Positions 1 to 64,000 of a DNA stretch of 64,000 nucleotides are shown here, in pieces; position 1 is the stretch's first letter, and each line of letters starts with the position of its first letter. The stretch is from Hyphomicrobiales bacterium. GTDB taxonomy: Bacteria; Pseudomonadota; Alphaproteobacteria; Rhizobiales; Rhizobiaceae. The notes below the pieces were generated by a model, which made no database searches, was not told where the DNA came from, and worked only from the letters and a program-made list of their open reading frames with translations. The stretch spans positions 434,001 through 498,000 of the forward strand of contig UEGR01000007.1 in the NCBI GenBank assembly GCA_900465685.1, in the 5' to 3' direction. The translations under genes and the position numbers were made by a program.

Positions 1-81
1 GCGTTCATCCAGCTTAGCGCGCAAGGCGGGTTCTTCGGCGGGCACTGATCGCCGCCGCCGAAAAAAGCCAAAACAAAGCAT
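1..81 (-). CDS. Possible 5' end of a gene running off the left edge
   Basis: A minus-strand frame opens with ATG at 81, 11 bases after the stop of the TPR lipoprotein gene, and stays open to the edge of the window. It would encode MLCFGFFRRRR followed by an acidic and basic stretch. No convincing Shine-Dalgarno sequence precedes it, and 27 codons are too few to assign a family. A plus-strand frame ending with TGA at 46-48 is an alternative. Which of the two is real cannot be decided from this fragment. Confidence 0.3.
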   Translation of the reverse strand, partial: MLCFGFFRRRRSVPAEEPALRAKLDER

Positions 82-92
82 GCGATGTCGTG

Positions 93-899
93 TCAGCCCT
101 TCGGCTTGTCCTTGAGCATGTTCCAGGAATTCTGCTGCGCCATCATGGAGCGCAGATAATCCGTGTTGGCCTTGGCCTGCTGCGGCGAAAGCTCCTGCGC
201 GGCAATCGTTTCAGCTTCCTGAAAACGCCCCTGCAAGCCGACCGAAAGCGCCAGATTCTGGCGGACGCGGCTGTCTGCTCCGGGTAGCACAGATGCCTGC
301 CGGAAATAGTTTTCCGCCGTCTTGGAATCGCCGGCCAGAAGATAGGACATGCCCATATTGGAGAGGATCGACGGCTCGCCCGGCTTGATCTGTAGCGCCT
401 TCTGATACATGGCGCGGGCCTGATCGCGGTTGCCCATCTGGTCGAGAATAGCGCCTTCGGCGGATACGAGCTTCCAGTCCGGATAGGCCGGATCTTGCGC
501 ACGGCGGATTGCATCGAGCGCGGTGTCGAACTGACCCGCACCGGCAAGCGCCTTGCCATAGGCTGCGAGAACCTGCTGATCCTTCGGATAGGTGATGACC
601 AGCGCGCGCATGACGGCGAGAGCCTGATCGTTGCGTCCCAGACGGGTCAGGGCGCTGGCATAATTGAGCGCGGTGCCACGGTCCTTGGGATTGCGCTCAT
701 ATTGCGCGCCAAGACGGCCTACCATTGCGGCAAGCTGTGCATCGTTCATGTGATCGAAAGTGGCAGCGGTTTCGACACGTCGCACCGAACCTGTGGTGGT
801 GCGGTCTACCGTGTTGCAGCCGGTGAGGACGAGCGCTGAAAGGACAGAAGCCACGCCAAGGCGGAAACCAGCGCCGCCCATTAACCCCAAGTTGAGCAT
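93..899 (-). CDS. tadD: TPR-repeat lipoprotein, TadD-like (Tad pilus assembly)
   Basis: The 268-residue product has a lipoprotein signal ending in the lipobox LTGC (Cys28), then tetratricopeptide repeats over roughly residues 75-220 (for example alanine- and tyrosine-rich helices with ILDQMGNRDQARAMYQKAL). TadD lipoproteins help assemble or localise the Tad/Flp pilus secretin. The ATG at 899 was chosen over the one at 929 because GGAGG lies four bases upstream of it and it puts the signal peptide at the N terminus. No other tad genes are visible, so the Tad assignment rests on architecture and could instead be a generic TPR lipoprotein. Confidence 0.7.
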   Translation of the reverse strand: MLNLGLMGGAGFRLGVASVLSALVLTGCNTVDRTTTGSVRRVETAATFDHMNDAQLAAMVGRLGAQYERNPKDRGTALNYASALTRLGRNDQALAVMRALVITYPKDQQVLAAYGKALAGAGQFDTALDAIRRAQDPAYPDWKLVSAEGAILDQMGNRDQARAMYQKALQIKPGEPSILSNMGMSYLLAGDSKTAENYFRQASVLPGADSRVRQNLALSVGLQGRFQEAETIAAQELSPQQAKANTDYLRSMMAQQNSWNMLKDKPKG

Positions 900-1099
900 C
901 CCGCCTCCATATGCGGCCGGACATTGCATACCGAATGCCCCAGCCCCTCAAGCCCGATTTCTCCTTCATCAATAATCCGTTAACCCTAATGATTGGTTAA
1001 CGAGCCTTGCATGCACCCGTTTCCAAACGAGGCGAAGCGTTCTATCTGTTTTCAAAACTGCCTTGATCGGCCCAATCTGCCTTGGTGAGAAAGAGTGCC

Positions 1100-2479
1100 A
1101 TGTCTGTCGAAATCATTGCCCAAAAGTCGGAACAAAGCCGTCCAATCTGGTTTACGAAAAAGGGAAAGCTGGAAGAAAACACGCTTCCGGCTCCTGTGAC
1201 TGGCTGGGCGAAAGCCCATGATTTCGACGGAGAAGCGGGCAAGGTTCTGGTTCTGCCGGGACCGGACGGTGCGATCTCCGGCGCGCTGTTCGGCATTGGC
1301 GACGGCCTCAAAGGCGGCCAGTCGCAACTGCTTGCTGGCAAACTCGCACGCAGCTTGCCGGAAGGTGACTGGCATTTCGAAAATGCGGACGACGATGCCG
1401 CGCTCGCGGCGCTCGCCTTCCTGATGGGCGGCTATAATTTTTCGCGCTACCGCAATGCGAATGGCAAGACAATCCGCCTTGCTTTGCCGGACGGCGTGAA
1501 TGAAGCCGAGACGAAGCGCATCGCCGCTGCGGTGATACTCACGCGTGATCTGATCAATACGCCGACCAACGATATGGGCCCGGACGCACTGGAAAACGCC
1601 GCGCGCGCACTGGCAAGCGAACATAAGGCGGAAATCAGTATCACGGAAGGCGAAGCTCTTCTGGAACGAAACTTCCCGATGATCCATGCGGTCGGGCGTG
1701 CGGGAGCGATTGCGCCACGTCTGATCGACATCACATGGGGCAAGGAAAACGATCCGAAAGTCACGCTGGTCGGCAAAGGTGTCTGCTTCGATACGGGTGG
1801 CCTCGACATCAAGCCCGCAAGCGGCATGCTGCTGATGAAAAAGGACATGGGCGGCGCTGCCAATGTGCTCGGCCTTGCCTCCATCGTCATGGACGCGAAA
1901 CTACCGGTGCGGCTGCGCGTCTTGATCCCGGCGGTTGAAAATTCGATTGCCGGAAATGCCTTCCGTCCGGGCGACGTCCTGCAAAGCCGCAAGGGACTGA
2001 CCGTCGAAATCGGCAATACGGATGCCGAAGGCAGGCTGGTGCTTGCCGATGCTCTGGCGCTGGCCGATGAGGAAGAGCCGGAATTGCTGATCGACATGGC
2101 GACCCTGACCGGTGCTGCACGCGTGGCGCTCGGCCCGGACCTGCCGCCATTTTTCACGCATGATGACGCATTGGCCGAAGCCATCGCCGCCAAGGCCGAG
2201 GAGACAGCCGATCCGCTCTGGCGTATGCCGCTCTGGCAGCCTTATGCGCAGAAACTGTCGTCACGCATTGCCGACATCAACAATGTCACCACCGACGGTT
2301 TTGCCGGAGCGGTGACGGCGGCCTTGTTCCTCAGCCGTTTTGTGGAAAAGGCCAAGGCGCATGTGCATTTCGATATTTTCGGCTGGGTGCCAGTGGAAAA
2401 GCCTGCATCGCCGGTTGGCGGCGAAGCACAGGCCATCCGTGCGCTCTATCTGTTGCTCAAGGAAAAATACGGCAAGTAA
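1100..2479 (+). CDS. Leucyl aminopeptidase family protein (peptidase M17)
   Basis: This is a 459-residue cytosolic metallo-aminopeptidase of the M17 family, which removes N-terminal residues from peptides. The C-terminal catalytic half carries the family hallmarks: GKGVCFDTGG near 225-234 (metal- and substrate-binding Lys and Asp), MKKDMGGAA near 246-254, and the signature NTDAEGRLVLADAL at 306-319. The frame extends to a TTG at 1082, but ATG 1100 (MSVEII) is the better start. It stands alone on the plus strand and converges on the SH3 protein gene, with only 15 bases between the two stops. The symbol pepA is often used, but the paralogue cannot be fixed here. Confidence 0.93.
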   Translation: MSVEIIAQKSEQSRPIWFTKKGKLEENTLPAPVTGWAKAHDFDGEAGKVLVLPGPDGAISGALFGIGDGLKGGQSQLLAGKLARSLPEGDWHFENADDDAALAALAFLMGGYNFSRYRNANGKTIRLALPDGVNEAETKRIAAAVILTRDLINTPTNDMGPDALENAARALASEHKAEISITEGEALLERNFPMIHAVGRAGAIAPRLIDITWGKENDPKVTLVGKGVCFDTGGLDIKPASGMLLMKKDMGGAANVLGLASIVMDAKLPVRLRVLIPAVENSIAGNAFRPGDVLQSRKGLTVEIGNTDAEGRLVLADALALADEEEPELLIDMATLTGAARVALGPDLPPFFTHDDALAEAIAAKAEETADPLWRMPLWQPYAQKLSSRIADINNVTTDGFAGAVTAALFLSRFVEKAKAHVHFDIFGWVPVEKPASPVGGEAQAIRALYLLLKEKYGK

Positions 2480-2494
2480 GAAGCCCGCGTGTTA

Positions 2495-3049
2495 TCAGTC
2501 GAAGACTTCGCCGGGATAGACGCCCCACAGGTCGGACTGCCGGATCCAGCCGCGCACGCCGCTGACATCCATGCGGCACCACTGGCCATTGCATTGGCGC
2601 ACGGTGCCGACAACACCCGGCTCGATATCGGCGGCGACAGCTGCCGTATCGTTGGCATCGCGGCGCATGGTGATCATCTTGCTTTTGTCGTTCTTCAACC
2701 AGGGCGCGGTGATCGCGGTGCGCTTGCCGGACAGAAGCGACTGGTAGACCCAGCCTTCCGTGCCGTCAGCATCGCGAATGCGCCGCCAGTTGTCATATTC
2801 CTGAATGATCTCGACCGGCAGCCCTGATTTCATGAACAGCCATGAAACCGGATAGTCGCGCCCCGGGCCGATGCGCAGATTGACCCGTGCCGGCTTTAGG
2901 CTGACGAAGCGGGGCACAGGCAGACCGCTGGCGCCTGTCGCCGTACCGTTTGCGCCTTCGGTTTCGGCTGCGTTCACACTGATCGGCATCGCCACGAACA
3001 GGAGCGCCATACAAGCCGCAAAGGCCATGAGAAGGCGCTTTACCGACAT
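2495..3049 (-). CDS. Secreted SH3-domain protein
   Basis: The product is 184 residues with a clear Sec signal peptide (basic MSVKR, hydrophobic core, cleavage near VNAA at residue 28). Two bacterial SH3-like domains follow: one around residues 45-110 with VNLRIGPGRDYPVSW and EGWVYQ, the other around 125-180 with GQWCRMD and RGWIRQSDLWG. Such domains bind cell-wall peptides, so a periplasmic or envelope role is likely. The frame extends to a TTG at 3088, but ATG 3049 places the signal peptide at the N terminus. No catalytic domain is present. Confidence 0.85.
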   Translation of the reverse strand: MSVKRLLMAFAACMALLFVAMPISVNAAETEGANGTATGASGLPVPRFVSLKPARVNLRIGPGRDYPVSWLFMKSGLPVEIIQEYDNWRRIRDADGTEGWVYQSLLSGKRTAITAPWLKNDKSKMITMRRDANDTAAVAADIEPGVVGTVRQCNGQWCRMDVSGVRGWIRQSDLWGVYPGEVFD

Positions 3050-3273
3050 GCCCTTAGCCAAAAACCTTTGGGGAAGTACTCTATTCAACTGCGCCTCTCG
3101 CCGTCCTGTTCTTAACCCAAGACGACCATGCCTTCAGCGGAAGCGTAAAACAGCAGGGGCTGCTCGGCATCGTGACCGTCTTGTTTATCGGTCCTGTTTT
3201 TCTTTGTCTTTGCCCCGCCGCCTTGATAGAGATGAGCAGCCGAAGCAATATCCCATATTGCGCCTTCTTGGTT

Positions 3274-3494
3274 AAGGAGGTCTCAACATGAAGCTTCAGC
3301 ATATAAGTTTGCCCGGAAACAGGCTCAAAAAACGGGGTGGAGATGTCGAACAAAAAGAAGCCGCTGGTCGTTCTTACGAGAAAACTGCCGGACCCGGTGG
3401 AAACCCGAATGCGGGAACTGTTCGATGCACGTCTCAACATAGACGATCACCGCATGAGCCAGCCGGAAATCATCGCCGCGCTGAAGGAAGCTGA
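3274..3494 (+). other. Perfect Shine-Dalgarno and out-of-frame ATG ahead of the dehydrogenase
   Basis: AAGGAGGT at 3274-3281 sits six bases before an ATG at 3288 that opens a 68-codon frame ending at 3494. That frame overlaps the first 150 bases of the dehydrogenase gene in another reading frame. The predicted peptide (MKLQHISLPGNRLKKRGG...) matches no family I know and drifts into shadow-like composition after the overlap begins. The binding site is unusually strong, so translation may really begin here. Confidence 0.35.
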
Positions 3495-4347
3495 CGTTCT
3501 GGTGCCTTGCATCACCGACGTGATCGACGCTGCTGCCATAGAGCAAGCCGGACCCAATCTCAAGCTGATCGCCAATTTCGGCAACGGCGTCGACAATATC
3601 GATGTCGCAGCCGCCGCAAAGCGCGGCATTACCGTGACCAATACGCCCAATGTCCTGACCGAAGATACGGCCGACATGACGCTGGCGCTGCTTCTGTCGG
3701 CACCGCGCCGCCTCGTGGAAGGCGCGAATGTGCTCAACGAGCGCGACGGCAAATGGCCGGGCTGGTCGCCGACATGGATGCTCGGACGCCGCATCTGGGG
3801 CAAGCGCCTCGGCATCGTCGGCATGGGGCGCATAGGAACCGCCGTTGCACGCCGCGCCAAGGCTTTTGGCCTTTCGATCCATTATCACAATCGCAAGCGC
3901 GTGAGCCCGCAGGTTGAGGAAGAGCTGGAAGCGACCTATTGGGACAGCCTCGACCAGATGCTGGCCCGCATGGACATCATTTCAGTCAATTGCCCTTCAA
4001 CGCCCGCAACGTTTCACCTGCTATCGGCCCGTCGCATCGCGTTGATGCAGCCGACGGCCTATCTGGTCAATACGGCGCGTGGTCAGATCATCGATGAAAA
4101 CGCCCTGATCGATCTGATCGAGCAAGGCCGGATTGCCGGTGCGGGGCTGGACGTGTTCGAGAACGAGCCAGCCGTCAATCCGCGCCTGCTGGCGCTTGCG
4201 GAAAAGGGCAAGGTTGTACTGCTGCCGCATATGGGTTCGGCCACGATTGAAGGCCGCATCGATATGGGCGACAAGGTCATCATCAATATCAAGGCGTTTG
4301 TCGACGGGCACCGCACGCCGGACAGGGTTCTTCCCAATCGGGTTTAG
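3343..4347 (+). CDS. D-isomer-specific 2-hydroxyacid dehydrogenase (glyoxylate reductase-like)
   Basis: The 334-residue protein is an NAD(P)-dependent reductase of 2-oxoacids such as glyoxylate or hydroxypyruvate. Visible are the Rossmann motif GIVGMGRIGTAVARRAKAFG, the catalytic arginine region VNTARGQIID, and the catalytic histidine in LLPHMGSAT. The glyoxylate reductase/formate dehydrogenase-like subgroup fits best, but the substrate is not determined. ATG 3343 was taken over the GTG at 3337; GGGGTGGAG directly precedes it. A much stronger ribosome binding site lies upstream in another frame (see 3274-3494). Confidence 0.88.
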   Translation: MSNKKKPLVVLTRKLPDPVETRMRELFDARLNIDDHRMSQPEIIAALKEADVLVPCITDVIDAAAIEQAGPNLKLIANFGNGVDNIDVAAAAKRGITVTNTPNVLTEDTADMTLALLLSAPRRLVEGANVLNERDGKWPGWSPTWMLGRRIWGKRLGIVGMGRIGTAVARRAKAFGLSIHYHNRKRVSPQVEEELEATYWDSLDQMLARMDIISVNCPSTPATFHLLSARRIALMQPTAYLVNTARGQIIDENALIDLIEQGRIAGAGLDVFENEPAVNPRLLALAEKGKVVLLPHMGSATIEGRIDMGDKVIINIKAFVDGHRTPDRVLPNRV

Positions 4348-4457
4348 CACAGCAGATGCATTCTTCGTGATACCGGGCTGCAAAGAACAATTGCCTGCGC
4401 TTCGGTACTCGGAAATCACTCTTTTCGCCACGGCCTGACGAATTTGCAACCGCCGTA

Positions 4458-5288
4458 TTAAATTCGGCTGTTCGTTTTTCCATCGATGAATTTCAGGACC
4501 GTGTGGGCGTAAAGCCGGGGATTTTCCACCGGCACGCCGTGGCCAGAATCGGGCAGAATGATCAGTTCGGCACCGGGAATCTGGCTGGCGATGAATTCCG
4601 TATGTTCCCGCGTGATGGCTGTATCATGATCGCCAATCACGATAGCCGTGCGCACCGAGATCTGTGACAAATCTTCATCGGTGTAGTTGGGTTCATTGGC
4701 CCAGAGCGCGTGGATTTCCTTGTCGATGCTTTCGTAATGGCGAAGCTCAGGGATTGGACGTCCTTCGGCCCGTGCTTCGATATAGCCGGTATTGCCCTCG
4801 GGCGTGACATTGGCAGCCTGCGCGAACAGGCTCTTCAGCCGCTCAGGGTACCGCATCGCAATATCCAGCCCGATAATACCGCCATCGCTCCAACCGACCA
4901 GATCAACCTTGTCGATATGCAGAAAATCGAGCAGCGCCACATAGTCATCAGCCATCAGGCCATAAGTCAGCGGCTCCGTCGTGCGGGTGGAACGCCCCTG
5001 CCCGCGACTGTCGGCAACGATCACCGTATGATGACGCGCTAGAATCGGCAATTGCGCGTCCCAGACATGCTGGTCTGAAAGACCGCCCGGTATCAGCAGA
5101 ATAGGCGGTCCCTTGCCGACGATCCGGTAATACATCTCGATACCGTTGACCTCGGCAAAGGCGGCAGGCGAAGCGGGAATGGTCACGCGCGCTATCCTTT
5201 CGGACGACACCGCTGAAGGGATGAGAACAGCAAGGCCAAGCACCACGGCTACGAAGCCTGCACTTTGAAATATCCTGTTTCCCGTCAT
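4458..5288 (-). CDS. Exported alpha/beta hydrolase
   Basis: The 276-residue protein begins with an uncleaved or cleavable hydrophobic segment (residues 10-28) and then has a full alpha/beta-hydrolase fold. The oxyanion strand is LLIPGGLSDQHVW, the nucleophile elbow GWSDGG has Ser134, the acid is probably Asp220 or Asp222 in IGDHDTAI, and the catalytic histidine is His250 in DSGHGVP. The substrate is unknown; related proteins are esterases or lactonases. It lies 47 bases downstream of the NlpC/P60 gene on the same strand and may be co-transcribed with it. Confidence 0.85.
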   Translation of the reverse strand: MTGNRIFQSAGFVAVVLGLAVLIPSAVSSERIARVTIPASPAAFAEVNGIEMYYRIVGKGPPILLIPGGLSDQHVWDAQLPILARHHTVIVADSRGQGRSTRTTEPLTYGLMADDYVALLDFLHIDKVDLVGWSDGGIIGLDIAMRYPERLKSLFAQAANVTPEGNTGYIEARAEGRPIPELRHYESIDKEIHALWANEPNYTDEDLSQISVRTAIVIGDHDTAITREHTEFIASQIPGAELIILPDSGHGVPVENPRLYAHTVLKFIDGKTNSRI

Positions 5289-5335
5289 CGGCCCGACCTT
5301 TCATGGACCTGTTTAATGCACTTGCAGCAGCGCAA

Positions 5336-6208
5336 TCAGGGTCTGCGGATCAGCGTCGGCAGATCATAGAGATAAGCGATGCGCTTGATCGCATCCTGCA
5401 ACGGCTCCAGCGTCACCGTCATCGTGTGGCCGCTGGCATGGATCAGCATGTCAGGCGCAGCGCAGATCGCGACATGCCCCTTCCAGAACACGAGATCGCC
5501 GCGCTGGAGATTGGAATAATCCGCATTCGGCTCCAGAACTGTGCCAAGCGTATTCTGCTGCATGTCGGAATCACGCAGAACCCTGCGGCCAGCCACCCAC
5601 ATGGAAAGCTGCACGAGACCAGAGCAATCAATGCCGAAGCCCGACGTACCGCCCCACAGATAGGGCGTGTGCAGCAGCGTTTCCGCCACGGCCACATAAT
5701 CAGCCGCGTGTTCGCCGATTGGCGCCAGATGGCTTGCGATCATCGCCTCGCCGCTTTCCAGCACCGCATATTGGGTGCCGCGCGTTTCAGCCGAGCCCAC
5801 AATGCGAACGCGTGAGCCAAGCGACAGCGCCTGCGTATGCGGAAAACGCAAATCTGAGCCGGGATAAACAAAGCTTCGCGGCACGATGACCATATGCGTG
5901 GCCGCGCCCTGCGGCTTTTCGATAAACGAGGCGGAGACATAGCCCGTATAGCCGTCGCGCTCGGCCTGAACCCAGCACCAGCCGTCCATTTCCTCGAAGA
6001 CGCGTACCGTGTCGCCATAAATGATCTGTGTCTGAGGTCCGCTATCGGGGCGTGGCTCGCTGCGCAAATCCACGACCGATGCAGTCACCTGCATCTCGGT
6101 TCCGGCTATAAAGCGGGCAGCCTCCACCTTGTCGGTCAGTCGCTCATCAGCGAGATCGGCGCGATAGGCATTGAGGCGGCGGTCGAGCGTGGTCACATTG
6201 AGACTCAT
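5336..6208 (-). CDS. SH3 plus NlpC/P60 (C40) peptidase
   Basis: The 290-residue protein has two SH3-like regions (about 40-95 and 105-160) and a C-terminal NlpC/P60 domain. The catalytic cysteine is Cys195 in GIDCSGLVQ, with the conserved YLWGG strand before it and His245 in WKGHVAICA as the partner. C40 enzymes cleave gamma-D-glutamyl-diaminopimelate bonds in cell-wall peptides. No signal peptide is evident, which suggests a cytoplasmic muropeptide recycling role (dipeptidyl-peptidase VI type). Ten bases separate it from the upstream MarR-like gene, so the two form an operon. Confidence 0.9.
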   Translation of the reverse strand: MSLNVTTLDRRLNAYRADLADERLTDKVEAARFIAGTEMQVTASVVDLRSEPRPDSGPQTQIIYGDTVRVFEEMDGWCWVQAERDGYTGYVSASFIEKPQGAATHMVIVPRSFVYPGSDLRFPHTQALSLGSRVRIVGSAETRGTQYAVLESGEAMIASHLAPIGEHAADYVAVAETLLHTPYLWGGTSGFGIDCSGLVQLSMWVAGRRVLRDSDMQQNTLGTVLEPNADYSNLQRGDLVFWKGHVAICAAPDMLIHASGHTMTVTLEPLQDAIKRIAYLYDLPTLIRRP

Positions 6209-6218
6209 TGGCGAACAC

Positions 6219-6569
6219 TCATAAAGGTAACTCTCTGGCTTTGGCGATCACCAGATCGCCCAGTCGTTCAACATAAAGCGCGCCGGCGACTGTTCTCTTA
6301 ACTAGCACATTTCGCCGGTCTTTTTCATCACGATGACGGGATAGAAGGTCGAGCGTACCCATCGTATCGAGTGCGCGCGTGATCACCGGCTTCGTAACAT
6401 CCAGTTTTGCCGCAAGCCCGCGCACCGTGTGCGGCGGCGGCTCCAGATAGATTGTCAGAAGGATAGCTGTCTGCCGCGTCGTGAGATCGGGCATCTCGTC
6501 GCGCACCTGTCCCAGCGACAGGGTCTTCAACAATGTCAGCGCCTGTATCGGCTTCAACTCTACCGGCAT
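6219..6569 (-). CDS. MarR-type winged-helix transcriptional regulator
   Basis: The 116-residue protein has a winged helix-turn-helix: LTTRQTAILLTIYLEPPPHTVRGLAAKLDVTKP... spans the first helices (residues 28-65), and the wing is SRHRDEKDRRNVLVKRT with the MarR-family D-x-R-D/N-type basic signature. It is shorter than usual at both dimerisation ends. It is translated just ahead of the C40 peptidase gene and may control that gene or itself; the ligand is unknown. Confidence 0.8.
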   Translation of the reverse strand: MPVELKPIQALTLLKTLSLGQVRDEMPDLTTRQTAILLTIYLEPPPHTVRGLAAKLDVTKPVITRALDTMGTLDLLSRHRDEKDRRNVLVKRTVAGALYVERLGDLVIAKARELPL

Positions 6570-6656
6570 CCGTTATCCTGCAAGCAAAGGATTGTTTCGG
6601 AACCGTTTTATTCAATCCGCTTTCCATCGTTCTGGCAAGAACTTTGTGGCAGCTAA

Positions 6657-6680
6657 CAAAAAAGCGGCCGAAGCCGCTTT
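6657..6680 (-). terminator. Intrinsic terminator downstream of irr
   Basis: AAAGCGGC and GCCGCTTT form an eight-pair stem with a four-base loop, followed on the minus strand by six T residues. It separates irr from the MarR-like gene. Confidence 0.8.
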
Positions 6681-6706
6681 CTCAAAATCCTTTGAGGATC
6701 AATCTC

Positions 6707-6755
6707 TTACTGCGTCTTGCGACGCATATTATCAGTTACTGCGTCTTGCGACGCA
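6707..6755 (-). repeat. Tandem duplicated GNRA-type hairpin at the 3' end of irr
   Basis: A 20-base sequence at 6707-6726 recurs exactly at 6736-6755, a 29-base period. On the minus strand each copy reads TGCGTC-GCAA-GACGCA plus AGTAA, a six-pair stem closed by a GCAA tetraloop. The inner copy includes the last codons and the stop of irr; the outer copy lies after the stop and duplicates that end. Confidence 0.8.
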
Positions 6756-7173
6756 GGCGGACGATAATATCGACATTGACGATTTCCATACCATCCGGCG
6801 CGTCCGGCATGTTTGCAACGGTCGGCTGCCCGCGCTCGCCATGCGGAATATCGAACACGACATTTTCCCCTTCGAGGAAGAAGTGCTGATGGTCCGAAAT
6901 ATTGGTATCGAAATAGGTCTTGGAGCCTTCCACCGCGATGATGCGCAGCATTCCGGCTTCCGTGAACTGGTGCAGCGTGTTGTAAACGGTGGCCAGAGAC
7001 ACCGGCACATCCGCCATGACCGCCTGTTCGTGGAGGTCTTCAGCGGACAGGTGGCGATCGCCCTGCGCAAAGATCATGCTCGCAAGTGCAACACGCTGGC
7101 GCGTCGGACGCAGGCCAGCATCGCGGAGCCGTTCTTCCATAGAGACCGTCGAGTGGGTATGTGTAGACTGCAT
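6736..7173 (-). CDS. irr: Iron response regulator Irr (Fur family)
   Basis: The 145-residue Fur-family protein contains the winged-helix recognition region TRQRVALASMIF...HLSAEDLHEQAV...VSLATVYNTLHQF and the histidine-containing ISDHQHFF segment that Irr proteins use for haem or metal sensing. In Rhizobiales, Irr represses haem synthesis and activates iron storage or repression targets under low iron, and is degraded when haem is abundant. ATG 7173 was preferred to a GTG at 7179. It is divergent from fabA, an arrangement shared with other Rhizobiales. The 3' end carries a duplicated hairpin and an intrinsic terminator. Confidence 0.93.
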   Translation of the reverse strand: MQSTHTHSTVSMEERLRDAGLRPTRQRVALASMIFAQGDRHLSAEDLHEQAVMADVPVSLATVYNTLHQFTEAGMLRIIAVEGSKTYFDTNISDHQHFFLEGENVVFDIPHGERGQPTVANMPDAPDGMEIVNVDIIVRLRRKTQ

Positions 7174-7493
7174 ATTCACCGCTGGTTCCGTTACAAGCTT
7201 GTAGCAAATTCGTCAAAGATTGAACGGGCTGTTGCCCATTGCATACTGACATTGATATATGCCGTTGCGAAATAAGTATCAATAGGCTTGGAGTTTGCCC
7301 GTTTTTTCGGGAAAATCCATTGCATATTTTTATGGTCGCTGAGGTTTTGTACGGGAACCAGTCTGTGATAGGGGTGTTCCGACTTAACGACCAGAAAGAG
7401 ATAGAGCGGTTTGGGCGTTTGCGCTAAAACCGTTCCAAATGACAACCGGGCCGGATTGCTGGCCGATAGCGAATAAACCTCAAGGGAGGCGAA
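7174..7493. promoter_or_regulatory. Divergent irr/fabA control region
   Basis: This 320-base region separates the start codons of irr (minus) and fabA (plus) and must contain both promoters. It is AT-richer than the genes around it. GAGGCG lies just ahead of the fabA ATG. At 7403-7436 a GAGCGGTTT...AAACCGTTC inverted repeat resembles the end stem of the 105-base repeats seen elsewhere. I could not assign Irr or RirA operators with confidence. Confidence 0.55.
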
Positions 7494-8009
7494 ATGGCAG
7501 AACAGAAATCAAGCTACGGGTATGAAGAACTCCTCAGCTGCGGGCGCGGCGAGCTGTTCGGCCCCGGCAATGCCCAGCTTCCCCTGCCGCCAATGCTGAT
7601 GGTGCATCGCATCACCGATATTTCCGAAACCGGCGGAGAGTTCGACAAGGGCTATATCCGCGCCGAATACGACGTGCGCCCCGACGACTGGTATTTTCCG
7701 TGCCATTTCCAGGGCAACCCGATCATGCCGGGCTGCCTTGGCCTGGACGGCATGTGGCAGCTGACCGGCTTCTTCCTTGGCTGGCTCGGCGAACCGGGTC
7801 GCGGCATGGCGCTTTCGACCGGCGAAGTGAAGTTCAAGGGCATGGTGCGCCCGCACACCAAGCTTCTCGAATATGGCATCGACTTCAAGCGCGTCATGCG
7901 CGGACGTCTCGTGCTCGGCACTGCTGACGGCTGGCTGAAGGCCGATGGCGAAGTGATCTACAAGGCCACCGATTTGCGCGTCGGCCTTTCAAAGGACGGC
8001 GACGCTTAA
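7494..8009 (+). CDS. fabA: 3-hydroxydecanoyl-ACP dehydratase/isomerase FabA
   Basis: The 171-residue single hot-dog protein dehydrates 3-hydroxydecanoyl-ACP and isomerises trans-2- to cis-3-decenoyl-ACP, the entry point of unsaturated fatty acid synthesis. His71 ([11 protein letters not shown]) and Asp85 (LGLDGMWQ) match the catalytic His70 and Asp84 of the E. coli enzyme, and length matches too. GGGAGG is placed just before the ATG. fabB and fabI follow on the same strand, forming a complete FabA-FabB pathway cluster. Confidence 0.97.
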
Positions 8010-8174
8010 ACATCGCCTAAATCCACCATCATTCACGGGCGCGACGGCAAAAAATGAACAGTTTTCATGCGGCCGCGCTCAAAACATGCGAAGATCGCAC
8101 CTATGTAACGGCGACGAGGCAGTCCTGACCCAATCGACTGCCGCTCGACGAGCAAGGGTGTAAAGGAGAACGCG

Positions 8175-9398
8175 ATGCGGCGTGTGGTCGTAACGGGTAT
8201 GGGGATCGTATCCTCGATTGGCAACAACACCGAAGAGGTGACGGCCTCGCTGCGCGAAGCCAAATCCGGCATCTCGCGCGCGGAAGAATATGCCGAACTG
8301 GGTTTCCGCTGCCAGGTGCACGGCGCCCCGAAAATCGATGTCGAATCCCTCGTGGACCGTCGCGCCATGCGCTTCCACGGTCGCGGCACAGCCTGGAATC
8401 ACATCGCCATGGATCAGGCGATCGCCGATGCAGGCCTTTCGGATGACGAAGTCTCCAATGACCGTACCGGCATCATCATGGGTTCGGGCGGTCCTTCGAC
8501 CCGCACCATCGTCGATTCCGCCGACATTACCCGTGAAAAGGGTCCGAAGCGCGTCGGTCCGTTTGCTGTGCCGAAAGCCATGAGCTCCACGGCTTCCGCA
8601 ACGCTGGCCACTTTCTTCAAGATCAAGGGCATCAACTATTCGATCTCTTCAGCCTGCGCGACATCCAACCATTGCATCGGCAATGCGTTCGAGATGATCC
8701 AGTATGGCAAGCAGGACCGCATGTTTGCGGGCGGCTGTGAAGATCTCGACTGGACGCTCTCGGTGCTGTTCGACGCCATGGGCGCGATGGCGACGAAGTA
8801 TAACGACACGCCTGCCACCGCTTCGCGCGCCTATGACAAGAACCGCGACGGCTTCGTGATTGCAGGCGGCGCTGGCGTTCTGGTGCTGGAAGACCTCGAA
8901 ACCGCGCTTGCGCGCGGCGCGAAGATCTATGGCGAAATCGTCGGCTATGGCGCAACTTCTGACGGCTACGACATGGTCGCTCCGTCCGGTGAAGGCGCGA
9001 TCCGCTGCATGAAGATGGCGCTTTCCACCGTCAAGACCAAGATCGACTACATCAACCCGCACGCAACCTCGACGCCTGCTGGCGATGCGCCGGAAATCGA
9101 CGCTATCCGTCAGGTGTTCGGTTCGGGCGACGCCTGCCCGCCGATTGCCGCGACCAAGTCGCTGACCGGCCATTCGCTGGGCGCAACGGGCGTGCAGGAA
9201 GCGATCTATTCGCTGTTGATGATGCACAACAATTTCATTTGCGAAAGCGCGCATATCGAAGAATTGGACCCTGCCTTCGCAGACATGCCTATCGTCCGCA
9301 AGCGCATCGATAATGCTCAGCTCAATACCGTGCTCTCCAACTCCTTCGGGTTTGGCGGCACGAATGCGACGCTGGTTTTCCAGCGCTACCAGGGCTGA
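8175..9398 (+). CDS. fabB: 3-oxoacyl-ACP synthase I FabB
   Basis: The 407-residue condensing enzyme elongates cis-unsaturated acyl-ACPs made by FabA. The Cys-His-His triad is visible: Cys161 in [12 protein letters not shown], His296 in [11 protein letters not shown] and His333 in TGHSLGATG, with Lys328 nearby. The C terminus has the usual [16 protein letters not shown] precedes the ATG at 8175. A 165-base gap separates it from fabA, and fabI starts 14 bases after its stop. Confidence 0.97.
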
Positions 9399-9411
9399 GG
9401 GAGAGGGGAAT

Positions 9412-10230
9412 ATGGAAGGTTTGATGCAAGGAAAACGCGGCCTCATCATGGGGGTCGCGAATAATCATTCTCTGGCATGGGGCATCTCGAAGCAGCTCGC
9501 CGCACAGGGCGCAGAACTGGCTTTCACCTATCAGGGCGATGCGCTGGGCAAGCGCGTGAAGCCGCTGGCCGAACAGGTCGGCTCGGACCTCGTCCTGCCT
9601 TGCGATGTTGAAGACATTGCAACGGTTGACGCGGTTTTTGCCGAGATCGAAAAGAAGTGGGGCAAGCTCGATTTCATCGTTCACGCCATCGGTTTTTCCG
9701 ACAAGACCGAACTGAAGGGCCGTTACGCAGACGTCACCACGCGCGATAATTTCAGCCGGACCATGGTGATTTCCGCCTACTCCTTCACGGAAATGGCACA
9801 GCGCGCCGAAAAGCTCATGAAGGACGGCGGCTCGATCCTGACGCTGACCTATGGCGGTTCGACCCGCACCATCCCGAACTACAATGTCATGGGCGTTGCC
9901 AAGGCGGCGCTTGAAGCGATGGTTCGCTATCTGGCTGCCGATTACGGCCCGCAGGGCATCCGCGTCAACGCCATTTCGGCTGGCCCGGTGCGCACGCTGG
10001 CGGGTGCCGGCATCGGCGATGCGCGCGCGATCTTCAGCTATCAGCGCCGCAATTCACCGCTGCGCCGCACTGTCGATATCGACGATGTGGGTAAATCGGC
10101 TGTCTACCTTCTGTCGGACCTGTCGAGCGGCGTGACCGGCGAAGTCCATTATGTGGATTCGGGCTACAACATCGTTTCGATGCCGACGCTGGAAGAGCTG
10201 AAAAGCTCTGACGCTGAACGCGGCGAGTAA
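9412..10230 (+). CDS. fabI: Enoyl-ACP reductase FabI
   Basis: The 272-residue short-chain dehydrogenase-type reductase completes each elongation cycle using NAD(P)H. The FabI features are present: the nucleotide-binding start GLIMGVANNHSLAWG, Tyr147 in LTYGG and the Y-x6-K pair Tyr157/Lys164 in NYNVMGVAK, and the RTLAGAGI stretch. The ATG at 9412 has GAGAGGGG upstream; the frame is open further back into fabB, but those codons are a shadow of it. FabI is the target of triclosan-type inhibitors. Confidence 0.96.
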   Translation: MEGLMQGKRGLIMGVANNHSLAWGISKQLAAQGAELAFTYQGDALGKRVKPLAEQVGSDLVLPCDVEDIATVDAVFAEIEKKWGKLDFIVHAIGFSDKTELKGRYADVTTRDNFSRTMVISAYSFTEMAQRAEKLMKDGGSILTLTYGGSTRTIPNYNVMGVAKAALEAMVRYLAADYGPQGIRVNAISAGPVRTLAGAGIGDARAIFSYQRRNSPLRRTVDIDDVGKSAVYLLSDLSSGVTGEVHYVDSGYNIVSMPTLEELKSSDAERGE

Positions 10231-10235
10231 GCGTT

Positions 10236-10386
10236 CTAGAGCGGTTCCGGTTAAAGCGGAATCGTGGAACCGCTCTATCTATTTGTTTTGACGCATTATC
10301 CTACGCATCGAAGCGGGATCAGAAATCAGTCCAGTGGACTGATTTCCCCGCGTAGGCGCTACGCACTTTTGCTGGAAATGCTCTGG
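10236..10386. repeat. Bru-RS-like palindromic repeat with a nested palindrome
   Basis: The ends (CTAGAGCGGTTCC ... GCTGGAAATGCTCT) and internal blocks CGCATTATCCTACGC and TCTATCTATTTGTTTT match, in reverse orientation, the 105-base element at 22664-22768. This copy is about 45 bases longer. The extra part holds a near-perfect palindrome, GAAATCAGTCCA-C-TGGACTGATTTC. Brucella is known to have dispersed elements of about 105 bases (Bru-RS); identity to those is inferred. Confidence 0.65.
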
Positions 10387-10391
10387 AATTG

Positions 10392-10420
10392 AAAAAGCCG
10401 CCCTTCGGGGCGGCTTTTTT
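10392..10420. terminator. Bidirectional terminator between fabI and rsmC
   Basis: AGCCGCCC and GGGCGGCT form an eight-pair stem with a TTCG loop. A run of A on the left and T on the right serves the converging fabI and rsmC transcripts. Confidence 0.85.
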
Positions 10421-10423
10421 GTT

Positions 10424-11446
10424 TCACTTCTTCGCATCGAAGATTTTGAACCCGTCTGCTTCTTCCAATGTCGTCACCGACTTGAACAGGCCCTTGAGCG
10501 TCACCTCATAAGGCAATTGCCGGTTGGCGACCATTAGCAGGCGCCCGCCAGGTTTCAGGCGGGACGCCGCCGCTGAGATAAAGCTCTGGCCGAGCGAAAC
10601 ATCCGTAACGCGCCCTTCGTGGAAGGGCGGGTTCATGATGACCGTGTCATAGATACCGGTCACCTTTTCGCTGGTAATATCGAACCAGTTGAATGAAATC
10701 GGCACCGAAGCGCCCAGACGCTCCAGATTGCCGCGCGCGGCCTCCAGCGCCTCGTAATCTGCCTCGAACAGATCGATGGACTTGATGCGGTCGGCATATT
10801 TCAGGCTCTGTGCTGCGAGATAACCCCATCCCGCGCCAAAATCCGCAACATTGCCGAACACGATCTTTTCCATATGCGGCACCAGCAGCGCCGAGCCCTT
10901 GTCGATCGCGCCATGCGAGAACATGCCCGGTTCCGTGCGGAACACATCGTCAATTGCACTTTCGAGTGGGCGCAGAGCGGCGATGAAATCATCATCCAGA
11001 TCGGCGGGGCGCTGAAGCCAGAATGAGACGGCGTGGTTCTTGGACATGCGGTCGCTGATTTCAGCGATATTGCCCGCCCATTTGCGGAAACTGTCGACGC
11101 CGAGCTTCTTCTCACCGCAGACGACGATCCAACCGCCGGGCTGAACGCGCGTCAGAAGCTCGGAGAACCACGCCTCGTTGCGTCCACGGTGTTTTCCGAG
11201 CAGGAGGAGCCCGCCAGCAAAACGGCTGTCTGTGGCCAATCTCGGCTCTGCACGAAAGCCTTCCTTGCCGAGCGCCAGAAAATCGGGGCGCCATGGCTGC
11301 AGACAGGTCAGGACCTCTTTCCATTCCGGATCGAGAAGCCGGTCGGCGGAAAGGCCACAAGCGAGAAAGGATTGCCCGTCCGCGGGCATATCGAGAATGC
11401 CCTGCTCGAAGGGAAGGAAAAGTGTTTTCTGTGCCGGTGTCATCAT
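10424..11446 (-). CDS. rsmC: Class I SAM methyltransferase, RsmC/RlmG type
   Basis: The 340-residue protein has the two-domain layout of RsmC-type 16S rRNA guanine-N2 methyltransferases: a degenerate N-terminal domain and a C-terminal catalytic domain with VADFGAGWGYLA (SAM binding) and the NPPF motif (about residue 270) that contacts the target base. The second codon is also ATG, so the start could be 11443. The exact target (G1207 in E. coli) is inherited from family knowledge. It is isolated between terminators, converging with fabI. Confidence 0.82.
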   Translation of the reverse strand: MMTPAQKTLFLPFEQGILDMPADGQSFLACGLSADRLLDPEWKEVLTCLQPWRPDFLALGKEGFRAEPRLATDSRFAGGLLLLGKHRGRNEAWFSELLTRVQPGGWIVVCGEKKLGVDSFRKWAGNIAEISDRMSKNHAVSFWLQRPADLDDDFIAALRPLESAIDDVFRTEPGMFSHGAIDKGSALLVPHMEKIVFGNVADFGAGWGYLAAQSLKYADRIKSIDLFEADYEALEAARGNLERLGASVPISFNWFDITSEKVTGIYDTVIMNPPFHEGRVTDVSLGQSFISAAASRLKPGGRLLMVANRQLPYEVTLKGLFKSVTTLEEADGFKIFDAKK

Positions 11447-11509
11447 GATCGTTCTTTACCCCGCAAGATCGCATCCGAAAAGACCGCACGATCCCGATCA
11501 ATCTCGTGA

Positions 11510-11543
11510 AAAAACAAAAAAGCGCGCCCAGAGGCGCGCTTTT
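11510..11543 (-). terminator. Intrinsic terminator of pnp
   Basis: AGCGCGCC and GGCGCGCT pair around a four-base loop, followed on the minus strand by TTTTTGTTTTTT. It lies just after the pnp stop and before rsmC begins. Confidence 0.85.
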
Positions 11544-11566
11544 CGATTTCAAAGAAGATGCAAAGC

Positions 11567-13708
11567 TTATTCAGCGTCTGCTTCTGCCTTCTTTTCCTGG
11601 ACAATTTCCTTGCCCGTTTCCTGATCGACGACCTTCATCGACAGGCGAACCTTGCCGCGTTCGTCGAAGCCCATGAGCTTGACCCAGACCTTCTGGCCTT
11701 CCTTAACCACATCGGTGGTCTTGGCAACGCGGTCGGAAGCGAGCTGCGAGATATGAACCAGACCGTCACGCGGGCCGAAGAAGTTCACGAAAGCGCCGAA
11801 GTCAGCGGTCTTGACGACCGTACCTTCGTAGATTTCGCCGACTTCCGGCTCAGCAACAATCGAGTGGATCCACTTCTTGGCGGCTTCGATTTCCTTGCCG
11901 TTCGACGAAGCGATCTTCACCGTACCGTCGTCTTCGATGTTGATCTTGGCGCCGGTCTTTTCCACGATTTCGCGGATGACCTTGCCGCCCGAACCGATAA
12001 CGTCACGGATCTTGTCGGTCGGAATGTTCATCACTTCGATGCGCGGAGCGAATTCGCCGAGTTCGTCACGCGACGTCGACAGAGCCTTCGCCATTTCGCC
12101 GAGAATGTGAACGCGACCGCCCTTGGCCTGCTCCAGAGCGACCTTCATGATCTCTTCGGTGATACCGTCGATCTTGATGTCCATCTGAAGTGCGGTGATG
12201 CCGTTGTCAGTACCGGCTACCTTGAAGTCCATGTCGCCGAGGTGATCTTCGTCGCCGAGGATGTCGGACAGGACAGCATAACGGTCGCCTTCCTTGATCA
12301 GGCCCATGGCGATACCGGCAACCGGACGTGCGAGCGGAACGCCTGCGTCCATCAGAGCCAGCGAGGTGCCGCAAACGGTCGCCATCGAGGACGAACCGTT
12401 GGATTCGGTGATCTCGGAAACCGAACGGATCGTGTAAGGGAACTGGTCGGCAGCAGGCAGCATCGGATGGATAGCGCGCCATGCGAGCTTGCCATGACCA
12501 ACTTCACGACGGCCTGGCGAACCCATACGACCGGTTTCACCGACCGAGTATGGCGGGAAGTTGTAATGCAGCATGAAGGATTCTTTGTAGGTGCCGGTCA
12601 GGGCATCGATCATCTGCTCGTCTTCGCCGGTGCCGAGCGTGGCAACAACGATAGCCTGCGTTTCACCACGGGTGAACAGCGCCGAACCGTGGGTGCGCGG
12701 CAGAAGGCCAACTTCCGAAACGATTGCACGAACGGTCTTCAGATCGCGGCCGTCAATGCGGCTGCCGGTGTCCAGAATGTTCCAGCGAACAATCTTGGCC
12801 TGCAGATGCTTGAAAATGGTCGCGAACTGCTCAGGCGACATTTCCGGCTCTTCAACGCCTTCCGGGAAGAAGTGAGCCTTCGCCTTGGCCTTTGCAGCGT
12901 CAACAGCAACGTAACGAGCCTGCTTTTCGGTGATCTTGTAAGCGTCGCGCAGGTCGTTTTCGATAACGGCGAGCACCTTGGCTTCGAGATCCGACAGATC
13001 TTCCGGCTGGAAATCACGTGGTTCCTTGGCAGCAACTTCAGCGAGCTTGATGATCGCGTCGATTACCGGCTGGAAGCCCTTCTGGCCGAACACAACAGCG
13101 CCGAGCATGACTTCTTCGGAAAGTTCCTGCGCTTCCGATTCGACCATCAGCACTGCGTCGGCAGTACCGGCAACAACCAGATCGAGCTTCGATTCCGGCA
13201 TTTCGTCGATATTCGGGTTCAGGACATATTCGCCGTTGATGTAGCCAACGCGTGCGCCGCCGATCGGGCCCATGAAAGGAACGCCGGAAATGGTCAGTGC
13301 TGCGGAAGCTGCAACCATCGACAGAACGTCGGGGTTGTTTTCGAGGTCGTGCTGAACAACAGTCAGAACAACCTGCGTGTCGTTCTTGTAGCCATCAACG
13401 AAGAGCGGGCGGATCGGGCGGTCGATCAGGCGCGAAACGAGGGTTTCGTTTTCGCTCGGACGGCCTTCACGCTTGAAGTAGCCGCCAGGAATCTTGCCGG
13501 CAGCGTAGGTCTTTTCCTGATAGTTGACGGTCAGCGGGAAGAAATCCTGACCTGGCTTTGGTTCCTTGGCAGAAACGACAGTCGCCAGAACGACGGTTTC
13601 GCCATAGGTTGCCAGAACAGCGCCGTCAGCCTGACGGGCGATCTTGCCGGTTTCGAGCGTGAGCGGACGACCGCCCCATTCGATTTCCACTTTGTGGGTA
13701 TTGAACAT
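11567..13708 (-). CDS. pnp: Polyribonucleotide nucleotidyltransferase (PNPase)
   Basis: The 713-residue phosphorolytic 3'-5' exoribonuclease has two RNase PH-like cores, a KH domain near 555-615 ([13 protein letters not shown]) and a C-terminal S1 domain near 620-690 ([28 protein letters not shown]). Catalytic-core residues lie in [20 protein letters not shown]. It is a partner in the RNA degradosome. It is the last gene of the rimP-nusA-infB-truB-rpsO-pnp arrangement. The 407-base gap upstream carries two palindromic repeats. Confidence 0.98.
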
Positions 13709-13805
13709 ATCTTGTCCTCATATGGAGACGCCGCGCAAAGCGCTAAGGCATCTCCCGGGTTGGCGGACAGGCCACGGGCAAGACAACGGGAAGCTCAGAT
13801 TGATA

Positions 13806-13904
13806 GTATGATCTTATCCGAAAACCGGTTCCCACTTTTCGGGATCATACTTTTCCCGGGTATTCTCTCATGCGAAAAGTCTGCAACTTTTCGGGATCAT
13901 ACCC
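13806..13904. repeat. Two adjacent palindromic repeats of the GATC...CCGAAAA...TTTTCGG...GATC type
   Basis: Copy one (13806-13850) has ends GTATGATC and GATCATAC with inner arms CCGAAAA and TTTTCGG. Copy two (13858-13904) has ends GGGTAT and ATACCC and an inner GCGAAAAGT...ACTTTTCG. The unit at 61582-61630 belongs to the same family. Confidence 0.7.
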
Positions 13905-14082
13905 GCCGAACTACCTGCAATCCTGCCCCATGACTGGTCCAGGTCATGAGCCTTATGGCTCGTCATCGGCATGACGGAATGCACCTTGTGCGCCGTCTCA
14001 TGCCAGTGGGCATTCGCCCGATACTCTCGCATTCTCTTTTGGAAAGCGGCTATCCGCTCTTCCTCAGAATGCTCAAATCAAA

Positions 14083-14107
14083 CGGGCGACGCTTGTGACG
14101 TCGCCCG
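14083..14107 (-). terminator. Terminator-like hairpin after rpsO
   Basis: CGGGCGACG... and ...CGTCGCCCG pair just beyond the rpsO stop. The minus-strand tail is TTTGATTTG, a broken T run, so it may allow readthrough into pnp. Confidence 0.55.
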
Positions 14108-14115
14108 ATTTACCG

Positions 14116-14385
14116 TTAGCGGCGCAGGCCGAGACGGCCGATCAGCGCCTGGTAGCGCGCTGCGTCCACGCCCTTGACATAGTCAAGAAGACGACGGCGC
14201 TGCGAAACCAGCTTCAGAAGACCGCGACGCGAATGATTGTCATTCTTGTGGCCCTTGAAGTGTTCGGTGAGGTTGGCGATACGCTCGGAAAGAACGGCAA
14301 CCTGAACTTCAGGAGAACCGGTGTCACCTTCCTTGGTGGCGTATTCCTTGATAAGTGCTTGCTTACGCTCAGCAGTAATCGACAT
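14116..14385 (-). CDS. rpsO: 30S ribosomal protein S15
   Basis: The 89-residue protein matches S15 in length and in the signature [32 protein letters not shown], which binds 16S rRNA and the 3' domain junction early in 30S assembly. The ATG at 14385 (MSITAERK) is preceded by AAGAAAGGG; the frame runs 32 codons further but that part is intergenic. It lies between truB and pnp, the order common to most bacteria. Confidence 0.97.
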
Positions 14386-14558
14386 CGTAAACCCTTTCTT
14401 GATGAGAGGAAAACCAGACGCCCAGGCCGGGATGTCGTCCAGCGCGGGCCAACTTACACGATCTGATCTGCATTTCTGCATGATCGCTGATGGGGCATAT
14501 AGTGCAAAAACGGCAAGAATGCCAGCATCAAATATGCCCCGGCAATTGCGAAGACTTT

Positions 14559-15533
14559 TTAGTTAGCTGTGAAAACACGCTTCGGCTTGAACTGACCATG
14601 CTCGATATAGCCAATAGCGAGCAGTTTTCCGCGCGCGGTGACGCAGGCTTCATCGGCTTCCAGCGGGGCATCGCGACCACGCAGGATGACCGGATTGCCG
14701 AGGCGAACACGCTGCGCCTGTTCCTCGGTCAGCGGAATCTGCGGCAGGCAATCGAGCGCTGCGCCAGTATCGATCACCAGAGCATCGAGGCCGGAAAAAT
14801 CGCGACGCGGAGCAGGCTCGACCGCGTTGCCATCCTCGTCCTTCGGCGGCAGCGGCGGCCAGACGGCTTCCAGTTCCGTCAGCGTGACGAAATCTTCTTC
14901 CGTGAACGGAGCGACTTCGATGCGGCGCAGTTCGGAAATATGGCCGAAGCAGCCAAGATCGCGGCCCATATCGCGCGCCAGCGAGCGCACATAGGTGCCC
15001 TTGGAGCACTCGACTTCGAATGATGTGCGGTTGTCGTCGTGGAATTCGACGATCTCCAGTCGATCGATCTCGACCTCGCGCGCCGGAATCTCCACCGTTT
15101 CGCCTTCGCGGGCAAGATCATAGGCGCGTTCGCCGTCGATCTTGATGGCGGAGAACTGCGGCGGAATCTGCGAAATGAGACCGGTGTAGTTTGGCAGCAG
15201 GGCTTCGACCTCTTCACGCGACGGGCGCTTGTCGGAGGTCTTGGTCGCCTGACCTTCCAGGTCGTCGGTCGAGCGTTCTTCGCCCCAGGTCACCGTGAAA
15301 CGATAGACCTTAGTTCCGTCCATGACATAAGGCACGGTCTTGGTGGCTTCACCCAGAGCAATCGGCAGCATGCCGGATGCGAGCGGGTCGAGCGTACCGG
15401 CATGGCCGGCCTTCTCGGCATTGAACAGCCACTTGATCTTCGAGACCGCTTCGGTCGATCCCATACCTTTCGGCTTGTCGAAAATAACCCAACCGGAAAC
15501 CGGACGGCCTTTTTTCTTACCCCGTCTTGCCAT
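14559..15533 (-). CDS. truB: tRNA pseudouridine-55 synthase TruB
   Basis: The 324-residue enzyme makes pseudouridine 55 in the T-loop of tRNAs. Catalytic Asp49 is in [14 protein letters not shown], and the downstream motifs [15 protein letters not shown] and VRSLARDMG are present. The C-terminal extension after residue 230 is typical for alphaproteobacteria. It starts three bases after rbfA ends, so the two are translationally linked. Confidence 0.97.
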
Positions 15534-15536
15534 GCT

Positions 15537-15986
15537 TTATTCGTCTCCATTGCGGGAGGTTTCATCCTCACCAGCGTCTTCATCGTCATGCGAAAGATCA
15601 CGCGCCACTTCCGGCGAACGCAGAAGGGCGTCGATCTTCGAAAAATTGTCGAAACTCGTGTCGGAGCGGAAGCGGAACTCCGGCATGTATTTCATCTGGC
15701 CAAGGACCGGCGCCATGCGACCACGAATGAATTTCGCGTTTGCGGCCAATGCCTTGACGATTGCTTGCGGATCAACATTGCCAAGCGGCATGATGTAACA
15801 GGTGGCGATCTTCAGGTCGGGCGACATGCGCACTTCCGAAACGGAAATGACGGTGCGCTCGATCAGATCGTCACGGATTTCACCGCGCTGGAGCAATTGC
15901 GCCAATGCGTGGCGCACCTGTTCGCCAACGCGAAGCTGGCGCTGGGAAAGGCCGCCTGAGCCTTTTGGGTCCGGAGAACGTGCCAT
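15537..15986 (-). CDS. rbfA: 30S ribosome-binding factor RbfA
   Basis: The 149-residue protein has the KH-like RbfA fold ([18 protein letters not shown] at the start, YIMPLG and [16 protein letters not shown] near the end), which helps process the 5' end of 16S rRNA and mature 30S subunits in the cold. The acidic C-terminal tail (DDEDAGEDE) is an alphaproteobacterial addition. It is between infB and truB on the minus strand. Confidence 0.96.
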
Positions 15987-16115
15987 AGCTATATCCTCGA
16001 TAAACAGCCATCAACCGGCGTCCAGTCTCTCAGACTGTCCGACCGCATGACTTGAAAATTATGGGCGTAACTTACCACAATTCAGATGGGAGTCAGACCC
16101 TCGGAACCGGGCAAT

Positions 16116-16149
16116 AAAAAGCCGGACCGCCCCTGTTGGGCGATCCGGC
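16116..16149 (-). terminator. Terminator hairpin after infB
   Basis: GCCGGACCGCCC pairs with GGGCGATCCGGC (one wobble or mismatch) around a five-base loop, with five T residues following on the minus strand. It lies in the 172-base gap between infB and rbfA, so rbfA may also have its own promoter. Confidence 0.75.
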
Positions 16150-16158
16150 AAGTAGTTG

Positions 16159-18987
16159 TTAGAGCGTGCGCGTAATATGTTCGACGCGGAACGCTTCGAT
16201 CGTGTCGCCTGCGCGAATGTCGTCGTAGTTTTCGAACGCCATACCGCATTCCTGGCCCATCGGCACTTCCTGCACTTCGTCCTTGAAGCGCTTGAGCGTC
16301 TTGAGCTTGCCTTCGTGGATGACCACGTTGTCGCGGATGAGGCGAACGCCTGCACCACGTTCAACCTTGCCGTCGATAACACGGCAACCGGCAACCTTAC
16401 CAACCTTGGTGATGTTGAAGACTTCAAGAATCTCAGCATTACCGATGAAGGTTTCACGGCGTTCTGGCGACAGAAGACCCGACATCGCTGCTTTCACATC
16501 TTCGATCAGATCGTAGATGATGTTGTAGTAGCGAATTTCAGTGCCCTGCTGTTCGGCAGCGTCGCGCGCCTGCTTGTTGGCACGAACGTTGAAGCCGATG
16601 ATTGCTGCATTAGAGGCTTCGGCCAGCGACACGTCGCTTTCCGTGATACCGCCTGCTCCCGAATGGACGATGCGTGCACGCACTTCGTCGGTGCCAAGCT
16701 TGTCGAGAGCCGTAATGATTGCTTCGACGGAACCCTGCACGTCACCCTTGATGACGAGCGGGAATTCCTTCAGGCCATTCACCTGAAGCTGGCTCATCAT
16801 CTGCTCAAGCGAGCCGCGCTGACCAGTCTGACGGGCAACAGCCTTATCGCGAGCAAGGCGCTGGCGATAATCAGCAATTTCACGAGCCTTGGCTTCGTTG
16901 GCAACAACTGCGAAGCGATCGCCTGCCTGCGGCGTACCCTGGAGACCAAGGACTTCAACCGGCATAGCAGGTCCTGCTTCCTTGACGTGTTCGCCACGGT
17001 CGTTGACCAGAGCGCGCACGCGGCCCCATTCGTTACCAGCAGCGATAATATCACCCGGATGCAGCGTACCCTTCTGAACCAGAACGGTTGCGACCGAACC
17101 ACGGCCACGATCAAGCTGGGCTTCAATGACAACGCCTTCAGCCGTACGCTTCGGATCTGCCTTGAGATCAAGGATTTCAGCCTGCAACAGAACCGCTTCA
17201 AGCAGCTTGTCGAGGTTGATCTTGTTCTTGGCCGAAACTTCGACGTCGAGCACTTCACCGCCCATCGATTCCACGAAGACATCGTGCTGCAACAGGGCAG
17301 TACGAACCTTCTGCGGATCGGCAGATGGCTTGTCGATCTTGTTGATCGCAACAATGATCGGAACACCAGCCGCCTTGGCATGGTTGATCGATTCAATCGT
17401 CTGCGGCATCACGCTGTCGTCAGCGGCAACCACCAGAATGGCAATGTCGGTCGCCTGCGCACCACGGGCACGCATTGCGGTAAAGGCAGCGTGGCCCGGC
17501 GTATCGATGAAGGTAATCTTCTGGCCGTTCTGTTCGACCTGATAAGCACCGATATGCTGGGTGATACCACCGGCTTCGCCCGACACCACGTTGGCGTGAC
17601 GGATCGCATCGAGGAGCGACGTCTTGCCGTGGTCGACGTGACCCATGATGGTCACGACCGGAGGACGCGAAACCAGTGCTGCCTGATCGTCAGCAACGTC
17701 AAAGATACCTTCTTCAACGTCCGATTCCGCAACGCGCTTGACGGTGTGGCCGAATTCTTCAGCAATCAGCTGCGCCATATCGGCATCGATCACGTCGCCC
17801 GGCTTCATCATCTGGCCCTGTTTCATCAGGTACTTGATGATGTCGACCGAACGCTCGGTCATACGCTGTGCGAGTTCCTGAAGCGTGATGGTTTCAGGCA
17901 CGGTCACTTCGCGAGAGATTTTCTCGCGAGTTTCCTGCATCTGCGAACGCTTGAACTTTTCCTGACGGCGACGCATGGCCGACAGCGAACGCGAACGACC
18001 TTCGTCTTCCAGATTGCTGGAGATCGTCAGCTTGCCACGACGACGATCGTCTTCGGTCTTGACCACCTTCGGGGCGCGAGCGTCCGGCTTGGCGGGCGTG
18101 CCACGACGAGCAGCGGTTGGGCTGCTGCCACGACGATCATCATCATCGCCGGACTGGCCAGGCCTGCGAAGCTGGCTCTGCGGGAGCGGCTTACCCGGTC
18201 CAGGAGCGGCTTCTGCAAGCGACGGAGCCGGACGCGGTGCACCCGACTGCGGACGATTGCCCTGCTGCGGACGGCCAGCGTGCTGCGGACGATTGCCCTG
18301 CGGTGCGCCACGCGAATCGTCGCGGCGTTCAGGACGCTCGGCGCGCTGCTCGCCACGTGCTTCCGGCTGTGGAACGCGCTTGGCAGCTTCTTCCTCGGCC
18401 TTGCGACGTGCTTCGGCTTCAGCCTTGAGACGCGCTTCTTCCTCAGCCTGACGGCGTGCGGATTCTTCACGCTCCTTGGCGCGGCGTGCATCTTCTTCGG
18501 CGCGACGCTTGGCTTCTTCAACCGCACGTGCGCGTTCTTCGACTTCACGCACCTGCGCTTCTTCAAGCGCGCGGCGGCGTGCGTCCATTTCGGAGCGCGA
18601 CAGCGTGTTCAGCACCATGCCGGAGCGATCGGTCGGGCGCGGACGCGGTGCCTGCTGGTTGGGACGCTGCTGCACGGGGCGCTGCTGTTGCTGCGCAACA
18701 TGCGGCTTCGCCACCGGAGCAGCAGCAGCTGGTGCTGCCGGTGCCTTCGGCTGAGGCGTCGGCGCAGCAGGAGCGGCTACAACAGGCTTGGGAGCCGCTG
18801 CTTCCACTTCCGGCTTGTCGTCTGGCCGTGAGAACTTGCGCTTCTTGGTTTCAACGACGACAGCCTTGGTGCGGCCGTGGCTGAAATTCTGGCGCACGGT
18901 GCTCTGCTCAACGCCTGGCCGCTTCATGGTCAGGGTCTTCTTAGGGGTGACGCCCAGCGTCTTGTCGTCGTTTGTGTTATCGCTCAT
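16159..18987 (-). CDS. infB: Translation initiation factor IF-2
   Basis: The 942-residue GTPase brings initiator tRNA to the 30S subunit. The long N-terminal part is low-complexity: a proline/alanine/glutamine region and a charged arginine/glutamate coiled-coil stretch. The G domain follows with GHVDHGKT near 445, DTPGHAAF and NKID. ATG 18987 ([12 protein letters not shown]) was preferred to the frame's earlier start at 19038. IF-2 of this length is normal for Rhizobiales. It is 139 bases from the ylxR gene upstream. Confidence 0.97.
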
Positions 18988-19126
18988 TACGTTCCGTTTC
19001 CTTCGCGGCTCCGGCCGCTCTACTCGAGCATTATCCAACGCGACCCAGTCGGGTTGGATAATGCTCCAGTCATCTACTCAACGCATAATCCGGTATGAGG
19101 CCTGCCAGCCTCGGCAAGATTACGCT

Positions 19127-19741
19127 CTAATTCGAATCCGTTGCGCTTTCACCGCGATAGCGATGCAGCAATTGCGCCCGCTTTACGAACCCGACAGCCG
19201 CCTTTCCTTCAAGCACGGCTGCATGTATCACATTTCCGCCCCCAAATGCCAAATCCATTTCTTCTCCCGTAAAAAGGGTGAAGGCAGGGATATCGGGGCC
19301 ATCAAGATGCACCACGGCGCGCCGGGCCTGATCGAGCTTGCGCACACCATCCGCTGCGGCTTCCTGCGCATGCAGCACCATGGCCGCCGTGCCCGTGCGG
19401 ATCGCCTGATCCACCTTGGTCGAGCCCGTTACCACCGCGCCAGCCTTGCGCGCCAAAGCGAGACTGCCCAGGGCGGATTTTGTCAGCAGCTGGTCTACCA
19501 GCGCGCCAAGATCATCCTGCGGCTTCACGCCTTCCTTCAGCGCCCGCGCAAAAAGCTTGCGCTTGATCGCCTCATCCACCAGACGGCGCTCGGCCTTGAC
19601 CCAGCATCCCCTGCCCGGCAGGTTTCTTTTCAAGTCCGGCACGACGGAACCGTCTGGCCCTGCAACAAAGCGGATCATGTCATCGGCAGAACCGCTTTCG
19701 CGCGTGACGATACAGGTTCTGTCATTCATATCCTGCTCCAC
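19127..19741 (-). CDS. ylxR: YlxR-type RNA-binding protein with L7Ae-like domain
   Basis: The 204-residue protein opens with the YlxR (DUF448) fold: RTCIVTRESG, MIRFVAGPDG and the GRGCWV motif. Residues from about 85 to 150 resemble an L7Ae/YlxQ-like RNA-binding domain (GSLALARKAGAVVTGSTKVDQAIR). The fusion is common in alphaproteobacteria, and location between nusA and infB is conserved. The GTG at 19741 has GGGAG in front; ATG 19729 with GGAG is an equally possible start. Confidence 0.88.
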   Translation of the reverse strand: MEQDMNDRTCIVTRESGSADDMIRFVAGPDGSVVPDLKRNLPGRGCWVKAERRLVDEAIKRKLFARALKEGVKPQDDLGALVDQLLTKSALGSLALARKAGAVVTGSTKVDQAIRTGTAAMVLHAQEAAADGVRKLDQARRAVVHLDGPDIPAFTLFTGEEMDLAFGGGNVIHAAVLEGKAAVGFVKRAQLLHRYRGESATDSN

Positions 19742-20147
19742 GCAAACTCCCGCTCTGCCGTATACGGACTTGTACTCAACTTCAAAACTGGCAACGCTTC
19801 CGCCGCATTGTTCTCAAATCGGGCGGTTTGTTACCCCGCCGGACATATCGAATGCAACGCGTGGCGCTGTACCAGAGCCGGGGCCTCGCCACAACCCGAA
19901 ACGTCGCGGAAAGCCCACTGAAACCCGATCTGCCTTACCGAATCTGGTAAATGAGACCCGTTTTCGGCATCGCATCAATTGTTGGAGCGGTTTCAATTTC
20001 ATTGAACCGCTCCCTTGTTTGTCTTTCCGCATCTCCGGGCGCAAAACCGCTTCGCACTTTTGCTGGAGATGCTCAAGGCCGCACAGCTTACTCCTGAATT
20101 GCTTCAGACGTAAGAACCCGTGCGGCCCCAGAACTTCTCAGCGCTTC
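19742..20147. other. nusA-ylxR intergenic region
   Basis: This 406-base region has no supported gene. At 19984-20074 it contains a truncated repeat related to the 105-base elements. Because the neighbouring genes are normally tightly packed, the gap may be partly explained by repeat insertion. Confidence 0.55.
19984..20074. repeat. Shortened Bru-RS-like palindromic repeat
   Basis: GGAGCGGTTTCAATTTCATTGAACCGCTCC forms a stem at the left end; the right end is GCACTTTTGCTGGAGATGCTC, matching the right end of the element at 10236-10386. The middle block is divergent. Confidence 0.55.
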
Positions 20148-21773
20148 TTACGAAGCAGCTTCTTCTTCACCGGCTTCAGCCTCGACTTCCGCTTCGGCTT
20201 CTTCCTGAGCGGCAGCTGCCAGCTCTTCTTCCGTGATCCAGCCAGCCTTGAGGCGGGCAGTCAGGATCATCTGTTCGGCATCGACGCGCGAAACATCGAA
20301 AGACGAGAGAATGCCGCTATGGGTGACGGTGTCGCCATCCTTGCGCTCACGCCAGCCGACGAGGTCATCAACAGCGTAACCGGCAAAGTCTTCGATCGAC
20401 TTCACACCGTCTTCACCGACGGCAACCAGCATGGCGGTCGTCAGGTTCGGCAGTTCGCGAAGTTCGTCTTCGACGCCCAGTTCCTTGCGGCGCGCATCCA
20501 GTTCACCTTCGAGGCGATCCAGATATTCACGAGCACGCTGCTGGATTTCAGAAGCCGTATCGTCATCGAAACCATCGATGGATGCAATTTCACCCGGCTC
20601 GACATAAGCCAGTTCTTCAATCGAGGCGAAGCCTTCGGAAGCAAGAACCTGACCGACCATTTCGTCGACGTCCAGGGCTTCCATGAACAGGTTCGAACGC
20701 TCGGTGAATTCCTTCTGACGACGTTCGGACTCTTCGTCCTCCGTCAGAATGTCGATGTCCCAACCGGTGAGCTGCGATGCGAGGCGGACATTCTGGCCGC
20801 GACGACCGATCGCTAGTGATAGTTGGTCATTCGGGACGACAACTTCAATACGTTCCGCATCTTCATCGAGAACAACCTTGGCAACTTCAGCAGGCTGAAG
20901 CGCGTTGACGATGAAGGAAGCCGCATCCGGCGACCACGGAATGATGTCGATCTTTTCGCCCTGAAGTTCGGCAACAACTGCCTGAACACGCGAACCGCGC
21001 ATACCAACGCAGGCGCCGACCGGGTCGATGGACGCATCGCGCGAAACCACTGCGATCTTGGCGCGCGAACCCGGATCACGGGCTACCGACTTGATCTCGA
21101 TAATGCCGTCGTAGATTTCCGGCACTTCCATGGTGAAGAGCTTCGCCATGAACTGCGGATGGGTGCGCGACAGGAAAATCTGCGGGCCGCGCTGTTCACG
21201 ACGCACGTCGTAAACATAGGCGCGGATACGGTCGCCATAACGGAAAGCTTCACGCGGGATCAGTTCGTCGCGGCGCACGATGGCTTCGCCACGACCCAGA
21301 TCGACGATCACATTGCCGTATTCGACGCGCTTCACGGTGCCGTTGACGATTTCGCCAACGCGATCCTTGTATTCGTCATACTGGCGGTCACGCTCGGCTT
21401 CGCGCACTTTCTGCACGATGACCTGCTTGGCCGACTGGGCAGCGATACGGCCGAAATCCATTGGCGGCAGCTGATCAGCAATGAAGTCGCCGATCTGCGC
21501 ATCCGGGTTGCGGTCACGTGCGGTGAACAGCGAAATCTGCGTGGCGTAGTCTTCGACATTCTCAACCACTTCGAGCAGACGCTGAAGCTTGATCTCGCCC
21601 GACTTCGCATTGATGTCGGCGCGGATGTTGCTTTCCTGACCATAACGCGAACGCGCTGCCTTCTGGATCGCATCGGCCATGGCCGCAAGAACGATCTCGC
21701 GGTCAATCGACTTCTCGCGTGCGACCGCATCGGCGATCTGCAGAAGCTCCAGCCTGTTAGCACTGACTGCCAT
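20148..21773 (-). CDS. nusA: Transcription termination/antitermination factor NusA
   Basis: The 541-residue RNA polymerase-binding protein shows the N-terminal domain, the S1 domain near 135-200 ([21 protein letters not shown]), two KH domains ([27 protein letters not shown] and [17 protein letters not shown]), and two helix-hairpin-helix acidic repeats at the C terminus, ending in a glutamate-rich tail. It controls pausing, termination and rRNA antitermination. It lies between rimP and ylxR, the standard order. Confidence 0.97.
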
Positions 21774-21839
21774 AGGTCTCTCCTTGGTGTCGCACCCGGC
21801 TTCTCCTTGCGCCGAATGCCTGAAACTTGTTTCGTCGGC

Positions 21840-22511
21840 TTATTTCTCTTCAGCCGTATCTTCTGTCGTCGCTTCTTCCGGCGCATCGCCCAGATCGGCT
21901 CCCAAATCGTCTCCAGGAATGCGGCCTTCGCGAAGGGCCTTGTCCTTGCGCAGCGCATCGCGGATCAGATCGTCGGTCAGGACCAGACGCGCATCCGAAA
22001 TCACGTCGAAGGGAATGCGCACGACCGGTTCGTTGCCGTAAGACACCTGATCGCTTTCGATCACGACTGTCTCGGCATCGCCCAGCACGATACGACCGCG
22101 GAACTTCTTGCGGCCTTCATGCACGATGGAGGTTTCCACCTTGGCAATATGGCCTGCCCAATCGGCGAAATCCGACTTGCGCACCAGCGGGCGATCGATG
22201 CCCGGCGACGAAATTTCCAGATGATACTTGCCGCTGATCGGGTCCTCGACATCGAGCACCGGCGCGACGGTGCGGCTGACCAGCTCGCAATCGTCAACGG
22301 TCATCGTGCCGTCGGGACGTTCGGCCATGATCTGCAAGGTCTGGCCGTTGAGACCGGAAAGACGCACGCGCACAAGACGAAAGCCCAGCGTATTGAGCAC
22401 TGGCTCAATAATGCCTGCCACTTTCGCATCGATGCCCGTTTCGCGAATGATGCGCTCATCCACAGCCACTTCCGGCGTCTCTGCTTCGTTTGCCTGAACC
22501 TGTTCCGTCAA
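21840..22511 (-). CDS. rimP: Ribosome maturation factor RimP
   Basis: The 223-residue protein matures the 30S subunit. Its N-terminal alpha/beta domain has [11 protein letters not shown] and the C-terminal SH3-like domain begins after [12 protein letters not shown], the family signature. TTG 22511 (TTG ACG GAA CAG) was chosen: GAGAGG lies upstream and family proteins begin TEQVQANE. The frame stays open for 33 codons further, but that part is the leader hairpin. A longer acidic tail than in E. coli is present. The promoter and attenuator-like hairpin lie upstream. Confidence 0.9.
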
Positions 22512-22564
22512 CTCTAAACCTCTCAAAGGGGTCGAAAAACCTCTGTTTCCTAGGTCTAAGTAAC

Positions 22565-22596
22565 AAAAAAGAGCGGGACCGGACGGACCCACTCTT
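22565..22596 (-). terminator. Attenuator-like hairpin in the rimP leader
   Basis: On the minus strand AGAGTGGG...CC pairs with GG...CCCGCTCT (one G-T wobble and one bulge pair) around a four-base loop, followed by TTTTTT. It stands between the putative promoter and the TTG start of rimP, so it would stop transcription of the whole nusA-infB unit unless bypassed. Confidence 0.7.
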
Positions 22597-22622
22597 GTTC
22601 GTTCGACCAAGAATTTGAGAGT

Positions 22623-22663
22623 TATATACCAGCGGAAGCGGATTTTTTCAAGTCCCGCTTCCG
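22623..22663 (-). promoter_or_regulatory. rimP promoter with inverted repeat over the -35 box
   Basis: On the minus strand TTGAAA (22646-22651) and TATATA (22623-22628) are separated by 17 bases, close to the sigma-70 consensus. CGGAAGCGG at 22655-22663 and its complement at 22633-22641 form an inverted repeat centred on the -35 box, a possible operator. Confidence 0.65.
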
Positions 22664-22768
22664 TAGAGCATTTCCAGCAAAAATGCGCAGCAGTTTTGCG
22701 TAGGATAATGCTTAAAAACAGATAGATAGAGCAGCTCCACGATGCCGTTTTGATCGGACTGCTCTAGA
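22664..22768. repeat. 105-base Bru-RS-like palindromic repeat
   Basis: Exactly 105 bases from TAGAGCATTTCCAGC to GACTGCTCTA. It shares blocks GCGTAGGATAATGC and AGATAGATAGAGC with the reverse complement of 10236-10386. It fills most of the gap between trmB and the rimP promoter. Confidence 0.7.
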
Positions 22769-22771
22769 AAT

Positions 22772-23473
22772 TCAACGCCTGATAAATGTCAGATAGGCAG
22801 CCTTGCGGCCCTCGCGGAAGGCCTTGGCCTCATAACGCGTGCCCGGCCAACCTTCATAGGCGTCATTCCAGTCCGACGGTCCTTCCGCCTGCCAGTCAAA
22901 AGCATCGTGACGACGGCAATGCTGTAGCGTCCAGTTCACATAATGCTCGATATCCGAAGCGAAGCGGAATTTTGCGCCGGGTTTCAAAACGCGGGCGAAG
23001 CGATCCAGATTGGCATCGCTGACAAAACGGCGCTTCCAATGGCGACGCTTGTGCCAAGGGTCAGGATAGAACAGGTCGATACCGGACAAAGAGGCATCCG
23101 GCAGCCAGTCGAGAACCGCCGTCGCGTCTTCATCGTAAAGCCGCATATTGGGACGCGGCTCCTGATCGAGCGCCGCCAGCATTTTGGCCATACCATTAAC
23201 GAAAGGCTCGACGCCGATGAAACCCGTCTGCGGATAGCGGCCCGTTTCATGATGCAGATGTTCGCCGCCGCCAAAGCCGATTTCCATGCGCACGGCGTCA
23301 ACCGGCACAGGGAACAGCGCGCGCAGATCCTGCGGGGCAGGCTTGGCGAGGTCGATCTTCAGCTCGGGCAGCAGCTCCTCGAACAGGTTCCGCTGATGGC
23401 TGCGCAGCGGCTTGCCGTGACGACGGCCAAAAAAGTTTCCGGCACCGCGCAGAGGATGGGTTTCTTCTGTCAT
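22772..23473 (-). CDS. trmB: tRNA (guanine-46-N7)-methyltransferase TrmB
   Basis: The 233-residue SAM-dependent enzyme modifies guanine 46 in the tRNA variable loop. It carries the TrmB signature: [10 protein letters not shown] for SAM binding, [18 protein letters not shown] with the conserved PDPW-K motif, and [12 protein letters not shown] near the C terminus. The length is normal. It is separated from metK by that gene's terminator and followed by the 105-base repeat. Confidence 0.96.
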
Positions 23474-23515
23474 GTTTTATCCGTCGGCCTGCAAATGCAG
23501 CTTAACAACACAAAC

Positions 23516-23544
23516 AGAGAGCGCGATTTGAAATCGCGCTCTCT
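23516..23544 (-). terminator. Terminator of metK
   Basis: AGAGAGCGCGATTT and AAATCGCGCTCTCT make a perfect 14-pair stem with a single-base loop. The minus-strand tail is T-rich (TGTTTGTGTTGTT). Confidence 0.75.
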
Positions 23545-23634
23545 GAAATTTGCCCGGACACATAACGCCAAGCGATCTGTGATGCAACTTTTGGTCTCGT
23601 TGTACGCCCAAAAGGACGCACAACGCTCCAAGAT

Positions 23635-24897
23635 TTAGGCAACAGATGCCTTCAATGCCTTGGTAAGATCGGTCTTCTCCCAGGAGAAAGAACCGTCACG
23701 GCCCGGCTTGCGGCCAAAATGACCGTAAGACGAGGTCTTGGCATAGATCGGCTTGTTGAGATCGAGATGCTTGCGGATACCGGTCGGCGACAGGTCCATC
23801 ACTTCACGCAGCGCTTCTTCAACAGCGGCTTCCGCAACCTTGCCCGTACCGTGCAGATCGACATAGACCGAAAGCGGCTGTGCAACGCCAATAGCGTAGG
23901 AAAGCTGGATCGTGCAGCGGTCGGCAAGATTAGCCGCCACGACATTCTTGGCCAGATAACGCGCAGCATAAGCAGCCGAACGGTCGACCTTGGTCGTGTC
24001 CTTGCCGGAGAATGCGCCGCCGCCATGCGGAGCCGCACCGCCATAGGTGTCGACAATGATCTTGCGGCCGGTCAGGCCTGCGTCACCGTCCGGGCCGCCA
24101 ATGACGAATTTGCCGGTCGGGTTGATGTACCAGTTGCAGGTGGCTGCAATCGGCAGCTCGCCCAGCGCATCACGGATATAAGGCTCGACAACCGAGCGAA
24201 CCTTCTTGGAATCCCAGCTGGCATCCAGATGCTGCGTCGAGAGCACGATCTGCGTAACTTCAGCAGCCTTGCCGTTTTCGTAACGCACCGTAACCTGGCT
24301 CTTGGCGTCCGGGCCAAGCTTGCCCGCATCGCCTTCGCCCTTATGGCGCGCTTCGGACAGCTTTTCGAGAATCTTATGCGAGTAATAGATCGGGGCAGGC
24401 ATCAGATCCGGGGTTTCGCGGCAAGCATAGCCGAACATGATGCCCTGATCGCCAGCACCTTCTTCGCCCTGACGGTCGGCAGCATTGTCCACGCCCTGCG
24501 CGATATCGGCAGACTGCGGATGCAGAAGCACGTCGATCTTCACCGTCTTCCAGTGAAAGCCGTCCTGTTCGTAGCCGATTTCACGGATCGCCTTGCGCGC
24601 TGCCGAACGGAAGCGGGCAGGATTGATCAGCGGATGGCCAGCGGCATCCTTGGCGATCGAGCCGTCCTTGTTCTTCTTCAGGAAAGTCTCCGGTACGCGC
24701 ACTTCGCCGGCAATCACCACGCGATTGGTGGTGGCAAGCGTTTCGCAGGCAACACGGACAGACCACGGATCCACGCCAGAACGACGGGCTTCCTTGTAGA
24801 TCATGTCGACGATTTCATCGGAGATGCGGTCGCAAACCTTGTCCGGGTGTCCTTCAGACACAGATTCGCTGGTGAAGAGATAAGAACTGCGCGACAC
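23635..24897 (-). CDS. metK: S-adenosylmethionine synthetase
   Basis: The 420-residue enzyme makes SAM from methionine and ATP. The ATP motif [12 protein letters not shown], the loop [19 protein letters not shown] and the [11 protein letters not shown] motif are all intact. GTG 24897 (GTG TCG CGC AGT) was chosen because family members start [19 protein letters not shown] and GAGGGG precedes it; the frame extends 17 codons further. About 420 residues is normal for Brucellaceae. Upstream is a leader with two hairpins and a sigma-70 promoter. Confidence 0.96.
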
Positions 24898-24921
24898 GGG
24901 TAACCCCTCTTGAAAATCCAA

Positions 24922-25010
24922 CGGAGAACATCTCCGCCTAGGAAACACAGTAGCGCCCGGAACTTTCCGGGCGCGTCAAAGTGTTAGCGAAGTTAGGATC
25001 AAACCGTCAA
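24922..25010 (-). promoter_or_regulatory. metK promoter and leader hairpins
   Basis: TTGACG at 25005-25010 and GCTAAC at 24983-24988 are 16 bases apart on the minus strand. The expected start of transcription is close to a hairpin GCGCCCGGAA/TTCCGGGCGC (24953-24974), so the mRNA would begin with it. A second hairpin CGGAGA/TCTCCG lies at 24922-24936. I do not recognise a known SAM riboswitch. Confidence 0.5.
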
Positions 25011-25131
25011 TGCATTTTCGTATCGCGACGGGACGCAGCCGGAAAAATTCATTCCCAAAACCGCAAAGCCTACGCCAAAAGGGGAAAAAGGCGAATAAAC
25101 CGCCAAAATGCAGGGGGTAACAGTGGGTTGC

Positions 25132-25545
25132 TTACTCGGCGTCTGCTGCGAGCGACTTCACCAGATCGATGATTTTCCGGCGTACTTTCGGATCTGAAAT
25201 CTTCGTGAACGCGCGGGTGAGCTGAACGCCTTCGTTGGAATTCAGGAAATCGACCACATAGGTTGCTTCATTGTCTTCCGCAAAACCTTCCTGGCCGACA
25301 GGGTTCGATCCCGGTGCATCTTCGAAGAAAAAGGAAACCGGAACATTGAGAATGGCCGAGATCGCCTGAAGGCGGCTGGCGCCGACGCGATTGGTGCCCT
25401 TCTCGTATTTTTGAATCTGCTGAAACGTGATGCCCAGATTCTCGCCGAGCTTTTCTTGACTGAGGCCCAGCATGTTGCGGCGGAGACGAATGCGGCTGCC
25501 GACATGTACGTCGATTGGGTTGGGCTTCTTTTTATTCTCAATCAT
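25132..25545 (-). CDS. XRE-family transcriptional regulator (PraR/PhrR-like)
   Basis: The 137-residue protein has a helix-turn-helix of the Cro/C1 type (VGSRIRLRRNMLGLSQEKLGENLGITFQQIQKYEKGTNRVGASRL, residues 16-60) and a short C-terminal region ending in KIIDLVKSLAADAE. This layout is found in rhizobial PraR/PhrR regulators of acid response, quorum sensing and surface attachment; I infer membership but not function. It lies between lnt and metK on the same strand. Confidence 0.85.
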   Translation of the reverse strand: MIENKKKPNPIDVHVGSRIRLRRNMLGLSQEKLGENLGITFQQIQKYEKGTNRVGASRLQAISAILNVPVSFFFEDAPGSNPVGQEGFAEDNEATYVVDFLNSNEGVQLTRAFTKISDPKVRRKIIDLVKSLAADAE

Positions 25546-25703
25546 ACAGCTGTCACTCCTCGCGGCTGCGAGCTTTCATTCATGTACTGTTCATCTGAAC
25601 AGGGATAACATCACGTTGTGGGAGGTAGTCTGACGCGTTTCGCACGACTTCGCACGTGGGAACCGTCACCGCGCCGGTATAACATCTTAACAAAATTGCC
25701 GTG

Positions 25704-27326
25704 TCAATGAAAACGCCTACGGAATGACACCCTGAAAGCAGCGTTGACAAAGAGTAAGGTTAACAGGATCGATATCGTCTGTTTCGATCCGGGAGCGGTG
25801 CCCCAAAATGGAGCACGAGCTGACGGTAGGGAAGCATCAACCACCCCGACGACGTCCAGCGCCAGCCCTTCAGTGATTCGACCGTAGGAATCCGTTACCG
25901 CCGAAAGGCCGTTATTGGCCGCGCGCACCAGCGGTAAGCCCTGCTCCACCGCACGAACCTGCGCCTGCCTGAAATGTTGGTAAGGCCCCGGCGTGTCACC
26001 ATACCAGCCATCATTCGTGACATTGACAATGGCATTGGGGACCACGGCATTGGGAGCGCCTGCTTGCGAGCCAGAAAAACCAAGCTCGTCCGGGAAAATC
26101 GCTTCGTAGCAAATAAGCGGCAGGAAAGTCTGGCCCGGCCGGACATTCAAAAGACGCCGCGAGGAACCGGCGGTAAAGCCACCGGGCATTTCCACCACTT
26201 CCTGAAGCCCCAGACCACGCAGAAAGGTTTCGAACGGCAGATATTCGCCGAACGGAACAAGATGCACCTTGTCGGCAGCATCCGTAATCTCGCCCCGATC
26301 ATTGATCGTATAGATGGAATTATAATAACGCGGCTCGCCATTGCCTGCCGCCTTCTCTTCGCGCACGGCGCCGGTCAGCAGCACCTGGCCGTCCTGCAAT
26401 GTATTGCCAATCAGCGCGAGCGCGTCCGGGGTCAATGTCAGAATATAGGGCACCGCCGTTTCGGGCCAGATGATGATATCAGGCTTCGGCTTGCCGTCGG
26501 CAGGTGCTTGAGCCGTCAGGGCAATGAGCTTGTCGAAGATCGAGCGCCGTTCGGCATTGTCCCATTTCATGCTCTGTGGGATGGAGGGCTGCACAATACG
26601 GATATTGACCGTGCCCTTCTCATCACCGATGGCGGGCGCATGCGACAGGGTCCACACGCCAAAGCCGACATGGGCTGCGGCCAGAAGAATGGCCAGAACG
26701 ATACCGCTCTTTGCCAATCGTCCACCGATTAGCAATGCAGGCGATGCAAAGATGAACACAGCCAGAGCGCTCATCCCGACAAGACCGACCACGGCGACCG
26801 ATTGCATCAGCACCGGCACCGGCATGGCTGCATAGCCGATGGCATTCCATGGAAAACCGGTCAGCAGGAACGTGCGCAACCATTCCGCAAGCGCAAAACC
26901 AAAAGCGAGCGCGAAAATACGTCCTAATCCGTCGGACCAGAAGATGCGCGCGACCATGGTCGCGAAAGCGTAGAAAATCGCCAGAAAGGCAGGCAGGCCC
27001 AAAACGGCCAGCGGCAGGGCCCAGGCAAACTGGTCTGCATCAACCAGAAGGGCGGTCCCGATCCACCAGAGACCGGAGACGAAATAGCCGAAGCCGAACC
27101 ACCAGCCGACCATTGCCGCGGGCAGAACGCGACGGATCGGGCCTGCATCGGCACGCGCCAAAGCGCCGTCGATCAGCCAGACGAGGATCGGGAAGGAAAC
27201 AAAACCGGCAATGAAGAGATCGAAAGGCGGCTGGGTCAGCGTCGCGAAGGCGCCACTCAAAAAAGCGGCCAGCGCACGACGCCAGCCGCTAGAAAGAATG
27301 ATCCTGCCCGCAAGCCTTTCGATCAT
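25704..27326 (-). CDS. lnt: Apolipoprotein N-acyltransferase
   Basis: The 540-residue inner-membrane enzyme adds the third acyl chain to lipoproteins. Multiple membrane helices occupy the first 220 residues. The nitrilase-like periplasmic domain shows the catalytic Glu in IWPETAVPY, Lys in KVHLVPFGEYLPF and Cys in ICYEAIFPD. Its ATG overlaps the stop of the CBS gene by one base, so the two are coupled. Confidence 0.95.
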   Translation of the reverse strand: MIERLAGRIILSSGWRRALAAFLSGAFATLTQPPFDLFIAGFVSFPILVWLIDGALARADAGPIRRVLPAAMVGWWFGFGYFVSGLWWIGTALLVDADQFAWALPLAVLGLPAFLAIFYAFATMVARIFWSDGLGRIFALAFGFALAEWLRTFLLTGFPWNAIGYAAMPVPVLMQSVAVVGLVGMSALAVFIFASPALLIGGRLAKSGIVLAILLAAAHVGFGVWTLSHAPAIGDEKGTVNIRIVQPSIPQSMKWDNAERRSIFDKLIALTAQAPADGKPKPDIIIWPETAVPYILTLTPDALALIGNTLQDGQVLLTGAVREEKAAGNGEPRYYNSIYTINDRGEITDAADKVHLVPFGEYLPFETFLRGLGLQEVVEMPGGFTAGSSRRLLNVRPGQTFLPLICYEAIFPDELGFSGSQAGAPNAVVPNAIVNVTNDGWYGDTPGPYQHFRQAQVRAVEQGLPLVRAANNGLSAVTDSYGRITEGLALDVVGVVDASLPSARAPFWGTAPGSKQTISILLTLLFVNAAFRVSFRRRFH

Positions 27327-28441
27327 CAGGCCTCTTTGAAGGTTTCAGCGTCTTCGGCCGTGGCCGGTGACTGCTCTTCAGGCTTGGTGGTGACGACAGC
27401 GCGCTGCTGCCTGCGGCGGTCGGCAGCGGAAAGCGGCACAATGCGTACCTTCTTCACGCGGCGCGGATCGACTTCCAGCACATGGAATTCATAGCCCGGC
27501 ACGGCCTGCACGACCTCACCACGGACAGGAATCCGGCCAAGAACCGAGAATATCAGGCCGCCGACCGTGTCGACATCCTCGCCATGTTCGCCCACCTCGA
27601 AAGAGGGGCCAATCTTTGCCGCGAATTCGTCCAGATCGGCGCGCGCATCGACAACGAATACGCCATCGGCTTCCTCGGCGATCATGATTTCTTCGTCGTC
27701 ATGCTCGTCTTCAATATCGCCAACAACCATTTCGACGATGTCTTCTAGAGAGACGAGACCATCGGTGCCGCCATATTCGTCGATGACCAGCGCCATCTGG
27801 ATATGGGTTGCCTGCATGCGAGCCATCAGGCCGCTTGCCATCATCGACGGCGGCACGAACAGCACCTTGCGCATGAGGTTAAGCTCGCCAATCGTCTTGG
27901 TGAGATCAATGCGGCTCATATCGAATTTCGGCGGCGTTGCCGTCGCGGGCGTCTTGGCCGTCGTGCGGCGGCGCGTTTTCTGGCGCGCCTGACGCGTGAT
28001 GAAATTCAGAACATCGCGGATATGGATCATGCCACGCGGATCATCCAGCGTTTCGGCATAGACCGGCATACGGGAGTGACCGGATTCCTCAAAGAGTTCC
28101 AGCACTTCCCAGAGCGGTGTGGAAATTTCCACCGCCTCGACATCCGCACGCGGAATCATCACGTCTTCGACGCGAATTTCACGCAGGCGCAGGATGTTAT
28201 GCAGCATCGCCTTTTCTTCGGGCGAGAATGCGGAATCCTGTTCGCTCGTCGTACTGGACAGGGCATCGGCCAAATCTTCACGCAAGGAAGATTGCTGTCG
28301 CGAGCGGATGAAAGGGAAAATATTTGACAGAAGGGAGCGCTTTTCGGCCGCTACAGGCCGCTGCGTACTTTGCCCTTCGGCGTCTTGGGTCTCGCTGCGA
28401 TTCTCGCCAGCGGACGGAGGTTGTGAGGTTTGATCAGCCAT
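27326..28441 (-). CDS. CBS-domain protein of the CorC/hemolysin family
   Basis: The 371-residue protein has a tandem CBS pair (VMIPRADVEAVEI...MPVYAETLDDPRGMIHIRDVL and MQATHIQMALVIDEYGGTDGLVSLEDIVE) followed by a CorC_HlyC transporter-associated domain near the C terminus. It lacks the DUF21 membrane domain, as does CorC, which supports Mg/Co efflux. ATG 28441 was chosen over a TTG at 28447. It begins two bases after ybeY stops and is coupled to lnt. Confidence 0.9.
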   Translation of the reverse strand: MADQTSQPPSAGENRSETQDAEGQSTQRPVAAEKRSLLSNIFPFIRSRQQSSLREDLADALSSTTSEQDSAFSPEEKAMLHNILRLREIRVEDVMIPRADVEAVEISTPLWEVLELFEESGHSRMPVYAETLDDPRGMIHIRDVLNFITRQARQKTRRRTTAKTPATATPPKFDMSRIDLTKTIGELNLMRKVLFVPPSMMASGLMARMQATHIQMALVIDEYGGTDGLVSLEDIVEMVVGDIEDEHDDEEIMIAEEADGVFVVDARADLDEFAAKIGPSFEVGEHGEDVDTVGGLIFSVLGRIPVRGEVVQAVPGYEFHVLEVDPRRVKKVRIVPLSAADRRRQQRAVVTTKPEEQSPATAEDAETFKEA

Positions 28442-28443
28442 GG

Positions 28444-28950
28444 TCAATCGTTGTTAATGGTCTCTTCGGATACAGCATAAGGGTCGGGGATGGCAATAGC
28501 ATGAAGAATTTCGCGCTCGCGGCGCTCCATTTCTTCTGCTTCCTCGTCGGTTTCATGATCGTATCCCAAAAGATGCAGGAATCCATGCACGACAAGGTGT
28601 GAGAGGTGATGGTCGAGAGGCTTGCCTTCTTCAACCACTTCACGCTCTACGGTTTCGCGAGCGATAACGATATCGCCCAGCATCGGTCCCGGCTGGGCTC
28701 CGGCCTTGACGGGAAAAGCAGGAAACGACAACACATTGGTGGGCTTGTCCTTGCCGCGCCATTCGGCGTTCAGCTCCTGAATAGACGCATCGTCGGTAAA
28801 GACGACGCTCAATTCGCTGTCGGCATTCTTGAGGCCAAGATTGGCCCATGCCGCCTCGACAGACTTTCTGACAAGTCCTTCAAGTGTTGTTTCATCCGGC
28901 CAGTTGCCGGCTTCGATTGCTATATCGATATGGATCGCGTTGTCTGACAC
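28444..28950 (-). CDS. ybeY: Endoribonuclease / rRNA maturation factor YbeY
   Basis: The 168-residue metalloprotein has the zinc motif H-x3-H-x5-H in [11 protein letters not shown], followed by the acidic [10 protein letters not shown]. YbeY processes 16S rRNA 3' ends and assists ribosome quality control. The start used here is GTG 28950, with only a weak upstream GGGGAAG. phoH precedes it and the CBS gene follows it, the classic phoH-ybeY-corC-lnt order. Confidence 0.94.
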
Positions 28951-29009
28951 GTTCTGCGACGGCTTCCCCTGACAGCAAGCCGCTTCGTCCTTTCAGTTGT
29001 TCGAAAGCC

Positions 29010-29041
29010 GTCTGCCCCAAAAAGGCAGACAGCATTTTTTA
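29010..29041 (+). other. Terminator-like hairpin between phoH and ybeY on the opposite strand
   Basis: GTCTGCC and GGCAGAC pair around a seven-base loop and are followed by a T run on the plus strand, though both flanking genes are on the minus strand. It could stop antisense transcription or serve as an RNA processing site. Confidence 0.4.
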
Positions 29042-29079
29042 GATCGTCATTCTGACGACCAATTACAAGTCCTTGGCCC

Positions 29080-30153
29080 CTATTCCGGACGAACCGGCTG
29101 CTGGACATGCGTCTTGGCATCGCGGTCATAGGCGTTGACGATTGCCGCCACCAGCGGATGTCGCACTACGTCTTTCTGAGTGAACCGCACCTTGATGACG
29201 CTTTCCACATCGTCCAGCACGCGAAGCGCTTCGACAAGCCCGGATTTCTGACCGGGTGGAAGATCGATCTGGCTTGGATCGCCCGTCACGATCATCCGCG
29301 ATCCTTCACCGAGACGCGTCAGGAACATTTTCATCTGCATGGATGTCGTGTTCTGCGCTTCATCGAGAATGACTGCCGAATGGGCCAGCGTGCGCCCGCG
29401 CATGAAGGCCAGCGGCGCGATTTCAATGACGCCTGCGGTGATGGCACGCTCGACCTTGTCGGCGGGCATCATATCGTAAAGCGCGTCATAGAGCGGACGC
29501 AGGTAGGGATCGACCTTTTCCTTCATGTCGCCCGGCAGAAAGCCCAGGCGTTCCCCCGCTTCAACAGCCGGGCGGGAAAGGATGATCCGCTCCACCAAAC
29601 CGCGTTCCAGCAACATGGCTGCATGGGCGACGGCCAGATAGGTTTTGCCCGTACCGGCGGGACCGACACCGAACACCAGTTCGGAACGGTCGAGCGCCCG
29701 CATATAGGCGTCCTGTGTCGGCGTGCGCGCGAAGATCGTCTTCTTACGCGTGGAAATCTGGGCGGCGGATAGCTTGCCCTTGTTTTCCATCGTCGGCAGA
29801 TCCAGCTGATCATCAGCCGCTATGGCCATGCGCAAGGCGCCATCGACATCCGATGCCGTCAGCTCATGACCTTTCTGTACGGTTTCATAAAGATGATCGA
29901 GCGTGCGGCGCGCCTGTTCGGTCGCGGTTGGTTCGCCCCGGATCGAGAGTTGGTTGCCCTTGGAGCGAACATCGACACCGAGTTTTTGCTCGATACGTGC
30001 CAGATTTTCGTCGAACTGACCGTAAAGCGCACTGGCCAGGCGGTTGTTCTCGAAAGTGAGCACGATATGGGCCATATCCGAGGCCCCGGTAGTCGGGCTT
30101 TTTTGCGTTAGAGTGGTTGGCTTGGCAGGTCTCAGCTTTTCCGTGGCGCTCAA
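29080..30153 (-). CDS. PhoH-family ATPase (YbeZ)
   Basis: The 357-residue protein has a KH-like N terminus and a PhoH ATPase domain with Walker A GPAGTGKTYLA and Walker B SAVILDEAQN. Family members work with YbeY in RNA processing. The start was set to TTG 30153 because AGGAG sits six bases upstream; the first internal ATG (30075, MAHIVL) has only a weak site. It follows miaB and precedes ybeY. Confidence 0.9.
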   Translation of the reverse strand: MSATEKLRPAKPTTLTQKSPTTGASDMAHIVLTFENNRLASALYGQFDENLARIEQKLGVDVRSKGNQLSIRGEPTATEQARRTLDHLYETVQKGHELTASDVDGALRMAIAADDQLDLPTMENKGKLSAAQISTRKKTIFARTPTQDAYMRALDRSELVFGVGPAGTGKTYLAVAHAAMLLERGLVERIILSRPAVEAGERLGFLPGDMKEKVDPYLRPLYDALYDMMPADKVERAITAGVIEIAPLAFMRGRTLAHSAVILDEAQNTTSMQMKMFLTRLGEGSRMIVTGDPSQIDLPPGQKSGLVEALRVLDDVESVIKVRFTQKDVVRHPLVAAIVNAYDRDAKTHVQQPVRPE

Positions 30154-30271
30154 CCGTATCTCCTCAAGAGTTCACGCATTGCAATCACAGTTCCGACGGG
30201 ATCATCGGCCCGACAGGATTATCGGCGCGAGACTCAAGCGCCGAAACATCTGCCTGTACGGTATCATGCCT

Positions 30272-31672
<1,401 letters not shown>

Positions 31673-31763
31673 GCGGGGCTATCTACAGCTTTTGTCGCCG
31701 CATTGGAAGGTGACAAACTGAACGGCTTTTTCGCTATCGCATTTTCGGGCGCAAAGTCGCGCA

Positions 31764-32567
31764 CTAATCGTCGGCAATCTCGCGGCCCAGAAGCGCACTT
31801 TGCAATAGCGCCCTCACCCGGCCTTCCATGGTGCGGGCCAGCATCTTGCGGTCTGTGGCTGCCGTAACAACCATCGGCTCGCCGAAGCGGATTTCAACAT
31901 CAATGGCGCCTTCGCGCAGGATGCCTTTCAGATGCGGCATCAGCTCGACATCGCCGGGCCAGGAGGCAATCGGGCGAAAGTAACGCCCCATGGCCATGCC
32001 ATGCACGCCGGTATAGGCGATGGCGACCGGCTGGACCAGTACTTCCCGCACACCGGCTTCCTTGATCGCCGCATGGGCAGCGCCGAAGAGAGCGGTCTTG
32101 AATGGCAAGACCCGATTGCCGTCGGATGTTGTGCCTTCGGGAAACAGCACCATCGCGTCCCCCTCGCTCATCCGTGTCGCAATTTCTGAGGTTTGTTCGC
32201 CGGTTTTGCCGCGCCGTTCGCGCTCGACAAAAACAGTCCGCTGCAAAACAGCAAACATGCCGAAAATCGGCCAGTTGCGCACCTCGGACTTGGCGATGAA
32301 GGACACTTGCCCGACCGAGGACAGAACAACAATGTCGCTCCAGGACGTATGATTGGCGACGAGCAACAACGGGCGACCGCGATGCATTTCACCGACCGTG
32401 CGCACCCGAAAGCCGAACAGTCGCGCAATCATGCGGTGGAATGTGTTGGGCAGGCTGCGTTTCCAACCATTCTTGAGCTTGAGAAACACATATTGGACCG
32501 GGATCAGCGACAGGCTCAGCATGACCATGGCCGCGAGAACGAGAAAGACCCGGATCGCGCCGATCAT
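31764..32567 (-). CDS. plsC: 1-acyl-sn-glycerol-3-phosphate acyltransferase (PlsC family)
   Basis: The 267-residue membrane enzyme acylates lysophosphatidic acid to phosphatidic acid. The H-x4-D motif is in NHTSWSD, the second motif FPEGTTSDG, and a hydrophobic anchor lies at the N terminus (residues 5-25). The start overlaps the rimI stop by ATGA. Other PlsC-type paralogues in Rhizobiales make ornithine lipids, so the exact substrate is inferred. Confidence 0.88.
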   Translation of the reverse strand: MIGAIRVFLVLAAMVMLSLSLIPVQYVFLKLKNGWKRSLPNTFHRMIARLFGFRVRTVGEMHRGRPLLLVANHTSWSDIVVLSSVGQVSFIAKSEVRNWPIFGMFAVLQRTVFVERERRGKTGEQTSEIATRMSEGDAMVLFPEGTTSDGNRVLPFKTALFGAAHAAIKEAGVREVLVQPVAIAYTGVHGMAMGRYFRPIASWPGDVELMPHLKGILREGAIDVEIRFGEPMVVTAATDRKMLARTMEGRVRALLQSALLGREIADD

Positions 32568-33064
32568 TGCGGTCTCTTCAGATCGCGCCGCAGAACGAGC
32601 GCCGCTGAGCGTCCATTGGTGGTTTCGTAATAGGCCGGGCGATCGCCGACCTTCTGGAAGCCGAGACGACGGTATAGCGCCTGCGCAGCGACATTGGCTT
32701 CATCGACTTCGAGAAACAGTGTTTCAGCCCGTTCCTGATAGAGATAGCGCAACACCGCATCCATCAGCGCCCGGCCGACACCCTGTCGCTGCACGTCGCG
32801 TGAAACCGCGATGGTGAGGATTTCCGCCTCACCGGCCACCAGCCGCGCCAGCACGAAACCGCAGGCGTCATTGGGCTTGCCTTCCGCACGGGCGACAAAG
32901 CCGAAAACCGTATCCTGCGCGATCAGCGAGCGAAAATCGTCGGAACTCCAGCCATGATGAAAGGCGACGGCATGAATCCGCTGGATCGCATGGCTGTCCT
33001 GTGCGCTTAAAGCTTCCACTGAAACCTGTCGGCGTCCGAAGCGACCGAATGGCAAGCCCATCAT
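32564..33064 (-). CDS. rimI: Ribosomal protein S18-alanine N-acetyltransferase RimI
   Basis: The 166-residue GNAT protein has the acetyl-CoA loop VSRDVQRQGVGRALMDAVL and the EVDEANVAAQALYRRLGF helix typical of RimI. It lies directly downstream of tsaB (three bases) and overlaps plsC; tsaB-rimI adjacency is widely conserved and supports the assignment. GGAG is nine bases before the ATG. Confidence 0.9.
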   Translation of the reverse strand: MMGLPFGRFGRRQVSVEALSAQDSHAIQRIHAVAFHHGWSSDDFRSLIAQDTVFGFVARAEGKPNDACGFVLARLVAGEAEILTIAVSRDVQRQGVGRALMDAVLRYLYQERAETLFLEVDEANVAAQALYRRLGFQKVGDRPAYYETTNGRSAALVLRRDLKRPQ

Positions 33065-33067
33065 CGG

Positions 33068-33757
33068 CTATTCTCCGGCCTGCCTGCGTGGCAATGCAAA
33101 CCCCACCTGCGGCTTGGCATCAGGCCCGCGCATATAAAGCGGCTTCGGCGCATCACCGGGTGCGCGCGTGGCTGCCAGACGGGCGAAAGTGGCAATAGCG
33201 GCGGTCGGTTCGATGGGACCGAGCGCAAACTTGCCGCCCAAAGCCTCGTTAATCGATCTTGCCGCCGATCCGGCCAGCACGGTTTCGAGGGGCGCATTGC
33301 CTGCAAAGGCTTCCGCTTCTTCCCGCGACAAAACCGATGGCTTGGACAGAGCAGCACCATTAGCGTCGAATGTCTGCCCATAAATCTCGCCGCGATGCGC
33401 GTCGAGCAGGATCGTCACCGGCTTGCCCGGCACTCGTGCAAGTGTCTCGTTAGCCAGCGCCTCGAATGCCGTCACGCCAATGGCCGGGCAGCCGAGCGCC
33501 AGCGCAAAGCCTCGCGCCGCCGAAACACCAATACGAACGCCCGTGAAAGAACCGGGGCCGATATTCACCGCCACACGGTCGATATCCTTTATCGTGACGC
33601 CCGCTTCCGTCAGTGCACGCCCGACATAATCCATCAGCACTTCTGCATGCCCCTTGCCAATATTCTCACTGACCTGAGCAAGAACGACATCGCGGCCAGC
33701 GTCATAGACGGCTGCGGCGCAGTAGGAAGCGGCGGTATCGAGGGCGAGTATCTTCAT
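33068..33757 (-). CDS. tsaB: tRNA threonylcarbamoyladenosine biosynthesis protein TsaB
   Basis: The 229-residue ASKHA-fold protein is the partner of TsaD in t6A synthesis. Typical sequence: MKILALDTAASYCAAAVYD at the start, and the conserved IGPGSFTGVRIGVSAARGFALALG. ATG 33757 was preferred to the longer frame start at 33793. It is the first gene of the long minus-strand block and is divergent from dps. Confidence 0.95.
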   Translation of the reverse strand: MKILALDTAASYCAAAVYDAGRDVVLAQVSENIGKGHAEVLMDYVGRALTEAGVTIKDIDRVAVNIGPGSFTGVRIGVSAARGFALALGCPAIGVTAFEALANETLARVPGKPVTILLDAHRGEIYGQTFDANGAALSKPSVLSREEAEAFAGNAPLETVLAGSAARSINEALGGKFALGPIEPTAAIATFARLAATRAPGDAPKPLYMRGPDAKPQVGFALPRRQAGE

Positions 33758-34080
33758 GCACTTCCGGGTAAATGAGAATTGGTCCCGCGACAAGCCTAAC
33801 CGTAATGAGCCGACACCAAATCACTCTCAAAGACCAGTGGTTCTTACGATTTTCGGCATTTCCTGCGGAACAAAATCCCCCGGCAGGCGTTATCTCGCCG
33901 GGTGCGGGAAGGTCTTGTTGTTGCCTTTGCGACAGCAAGTTTTGCTGCAATACGGGCCTTTTACAGATTTGACGGTGCCGTTTGTGCGTCTTTTCGACCG
34001 CCCCCACGCTGGCGATTTCCCCAATCGCTGCGAGCTGGCCAATCGCTCGCGCCTGATTGTGCAAAGGATATGAGGATAAA
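33758..34080. promoter_or_regulatory. Divergent tsaB/dps control region
   Basis: This 323-base region must contain promoters for both genes. GAGGATAAA precedes the dps ATG. A GC-rich inverted repeat (CCCGGC...GCCGGG type) lies near 33878-33905. I could not assign OxyR, Irr or sigma-factor sites with confidence. Confidence 0.45.
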
Positions 34081-34578
34081 ATGTCCAATAAGTCGACGCA
34101 TGCAACCCGCAACGATCTTCCTTCCAATACCAAGACGACCATGATCGCGCTTCTGAACGAAAATCTGGCTGCGACCATTGATCTTGCGCTGATCACCAAG
34201 CAGGCGCATTGGAACCTCAAGGGGCCGCAATTCATCGCAGTGCACGAGATGCTCGACGGCTTCAGGACCGAACTCGACGATCACATCGACACCATTGCCG
34301 AACGCGCGGTTCAGCTTGGCGGCACAGCCTATGGCACGTCCCAGATCGTCGTGAAGGAGACGAAACTGAAGCCGTATCCGACCGATATTTATGCGGTTCA
34401 CGATCATCTGGGCGCGCTGATTGAACGTTATGGCGATGTCGCCAACCTGTTGCGCAAATCGATCAAGGATTCGGACGAAGCAGGCGACGACAACACGGCG
34501 GATATTTTCACCGCCGCATCACGCTCGCTGGACAAGGCGCTTTGGTTCCTCGAAGCCCATGTGCAGGAAAAGAACTGA
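34081..34578 (+). CDS. dps: DNA starvation/stationary-phase protection protein Dps
   Basis: The 165-residue ferritin-like protein forms dodecamers that oxidise and store iron and coat DNA. Ferroxidase ligands are visible in [12 protein letters not shown] and [17 protein letters not shown]. The lysine-rich N terminus ([10 protein letters not shown]) may contribute to DNA binding. ATG 34081 follows GAGGATAAA. It ends at a bidirectional terminator shared with the M29 peptidase. Confidence 0.95.
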
Positions 34579-34601
34579 GGCTTACCCTCAAACAGTCAAA
34601 C

Positions 34602-34628
34602 AAAAGGCCGGGAAAAATCCCGGCCTTT
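34602..34628. terminator. Bidirectional terminator between dps and the M29 aminopeptidase
   Basis: AAAAGGCCGGGA and TCCCGGCCTTTT form a perfect stem with a short A-rich loop, serving both converging genes. Confidence 0.85.
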
Positions 34629-34649
34629 TCAATTTCTGCTAGCCAGCTC

Positions 34650-35903
34650 TTAGCTGGCCCATTCGCCGCGACGCATCACCGGCTCGCGGCTGCCATCGGG
34701 CTTGATGCCGTCGACATCGATTTCACCGGAACCGATCATCCAGTCGATATGGATGAGGCTGGAATTGCCGCCCTGCGCCTTGATCTGTTCCGGCGTCAGC
34801 TTGGCGCCGTCGATGAAGCACTTGGAATAGCACTGGCCAAGCGCGATATGGCTCGCGGCGTTTTCATCGAAAAGCGTGTTGTAGAACAGAAGGCCGCTTT
34901 GCGAGATCGGCGAGGAGTGCGGCACCAGCGCCACTTCACCCAGCCTGCGCGCGCCTTCATCCGTGTCGAGCACTTTCGACAGCACTTCTTCGCCGCGGGT
35001 CGCTTTGGCTTCGACGATACGGCCCGCCTCGAAACGCACTGCGATGTTTTCGATCAGCGTACCCTGATGCGACAAAGGCTTGGTGCTGGCGACATAGCCA
35101 TCGACGCGCAAGGCATGCGGCGTGGTGAAAACCTCTTCCGTCGGAATATTCGGATTGCAGGTAATGCCGTTCTTGGCCGTCGACGCGCCACCATGCCACT
35201 CGTGACCATCGGCAAGCCCAACCGTCAGATCCGTGCCCGGACCCTTGAAGTTCAGGGCGCTATAAGCCTTGCCGTTCAGGAAGCGGGTGCGGGTGCGAAG
35301 CGCTGCATTATGCGCGGCCCATGCACCAATCGGATCTTCCACATCAACGCGCGAAGCGGCGAAGATGGCCTCCGCCAGCTTGCGGGTCGCCACCTCTTCC
35401 GGCTCATTGGGGAACATCAGCTGCGCCCATGCCGCATTCGGATAGGAAACGATGTTCCAGTTGATGTCGAAACCGGCGATCTTTTCCAGCGCTGGCTGAT
35501 AGGCCTTGGAGTTGGCGCGATTGGCGCGCGAGACCTTGGCGGCGTCCTGGCTGGACAGAAGCATCGGATTGTCGGCAGCAATCGCAAGACGCGCCGCACC
35601 TTCCGAATAAGCCTTGGCCATGCCCTCATAGAGCCAGGTCGAAGCACGGTCAAAGCTCGCATCCGGCGCATTTTCATAGCGAGCCAGCGCAATCTGGTCA
35701 TCGGCGAAGAACGGCGTCACCAGACCCGCGCCCGCCTTATAGGCATGTTTGGCAATCAGTCGAACCAGCGGCAAGGCAACAACAGGCGCCGTGATGATCA
35801 GATCCTGCCCCTCGCGCAATTGCAGGCCGACGCGAACGGCTACTTCAGCCAGACGTTCGAGCTTTACCGGATCGATGACGGGATTTTGCATATCGTGAGC
35901 CAT
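34650..35903 (-). CDS. Aminopeptidase, M29 family
   Basis: The 417-residue protein belongs to the thermophilic aminopeptidase (M29) family, metal-dependent enzymes that release N-terminal residues. Typical segments are LGEVALVPHSSPIS, LFYNTLFDENAASHIALG and IDWMIGSGEIDVDG, which hold the conserved Glu and His ligands. ATG 35903 (MAHDMQNP) is taken with AAAGAGGT upstream; the frame extends 34 codons further, and ATG 35891 is also possible. Confidence 0.9.
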   Translation of the reverse strand: MAHDMQNPVIDPVKLERLAEVAVRVGLQLREGQDLIITAPVVALPLVRLIAKHAYKAGAGLVTPFFADDQIALARYENAPDASFDRASTWLYEGMAKAYSEGAARLAIAADNPMLLSSQDAAKVSRANRANSKAYQPALEKIAGFDINWNIVSYPNAAWAQLMFPNEPEEVATRKLAEAIFAASRVDVEDPIGAWAAHNAALRTRTRFLNGKAYSALNFKGPGTDLTVGLADGHEWHGGASTAKNGITCNPNIPTEEVFTTPHALRVDGYVASTKPLSHQGTLIENIAVRFEAGRIVEAKATRGEEVLSKVLDTDEGARRLGEVALVPHSSPISQSGLLFYNTLFDENAASHIALGQCYSKCFIDGAKLTPEQIKAQGGNSSLIHIDWMIGSGEIDVDGIKPDGSREPVMRRGEWAS

Positions 35904-36075
35904 GGGCTGCGGACCTCTTTGATGCGAAAGCGCCTCCCTCAAGAAAGGGGGCGCCATGAAAGAATCACTTCTGTACACTCGCCGCCAGTTTATCAGATGG
36001 CGCAATTAAACCACGTTCTTTTCAGGATATGGTCTATACTCGATGCTGCGGTCAGCGATATGGAAAGCAAAGAGA

Positions 36076-36348
36076 ATGAACAAGAAAGCGCTTGTATTAT
36101 TGGGACTTGCAGGCCTGCTGGCCGGTTGTGTCACCATGACGCCGGAAGAGCGCCGCGCTGCCGATGAACGGACATGTCTCGGCTATGGTTTCAAGCCTCG
36201 GACCGACGCATTTGCCAACTGTCTGCAACGGCTCGATCTCGACCGCCGGGCGGATCGCCGCGCATGGGAAAACCGCGTCGATTTTTACGACCGGCCAATC
36301 ATGCTCTATCAGCCGATCTATCGTCCGGTCGTAGTTCGCCCCCGCTAA
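36076..36348 (+). CDS. Small lipoprotein
   Basis: The 90-residue product has a lipoprotein signal with lipobox LAGC (MNKKALVLLGLAGLLAGC) followed by an arginine- and tyrosine-rich tail (CLQRLDLDRRADRRAW, YRPVVVRPR). No family recognised; similar small lipoproteins occur in Brucellaceae. AAAGAGA upstream and the signal peptide support ATG 36076. Confidence 0.7.
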   Translation: MNKKALVLLGLAGLLAGCVTMTPEERRAADERTCLGYGFKPRTDAFANCLQRLDLDRRADRRAWENRVDFYDRPIMLYQPIYRPVVVRPR

Positions 36349-36379
36349 TTACGGCAGATTGCGGGGCTCAAATGAAAAT

Positions 36380-36407
36380 GCGGGCCAATCGGAAAGATTA
36401 GCCCGCA
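36380..36407. terminator. Hairpin between the lipoprotein and the SleB-like gene
   Basis: TGCGGGC-AATC and GATT-GCCCGCA pair with one internal mismatch, between two converging genes. No strong T run follows. Confidence 0.5.
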
Positions 36408-36427
36408 CCGAAGCTGTTCAAATCAAC

Positions 36428-37375
36428 TTATAGAGGCGTTTCTGGACGATCCTGCGACAGAAGCAGCGCGCCGATTGCATCGGCCTGCTTCTGGTCTGCT
36501 GCGGCATAGCCGAGCGTTTGCGGCTGGCTGGCAGGCGCAGACGTATCGAATTGCGGCTGGTAGGACGCGACCTGCTGAATCTGCGGCTGTGCCTGCGCTA
36601 CACCATTCTGGTGCGAGAGGCGATTGCCACGTGCCTGCGGGCCAAGGCCGCTGCCCCGTATAGAGGTTTCCATCTTTGCGGCATCCGCCAGCGCGACCTG
36701 TACGGTGGGCGCTGCTTCCGGCACGGGTCCGGCCTGTGGCAGCGTCACGTCATAAGACGGATCTTGCGGCGTGGATGGCGACTGCGGCGAATAGGCGAGA
36801 GCCAGATTGTATGGCTCCTGCGGCACCGGGTTCTGCAACGAACCGTCGCGATTGCGCTTCTCGTAGAACGAATTACCGCCGGCAACCAGCACGTAATGCA
36901 TGTTGTTATACGGGAATGACAGGCCAGCCGTGTGGAAGAACATGGCGTTCTTCAGCTTCGGATGGCGCTGGCCCTTCAGCACAGCATCGGCTGCGGCCTG
37001 AACGTCGGGCAGTTTGCCCGATTCCATCTTGCGGCTGAGCACGCCGGGCGCGAACTGGTTCTTCTGGCCAACAACGCCACAGATCGTATCCGGATAACGG
37101 CCCGATGCGAGGCGGTTCATGACGACCGTACCAACGGCCATCAGACCATCAGGGCTGGAACGGTTCGATTCGAAGAACATTGCGCGCTCGAGGCACTCCT
37201 TGTCCTTCGCCGTGTAGGTATAGGTCTTGACGCCGTTAACCGACTTGACGTGGCTTACAGCCGCCGTCTTCTCAGTCTTGGCTGTGGTGCCGGTCGTCGT
37301 GCAGCCCGTCACTACGAAGGGCGCTACGAGCAGTCCTGCCAATACAGGCAGCTTCCAATTACCAGCGCGCGTCAA
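36428..37375 (-). CDS. SleB/CwlJ-type cell wall hydrolase lipoprotein
   Basis: The protein has a lipoprotein signal (TRAGNWKLPVLAGLLVAPFVVTGC), a Hydrolase_2 domain (CLERAMFFESNRSS, GTVVMNRLASGRYPDTICGVV, FHTAGLSFPYNN) that cleaves peptidoglycan, and a long glutamine- and proline-rich C-terminal tail. No ATG is available upstream of the domain; TTG 37375 places the signal at the N terminus, while the frame opens at TTG 37429. The start is therefore uncertain. Confidence 0.8.
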   Translation of the reverse strand: MTRAGNWKLPVLAGLLVAPFVVTGCTTTGTTAKTEKTAAVSHVKSVNGVKTYTYTAKDKECLERAMFFESNRSSPDGLMAVGTVVMNRLASGRYPDTICGVVGQKNQFAPGVLSRKMESGKLPDVQAAADAVLKGQRHPKLKNAMFFHTAGLSFPYNNMHYVLVAGGNSFYEKRNRDGSLQNPVPQEPYNLALAYSPQSPSTPQDPSYDVTLPQAGPVPEAAPTVQVALADAAKMETSIRGSGLGPQARGNRLSHQNGVAQAQPQIQQVASYQPQFDTSAPASQPQTLGYAAADQKQADAIGALLLSQDRPETPL

Positions 37376-38010
37376 CGGCTCAGTCTCATATTCAGGACCC
37401 TTAACTGAAGCAGTCGATCCGAAGGCCAATAATGACCAGTGCGGGTCTAGCTGCGGTGCAAGTCAAAGCAAGCGAAGATCAAAAATCAAACAACCTGCCG
37501 TCGCTCGTCTTCTTCAAGGTTTTGGAATTTTTAGGCCAAAAAAAGGCAATGGGTCAAATTCCGAAATTGCTGAAACCATCGAAACGGCTGCAAATGAAAC
37601 CCGAATCACGAGCGTAATTACCCACACAAACCATTCAAAACTATTAATAATTTCTTAATGAACCTAGAGAAAAGAGATAAACCTTTGATTTGATGGAAAT
37701 CATAGTTCCCCAATACAGGCCACATCGCTGCCTTAATTCGCAACTGCTGTAAAATTTTGATATATCTTGCTTCATCGGGCTGGGAAAATCTGCGGCGTAA
37801 CTGTTTTAGCAAGTCCTGCGCCGGTTCCTTCAACTTTGATGCAAGCTGCGTAACATTCCGTGAGATTGGCCATTTTAGGGCTTTTCAGCGCCTCATCTGG
37901 CCGAATCGGGTGGCTTGAGCAACTGGCAAAACGGGCACGTCCAAAAGTGATCGAGCCCGCCTTTCGGTCACGAAAGACGGGCTCAAAGAGCAGTTTTTAT
38001 CGAAGTTCAA
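37376..38010. other. AT-rich region with no clear gene
   Basis: About 630 bases, including the uncertain 5' end of the SleB-like gene. A 71-codon minus-strand frame at 37618-37833 starts with TTG and has no ribosome binding site. The lower GC content and stop-rich frames argue against coding. The phoB terminator lies at its right end. Confidence 0.55.
37953..37984 (-). terminator. Terminator of the pst-pho operon
   Basis: GAGCCCG-CTTTCG and CGAAAG-CGGGCTC form a 13-pair stem with one internal mismatch and a GTCA loop, just after phoB. Confidence 0.7.
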
Positions 38011-38697
38011 TCAGCCGAAAGAATAACCGGCGCCGCGTACCGTGCGGATCGGATCGAGCGCGCGACCCAAGTTGATAGCCTTGCGCAGGCGTCCGACATG
38101 GACGTCGACGGTGCGATCATCGACATAAATGTCCGGTCCCCAGACACCATCGAGAAGCTGGCTGCGTGAGAACACGCGACCCGGCGACATCATGAAATAT
38201 TCCAGCAGGCGGAACTCCGTCGGTCCAAGACGAACTTCCTTTTCCTTGCGGTAAACACGATGCTGCTGGCGGTCGAGCACCAGGTCACCGACCTTCAGCA
38301 CATGCGACAGCAGGCTTGGATTGGCGCGACGCAGCATGGCCTTGACGCGAGCCAGAAGCTCAGGGGTAGAGAACGGCTTCACCACGTAATCGTCAGCACC
38401 GACGCTCAAGCCGCGAACGCGTTCGCTTTCCTCACCGCGAGCGGTCAGCATGATGACCGGCAAACGTTCCGTTTCCGGCCACTGGCGCAGACGGCGGCAC
38501 AGTTCGATGCCGGATACGCCAGGAAGCATCCAATCGAGGATGAGAAGATCCGGTACGTTCTCGCGCAGCGCGATTTCAGCCTCGTCGCCGCGTAGCATCG
38601 TATCCACCTGATAGCCCTCAGCCTCAAGATTATAGCGCAGCAGAACGCTCAGCGCTTCTTCGTCTTCCACCACAGCGATTTTGGGTACCTGTGACAT
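38011..38697 (-). CDS. phoB: Phosphate regulon response regulator PhoB
   Basis: The 228-residue OmpR-type regulator has a receiver domain with phospho-acceptor Asp55 (LLILDWMLPG) and switch Lys in DDYVVKPFS, and a C-terminal winged helix (GPTEFRLLEYFMMSPGRVFSRSQLLDGVWG). It activates PHO-box promoters when phosphate is scarce. It is last in the pstSCAB-phoU-phoB cluster. Its cognate kinase PhoR is absent from this window. Confidence 0.95.
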   Translation of the reverse strand: MSQVPKIAVVEDEEALSVLLRYNLEAEGYQVDTMLRGDEAEIALRENVPDLLILDWMLPGVSGIELCRRLRQWPETERLPVIMLTARGEESERVRGLSVGADDYVVKPFSTPELLARVKAMLRRANPSLLSHVLKVGDLVLDRQQHRVYRKEKEVRLGPTEFRLLEYFMMSPGRVFSRSQLLDGVWGPDIYVDDRTVDVHVGRLRKAINLGRALDPIRTVRGAGYSFG

Positions 38698-38842
38698 CCA
38701 ATATTCCCTATTAAAATCCGGCGAGCGGAAGATACACGTCCCCCCATCGACCGCGTGTCGCCGCGCTATTCACTCATTCTCCACCGCATTTGGAGCACCT
38801 TTCGGCAAAGCCGTCCTGATGTGCTCCAAACGCAGCGCTTAC

Positions 38843-39565
38843 TCAGGGCTTGCGTGCCTCATCCACGACGATGCCGTGGCTCAGGTCTTCCTTCGGTCGT
38901 TCGGCAGGCATCTGCAGGCCGGTCACGATGTAATAGACGGTCTCCGCGATGTTGGTCGCATGGTCGCCGATGCGCTCGATATTCTTGGCGCAGAACAGAA
39001 GATGCGTGCAGGCAGAAATATTGCGCGGATCTTCCATCATATAGGTGAGCAGCTCACGGAACAGCGAGGTGTACATGGCGTCGATCTCGTCGTCGCGATC
39101 ACGCACGACATTGATCTGCTGCACCGAGCGCGACGCATAGGCGTCGAGCACGTCTTTCAGCTGGGTCAGCGCCAGTTCGGCCAGAGTTTCAAGGCCACGA
39201 TAGAGCTTGACCGGCTGGCGGGACTCCGAAACGGCTGCAACGCGCTTGGCAATGTTCTTGCCCAGATCGCCAACACGCTCCAGATCTGCGGAGATACGGA
39301 TCGAACCGATAATCTCGCGCAGATCGACAGCCATTGGCTGACGCTTGGCGATGATCATCACGGCCTTGTCGTCGATTTCGCGTTCGCTGGCGTCGAGGAT
39401 CAGGTCGTCGGAAATGACGCGCTGTGCGAGAGCGTTGTCCGCGTTGACAATAGCGGCGACCGACTGTTCGACCATACGTTCCGCATGTCCGCCCATTTCG
39501 GCGATCTTGTGGGTGAGAAACTTCAGTTCCTCATCGTAGGAACGAACGGTATGCTGAGACGGCAT
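38843..39565 (-). CDS. phoU: Phosphate signalling protein PhoU
   Basis: The 240-residue helical protein links the Pst transporter to PhoR. Two PhoU repeats each carry metal-binding acidic clusters (SEREIDDKAVMIIAKRQPMAVDLREI and RDDEIDAMYTSLFRELL). It sits between pstB and phoB. Gap to pstB is 95 bases. Confidence 0.95.
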   Translation of the reverse strand: MPSQHTVRSYDEELKFLTHKIAEMGGHAERMVEQSVAAIVNADNALAQRVISDDLILDASEREIDDKAVMIIAKRQPMAVDLREIIGSIRISADLERVGDLGKNIAKRVAAVSESRQPVKLYRGLETLAELALTQLKDVLDAYASRSVQQINVVRDRDDEIDAMYTSLFRELLTYMMEDPRNISACTHLLFCAKNIERIGDHATNIAETVYYIVTGLQMPAERPKEDLSHGIVVDEARKP

Positions 39566-39660
39566 GGTAGACCTCGTAATATAAATTGCGGGGAAGCCGC
39601 ACTTCTGTTGGTTCTGGCACAGTCCGCGAGCAAGGGAGACTTGTCCCCTGCCCCAGTCCG

Positions 39661-40482
39661 TTAGCCAAAGCGTCCGGTGATGTAGTCCTGCGTGCGCTTT
39701 TCGGTCGGCGCAGTGAACATCGTTTCCGTATCGCCCACTTCGACCAGATTGCCGAGATGGAACATGGCGGTGCGCTGCGAAACGCGAGCCGCCTGCTGCA
39801 TGGAGTGGGTGACGATGACGATCGTGTAGTTCTGGCGCAGTTCGTCGATCAGCTCTTCCACCTTTGCCGTGGCAATCGGATCGAGCGCCGAGCAGGGTTC
39901 GTCCATCAGAATGACTTCCGGGCTAACCGCAATCGCACGTGCAATGCACAGGCGCTGCTGCTGACCACCGGAAAGACCCGTTCCCGCATCGTGAAGGCGA
40001 TCCTTCACTTCCTCGAACAGGCTGGCCTTCTGAAGGCTCGTCACGACGATTTCTTCAAGATCGGTCTTGGAGCGGGCCAGACCGTGAATGCGCGGGCCGT
40101 AAGCCACGTTCTCGTAGATCGACTTCGGGAACGGGTTCGGCTTCTGGAACACCATGCCGACACGGGCGCGCAGTTCCACCACATCGATCTTCGGATCGTA
40201 GATATCCTCATTGTCGAGGGTGATCTTGCCACCGATGCGGCAACCTTCAATCGTGTCGTTCATGCGGTTGAGCGAGCGAAGGAATGTCGACTTGCCGCAG
40301 CCGGAAGGACCGATCAGCGCCGTCACCATCTTTTCCGGAACATCCAGATTGACGTCGAAAAGGGCCTGCTTCTCACCATAGAATACGCAAACCTTGTCGC
40401 CGCGCATCTTTACGGAACTGGCGTTGGCGTTCATCTTTTCTCCTACGGCTTTCTCGAGAGTACGTTCTGTCATCAAGTTCAT
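39661..40482 (-). CDS. pstB: Phosphate ABC transporter ATP-binding protein PstB
   Basis: The 273-residue ATPase shows Walker [10 protein letters not shown], the signature [15 protein letters not shown], Walker [14 protein letters not shown] and the H loop [12 protein letters not shown]. It powers phosphate import with PstA and PstC. GGGAG lies eight bases before the ATG, and the gene begins 15 bases after pstA. Confidence 0.97.
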
Positions 40483-40497
40483 AGCTTCGACTCCCGT

Positions 40498-41817
40498 TTA
40501 CCAGCGGCGCTCGAACCGGCGGCGCAGAATGATTGCTGCAATGTTCATCACGGCCAGGAACAGAAGCAGGACGATGATAGCGCCGGACGTGCGTTCCACA
40601 AAGGCGCGTTCTGCTTCATTGGCCCACATATAGATCTGGACAGGCAAGGCGGTCGCCGGTTCCATCGGAGTGGACGGAACATCCGCCACGAAAGCCACCA
40701 TACCGATCAGCAGAAGCGGAGCGGTTTCACCAAGCGCATGGGCAAGCCCGATGATGGTGCCCGTCAGAATGCCGGGTGCGGCAAGCGGCAGGACGTGATG
40801 GAAGACCATCTGTGTCTTGGAAGCGCCGAGACCAAGCGCTGCGGCGCGGATTGATGGCGGTACGGCGCGAAGAGCGGCGCGCGTTGCGATAATGATCGTC
40901 GGCAGCGTCATCAGCGTCAGAACCAGACCGCCGACCAGCGAAGCCGACCGCGGCAGGCCGAAGAAGTTGACGAAAACTGCCAGACCCAACAGACCGAACA
41001 CGATGGACGGTACGGCTGCGAGGTTGTTGATGTTCACCTCGATCATATCGGTCCAGCGGTTCTTCTTGGCGAACTCTTCCAGATAGATCGATGCGGCGAC
41101 GCCGATAGGCAGAGCCAGACCCAGCACGATCAGCATCATATAGAGCGAGCCGACCAGCGCCACACCGAGACCGGATGTTTCCGGGCGGCTCGATGCGCCA
41201 TAGGTGAAGAGGCCGGTATTGAAGGCTTCCTTCATGACGCCTTCTTCCGAAAGCGTCTTCATCCAGCCGATCTGACGGTCAGAAACCTTGCGGTTCGTTT
41301 CGGGCACAGTCAGGTCGATCTGCCCCTTGAAGGCGGAATCGATGTCTGCGCCTGCCAGAACCGGAACGGTCTGCGTCGTGCCGATGAGTGACGGATTGTC
41401 CATCACCATCTGGCGAAGCTGAATGCGTACGCCATCCGAATAGAAGCGACCGAGATCGCGCATAGCCGGACGGTCCGTGGGTGACACGCCAAGCTTTTCA
41501 GCAAGGGCGTTGCGCACCAGAAGCGGATAGTTCGCTGTGATCAGCACATTCGGATCGGTCGCACGCTTGTTGCCCGGATCGATCACCTGCGCTTCAAGCT
41601 TCACCGGCAGGTAAAGCGTCGTCTGCCAGAAAGCGGTGTAGCCCTTGGAGAAAACCGAGAACAGCAGCGCGCAGAGAAAGAACACGCCAATGGCGATTGC
41701 AGCAATGCCATAGAGGCGGAAGCGGCGTTCGGCGGCATAGCGGCGCTTGAGCCCGATATCGCGGCGCACCGGCTTTGCAGAAACCGCGCCGCTTGCGTTG
41801 AAGGTCGTATCGGTCAT
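40498..41817 (-). CDS. pstA: Phosphate ABC transporter permease PstA (long form)
   Basis: The 439-residue permease is about 140 residues longer than E. coli PstA because of an N-terminal segment with one membrane helix and a large non-cytoplasmic domain (about residues 50-200) as in other alphaproteobacteria. The permease core has the EAA-type loop AALRAVPPSIRAAALGLGASK. The start overlaps the pstC stop by one base (TAATG). Confidence 0.95.
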   Translation of the reverse strand: MTDTTFNASGAVSAKPVRRDIGLKRRYAAERRFRLYGIAAIAIGVFFLCALLFSVFSKGYTAFWQTTLYLPVKLEAQVIDPGNKRATDPNVLITANYPLLVRNALAEKLGVSPTDRPAMRDLGRFYSDGVRIQLRQMVMDNPSLIGTTQTVPVLAGADIDSAFKGQIDLTVPETNRKVSDRQIGWMKTLSEEGVMKEAFNTGLFTYGASSRPETSGLGVALVGSLYMMLIVLGLALPIGVAASIYLEEFAKKNRWTDMIEVNINNLAAVPSIVFGLLGLAVFVNFFGLPRSASLVGGLVLTLMTLPTIIIATRAALRAVPPSIRAAALGLGASKTQMVFHHVLPLAAPGILTGTIIGLAHALGETAPLLLIGMVAFVADVPSTPMEPATALPVQIYMWANEAERAFVERTSGAIIVLLLFLAVMNIAAIILRRRFERRW

Positions 41818-43310
41818 TATTCGTACTGCTCCCGGTACTTGCGCACGATGTGCAGCGCAAAGATGTTCATGATCAGCGTCAGGACGAAAAGCGTGATGCC
41901 GAGCGCAAAGGCAACCAGCGTCTGCGGCGAGTTGAACTCAAGATCGCCGGTCAGCTGATTGACGATTTTCACCGTGATGGTGGTCATCGCGTCGAATGGA
42001 TTGATATTGATACGTGCCGCAACGCCTGCCGCCAGAACCACGATCATGGTTTCGCCGATGGCGCGTGAGGCTGTCATCAGAAGTGCGCCGACAATGCCCG
42101 GCAGAGCCGCAGGCAGCACAACACGCTTGACGGTTTCGGAGCGGGTTGCGCCAAGACCGAGCGAGCCGTCGCGCAGCGTGCGCGGAACGGCAGTGATGAT
42201 GTCGTCGGAGAGCGACGACACGAAAGGAATGAGCATCACGCCCATGACGAGACCGGCGGTCAGAACGCTCTGCGCCATGATGAAGCCCTGCCCGCCCGCA
42301 ATCGCGGCGGAAAGGTCACGCAGGAACGGGCCAACCGTCACAAGGGCGAAGAAGCCGTAGACGATACTTGGAATACCGGCCAGAAGCTCCAGCACCGGCT
42401 TGACCACCGTGCGCACGCGCGGCGAGGCATATTCGGCCATGTAGATGGCGGCGAACAGGCCAACCGGAACCGCGAACAGCATCGCGACAAGCGCGATATA
42501 GAGTGTACCGGCCAGAAGCGGGATCAGACCGAACTGGCCCGTTTCACCACCGGAACCGGCAGCGGCAAAGCGCGGATCCCAGACCGTACCGAAGAAGAAG
42601 TCCCAAGGGGAAACAGCCTGAAAGAAGCTGATCGTCTGGAACAGCATCGAGCAGATGATGCCGATGGTTGTCAGAATAGCGATGCCGGAGGCGGCGATCA
42701 GCCCCCACAGCACGATACGCTCGACATTGTTGCGGGCGCGCATGCGGCGGTTGATCGTGGAGAGGCCGAAAATCAGACCGGCAACAGCAATGACCAGCGC
42801 CACGGCAGCGCCAATAGTATGCGTCAGGTCCGTCGCCTTCTTCAGATAGAGGGCGATGGGCACCATGTAGTCCTGGCCCTCGGTCGCGAGAGCCACGCCC
42901 TTATTGCCGAGAACCGTGCGCGCATCCTGATAGTTGGACGGGAAGCTTTCCAGCTCAGCCGGCGTCAGGCGCTCAAGTCCATTGGCGAGACCGCGCACCA
43001 TACCGAGCTGAAGGCTGCGATTGGTATAGGAACCACCCTCGACCGCATCGGGCAGGCGCGAAGAGGCGCTGTGATCGAGATATACAGACGCTCCGATGGC
43101 CCAGACAGCAAGAAACAGAACTGCAGGCAATGCAGAAACGAGGAAAACCCACCAGCCATGATAATGCGGGCGGGAATGCATTTTCTCGGCCGTCGGCCCT
43201 TGTGGGGCGACAGGCTGCGCTTTGTCCAGTGCAACAGCGCGCTGACGGCCGATAAAGAAGCCGACTAACCCGATTGCAATGACGCTAACGAGAACCAGAA
43301 AGAAGGACAT
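41817..43310 (-). CDS. pstC: Phosphate ABC transporter permease PstC (long form)
   Basis: The 497-residue permease is also longer than E. coli PstC; the added N-terminal region spans a signal-anchor helix, a membrane segment and a non-cytoplasmic stretch before the permease core. The EAA loop is ITAVPRTLRDGSLGLGATRSE. It pairs with PstA in the membrane. A hairpin and 156 bases separate it from pstS, allowing unequal expression. Confidence 0.95.
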   Translation of the reverse strand: MSFFLVLVSVIAIGLVGFFIGRQRAVALDKAQPVAPQGPTAEKMHSRPHYHGWWVFLVSALPAVLFLAVWAIGASVYLDHSASSRLPDAVEGGSYTNRSLQLGMVRGLANGLERLTPAELESFPSNYQDARTVLGNKGVALATEGQDYMVPIALYLKKATDLTHTIGAAVALVIAVAGLIFGLSTINRRMRARNNVERIVLWGLIAASGIAILTTIGIICSMLFQTISFFQAVSPWDFFFGTVWDPRFAAAGSGGETGQFGLIPLLAGTLYIALVAMLFAVPVGLFAAIYMAEYASPRVRTVVKPVLELLAGIPSIVYGFFALVTVGPFLRDLSAAIAGGQGFIMAQSVLTAGLVMGVMLIPFVSSLSDDIITAVPRTLRDGSLGLGATRSETVKRVVLPAALPGIVGALLMTASRAIGETMIVVLAAGVAARININPFDAMTTITVKIVNQLTGDLEFNSPQTLVAFALGITLFVLTLIMNIFALHIVRKYREQYE

Positions 43311-43424
43311 TCAATTTCCCCGGTTGCCCTGAAAAATGCGAAACGACAAAGACATGACCCCTATGACCAGACTGTCAGTTCCGCGCGATTGCGCCTCTCA
43401 TATTAGAATGGCGCGAAAGGAGAA

Positions 43425-43453
43425 GAACGCGGGGAGGTTTCATCCCCGCGTTC
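43425..43453 (-). terminator. Attenuating hairpin between pstS and pstC
   Basis: GAACGCGGGGA and TCCCCGCGTTC form a perfect 11-pair stem with a seven-base loop. There is no strong T run, which fits partial termination or 3'-end protection of the pstS message. Confidence 0.65.
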
Positions 43454-43466
43454 CACAGTTTTAGTC

Positions 43467-44513
43467 TTACTTTGCAGCCATCGTCTTGCCGTCGGTGAAG
43501 GCAGCGCGCTGTGCTTCGCGCTCTGCGTCCGGAGCCGGAACCAGACCGTATTCAGCGAGCGGGCCGTCAGGACCGATCATCTGATCGTTCAGGAAGAAAT
43601 CAACATATTCCTTGAGGCCCGGAACGACGCCGAGGTGAGCCTTCTTCACGTAGAAGAACAGCGGGCGCGAAACCGGATATTCACCCGAGGCAACGGTGGC
43701 AGCCGACGGCGTGATGTCGTTGACGGTCGCAACCTTCAGCTTGTCGGCGTTGTTTTCGTAGAAGTAGAGGCCGAAAACGCCAACGCCGGTCTTGTTGGAG
43801 TCGATGCGAGCCAGCGTTTCAGCATAGTCGCCGTCGATGTCGACAGCCTTGCCGTCCTTGCGAACTGCGATACAGGCCGAAGCGGCAGCCTTGTCGTCGA
43901 GACCGGCCTTCTTGATTTCGTCCAGAGCGCCCGAGTGCTTGCAGCCGTCAGCAAGAACCTTTTCTTCGAAAACTTCACGGGTACCGTGCTTTTCGCCCGG
44001 GATGTAGGCAGCAATGTCCCAATCCGGCAGGTTCGGGTTGACCTGGTTCCACTTGGTGTTTGGATTGTCGACCAGCTTGCCGTCGACAACAACCTTGGCA
44101 GCCAGAGCCTTGTAGACGTCTTCCGGCTTCAGCTTCCAATCCGGACCCTTTGCGTCGGTCGCGAATACGATGCCGTCATAACCGAAGCGCACTTCCTGAA
44201 CGTCCTTGACGCCAGCGTCGACGCAAGACTTCAGTTCCGTGTCCTTCATGGCGCGCGATGCATTGGCGATATCGATGGTGTTTTCACCGACGCCCTTGCA
44301 GAATTCCTTGATACCAGCGCCCGAACCGCCCGATTCAACAACCGGCGTCTTAAAGTTCGGGAAGGTTTCGCCGAAGGTTTCAGCGACGATCTTTGCATAA
44401 GGCAGCACGGTCGAGGAACCGGCAACCTGAATCTGATCGCGCGCCTGGGCAGCGGAAACCGACAGAACGGCAGCAATGGCCAGCGCCGCGGTCGAGGAAA
44501 TCATCTTGTTCAT
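43467..44513 (-). CDS. pstS: Phosphate-binding periplasmic protein PstS
   Basis: The 348-residue protein has a Sec signal (cleavage after SAAQA) and PBP-like phosphate-binding motifs: IQVAGSSTVLPYAK, ESGGSGAGIKEFCKG and IANASRAM, which contribute the ligands for phosphate. It delivers phosphate to PstC/PstA. A PHO box lies 77-94 bases upstream of the ATG. Confidence 0.97.
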   Translation of the reverse strand: MNKMISSTAALAIAAVLSVSAAQARDQIQVAGSSTVLPYAKIVAETFGETFPNFKTPVVESGGSGAGIKEFCKGVGENTIDIANASRAMKDTELKSCVDAGVKDVQEVRFGYDGIVFATDAKGPDWKLKPEDVYKALAAKVVVDGKLVDNPNTKWNQVNPNLPDWDIAAYIPGEKHGTREVFEEKVLADGCKHSGALDEIKKAGLDDKAAASACIAVRKDGKAVDIDGDYAETLARIDSNKTGVGVFGLYFYENNADKLKVATVNDITPSAATVASGEYPVSRPLFFYVKKAHLGVVPGLKEYVDFFLNDQMIGPDGPLAEYGLVPAPDAEREAQRAAFTDGKTMAAK

Positions 44514-44589
44514 GAGCAGCAGCTCCTGTTGTAAAAAGCCTATGACGATTAGCGTCAGTAGCCGTCTACGCGCTCTATATTACATTCAT

Positions 44590-44607
44590 ATGACAGTAAT
44601 GTTACAG
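44590..44607 (-). promoter_or_regulatory. PHO box upstream of pstS
   Basis: On the minus strand CTGTAAC-ATTA-CTGTCAT matches the two seven-base half-sites with four-base spacer of the PhoB-binding consensus, differing at two positions in the first half. It is in the only promoter region for the pst operon. Confidence 0.85.
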
Positions 44608-44685
44608 GTTTGTATCAATGCTCCGCGCCACCAATTGTGTGGGGTTTCGCAGGCATTGGAAGAGCTACTGGAACTGTTATGGGAA

Positions 44686-45861
44686 TCAAAGCCGTAGGCG
44701 CGGCAGACGGGCTCCCGTGGCCTCAATGCCCGCTACATCGGCATTGGCAAAGGCAAAACGCAGAAAGGCTTCCTGTCCTTCACCGAAGAAGACGCCCGGC
44801 AATGTGACAATGCCGAGCGACTTCGCAAGGCGCTCGGCCACCGTCACAGAGGATACACCGTCAAAGGGATGGCGCACGAAGGCAAAATAGGCTCCCACCG
44901 CCTCGACGCGCCAGCCATCGACACCCGCCATAACAGAACGAAGTGCTGCCGCCCGGCGCGCAATCTCCTTGCGGTTGTCATTGCGCCAGGCTTCCAGCGG
45001 CGCAAGCGCACGGGCAACAGCCACCTGCGGGGCGCGTGTGGCGCAGATTTGCAGATTGTCCATCACCTTGGCGATATTGGACACCATATCGGCACCCGCA
45101 ACAATCGCCCCCAGACGATGCCCCGGAATGCAGAAGGATTTTGAGAAACTATAGAGCTGGATCAGATGCGATGGCCAGTCGGCCTCGCCAAACAGCCCAT
45201 GCGGCGCTTCATCGGCATTCGGCAGAAAATCGCGATAGGTTTCGTCTAGGATCAGCCATGTGCCGTTGGCGCGGCAGAGCGCGTAAATCTGGCCAAGCAG
45301 TTCCGGCGGATAGACCGCGCCAGTCGGATTGTTCGGAGAAACCAGCGTCAGCGCCTTCACACCGGGATGCAGCGCCGCCCGCACATCCTCGACCGTCGGC
45401 ACAAAGCCATTCTCCGCACGGCATGGAAATGAAGCTGGCTTGATGCCGAGCATTTCCAGCGAAGAGCGGTGGTTGAAATAGAACGGATCGGTCGTCAGCA
45501 CCGTATCGCCGCTGCCAGCCACGCACATGATGGCTGCAATGAAAGCCTGATTGCACCCAGATGTAACATGCACATTGTGCGCTTCAATCGATGCACCATA
45601 AAGCGAAGCGACATGTGCGGCATAAGCCTGACGCAGCACCGCCTCGCCTTGGATCGGTCCGTAGCCAACGCAGGCGAGCGATCCCGCCGCCTCGCCCAGA
45701 AACTGCAACATGTCAGGATGCGGCGGATAGCCCGGAACCGCCTGCGAAAGATCGATCAGCGGACCGTGGCTGCCGTCATAATCCCGCGCCCAGGCCTGCA
45801 CAGCCGGAATGGGCGGCGCGGAGAGTTGATCGATCAGCGGATTGACGGCAGGCAAATTCAT
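44686..45861 (-). CDS. Class I/II PLP-dependent aminotransferase
   Basis: The 391-residue fold-type I aminotransferase has the PLP lysine in LYSFSKSFCIPGHRLG, the substrate-related LVSPNNPTGAVYPPE and the YRDFL strand. It is in the aspartate aminotransferase superfamily; the substrate is not determined. ATG 45861 was selected with GGGAG six bases upstream. It lies upstream of the pst promoter on the same strand and may form an operon with ybaN. Confidence 0.88.
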   Translation of the reverse strand: MNLPAVNPLIDQLSAPPIPAVQAWARDYDGSHGPLIDLSQAVPGYPPHPDMLQFLGEAAGSLACVGYGPIQGEAVLRQAYAAHVASLYGASIEAHNVHVTSGCNQAFIAAIMCVAGSGDTVLTTDPFYFNHRSSLEMLGIKPASFPCRAENGFVPTVEDVRAALHPGVKALTLVSPNNPTGAVYPPELLGQIYALCRANGTWLILDETYRDFLPNADEAPHGLFGEADWPSHLIQLYSFSKSFCIPGHRLGAIVAGADMVSNIAKVMDNLQICATRAPQVAVARALAPLEAWRNDNRKEIARRAAALRSVMAGVDGWRVEAVGAYFAFVRHPFDGVSSVTVAERLAKSLGIVTLPGVFFGEGQEAFLRFAFANADVAGIEATGARLPRLRL

Positions 45862-45921
45862 TGTTGGCTCCCATGGCAATTGCGCCACTCTTATCGTGAA
45901 GGGCCGGTCGGTTGAAGCCGT

Positions 45922-46338
45922 TTATTCGCTGGGTCGCGAAAGCACATAAGCCGCAGACCCCAGCATGAAAATCGTCACGGCAATTGCCAGCAGCGGGCCC
46001 GGATGAGCGCCCCACCAGAAAAGCCCGTAGCCAACAGTCATGCCCAGACAGGCATAGAGCTTGGCCTTTGGCGGAATGGCGCCACGGTCGCGCCACTTGA
46101 TGATCAGCGGGCCAAAACGCGGATCGCGAAGAAGCCGTGCTTCAAGCCTGGGCGAAGACCGCGCGAAGAACCACGCCGCCAGTATGATGAAGATCGTTGT
46201 CGGCATGACCGGCAAAAGCGCACCGATAATGCCAAGCGCCAGCATGACAAATCCGAGCACGAGAAACAGCACCCGCTTGCCAGCGGAGATCGCCGGAACG
46301 GAGGCATTCGTGTTCGTGTCAGAAGGATCGTCCTGCAT
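45922..46338 (-). CDS. YbaN-family (DUF454) membrane protein
   Basis: The 138-residue protein has the DUF454 pattern: a first hairpin of membrane helices (FLVLGFVMLALGIIGALLPVMPTT), the conserved FARSSPRLEARLLRDPRFGPLI and two further helices near 95-130. Function is unknown. It is 60 bases upstream of the aminotransferase. Confidence 0.9.
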   Translation of the reverse strand: MQDDPSDTNTNASVPAISAGKRVLFLVLGFVMLALGIIGALLPVMPTTIFIILAAWFFARSSPRLEARLLRDPRFGPLIIKWRDRGAIPPKAKLYACLGMTVGYGLFWWGAHPGPLLAIAVTIFMLGSAAYVLSRPSE

Positions 46339-46911
46339 GTTTTCCGTTGGAATCGCACCTGTTCACAACAGGCTTATAGCAGGATTTCTTCCATAAATTG
46401 CACTGGCTGCACGGTCAAAGAAACGTCATAAGCCCCGTTTTCCGGCCTGTGGATAACAAAAAGACGACCTGTGAAAATTACCACTCACACGCCAGAATTG
46501 TAATTTTGCCCGGAAAAGGCCGCATTTCGACAACTTTTAGAAGGTGCTTCAAAACTTGGTCTACAAATAAAAATTGCAGGGTCAGACGCAAGCGCAACAA
46601 AGGTCGCAAGCAGCTTTTCTTGGATTCCACGCCTGAAAACATGGACGCGCTCAGCCCAGCGCCAGATTCCTAACGAATCGTAAACGCTTTTACAGCAATC
46701 GAACTGAATCCTTCCAAATATTCCTCAGTTTTGTTTCATAATATAAGTAAACAACGCATAGTATAGGATGATTTTCCGCTGCGGATATAGATTCAATTAC
46801 CGCACAATGTTCTCATTCGAACCACGTCATCGCCACATTTAGATTCCACTTCGCTCAGGTCTTTCTCAGCAAAACTGTCAAAGCGCCCCGTTAACAACTA
46901 GTGGAACTGGT
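46339..46911. other. AT-rich intergenic region upstream of the RlpA-like gene
   Basis: This 573-base region has no supported coding frame. It is divergent between ybaN and the RlpA-like gene, so it holds both promoters. The right half is distinctly AT-rich with TATA-like segments (CATAATATAAG, CATAGTATAGG). Confidence 0.5.
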
Positions 46912-47268
46912 ATGAACTTCAAGACCCGTATGGCTATGCTCGGCTTTGCAGCAACCAGCCTTCTCGCTGTCAGTGCAATCGAAGCCTCGGCACAGCAATG
47001 CGGCGGTGCCTCCTGGTACGCCCTGACCTCCCGCACGGCATCGGGTGAACGTATGAACCCAGCCGGATTAACCGCAGCGCACCGCTCCCTGCCGCTTGGC
47101 AGCAAGGTCAAAGTTACCAATCAGAGAAATGGCAAGTCGCTCGTCGTGCGCATCAACGACCGCGGCCCGTTCATCAAAGGACGCGTGCTGGATCTCTCCA
47201 AGGGTGCTGCAAGCCGTCTCGGCTTCATTGGCGCCGGACACACCAAGGTCTGCTTCACGCCGATGTAA
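46912..47268 (+). CDS. Short RlpA-like double-psi beta-barrel protein
   Basis: The 118-residue exported protein has a signal peptide (cleavage near ASAQQ) and an RlpA-like double-psi barrel: [37 protein letters not shown] and [20 protein letters not shown], including the conserved His and Asp of RlpA lytic transglycosylases. It lacks the SPOR domain of full RlpA, so septal targeting would need a partner. Confidence 0.88.
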
Positions 47269-47330
47269 TCCGGCGTAAAGACATCTTCGGATAATAAAGT
47301 GAAAGCGGCCCGGATCGGACCGCTATTGCT

Positions 47331-48791
47331 TTATTTGCGATCCAGCCGGTCGGTGAACCACCTGGTCAGGTTGATCCAGACGTCATCCTTTTCCGCCGCA
47401 TCTTCGATGCCGTGTTCGAGATTGGGATTGTCGTTGACTTCGATCACCACGACACCGTCATCGGTTTCCTTCAGATCGACACCGTATAAGCCATTGCCGA
47501 TGCATCGCGCGGCGCGCAGCCCGGTTTCCAGAACCGCTTGCGGGGCTTCTGCCAGCGTGTAGGTGCGAAAGCCGCCCTCAAGCGGTTTGCCGCCGGTATC
47601 GTGCTTCACAATCTGCCAGTGGTTTTTCGCCATCATATACTGACAGACGAAAAGCGGCTTACCGTCGAGAACGCCGACGCGCCAGTCGAACCGGGTCGGC
47701 ATATATTTCTGCGCCAGCAAAAGATCGCTATCCTGAAGCCACAGCATCGCCAGCGCTTTCAGCTCGCCCAGATCACTCACCTTCTTCACGCCGCGTGAGA
47801 AAGAGGAATCCGGTATCTTGATGACCAGCGGAAAGCCCAGCAGATCGGCAGCCCGCTCCAGATCCTCTTCACCCGCAATCATCACGGTCTGAGGCACCGC
47901 CACATCATTGGCCTGCATCAGCTCGTGCAGATAGACCTTGTTGGTGCAGCGTATCATCGAAATCGGATCATCGATGACCGGCATGTTTTCCTGCTGCGCC
48001 CGGCGCGCAAAGCGATAGGTGTGGTTGGAAATCGATGTGGTTTCGCGGATGAACAGCGCATCGTAATTGGCAAGACGCGAGAGGTCCTTCCTACCGATAG
48101 GTTCGACCTCAACACCAAGTCGCGCCGCAATCTTCGCCCAGTGCTTCAGGGACGCCATGGATGATGGCGGCATCGCCTCTTTCGGATCGCAGAGCGTCGC
48201 CACGGAATAACGCGCCGGAACTTTCGGCTTGGCCGCCCGCCATTCGCGCTGGGTGTAGCGGTCGAGCGCATCCTCAAAACGCTCCTTTTGATGTTTCGAG
48301 AATTTCGAAATATTGGAGAAGCCGATTTTCTGGATACGCGCCCACTCCCCCGCTTTGATCGTCACTTCCAGCGACGGCGCCCGGAACCAATCGAACAAAA
48401 GCCTGCCGAAACGCTCGAATTCCGGGTTCTCGGCCAGACCGAAATGGACGTGAATGGTTTCAGGCGCTTTTTCCGGATGCTTGCCGAGCGCCTTGTTGAG
48501 CATGTCTTCCAGTTCGGGAATGGCATTCTCATAGAGCCGACGCTCGGAGAGATCGATCATCGTCTCGACGGACGGAATGATGCGGTGGCCACGCGCTTCC
48601 GCCAGAAGCGAGGCATAATAGCCGCGGCTCTGATAGGCATAGGTGCGCGAGAGATTGATGATGCGCGGGCGCTGCTGGCCGTTAAACAGCGCCGGATGTG
48701 CGAGATAGTCACGATTGGTCATGACCTTGTGCGGTGTGGCGCCATTATCGATATCCGAGAGGCGCCCAACGAGAATGACGCAGATCGTCAT
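47331..48791 (-). CDS. RimK-like ATP-grasp ligase with RLAN N-terminal domain
   Basis: The 486-residue protein has an N-terminal domain of the RLAN type (residues 1-165: ILVGRLSDIDNG, NLSRTYAYQSRGYYASLLAEARGH) and a C-terminal ATP-grasp ligase. Probable ATP and metal ligands are Lys285, Lys325 (VIKIPDSSFSRGV), Asp439 (YGVDLKETDDG), Glu451 and Asn453/Asn455 (EVNDNPNLEHG). RimK-type ligases add glutamate-like residues to a carboxylate; substrate unknown here. Its ATG overlaps the stop of the GNAT-C39 gene by one base, so the two are coupled. Genome surveys have predicted such pairs to act in peptide modification. Confidence 0.88.
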   Translation of the reverse strand: MTICVILVGRLSDIDNGATPHKVMTNRDYLAHPALFNGQQRPRIINLSRTYAYQSRGYYASLLAEARGHRIIPSVETMIDLSERRLYENAIPELEDMLNKALGKHPEKAPETIHVHFGLAENPEFERFGRLLFDWFRAPSLEVTIKAGEWARIQKIGFSNISKFSKHQKERFEDALDRYTQREWRAAKPKVPARYSVATLCDPKEAMPPSSMASLKHWAKIAARLGVEVEPIGRKDLSRLANYDALFIRETTSISNHTYRFARRAQQENMPVIDDPISMIRCTNKVYLHELMQANDVAVPQTVMIAGEEDLERAADLLGFPLVIKIPDSSFSRGVKKVSDLGELKALAMLWLQDSDLLLAQKYMPTRFDWRVGVLDGKPLFVCQYMMAKNHWQIVKHDTGGKPLEGGFRTYTLAEAPQAVLETGLRAARCIGNGLYGVDLKETDDGVVVIEVNDNPNLEHGIEDAAEKDDVWINLTRWFTDRLDRK

Positions 48792-49897
48792 CAGTCTGTC
48801 CCTTTTTCGAGAATCACTGCTGCCCTGAGCCCATCGCTGCCGAAACGGGCGATGCGGTCGAAGATGTGGAATGGAACCGGCACATTGGCCGCATCGGCGA
48901 TGCTTTCGCCCTGTTCCTCTTCCACCCATGGGTCATGAATAAAGATGTGACGGCCATCCTCGCCATGGGCGAGCACCCAATGCGGTACTTTGTTGCCGAA
49001 CATGAGATAGCCGCTGATCAGAACGATCACCGACGCACCGCGCCGGAGCGCCGTGACGATGTCAAACAAGGTGAAGCCGCGATAATCCACCGGGATGCCA
49101 TAGGCTTCCGTGCGCTGGCGGAAATCGGTCTGTGCAAGCTGCATCACCCGGCGCTTTTTCTCCGAACGCACCGATTGCAGAAACAGCATGTCCTCAATGG
49201 AAACGATGATCGACGCCTTCAATCCATGCTCGTAACCCGCGACGGCAAGCCCAAAAGGTTCGCAGCCGCCCGGTCCAGACATCATGTAAATCGTGGTCGC
49301 GTCGCGCCACAGGCGAACTTCCAGCACCGGATCGAGTTGCACGCCGGGCTTGTGATAGGCGAGCGCCATCATCAGACAGGCCGCCCCGCAGGTGAAATCG
49401 GTCGTCTGCCGGTAATAGGGAAATGTCGTGATCGGAGGGATGCCGCCGCGCACCGTCTTTTCAAAACGCAGCGCGTCGGAATGATCGGCATAATAATCGA
49501 GATAGCGCCCGATTGGGCGATAACCGTTGCGCTTATAAAGCGCGATGGCCCGCGCATTATCCTCGCGCACTTCGAGCCGCAACAGCGGGCGGTCGTGCTC
49601 ATAGGCTGCCGTTTCAGCAGCCTGCAACAGAAGCCCGCCTATGCCTTTTGCACTCGCATCCGGATTGACGGCGATCGAATAGAGCCGCGCCATCGCCGTA
49701 CCGTGCCGGAAAAGGATCATCGCATAGCCGATGATCTTCCCATCGACTTCCGCAATGATCGTTTCAGCGGTGGGACGCGCGATCAAGGCGCGGAAGGAGC
49801 GTCGGGAAATGCGGTCTGCTTCAAAGCAGCGCTCTTCGATGCGCAATAACGCATCAATGTCGTCTGCCGTGGCCTTGCGCGTGGTTGCGCTTGTCAT
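48791..49897 (-). CDS. GNAT acetyltransferase fused to a C39-like cysteine peptidase
   Basis: The 368-residue fusion has a GNAT domain at 1-148 (acetyl-CoA loop NPDASAKGIGGLLLQAA, ARAIALYKRNGY) and a C39-like papain-fold domain at about 155-365. The peptidase has Cys170 in TDFTCGAACLMM, His306 in PHWVLAHG and Asp322 in FIHDPW, all in the right order. ATG 49897 was preferred to 49945. It is the first gene of a two-gene operon with the RimK-like ligase. Target and product are unknown. Confidence 0.88.
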   Translation of the reverse strand: MTSATTRKATADDIDALLRIEERCFEADRISRRSFRALIARPTAETIIAEVDGKIIGYAMILFRHGTAMARLYSIAVNPDASAKGIGGLLLQAAETAAYEHDRPLLRLEVREDNARAIALYKRNGYRPIGRYLDYYADHSDALRFEKTVRGGIPPITTFPYYRQTTDFTCGAACLMMALAYHKPGVQLDPVLEVRLWRDATTIYMMSGPGGCEPFGLAVAGYEHGLKASIIVSIEDMLFLQSVRSEKKRRVMQLAQTDFRQRTEAYGIPVDYRGFTLFDIVTALRRGASVIVLISGYLMFGNKVPHWVLAHGEDGRHIFIHDPWVEEEQGESIADAANVPVPFHIFDRIARFGSDGLRAAVILEKGTD

Positions 49898-50212
49898 CCC
49901 GTGGCCTTTGCAAGTGGACCTCAAAGGTCCGGTCGAATGTGCCAACCATTGGCATATTCGCTGGCAAAAACAAGCTCCCCGAGCATGGCAAAATTATGAG
50001 TGGCAACCGAGCGTTTTCGCAGCCCCAAAAACACAATAAATTCAATCTATGATTGTATATTCATGAATTACCCGTGTTAACCATTAATTAAGATGTTGGG
50101 CGATGAAGCGGCAAATCGAATTGACTCCGAAGTGTTTCAGATTTTAACGTTTCGTTAATAAACGAGTATCCGGCAAGGACCAGATCAAAGGTCCCCACCA
50201 AAGGCGTTGAGT
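49898..50212. promoter_or_regulatory. Divergent control region between the GNAT-C39 operon and the BTLCP gene
   Basis: This 315-base region separates divergent starts. It holds a perfect inverted repeat GGACCT-caa-AGGTCC at 49916-49930, immediately upstream of the GNAT-C39 start, and an AT-rich segment near 50030-50100. Promoter elements cannot be assigned firmly. Confidence 0.5.
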
Positions 50213-50836
50213 ATGTTTTGCGTAGTTCGCTCGACCAAGAAAATTATGGCAGCTGCTGCTTTCGCGGCTTCGGTGCTGATGACAGGCTTTGGCGCTGAGG
50301 CAGCCTCTGGCGACTTCATGCAGACCGGAAAGGTCACGTCCCAGCCGATCGGCCATTACGAATTCTGCAAGCGCGAAGCACAGGAATGCAATATCGCCAG
50401 CCGCGATACCAGCCCGTTGCAGCTTGGCCATGCCAACTGGCAGCGGATTGTCGAAGTCAATCTTTCGGTCAACGAACGCATCAAGCCGATGACCGATATG
50501 GAAATCTACGGCGTCGAGGAATATTGGGCTTATCCAACCACCGTCGGCGATTGCGAAGACTATGTGCTGCTCAAGCAGCGTGAGCTGCAAAAGGCTGGCG
50601 TTCCGATCACCGATCTTCTGATCACTGTCGTGCGCAAGCCGGATGGTGAAGGCCATGCCGTCCTGACCGTCCGCACTGATCGTGGTGACTTCGTCCTCGA
50701 CAATCTGACCGACGAAGTTCTGCGCTGGAACGAAACCGATTATACCTATCTGAAGCGTCAGGCCACGAACAATACCGGCCGCTGGGTCAGCATCGAAGCC
50801 CCGGACAACCTGCTGGTCGGCTCGGTTCGTCACTAA
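50213..50836 (+). CDS. Transglutaminase-like cysteine peptidase (BTLCP family)
   Basis: The 207-residue protein has a signal peptide (to about residue 31) and the bacterial transglutaminase-like catalytic triad: Cys114 in GDCEDYVLLK, His148 in EGHAVLTV, Asp163 in VLDNL. This is the PF06035/LapG-related fold. LapG cleaves a surface adhesin under c-di-GMP control, but stand-alone alphaproteobacterial members have no proven target. ATG 50213 was taken over a TTG at 50207. Confidence 0.9.
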   Translation: MFCVVRSTKKIMAAAAFAASVLMTGFGAEAASGDFMQTGKVTSQPIGHYEFCKREAQECNIASRDTSPLQLGHANWQRIVEVNLSVNERIKPMTDMEIYGVEEYWAYPTTVGDCEDYVLLKQRELQKAGVPITDLLITVVRKPDGEGHAVLTVRTDRGDFVLDNLTDEVLRWNETDYTYLKRQATNNTGRWVSIEAPDNLLVGSVRH

Positions 50837-51053
50837 ATCATAAGCTTCCAAAAATTGAATTCAGACCCGGAACATGCTAGACAGTCCGGGTCTAAAAAGG
50901 AGAGGCCGGTGCGGTTAGCCCGGCTCCCATATACAGCGTCTGGCATGATGCATGTATGGGTCCTGACCTTCGCGGTTCTGTTTGCAAACCCGTCGAGTCC
51001 CCTGACCTTCAACTCCGGAGCAATGGTGCGCCGGAGGATCAAGGGTTTGGACA

Positions 51054-51476
51054 ATGAAACAGCAAATCTCCGTTATCACACTTGGTGTCGCCGACTTGGC
51101 CCCTTCGCGTCGGTTCTACGTCGAAGGCTTCGGTTGGGTGCCGATTTTCGAGAATGAAGAGATCGTCTTCTATCAGATGAACGGTTTCGTGCTCGGCACC
51201 TTTCTCAGAACTTCGCTGGAAGCCGACATGAACCGGAGCGGCCTGTTACAGCCCGGCGCATTTTCGCTTGCCCATAATGTGGAGCAAAAATCCGATGTCG
51301 CGCCGCTGATGCACCGGCTGATAGAGGCCGGTGGAACGCTGCTGCGTGCTGCCGACGCGCCTCAACATGGCGGCTTTCGCGGCTATGTCGCTGACCCCGA
51401 CGACCGCGCCTGGGAAATTGCCTGGAACCCTGCCTGGCAGATCGACGAAAACGGTCTGGTGACCTTCGGACTTTAG
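51054..51476 (+). CDS. VOC-superfamily (glyoxalase-like) protein
   Basis: The 140-residue protein has two beta-alpha-beta-beta-beta units of the vicinal oxygen chelate fold: ISVITLGVADLAPSRRFYVEGFGW and GGFRGYVADPDDRAWEIAWNP. The substrate is unknown; relatives are dioxygenases or resistance proteins. It is a single gene with a weak ribosome site. Confidence 0.85.
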   Translation: MKQQISVITLGVADLAPSRRFYVEGFGWVPIFENEEIVFYQMNGFVLGTFLRTSLEADMNRSGLLQPGAFSLAHNVEQKSDVAPLMHRLIEAGGTLLRAADAPQHGGFRGYVADPDDRAWEIAWNPAWQIDENGLVTFGL

Positions 51477-51724
51477 CCCTGCGACGTAACCGAATCTGTT
51501 TAAAACCATCCCGGAGAGGCGAGTGGACTTGTCTCTGCGGGCTGCTCCGCGCTCATATGAGCGACGGAGTGCAAGGGGCAATTCCGCATCGCCACTATTT
51601 GCGCTATGATTTGATTCTGGCTGCTTCCACGCCTCCCCCCTCCAATCGGGAAAGCATTTTCCATGCAGGAAGTATCAATCATCGAACCGACTGTTCGAGC
51701 ATAGATGCATGAGGAGGGATTGCG

Positions 51725-51754
51725 ATGACCGCTCGCCACAGAAGGTCACAATGA
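51725..51754 (+). CDS. Nine-codon leader ORF coupled to the DnaB-like ATPase
   Basis: ATG 51725 follows a strong GAGGAGGG site and encodes MTARHRRSQ before a TGA at 51752-51754 that overlaps the start of the ATPase (TGATG). The main gene has only a modest site (AGAAGG) of its own, so re-initiation from this leader is plausible. Confidence 0.4.
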   Translation: MTARHRRSQ

Positions 51755-52470
51755 TGAAATTATCATCTCCCATTTATCACCTGAAACATCACGCGAAGCG
51801 CCTTTCACGCGATGCCCGAATTCCACTTCACGCCGCGCTGGACCAAGTGGCTGCGCAGGAGGGCTACAAAAGCTGGAGCATGCTCGCGCAGAAATCGTCG
51901 GCCTCCATGTCCGGCAAGGATCTGTATCAGAGCTTGCAAGCTGGCGATCTGGTTTTGATCGGTGCGCGTCCCGGCCATGGCAAAACACTGCTCAGTCTGG
52001 AGATTTTGATCGAAGCGATGAAGGATGGAAGGCGCGGTCTGTTCTTCTCGCTCGATTACAATGAGAAGGATGTGGCAAGCCGTTTCGATTATCTGGGTAC
52101 TCGTCCCACACTTTTCAGCGACCGTTTTGTCTTCGATTGTTCTGACGCGATCAGCGCCAGTTATGTTGCGGAGAAGTTGAACCGTGAACCGGCAGGCAGC
52201 TTTGCTGTTATCGATTATCTGCAAATCCTCGACCAAAAGCGCGACAAGCCGGAGCTTATGTTGCAGATCAATGCGCTCAAAGCTTTTGCCCGCGAGCATG
52301 CGATGACGATCATCTGCATTTCACAAATCGACAGGTCTTTCGATGCTGATGTCAAGGTCTGCCCGGACCTCGACGACGTTCGATTACCCAATCCGCTTGA
52401 TCTGTCGCTGTTCAATAAAACCTGCTTTCTCAACAACGGAACCTTGCGGCTCCAGCTCAACGGCAGTTGA
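51751..52470 (+). CDS. Orphan DnaB-like RecA-fold ATPase
   Basis: The 239-residue protein has a basic helical N-terminal part (residues 1-45) and a single RecA-fold core related to the DnaB helicase C-terminal domain. Walker A is GARPGHGKT (71-79), Walker B FAVIDYLQIL (151-160) and the sensor SQIDR (191-195). DnaB's later motifs are degenerate (DLDDVRLPNPLDLSLFNK), and the DnaB N-terminal domain is absent. It is not an obvious replicative helicase. Annotated relatives are simply called DNA helicase. Function unknown. Confidence 0.82.
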   Translation: MMKLSSPIYHLKHHAKRLSRDARIPLHAALDQVAAQEGYKSWSMLAQKSSASMSGKDLYQSLQAGDLVLIGARPGHGKTLLSLEILIEAMKDGRRGLFFSLDYNEKDVASRFDYLGTRPTLFSDRFVFDCSDAISASYVAEKLNREPAGSFAVIDYLQILDQKRDKPELMLQINALKAFAREHAMTIICISQIDRSFDADVKVCPDLDDVRLPNPLDLSLFNKTCFLNNGTLRLQLNGS

Positions 52471-52503
52471 GCGTCAGCGAAGGACTATCTGCGGCGTGAG
52501 CGA

Positions 52504-54036
52504 TCACGCCGCAGAAATCAACCGTTCCGCACCGATGCGATAGGAAATTGCGCCAGCCAAATGGATGCGGCTGACCTGATCCACGCCGTCGAGATCGGCC
52601 AGCGTGCGGGCAACTTTCAGGATCCGATGATAAGCCCGAGCGGAAAAGCGCATCTGCTCGCTGGCATCGCGCAACAGCTTCAATCCCGCCGCATCCGGTC
52701 GTGCCACATCCTCGATCAGCTTTGCCGAACAATGAGCATTCGTCATCGACGGATCGAAACCCAGCGCCGCGTAGCGGGCAGCCTGAACGGCCCTGGCACG
52801 GGCCACCCGTTGCGCCACGGTTTCGCTGCGCTCCGACTGCGCAGGCTGAATGAGGTCCAGCGCCGAGATGGCGGGCATGTCGACACGCAGGTCGATACGG
52901 TCCAGAAGCGGCCCGGAAATCCGCGCCTGATAATCCGTCTGGCAGCGCGGTCCCCGAGCGCAAGTGTGGCCGGGTTCACCTGCCATCCCGCAACGACATG
53001 GGTTCATGGCGGCAATCAGCTGAAAACGCGCCGGATAGCTGGTGCGATGATTGACGCGGGCGATCAGACATTCTCCCGTTTCCAACGGCTGGCGCAGTGA
53101 ATCCAGCACCTGTGGCGAGAATTCGGGAAACTCGTCGAGAAACAGCACGCCATTATGTGCGAGCGACACTTCGCCCGGCCGGGCGCGCAGGCCGCCACCG
53201 ACCATCGCCGCCATGGATGCCGAATGATGCGGCGATCGGAAGGGCCTGCGGTCGGAGAGTTTTCCACCTGCCAGCTCTCCAGCTATGGACGCGATCATGG
53301 ACACATCCAGCAATTCACGCGGAGACAGGCCCGGCAAGATCGATGGCAGGCGCTGCGCCAGCATCGACTTGCCCGAACCGGGAGGGCCGACGAGAAGCAG
53401 GTTATGATTACCCGCTGCAGCGATTTCCAGCGCGCGCTTTGCCGTTTCCTGCCCCTTGATATCCGCAAGGTCCAGCAGATTTTCGCTGGAAACGCGCATG
53501 GAGGGATCGGGCGGCGTCAGCACCTGCGTTCCACGAAAATGATTGGCAAGCGCGATCAGGCTGCGCGGTGCGAGAATGTCGATATTGGCACCAGCCCAGG
53601 CCGCTTCCGGCCCACAGGCATGTGGGCAGATAAGCCCCTTCTCTTCGCGATTGGCCCCGATGGCAGCAGGCAGAACACCCGCCACCGCTGTGATCGATCC
53701 GTCGAGCGACAGTTCACCCAGCACCAGATAGGATTGAATGGCGTCGGCGGGAATGGCGCCGATGGCCGCCATCAGCCCGACCGCGATCGGGAGATCGTAA
53801 TGCGACCCTTCCTTCGGCAAATCGGCAGGCGCCAGATTGACCGTGACACGCTTGGTGGGCATGGACAGCCCGGATGCGTGCAAGGCTGCCTGTACACGTT
53901 CGCGGCTTTCCGCCACCGCCTTGTCGGGCAGGCCGACAATCGAGATGCCCATCTTGCCCGGAGCAACCATGACCTGCACATCGACAGGCACTGCTTCTAT
54001 GCCCTGAAAGGCAACTGTTCCAACCCGCGCGACCAT
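52504..54036 (-). CDS. comM: YifB/ComM-type Mg-chelatase-like AAA ATPase
   Basis: The 510-residue protein has an N-terminal Lon-like domain (MVARVGTVAFQGIEAVPVDVQV), an AAA core with Walker A GPPGSGKS, Walker B LFLDEFPEF and a zinc-type cluster CRCG...C...C. ComM is a helicase that drives branch migration during natural transformation in other bacteria; competence has not been shown here. ATG 54036 was preferred to 54060. It converges with the DnaB-like ATPase, 33 bases apart. Confidence 0.9.
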   Translation of the reverse strand: MVARVGTVAFQGIEAVPVDVQVMVAPGKMGISIVGLPDKAVAESRERVQAALHASGLSMPTKRVTVNLAPADLPKEGSHYDLPIAVGLMAAIGAIPADAIQSYLVLGELSLDGSITAVAGVLPAAIGANREEKGLICPHACGPEAAWAGANIDILAPRSLIALANHFRGTQVLTPPDPSMRVSSENLLDLADIKGQETAKRALEIAAAGNHNLLLVGPPGSGKSMLAQRLPSILPGLSPRELLDVSMIASIAGELAGGKLSDRRPFRSPHHSASMAAMVGGGLRARPGEVSLAHNGVLFLDEFPEFSPQVLDSLRQPLETGECLIARVNHRTSYPARFQLIAAMNPCRCGMAGEPGHTCARGPRCQTDYQARISGPLLDRIDLRVDMPAISALDLIQPAQSERSETVAQRVARARAVQAARYAALGFDPSMTNAHCSAKLIEDVARPDAAGLKLLRDASEQMRFSARAYHRILKVARTLADLDGVDQVSRIHLAGAISYRIGAERLISAA

Positions 54037-54074
54037 AAGCCCCCACTCGCCACGCAGCACATCCCTAAAGTGAG

Positions 54075-54111
54075 AAAATGCTTAAATACAACCAGAGGAT
54101 TTAAGCATTTT
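54075..54111. terminator. Terminator between comM and the autotransporter
   Basis: AAAATGCTTAAAT and ATTTAAGCATTTT form a perfect 13-pair stem around an 11-base loop. The autotransporter is transcribed toward it. A second role may be to insulate comM. Confidence 0.75.
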
Positions 54112-54157
54112 TCCCGAAACAGATCAAGAACGTCGTATGGCGGTTGAGGGCTGGAAT

Positions 54158-56899
54158 TTACCAGGAAACGCGCGCACCTATGCGACCTGAGAGAAGCCTG
54201 AAGCGCTCACCGCCAAGATTGAACTCATAGGATGCATTGGCATAGAGCGAGGTATTGTCGGCAACCTTGGTCGTGAAACCGGCACCGAGTTCCAGGCTGG
54301 TTTCTTCCCAGGACGGGCGAAGCCGGTCATTGTTGAAGTAGATCGTATCGCTCGCCTTGAACTGGTGCCAGACATTGGCCAGCACGAACGGATTGAACGG
54401 CCGTTCGTTGATGGTGTAATTGCCTTGCAGGCGCGCACCGACACGGCCGGTCCATGAGTCGTTATTGTCATAGCTGATGGTGCCGCCGGGATCGGTTGCA
54501 TCATCGAAATTCTGATACTGCCAATAAATCTGCGCCTGCGGTTCGATCACCCATTTGTCGGTGATCGAGAACTTCTTGCCCGCTTCCAGAGAAGCCGACC
54601 ATTCCTTGCCGTGGAAGCTAGAACTGTAATTCGCCACAGATTCCGTATCGATGCTAAGCCAGGAGTGCATGACGATGGCGTCAATATAGGCCTCGTCTTC
54701 CCAGGTATGGGTCCAGTAGGCGCCGAGACTGTAGGCATCGACATCGATATTACCGATCTCGATATTATTGCCGTAGATGTTTCTGGCGCGCATGTCGCCC
54801 CAGCCGCGCGCATAGCTGGCCATGAGACCGAACGTATCGAGCTGACCATTATCATGTTCGGCGCGATAGACCGGCACGCCGAACTGCATGCCCCACTGGT
54901 TACCCTTATAGCGCTGATCGGCAAATGTGCTCAGGTTCTGGCGATACTGATCGCCGAACACGCGCGCCCAGATGATGTGCTTGTTTGCCTCATCACCGAA
55001 CCAGGACTGTTCGCCATGGCGTTCGTGGAACGTGCCGAGAGCCACGCGCAGGAGGCCGCGCACGACGGTGGGCGTTGCGCCGAGGATCGGAACTTCAGGA
55101 CGAACCAGCGTGACGCTGCCACCATCGTCGCCGTCACCCGATCCACCTCCGGTGCCGCCTCCAGTTCCACCACCGGAACCTCCGCCAGTCCCGCCACCCG
55201 TGCCGCCGCCTGATCCTCCACCGGAGGAACCGCCGCCGGTATTGCCATCGCCGTCGCCATCACCTTCATCAGGTCCCGGCAACAACCAGATCGGCAGATC
55301 CGGATTGCTGGTGTCGATGCCGGAGAAGTTGTTGCGCAGATACCAGTTGTTCTCCGTGCCAGCCGTCACGCCGCCTTGCACCAGCATATATTCGTAAATA
55401 CCGGCAGAAGCGCGCTGCGCCAGATTAAACGTACCCTCGCCGGTGGTCGCTCCATTAACGGCCTCCACCACGAGAATGCCGTTCTGCTGGGTCTCTGCAC
55501 CCGTCCCTCCAACATTGGTGATCACGATACCGGTTGAACCGGTCGTCGTGCCGCCCGAAATAACCAGCTTGTCGGACGGCGCATTGTCGCTGGCCAGAAC
55601 CGTATTCAGCCAGAGCTGGCCGGAATTGCCCTGATAATTGCCGACGATGGTGAGGCTGTCCGACGTGGAATTGGAGCCATTGGTGAGATCGATAATGCCA
55701 GCATTCACCACCTGCGTGAGACTGCCGCTCACTGCGGGGCTAATGGTCCATGTGCCGCTGCCTGCGCGCAGATAGCTGGTCGAATCGATGGTGAGCGTGC
55801 CGGTCGAAGTGCCGCTGTCGCCGAGCGTCAGATTGCTGTTCATCGTCAGCTCGGACGCGCTCTGGAGCGCAATAAGCTCCCAGTTGATCAGGCGCTGCGG
55901 ATTGCTGCCTTTGGTGTTCTGCCAGACCAGCTGATCTGTGCCGAGCCCGCCATTGATCTGGATGCCTTTCAGCTGGGTATCCGTCAGCCCCTGAAACACG
56001 GCGACGTCATTTTCCGTGCCCATATCGATGCCGCCGATCAGACCGCCGGTCCACAGCATATAGTCGGCGCCCGCGCCCGCCATCAGTGAGCCGGTAACTT
56101 CACCGCCGGACAGAAGGAAGACGTCGTTGCCGGCGTCCTGATTCACTGTTGCGCTGACACGACCGCCGCGCATGTCGAAAATATCGTCGCCGGAGCCTTG
56201 CGAAACGCTGCCGTTTATCTGGCCGGGATCGTAATTGATGATCGTGTCATTGCCGGAACCGAGCGCAATCGTGCTCTGGATCGTGCCGTAATTCTGCACA
56301 TAGGTCTGGCTGGCGCCATTGACGAAAATGCCATTGTTGAGCGAAGCGCCAGTGGTGTTGGTGATATTGGTCGCACCATCGCCATTGATGGTGACGCCAT
56401 TGTTCAGCGTACCGTCATTGGTGATATTATTGGTGCTGTTGCCGGTGAAGCTGAAAACCGAATTGATATGCGAATTGACGTAATTATGGACCGTATAGGT
56501 GCCGTTGCCGCTGATCGTCAGGCCACCATTGATCGTGGCGCGATTGTCGAAAACGAGGCTGGTCGCATCGGTTATGACCGCGCTCTGCATATTTCCCGAA
56601 TTGTCGACGGTTAGCGCACCCATGCTGCTGGCCGTGAACGGACCATTCAGATTGGTGTTCTGCTGGATCACGACATCAAGGCTGCCAAGCCCGCTGGTGC
56701 TGAACCCGTTCGGATTGCCGTTACAGATGACAGTATCGCCGGAAGCCGGAGATGCAGGCGTACAATCGGCCAGCGCGGTCTCTGTATAGGGAAAGAGAAG
56801 AAGAACCCCGATGACGGGTATGGGCATTTTAAACTGAGGTGCGGTTAAGCGCAGTGATGGAAAGGCGCGACTTTTTCTGTTCTCAGTCGAATTACGCAT
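54158..56899 (-). CDS. Classical autotransporter
   Basis: The 913-residue protein has an extended signal peptide (cleavage near ALADC), a passenger of about 500 residues rich in Asn, Gly and Thr beta-repeats, a glycine/serine-rich hinge (545-588) and a C-terminal beta-barrel (about 620-913) that ends in RIGARVSW. The passenger includes five RTX-like repeats (214-304). Brucella autotransporters are adhesins; the ligand here is unknown. ATG 56899 was selected because AGGGGA precedes it; the frame begins at 56977. Confidence 0.92.
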   Translation of the reverse strand: MRNSTENRKSRAFPSLRLTAPQFKMPIPVIGVLLLFPYTETALADCTPASPASGDTVICNGNPNGFSTSGLGSLDVVIQQNTNLNGPFTASSMGALTVDNSGNMQSAVITDATSLVFDNRATINGGLTISGNGTYTVHNYVNSHINSVFSFTGNSTNNITNDGTLNNGVTINGDGATNITNTTGASLNNGIFVNGASQTYVQNYGTIQSTIALGSGNDTIINYDPGQINGSVSQGSGDDIFDMRGGRVSATVNQDAGNDVFLLSGGEVTGSLMAGAGADYMLWTGGLIGGIDMGTENDVAVFQGLTDTQLKGIQINGGLGTDQLVWQNTKGSNPQRLINWELIALQSASELTMNSNLTLGDSGTSTGTLTIDSTSYLRAGSGTWTISPAVSGSLTQVVNAGIIDLTNGSNSTSDSLTIVGNYQGNSGQLWLNTVLASDNAPSDKLVISGGTTTGSTGIVITNVGGTGAETQQNGILVVEAVNGATTGEGTFNLAQRASAGIYEYMLVQGGVTAGTENNWYLRNNFSGIDTSNPDLPIWLLPGPDEGDGDGDGNTGGGSSGGGSGGGTGGGTGGGSGGGTGGGTGGGSGDGDDGGSVTLVRPEVPILGATPTVVRGLLRVALGTFHERHGEQSWFGDEANKHIIWARVFGDQYRQNLSTFADQRYKGNQWGMQFGVPVYRAEHDNGQLDTFGLMASYARGWGDMRARNIYGNNIEIGNIDVDAYSLGAYWTHTWEDEAYIDAIVMHSWLSIDTESVANYSSSFHGKEWSASLEAGKKFSITDKWVIEPQAQIYWQYQNFDDATDPGGTISYDNNDSWTGRVGARLQGNYTINERPFNPFVLANVWHQFKASDTIYFNNDRLRPSWEETSLELGAGFTTKVADNTSLYANASYEFNLGGERFRLLSGRIGARVSW
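55133..55262 (-). repeat. Glycine-rich hinge with short tandem repeats in the autotransporter
   Basis: The encoded segment is a chain of GGG-S/T units (GGGSSGGGSGGGTGGG...), with a DNA repeat of 9-12 bases. Slippage could change the hinge length. The run remains in frame. Confidence 0.7.
55988..56260 (-). repeat. Five RTX-like repeats in the autotransporter passenger
   Basis: GSGNDT (214), GSGDDIF (235), DAGNDVF (255), GAGADYM (275) and GTENDVA (294) recur every 19-21 residues. They resemble the Gly-x-Gly-x-Asp calcium sites of RTX toxins but with a period of 20 instead of nine. Confidence 0.65.
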
Positions 56900-57205
56900 T
56901 AAAATCCCCTCAACACTATCCGACAAATCACTGAATATTTCGAATTCTGCATTAAAGAGCGGGATTGGCAATAACATAAATTAGATGAATCTAACTTTAT
57001 CAGATAGTGTTGCCCAAACTGACGTCTGAGACAGAAGCGACATGTTTCATTTTGGTTTTGCAAGTTTTCTCAATGGTATAATCATAATAAGCGATTATCT
57101 GACTAACAAGAAACGGGCTCCCATTGCTGGAAGCCCGTTTCTCAATACTGATAGATTTTGAGCTAAAACAACCTTGCCCCGAATGAACCGGGCACGCGCG
57201 CGCTT
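56900..57205. promoter_or_regulatory. Autotransporter promoter region and gshB 3' flank
   Basis: This 306-base AT-rich region carries AGGGGA next to the autotransporter start, the gshB terminator at 57110-57141 and no supported gene. No consensus promoter was found. Confidence 0.5.
57110..57141 (-). terminator. Terminator hairpin after gshB
   Basis: GAAACGGGCT and AGCCCGTTTC pair around a 12-base loop; the T run (TTTCTTG) is modest. Confidence 0.65.
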
Positions 57206-58144
57206 TTATCGCTTTGCTTCCACGGCATCCCAGAACAACGCAGCGATATTGGTGCCGTCGAAACGCTCAATCTCGCGGATACCCGTTGGCGAGGTGACGT
57301 TGATTTCGGTCATATAATTGCCGATCACATCGATGCCGACGAGAATGAAGCCGCGCTCCCGCAATGACGGACCGATACGTTCGCAGATTTCGCGTTCGCG
57401 CGGCGTCAGCTTGCTCTGTTCGGCCTTGCCGCCAGCATGCATATTGGAGCGGGCGTCGGTTTCAGATGGCACGCGATTGATCGCACCCACCGGCTCGCCG
57501 TCGATCAGGATGATGCGCTTGTCACCTGCGCGCACATCTTTCAGATAACGCTGGGCGATGAACGGCTCGCGGAAGAGCTGGCCGAACATTTCGAGCAGCG
57601 ACGAGAGATTGCGGTCGCCATCGGCCAGATGGAACACACCCGCGCCGCCATTGCCGTAAAGCGGCTTCAGGATGATGTCGCCGAACTCCCTGCGGAATTC
57701 CATGACTTCCTGCGGGTCCTTGGTGATGAGTGTTTCCGGCATCAGATCGGGAAACTCGGTAACGAAGATCTTTTCGGGGCTGTTGCGCACCCAGGCCGGA
57801 TCGTTGACGACCAGCGTCTTCGGATGAATGCGCTCCAGAAGATGCGTGGTGGTGATGTAGTTCATGTCGAAGGGTGGGTCCTGGCGCAGCAGCACCACGT
57901 CCATTTCCGACATGTCGCGGCGGATGGGCTCGCCCAGCGTGAAGTGGTCGCCCACAACGTCGCGTATGTCGAGTTTTTCAAGACGGGCTGAAACAACGCC
58001 ATCGCGCATCGACAGGCGGTCAGGCGTGTAGTGATACAGCTCGTGGCCGCGCTTTTGCGCCTCCAGCGAAAGCGCAAATGTTGTGTCGCCCTTGGTATTG
58101 ATCGTGCTGATATGGTCCATCTGGACCGCGACTTTGAGAGCCAT
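57206..58144 (-). CDS. gshB: Glutathione synthetase
   Basis: The 312-residue ATP-grasp enzyme joins gamma-glutamylcysteine and glycine. The start [15 protein letters not shown], the flexible loop region [14 protein letters not shown] and the C-terminal [17 protein letters not shown] match the family. ATG 58144 follows GAGGAAATC; the frame extends 25 codons further. Length matches E. coli GshB. Confidence 0.96.
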
Positions 58145-58364
58145 GATTTCCTCGCGATTCGAAGTTGCGGGAAATCTAAAACGGAATGAACCGGCGATAT
58201 AGTGCCTTTCTGCCGTCAAAACGCCGCCGTTCCTACCTTTCAGGCACTTTCGGCCCGACGGAGAAACACAAAAAAGTGTTTACCAAGGGGCCTCACTTCC
58301 AAAGCACGCGCCCCACCCCATATGATGGATCACAAATAGATCCCCCTAGATTCAAGGGAACCCC

Positions 58365-59387
58365 ATGAAAAAGATCGGCTTTCTCTCGTTCGGCCATTGG
58401 TCGCCCTCACCGCAGTCGCAAACCCGTTCGGCTGCCGATACGCTGCTGCAATCGATCGATCTGGCTGTCGCCGCAGAAGAACTTGGGGCCGATGGCGCCT
58501 ATTTCCGCGTGCACCATTTTGCGCGCCAGCTCGCCTCGCCCTTCCCGCTTCTGGCCGCTGTCGGAGCCAAGACCAGCAAGATCGAGATCGGCACTGCCGT
58601 GATCGACATGCGCTATGAAAACCCGCTTTACATGGCGGAAGATGCAGGCGCTGCCGACCTGATCTCCGGCGGACGCTTGCAGCTCGGCATCAGCCGCGGG
58701 TCGCCCGAGCAGGTGATCGACGGCTGGCGTTACTTCGGCTACGCGCCGGAAGAAGGCCAGACAGATGCGGATATGGGGCGCAAACATGCGGAAGTATTTC
58801 TGCGCACGCTGAAGGGCGAAGGCTTTGCCCAGCCCAACCCGCGTCCGATGTTCCCCAACCCGCCCGGCCTGCTGCGTCTGGAGCCGCATTCCGAAGGACT
58901 GCTCGACCGCATCTGGTGGGGTGCGTCGTCAAACGCCACGGCTGTCTGGGCGGCCAAGCTCGGCATGAACCTGCAAAGCTCCACGCTGAAAGACGATGAG
59001 ACCGGTGAGCCGTTCCATATCCAGCAGGCCAAGCAGATACGCGCCTATCGCGAAGCCTGGAAGGAAGCGGGCCACAGCCGCACGCCGCGCGTTTCGGTGA
59101 GCCGTAGCGTTTTCGCGCTCGTTGACGACCGTGATCGCGCCTATTTCGGTGCTGGCGGCAAGGAGCAGGACAGCATCGGTTACATCGATGAAAACACGAG
59201 GGCGATCTTCGGCCGGTCCTATGCGGCAGAACCGGAAGATCTGATCAAGGAACTGGCGCAGGACGAAGCGATCGCCGAGGCGGATACGCTGCTTCTGACT
59301 GTCCCCAACCAGCTTGGCGTCGACTACAACGCCCATGTCATCGAAGCGATCTTGAAACATGTCGCTCCGGCGCTCGGCTGGCGCTAG
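58365..59387 (+). CDS. LLM-class flavin-dependent oxidoreductase
   Basis: The 340-residue luciferase-like monooxygenase begins KIGFLSFGHWSP, has YFRVHHFARQLASPFPLLAAVGAKTSKIEIGTAVIDMRYENPLYMAEDAG and the ISRGSPE segment. It uses FMN or F420 and probably NADH to oxidise an unknown small molecule. It is divergent from gshB across 220 bases. Confidence 0.88.
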   Translation: MKKIGFLSFGHWSPSPQSQTRSAADTLLQSIDLAVAAEELGADGAYFRVHHFARQLASPFPLLAAVGAKTSKIEIGTAVIDMRYENPLYMAEDAGAADLISGGRLQLGISRGSPEQVIDGWRYFGYAPEEGQTDADMGRKHAEVFLRTLKGEGFAQPNPRPMFPNPPGLLRLEPHSEGLLDRIWWGASSNATAVWAAKLGMNLQSSTLKDDETGEPFHIQQAKQIRAYREAWKEAGHSRTPRVSVSRSVFALVDDRDRAYFGAGGKEQDSIGYIDENTRAIFGRSYAAEPEDLIKELAQDEAIAEADTLLLTVPNQLGVDYNAHVIEAILKHVAPALGWR

Positions 59388-59402
59388 ACGCATCGAGATC
59401 AG

Positions 59403-59440
59403 GAGCGGCTTTGTCTCGGAGGAAGGGCAAAGCCGCTTCT
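59403..59440 (+). terminator. Terminator after the LLM oxidoreductase gene
   Basis: GCGGCTTTG and CAAAGCCGC form a nine-pair stem with a 14-base loop. Confidence 0.6.
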
Positions 59441-59535
59441 TCATGTTTGCCCTATTGGTGCCACGCCAGAGGTTTCCAATTGGTCGGAAGGTATACTAAA
59501 CACGTAATCCGCAAGACGCTTTTCAGGAGGAAAAG

Positions 59536-60411
59536 GTGACGTCCGTCAAAACCGCCATATTCGCTGACCATATCGCCGAGCTGGGCGAAGGTCCGGGTTA
59601 CGATCCACTGACGGGCCACGTCTGGTGGTTCGACATTCTCGGGCAGAAACTGATCGAGCGGAACTGGGACAGCGGCGCGATAGAGGTCCATGACCTCGGC
59701 ATGAAAGCCAGCGCCCTTGCCGTCATCGACCGCGAGCGCCAGCTTCTGGTCAGTGAACACGGGCTGTTCATCCGCGAACGCGCCAATGGCCGCCTGACCA
59801 TGCATCATCCGCTGGAAGCCGACAATCCCGTGACACGCTCCAACGATGCCCGCGTCCACCCGTCCGGCTCGTTCTGGATCGGCACCATGGGCCGCAAGGC
59901 CGAGAAGGATGCCGGTTCCATCTGGTGGTATCGGGAAGGTCAGGTGAAGAAGCTTTTCTCCGGCATCACCATCACCAATTCGATCTGCTTTTCCCCCGAT
60001 GGAAAGATCGCCTATTTCGCCGATACCGACCGCAACATCATCTGGCGCGTCGATACCGATCCGGAAAATGGCTTGCCGGTTTCGGAAAAGAGCGTCTTTC
60101 ACCATCGGATTGAAGAAGGCGGCGTTGACGGATCGGTCGTGGATGCGGAAGGCACCGTCTGGAATGCCTGCTGGGGCGGAAAGGCGCTGCATGCCTATTC
60201 GCCGCAAGGCCGTCTGATCCGCTCTATCGAGCTGCCGGTTACCCAGCCTTCCTGCCCGGCCTTTGTGGGTCCAGATGCGGCAGTGATGATTGTGACCAGC
60301 GCCCATGAAGGCATGAACGACGAAGCACGCAATGCCGATCCCCATGCCGGAAAGGTACTGTTGCTCGACCTCACATTGGCAGGACGGCACGACCCGCCGG
60401 TACTGCTCTAA
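59536..60411 (+). CDS. SMP-30/gluconolactonase-family protein
   Basis: The 291-residue six-bladed beta-propeller starts with GTG 59536, five bases after a perfect AGGAGG. It has the metal-site glutamate in AELGEGPGYDP, asparagine in RSNDARVHPSGSFWIGTMG and Asp in GGVDGSVVDAEG, typical of sugar lactonases. The substrate is probably an aldonolactone. Confidence 0.9.
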   Translation: MTSVKTAIFADHIAELGEGPGYDPLTGHVWWFDILGQKLIERNWDSGAIEVHDLGMKASALAVIDRERQLLVSEHGLFIRERANGRLTMHHPLEADNPVTRSNDARVHPSGSFWIGTMGRKAEKDAGSIWWYREGQVKKLFSGITITNSICFSPDGKIAYFADTDRNIIWRVDTDPENGLPVSEKSVFHHRIEEGGVDGSVVDAEGTVWNACWGGKALHAYSPQGRLIRSIELPVTQPSCPAFVGPDAAVMIVTSAHEGMNDEARNADPHAGKVLLLDLTLAGRHDPPVLL

Positions 60412-60427
60412 AAGCTGCCAAAAAGAC

Positions 60428-60451
60428 AAAGGCCCCTTTCGGGGCCTTTTT
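60428..60451. terminator. Bidirectional terminator between SMP-30 and DUF1330
   Basis: AAAGGCCCC and GGGGCCTTT form a nine-pair stem with a four-base loop between converging genes; the T run favours the plus direction. Confidence 0.85.
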
Positions 60452-60488
60452 ACATTCCAGAATGCAAGCGCACTTTTCGAGATGTGCT

Positions 60489-60782
60489 TTAGCCTTCAAA
60501 AGCCTCAACAATGAGAACTTCACCATCCGCAACTGTCCGGCGGATCGCGGCTGCAGCCTGATATTCAGGTGAATTGAAGCAATCAAGCGCGTGCTGCATG
60601 GTCTCGAATTCGATGACGACATTGCGCGCACGACCCTGTCCCTCGACGGCTTCCGCCTTGCCGCCGCGCGCCAGAAACTTGGCGCCATAGCGCTCGAATG
60701 CAACCTTGGAGCCCGCCACATAGTCCTTGTAGCGTTCCGGGTCGCGAACATCCACGCGAGCGATCCAATAGGCTTTTGTCAT
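60489..60782 (-). CDS. DUF1330 family protein
   Basis: The 97-residue dimeric ferredoxin-like protein shows the DUF1330 pattern: YWIARVDVRDPERYKDYV, ARGGKAEAVEG, RNVVIEFETMQHALDCFNSPEYQAAAAIR. Function is unknown. GGAGG precedes ATG 60782. It lies 22 bases after pyrF stops and belongs to the same operon. Confidence 0.9.
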   Translation of the reverse strand: MTKAYWIARVDVRDPERYKDYVAGSKVAFERYGAKFLARGGKAEAVEGQGRARNVVIEFETMQHALDCFNSPEYQAAAAIRRTVADGEVLIVEAFEG

Positions 60783-60803
60783 GCTATCCTCCTCCAACAT
60801 TAT

Positions 60804-61505
60804 TTACGCAACCGAGCGCATTTCCTCCAGAATGGCAAGCGCTGACGCTTTGCGATCCGCCGCTCCGACAATCGGTCGCGCCACAACGAGATGGCTCGCA
60901 CCGGCCCGAAGCGCATCCGCAGGCGTCATGACGCGCTTCTGGTCGCCCTTTTCAGCGCCTGCGGGGCGAATGCCCGGAGTCACTACGGCCATATCCGGCC
61001 CGATTGCCTGACGGATGGCCGCGGCTTCGGCTGCGGAAGCAACGATACCGCCCATGCCCGCCTCGCGCGCCTGACGCGCACGCTTCAGCACCAGGGTTTC
61101 CGCATTGTCGGAATAGCCCGCTTCCCGCAGGTCGGCATCGTCCATCGAGGTCAGCACCGTCACGCCGAGCAGGCAGAGATCGGACCCCTTGGCCGCTTCG
61201 ACGGCGGCGCGCATGGCTTTCGGATAGGCATGCAGCGTGAGCATCGAGACGCCCATTTTCGCAACATTCTCCACGCCCTTGGCAATGGTGTTGTCGATGT
61301 CGAGCAGCTTCATGTCGAGGAAGACTTTTTTCTTCGCTGCAATCAGGCTCTTTGCAAAATCGAGACCGCCCGCAAAAACCAGCTGATAGCCGATCTTGTA
61401 GAAGGATACGGCATCACCGAGTTCCTCAACGGCTTTTTCCGCTTCGGCGATAGTTGGCACGTCGAGGCCCACGATCAGCTGATCGCGCAATTCTGTCGTC
61501 GTCAT
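60804..61505 (-). CDS. pyrF: Orotidine 5'-phosphate decarboxylase
   Basis: The 233-residue TIM-barrel enzyme makes UMP from OMP. The catalytic Lys-Asp tetrad is in [14 protein letters not shown], and TPGIRPAG binds phosphate. ATG 61505 with GGAG upstream was chosen over the longer frame start at 61613, whose extra codons overlap a palindromic repeat. Confidence 0.96.
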
Positions 61506-61581
61506 GAAATTCTCCGCTGTGATTCTGTCTTGAGCGGGATCTATTTCACGTTGAACATAACCCCGCTCAGGCATTTTGCTT

Positions 61582-61630
61582 GAGCATGATCTTTTCCGAA
61601 AACCGGTGCCCACTTTTCGGGATCATGCTC
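61582..61630. repeat. Palindromic repeat with GAGCATGATC ends
   Basis: GAGCATGATC and GATCATGCTC are the ends of a 49-base element with inner arms TTTTCCGAAAA and ACTTTTCGG. It belongs to the same family as 13806-13904 and is common in Rhizobiales. Confidence 0.75.
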
Positions 61631-61695
61631 TATTCGCACAACAGGGCGCGGTACGAAAGATACCGCGCCCTGAAATATGCATATTGAACGGAGAA

Positions 61696-62262
61696 TCAGC
61701 CGACCCGGCTGATCACGCTGTGGCAAACGGCTGTGAGCATCTTCGCGCTGCGCTCATCCTTGAGCGTGCCGTCTTCATTGAATGCCGCCGAAGCACGACC
61801 GACCGAACATTGCTCGGTCACGACCTGCGTTCCCACCGCCATGAGTACGGCGCGCAGGTGATAAAGCCCGCGCATACCGGCAAACATGCCGTCCGACGTC
61901 GAACACAAACCGACCGTCAGCCCGCTATAAGGCCGAAGCGGCTGATCACCATCCTTGGAAATGCGGCTGACCCAATCGAGCGTGTTCTTGAGCAGCGGCG
62001 GGATCGACGCATTATATTCCGGCGAGCAGATCAATAGCGCGTCGTGTTCGGCAAAGAGCCGACCGAGCTTCATGGCGTTTTCCGGAACGCCATGCTCCTT
62101 TTCCAGATTCTGGTCCATCAGCGGCAGCGGATAGTCGGCAAGCGTGATGCGTGTTACTTCCGTGCCCTGCGCCCGCAATTCCTTTTCGGCGGCATCCGCC
62201 ATATGACCCGAGAAAGCGCCGATACGGATCGAACCGGCGAAGACAAGAATGCGTGCGGTCAT
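61696..62262 (-). CDS. NADPH-dependent FMN reductase
   Basis: The 188-residue flavodoxin-like protein has the FMN phosphate-binding loop AGSIRIGAFSGHMADAAE and the LICSPEYNASIPPLLKNTLDW core. ATG 62262 follows AGGAG and was chosen over a TTG at 62268. Partner enzyme is unknown. Confidence 0.9.
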   Translation of the reverse strand: MTARILVFAGSIRIGAFSGHMADAAEKELRAQGTEVTRITLADYPLPLMDQNLEKEHGVPENAMKLGRLFAEHDALLICSPEYNASIPPLLKNTLDWVSRISKDGDQPLRPYSGLTVGLCSTSDGMFAGMRGLYHLRAVLMAVGTQVVTEQCSVGRASAAFNEDGTLKDERSAKMLTAVCHSVISRVG

Positions 62263-62282
62263 GGACAACTCCTATGAAGTCA

Positions 62283-62423
62283 GTGTCTGAATCAAAAAGC
62301 GGCAGGCCGTGGCGAAAATGGTGATTTCGAGAACCGGAGCGCAGCGTACTTTCGGGTACGTGAGCACCGGAAGCGTAGAAATTGCCATTTGCAGCCCGGC
62401 ATGGTGACTTTTGGATCAGACAC
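62283..62423. repeat. 141-base palindromic repeat abutting pmtA
   Basis: The ends are GTGTCTGA and TCAGACAC, with inner arms AAATGGTGATTTC...GAAATTGCCATTT, ACCGGAGCGCAGCGTAC and GTACGTGAGCACCGG around a TTTCGG loop. The right end touches the pmtA stop codon. Confidence 0.75.
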
Positions 62424-63023
62424 TCAGCCGAGCGGTCTGCGATAAACCCACAGCTGTGCCGGCGGAACGTTGCGCATGACGAAATCATAGTGCTGGACCG
62501 TGTAATTTCCACGGCCGGACGGAACCGGTGGCAGAGGACCATAGGTAATCTGCATGAAGGGGCGACCGCGCGGAATACGCGTCAGCATGTCTTCGATGAG
62601 CTGGATGCGGCGCGCCATCGGGAAGTTGAGCAACGGCACGGCAGAGACAATACTGTCGAATTGCTGGTCCTTCATCTCGCCAAGCGTGGTGTCGAGATCA
62701 AACGCATCACCCTGGATGATGTTCACTTCGGGATATGTCTTGTTCAGATGCTCGACGAAATCCTGCGAATACTCGATGGAGTAAAGATCAGACGGCTTCA
62801 CGCCATGTTTGAGGATCGCCTTGGTGATGACGCCGGTGCCCGGTCCAAGTTCCAGAACCGGCAGGCCCGAATGAATGTCGATCACACTCGCCATGCGTCG
62901 CGCGGTGATGGAGCTGGTCGGCAGAATGGCGCCTACCGCTTTCGGACCGTCAATCCACCCTTTGAAAAAACGGATTTCCTCGTCGAATTTCGCGGCGAGT
63001 TTCCTGCCGAGTTGACCTGCCAT
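62424..63023 (-). CDS. pmtA: Phosphatidylethanolamine N-methyltransferase PmtA
   Basis: The 199-residue SAM-dependent enzyme makes phosphatidylcholine by three methylations of phosphatidylethanolamine. It matches the Sinorhizobium-type PmtA: KFDEEIRFFKGWIDGPKAVGAILP at the N terminus, SAM-binding LELGPGTG (57-64) and SAVPLLNFP. ATG 63023 has GGGAG eight bases upstream and replaces the frame start at 63038. Phosphatidylcholine is a key membrane lipid of Brucellaceae. Confidence 0.9.
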   Translation of the reverse strand: MAGQLGRKLAAKFDEEIRFFKGWIDGPKAVGAILPTSSITARRMASVIDIHSGLPVLELGPGTGVITKAILKHGVKPSDLYSIEYSQDFVEHLNKTYPEVNIIQGDAFDLDTTLGEMKDQQFDSIVSAVPLLNFPMARRIQLIEDMLTRIPRGRPFMQITYGPLPPVPSGRGNYTVQHYDFVMRNVPPAQLWVYRRPLG

Positions 63024-63104
63024 TCCGCATGCTCCCATTGTCGTTATTGGACAAGTTTATGCCGCTTTCAATTCCCTAAGCAAGGCAGGAATAAGGAAAA
63101 TATG

Positions 63105-63135
63105 AAAAAAGGGAGCCGCATGGCTCCCCTTTTTT
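63105..63135 (-). terminator. Terminator of dnaJ
   Basis: GGGAGCC and GGCTCCC pair around a four-base loop, followed by six T residues on the minus strand. It overlaps the dnaJ stop codon. Confidence 0.8.
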
Positions 63136-64000
63136 ATTCACCTATTCCCTCGAAGAATTCCTTCATCCGCGAGAAGAACCCGGCTGATTTCGGGCTGTTC
63201 TCCTGCGAGGAGAGTTTTTCGAATTCCTCCAGCAATTCGCGCTGGCGCTTCGACAGGTTTTGCGGCGTTTCAATATCGATCTGGATATAGAGATCGCCCA
63301 CTGCCTGCTGGCGCAGAACTGGCATGCCCTTGCCCTTGAGGCGGAACTGCTTGGCGTTCTGCGTGCCGTCCGGAACCTTTACGCGGGTCTGGGTGCCGTC
63401 CAGTGTCGAAACTTCGAACTGACCGCCCAGCGCCGCCGTGGTCATAGAGATCGGCACCTTGCAATAAAGGTCGGCCCCGTCGCGCTGGAAGAACTCATGC
63501 GGCTTGACCGAAAGGAAGATGTAAAGATCGCCCGACGGTCCGCCGCGCATGCCGGCTTCGCCTTCGCCTGCAAGGCGAATACGGGTGCCATCCTCGATAC
63601 CGGCCGGGATATTGACCGACAGCGAACGCTCCTGCGTCACACGGCCCTGACCATGGCACTTGCCGCAAGGGTCCTTGATGACCTGTCCGCGACCGTTACA
63701 GGTCGGGCAGGTGCGTTCCACCGAGAAGAAGCCCTGCGCCGCGCGAACACGGCCCGAACCCGAACACATGGTACAGGTGGTGGGCTGCGAACCGGCCTTG
63801 GCGCCGGAACCGGAGCATTCGTCACAGGTGATGGAAGTCGGCACGCGAATCTGCGCGGTCTTGCCGGCAAATGCTTCTTCGAGCGTCACTTCCATATTAT
63901 AGCGCAGATCGGCGCCGCGTTCGCGACCGTTGCTGGAACGGCGGCGACCGCCACCCATCATCTCGCCAAAAATATCTTCGAAAATATCGGCAAAACCGCC
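63134..64000 (-). CDS. dnaJ: Chaperone DnaJ, C-terminal part (cut by window edge)
   Basis: The 288 visible residues start in the Gly/Phe region ([18 protein letters not shown]) and include the four CxxCxGxG zinc motifs ([32 protein letters not shown]) and both substrate-binding domains. The J-domain lies beyond position 64000 and dnaK is expected there. It works with DnaK and GrpE in protein folding. Confidence 0.97.

What the first reader, a model, noticed from the sequence alone, without database searches (positions are those of the whole stretch)
47331..49897. GNAT/C39-peptidase fusion coupled to a RimK-like ATP-grasp ligase: uncharacterised peptide modification operon
The sequence shows two genes overlapping by one base: an acetyltransferase fused to a papain-like peptidase with an intact Cys170/His306/Asp322 set, and an ATP-grasp ligase with intact ATP and metal ligands behind an RLAN domain. 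Family knowledge: RimK-type ligases add amino acids to carboxylates, GNATs acylate amines and C39 domains cut leader peptides. Together these could make, cap and release a modified peptide. No precursor peptide gene or exporter is visible nearby, which fits modification of a small molecule or a ribosomal or envelope protein rather than a classic bacteriocin.
Basis: partly seen in the sequence, partly recalled or inferred. Interest (0 to 1): 0.75.

Follow-up and report, generated by a model that had tools for sequence, protein, structure and literature searches.

The report
Acetyltransferase–ligase pair, likely acetyl-peptide synthesis
Two adjacent bacterial genes encode an acetyltransferase (here fused to a papain-like hydrolase) and an ATP-driven peptide-bond maker; they travel together across many bacteria and most likely build and recycle a small acetylated peptide that has not been identified.

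The parts
48791..49897 (-). GNAT-DUF3335 protein P0002, 368 aa
   Evidence: AlphaFold2 mean pLDDT 90.9, pTM 0.87
49454..49897 (-). GNAT domain (residues 1-148), RimI/Ard1/NatA-like; E109 and Y121 line up with the Glu and Tyr of RimI (their catalytic role recalled)
48809..49423 (-). DUF3335 papain-like domain; Q164, C170, H306, D322
   Evidence: PF11814 268 bits; residues 27 of 27, D or E at 322; profile search of PDB: best chain the C39 peptidase domain of PCAT, 21 bits, E 0.0016, weak
47331..48791 (-). RLAN-RimK ligase P0001, 486 aa
48216..48791 (-). RLAN unit (residues 1-192 modelled; Pfam RLAN 27-175)
47334..48215 (-). RimK-type ATP-grasp ligase half; metal ligands D439, E451, N453; HWQI..H motif invariant
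   Evidence: Matches RimK/LysX/ArgX/Ddl chains in PDB; invariant columns
50052..50080 (-). Promoter-like site upstream of GNAT-DUF3335 (weak evidence)
   Evidence: TTAACA-17-TACAAT
47304..47324 (-). Terminator-like hairpin just past the ligase stop (weak evidence)
   Evidence: 9 pairs, 7 GC

Best explanation
The two genes make and recycle a small N-acetylated peptide in the cytoplasm. Inferred steps: the RimK-type half of the ligase activates a carboxylate with ATP and joins it to the amine of an amino acid or short peptide; the RimI-like GNAT caps the free alpha-amine with acetyl-CoA, which shields the product from aminopeptidases; the fused papain-like DUF3335 domain, where present, hydrolyses or trims the product. 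RLAN is proposed to be a degenerate second ATP-grasp unit that holds the acceptor or carries the dimer contact. The product is probably a stress or compatible-solute type metabolite, as in the Ngg route to N-acetylglutaminylglutamine amide (NAGGN), where one GNAT-ATP-grasp fusion does the same two reactions. Shown here: gene anatomy, conserved catalytic sets, near-obligate GNAT-ligase pairing, optional hydrolase, hydrolase-rich contexts. Inferred: reaction order, substrate, physiological role, role of RLAN.
For: The adjacency survives several gene orders: same strand with GNAT first, divergent, and ligase first. A natural GNAT-RLAN-RimK fusion exists (L084, 653 aa). DUF3335 is optional: 14 changes at fewest on the ligase tree, 12 forced by well-supported branches. 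Hydrolase contexts: DUF2817 (its weak PDB matches include a carboxypeptidase and a putative metallopeptidase) within 6 kb in 15 of the 26 module-bearing genomes with a strong DUF2817 match, directly downstream of the ligase in L089; in L095 a complete oligopeptide ABC importer, an AstE/AspA deacylase and two DUF3335 proteins whose N-terminal part is a degenerate GNAT; in L088 the NAGGN trio (TIGR03104 939 bits, TIGR03103 944, TIGR03106 614) followed by GNAT-DUF3335 and DUF2817; in L153 and L154 a GNAT-nitrilase fusion just upstream of GNAT-ligase. Precedent: Ngg both N-acetylates glutamine and forms the peptide bond (PMC8070244, passages). Osmotic or stress-type neighbours, each in one lineage: a mechanosensitive channel divergent from the GNAT gene in 7 loci (L109 scanned), an ECF/PhyR-like sigma factor in Mesorhizobium-type loci, an AA-kinase/PUA (ProB-type) gene, a GT20 gene.
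Against: No substrate is known. The GNAT is closest to enzymes that acetylate protein N-termini, and RimK itself acts on a ribosomal protein. The NAGGN link is one genome: 8 of 299 hold ngg with RLAN or DUF3335, and one such neighbourhood would arise by chance in roughly 2 in 100 samples like this (my estimate); ngg and RLAN do not co-occur beyond chance (8 of 28, p 0.20). DUF2817 adjacency is confined to two families. Most immediate neighbours do not recur across lineages and are unrelated in kind, e.g. DNA ligase, CorA, GGDEF/EAL, LysR, RecO, BtuR genes. Some ligases lack a GNAT nearby (L063; P. aeruginosa plasmid L197). The window's GNAT lacks the usual R/Q of the acetyl-CoA loop (SAKGIG; motif recalled).
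Confidence: 0.45

Rival explanations
1. Protein modification: the ligase adds amino acids to the C-terminus or side chains of a protein and the GNAT acetylates a protein N-terminus, with DUF3335 as the eraser, like RimK/RimB on ribosomal S6.
For: GNAT is RimI/NatA-like with a conserved tyrosine pair Y135-Y136, 26 of 27 (a peptide-binding role in such enzymes is recalled); ligase half is RimK/LysX-like; the genome has no protein over the RimK-family cut-off; RimB cleaves the glutamates that RimK adds (PMC12239564, passages).
Against: The genome has its own RimI at window 32600-32992; no shared target gene was seen among clustered neighbours; the contexts with oligopeptide importer, deacylase and NAGGN genes point to small molecules.
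Confidence: 0.27
2. Ribosomally made peptide (RiPP or graspetide): the ligase links side chains, DUF3335 cuts a leader, GNAT caps the N-terminus.
For: ATP-grasp ligases make graspetides (PMC8939145, abstract start and passages); C39 peptidases remove double-glycine leaders (PMC10318531, passage).
Against: DUF3335 absent in 29 of 80 loci; no ABC exporter among the neighbours scanned, although an MFS transporter recurs on the other strand in 10 loci of one group; short ORFs recur only inside single groups: DUF3303 after the ligase in 12 Mesorhizobium-type loci, and four unscanned sets in 3-6 loci each.
Confidence: 0.06
3. Detoxification of, or scavenging from, external amines or peptides: GNAT acetylates and the ligase conjugates an incoming compound.
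For: Patchy inside one genus (18 of 35 with a long DNA match; a diverged copy in the rest is not excluded); some relatives lie near peptide or glutamate importers.
Against: No uptake or efflux gene is a constant companion of the core pair; pairing through many lineages suits a dedicated pathway.
Confidence: 0.1
4. DUF3335 is not a hydrolase but an acyl or amino-acid transferase that uses C170 as a thioester relay between GNAT and ligase.
For: A second invariant cysteine (C212) after a glycine motif, 27 of 27; fusion to an acyltransferase.
Against: Full papain-like set with the Gln before the Cys; DUF3335 also occurs without ligase or working GNAT (L095, L100). One row of the wider set (L100) lacks the second cysteine.
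Confidence: 0.1

Closest known systems
Ngg / NAGGN osmoprotectant trio (TIGR03103, TIGR03104, TIGR03106)
   Same: GNAT plus ATP-grasp, with an associated peptidase; one GNAT-DUF3335 lies beside the trio
   Different: Ngg's ATP-grasp half is cyanophycin-synthetase-like, ours RimK/LysX-like with RLAN; no AsnO-type amidotransferase among the scanned neighbours of our pair; the window's genome has a separate Ngg
RimK / LysX / ArgX ligases
   Same: ATP-grasp half with metal and ATP ligands kept
   Different: Far under the RimK-family cut-off (76 against 143 bits); extra RLAN unit; own invariant HWQI..H motif
RimI / Ard1 / NatA N-terminal acetyltransferases
   Different: Under the RimI cut-off; fused to DUF3335; paired with a ligase
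C39 double-glycine peptidases (PCAT, 6mpz)
   Same: Cys and His motifs align
   Different: No ABC exporter seen nearby; DUF3335 family proper
Amidoligase operons predicted by Iyer et al. 2009 (recalled; not held)
   Same: The class of operon and, as I recall, this very pairing

Membership tests
RLAN-RimK ligases (PF14401) | RLAN domain over Pfam cut-off before an ATP-grasp domain | tested here: met
   148.4 bits against 25, RimK 35 against 21
DUF3335 (PF11814) | Profile over cut-off with papain-like Cys/His | tested here: met
   268.4 bits against 25; C170 and H306 27 of 27
Ngg, N-acetylglutaminylglutamine synthetase (TIGR03103) | Equivalog cut-off 569 bits | tested here: not met
   GNAT-DUF3335 protein 29.4 bits; ligase not listed at E 0.001
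NAGGN system | Amidotransferase TIGR03104 beside the synthetase | tested here: not met
   None of the six other neighbours scanned in the window is listed for it (for the aminotransferase neighbour only the best 25 of 72 families were shown); a separate Ngg lies on another contig
RimK family (TIGR00768) | Subfamily cut-off 143.4 bits | tested here: not met
   76.1 bits
RimK family (TIGR00768) | Glutamate addition to a protein or peptide | not testable with these tools
   Needs purified enzyme
RimI (TIGR01575) | Equivalog cut-off 86.4 bits | tested here: not met
   81.3 bits, 84 on the genome scan; a separate RimI scores 94.8
C39 leader peptidases (PF03412) | Pfam C39 profile | tested here: inconclusive
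   22.1 bits, just over the cut-off of 22, but only 33 of 133 positions aligned
C39 leader peptidases (PF03412) | Fused to or beside an ABC exporter | tested here: not met
   None among the eight window proteins or the PBP-superfamily neighbour
ATP-grasp fold (for RLAN) | Structural similarity spanning the domain | tested here: met
ATP-grasp fold (for RLAN) | Detectable sequence homology to an ATP-grasp ligase | tested here: inconclusive
   hhalign to its own RimK half: probability about 1%; profile search of PDB gave only two chance-level chains
ATP-grasp fold (for RLAN) | Conserved acidic metal ligands | tested here: not met
   No acidic residue among the invariant and nearly invariant columns; hence 'degenerate'
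Graspetide/RiPP | Precursor gene beside the ligase | tested here: inconclusive
   Five sets of short ORFs recur in 3-12 loci, each inside one group; only DUF3303 was scanned. ORFs under 40 codons were not called

The most novel reading that the evidence does not exclude
The pair defines a second, widespread and unrecognised route to N-acetylated short peptides as cellular solutes, parallel to NAGGN, run by a tandem ATP-grasp enzyme whose first unit (RLAN) has lost its ATP site and become a substrate- or carrier-binding module, with interchangeable hydrolases (DUF3335, DUF2817, AstE-like, nitrilase) for turnover and salvage.
Probability: 0.3. Interest if true: 0.75.

Novelty: new variant of a known kind. 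Interest (0 to 1): 0.5.

Why it matters
RLAN-RimK ligases are in about one in five of the sampled genomes of the phylum (56 of 299). Eight searches of the open library (four of the lists were capped) showed me no paper on a product or phenotype of the pair. If it makes an acetylated peptide, a common bacterial metabolite has been missed, and its synthesis, hydrolase and importer genes can now be tested as one pathway.

Tried and rejected
RiPP/bacteriocin reading: looked for recurrent precursor or exporter genes in 41 and then 117 loci by all-against-all comparison; apart from DUF2817 and DUF155 the recurrent sets are mostly local synteny or common families (GGDEF/EAL, LysR, MFS, TPR), of which I scanned representatives only. 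Phage or defence origin: no close relative of P0002 among IMG/VR contigs, no PADLOC match, PHROGs only generic acetyltransferase and S6-ligase matches plus one unknown. Statistical link of ngg with RLAN across genomes: none (8 of 28, p 0.20). Sequence homology of RLAN with its own RimK half: none detectable, so the fold claim rests on a predicted model. DUF3335 fold: not tested alone, because GNAT filled the structure lists of the whole-protein model. A wider test of GNAT-DUF3335 beside ngg: the family of that genome has only three genomes held; in its class 10 of 48 have ngg, and of these one search lists DUF3335 in two, G006 (beside ngg) and G010 (on another contig). The Fisher p for RLAN with DUF3335 (4e-43) ignores kinship.

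Rows dropped or biased: the tree used 76 of 115 ligase rows after removing near-copies with the same label; two of 117 rows were left out as under 430 residues (by length L090 and L176). The label is presence of DUF3335 beside the ligase, not in the genome (G006 and G193 have it elsewhere). The 80 named loci are the 80 best of 581, hence biased to near relatives, mostly Alphaproteobacteria. Two of these, titled Acidobacteria-type MAGs (L164, L180), share Hyphomonas-type neighbours and may be contaminants. One locus is in both sets (L085 and L146). My gene caller missed the ligase in several loci; counts therefore use tblastn.

Full report
What is there. The window's minus strand carries two genes in one probable transcription unit: GNAT-DUF3335 (48791-49897, 368 aa) and RLAN-RimK (47331-48791, 486 aa), sharing base 48791. 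Pfam puts the four domains over their cut-offs. The closest named relative is Ochrobactrum teleogrylli, 97% over the ligase, so the window belongs to the Brucella/Ochrobactrum group (lineage). Of 35 genomes of the same genus, 18 (the window's own included) hold the whole 2.57 kb module as one match at 77-100% identity, one gives only a 31-base match, and 16 give none at DNA level, which does not exclude a diverged copy.

Catalytic sets. In 36 ligases the ATP lysines (K285, K325), R371 and the metal ligands D439, E451, N453 are invariant. In 27 GNAT-DUF3335 proteins Q164, C170 and H306 are invariant and position 322 is acidic (22 D, 5 E). GNAT residues E109 (27 of 27) and Y121 (25 of 27) line up with the E and Y of the genome's own RimI; that these are RimI's catalytic pair, and the roles named for the ligase residues, are recalled. 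The window's GNAT lacks the usual R/Q of the acetyl-CoA loop while keeping GxG (motif recalled).

Distribution. In 299 genomes of the phylum, RLAN is in 56 and DUF3335 in 47; 46 have both, adjacent in 44. The exceptions are informative. Ten genomes have RLAN and no DUF3335; in all nine of these that I fetched a stand-alone GNAT of 150-159 aa lies beside the ligase. Of 80 named loci, all 80 have a GNAT beside the ligase, 51 with and 29 without DUF3335. Among 36 further ligase loci, 24 have GNAT-DUF3335, 11 GNAT alone and one neither nearby (L063, whose genome has GNAT-DUF3335 on another contig, L064); one of the 36 repeats a named locus. So GNAT plus ligase is the core, and DUF3335 comes and goes: 14 changes at fewest on the ligase tree, 12 forced by well-supported branches (quick tree of 76 rows, which cannot tell gain from loss). 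A P. aeruginosa plasmid copy has no GNAT or DUF3335 match within 6 kb.

Context. Apart from DUF2817 and DUF155, each in two families, and some very common families, no third gene recurs across lineages. Several hydrolases do appear. DUF2817 lies within 6 kb of the module in 15 of 26 module-bearing genomes with a strong match, directly after the ligase in L089 and after GNAT-DUF3335 in L088; its PDB matches are weak, the best a carboxypeptidase. In L095 a LysR gene, an oligopeptide-binding protein, two permeases, two oligopeptide-type ATPases, an AstE/AspA deacylase and a DUF3335 protein follow each other on one strand, with a second DUF3335 gene divergent; the N-terminal part of the two DUF3335 proteins, compared as a pair, is a degenerate GNAT (hhalign probability 92%). 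In L153 and L154 (Maricaulis) a GNAT-nitrilase fusion precedes GNAT and ligase. In L088 GNAT-DUF3335 and DUF2817 follow the NAGGN trio. In L100 a lone DUF3335 gene sits between a 2-oxoacid dehydrogenase E2 and a pyridine-nucleotide-disulphide oxidoreductase gene. Further single-lineage neighbours: a mechanosensitive channel divergent from the GNAT gene in 7 loci, an ECF/PhyR-like sigma factor two genes upstream in 20 loci, one of them scanned, a ProB-type gene touching the GNAT in Hyphomonas-type loci, a GT20 gene in L155. These lean towards small-peptide and osmotic or stress metabolism, but many other neighbours (DNA ligase, CorA, RecO, fatty-acid desaturase, MFS) fit no theme.

Mechanism. 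The best-supported reading is synthesis and turnover of a small N-acetylated peptide. The precedent is Ngg, which both acetylates a glutamine and joins it to a second one, AsnO then adding an amide (PMC8070244, passages). The chemistry proposed here is the same pair of reactions split over two proteins with a RimK-type rather than a cyanophycin-synthetase-like ATP-grasp. It works like Ngg; it is not a member of that family (569-bit cut-off not met). The main rival is protein modification in the manner of RimI and RimK/RimB (PMC12239564, passages).

Prior knowledge. PMC10318531 (passages) states that DUF3335 proteins are often fused to GNAT domains that might act as peptide ligases or acetylate, citing Iyer et al. 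2009; PMC4431377 (passages) discusses GNAT-linked ATP-grasp operons of another family. Iyer 2009 was not held; from memory it already noted RLAN-RimK beside GNAT-papain fusions. Eight library searches listed no experimental work on the pair; the library holds open-licence papers only, and four of the lists were capped.

Noticed in passing
L084:9553-11514: Natural fusion GNAT-RLAN-RimK in one 653-aa protein, with a separate GNAT-DUF3335 gene beside it.
   Followed up: partly
L095:4133-14397: Two DUF3335 proteins with degenerate GNAT around an oligopeptide-importer/AstE-AspA operon in a same-family genome.
   Followed up: yes
L100:9620-10321: A 233-aa stand-alone DUF3335 gene between a 2-oxoacid dehydrogenase E2 gene and a pyridine-nucleotide-disulphide oxidoreductase gene.
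   Followed up: partly
L088:1396-11561: NAGGN trio followed by GNAT-DUF3335 and DUF2817.
   Followed up: yes
L153:4059-5504 and L154:1653-3170: GNAT-carbon-nitrogen hydrolase fusion just upstream of GNAT and RLAN-RimK.
   Followed up: partly
L074, L075, L078, L098: A DUF155 (RMND1/Sif2-type) gene recurs close to the module in two unnamed families.
   Followed up: no
L109:4442-5317 and six more loci: A mechanosensitive-channel gene divergent from the GNAT gene.
   Followed up: no
window 32600-32992: The genome's own RimI (94.8 bits) lies in the same window.
   Followed up: partly
window 57224-57976: Another RimK-like ATP-grasp stretch (82 bits, under cut-off), perhaps glutathione synthetase.
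   Followed up: no
window 50207-50836: Divergent neighbour is a BTLCP (C93), weakly LapG-like, cysteine protease.
   Followed up: no
L197: P. aeruginosa plasmid with RLAN-RimK, pagP, a glutamate/aspartate importer and ggt, without GNAT nearby.
   Followed up: partly
L176:6001-7730: Ligase reading frame split in two in a Rhodospirillum MAG.
   Followed up: no
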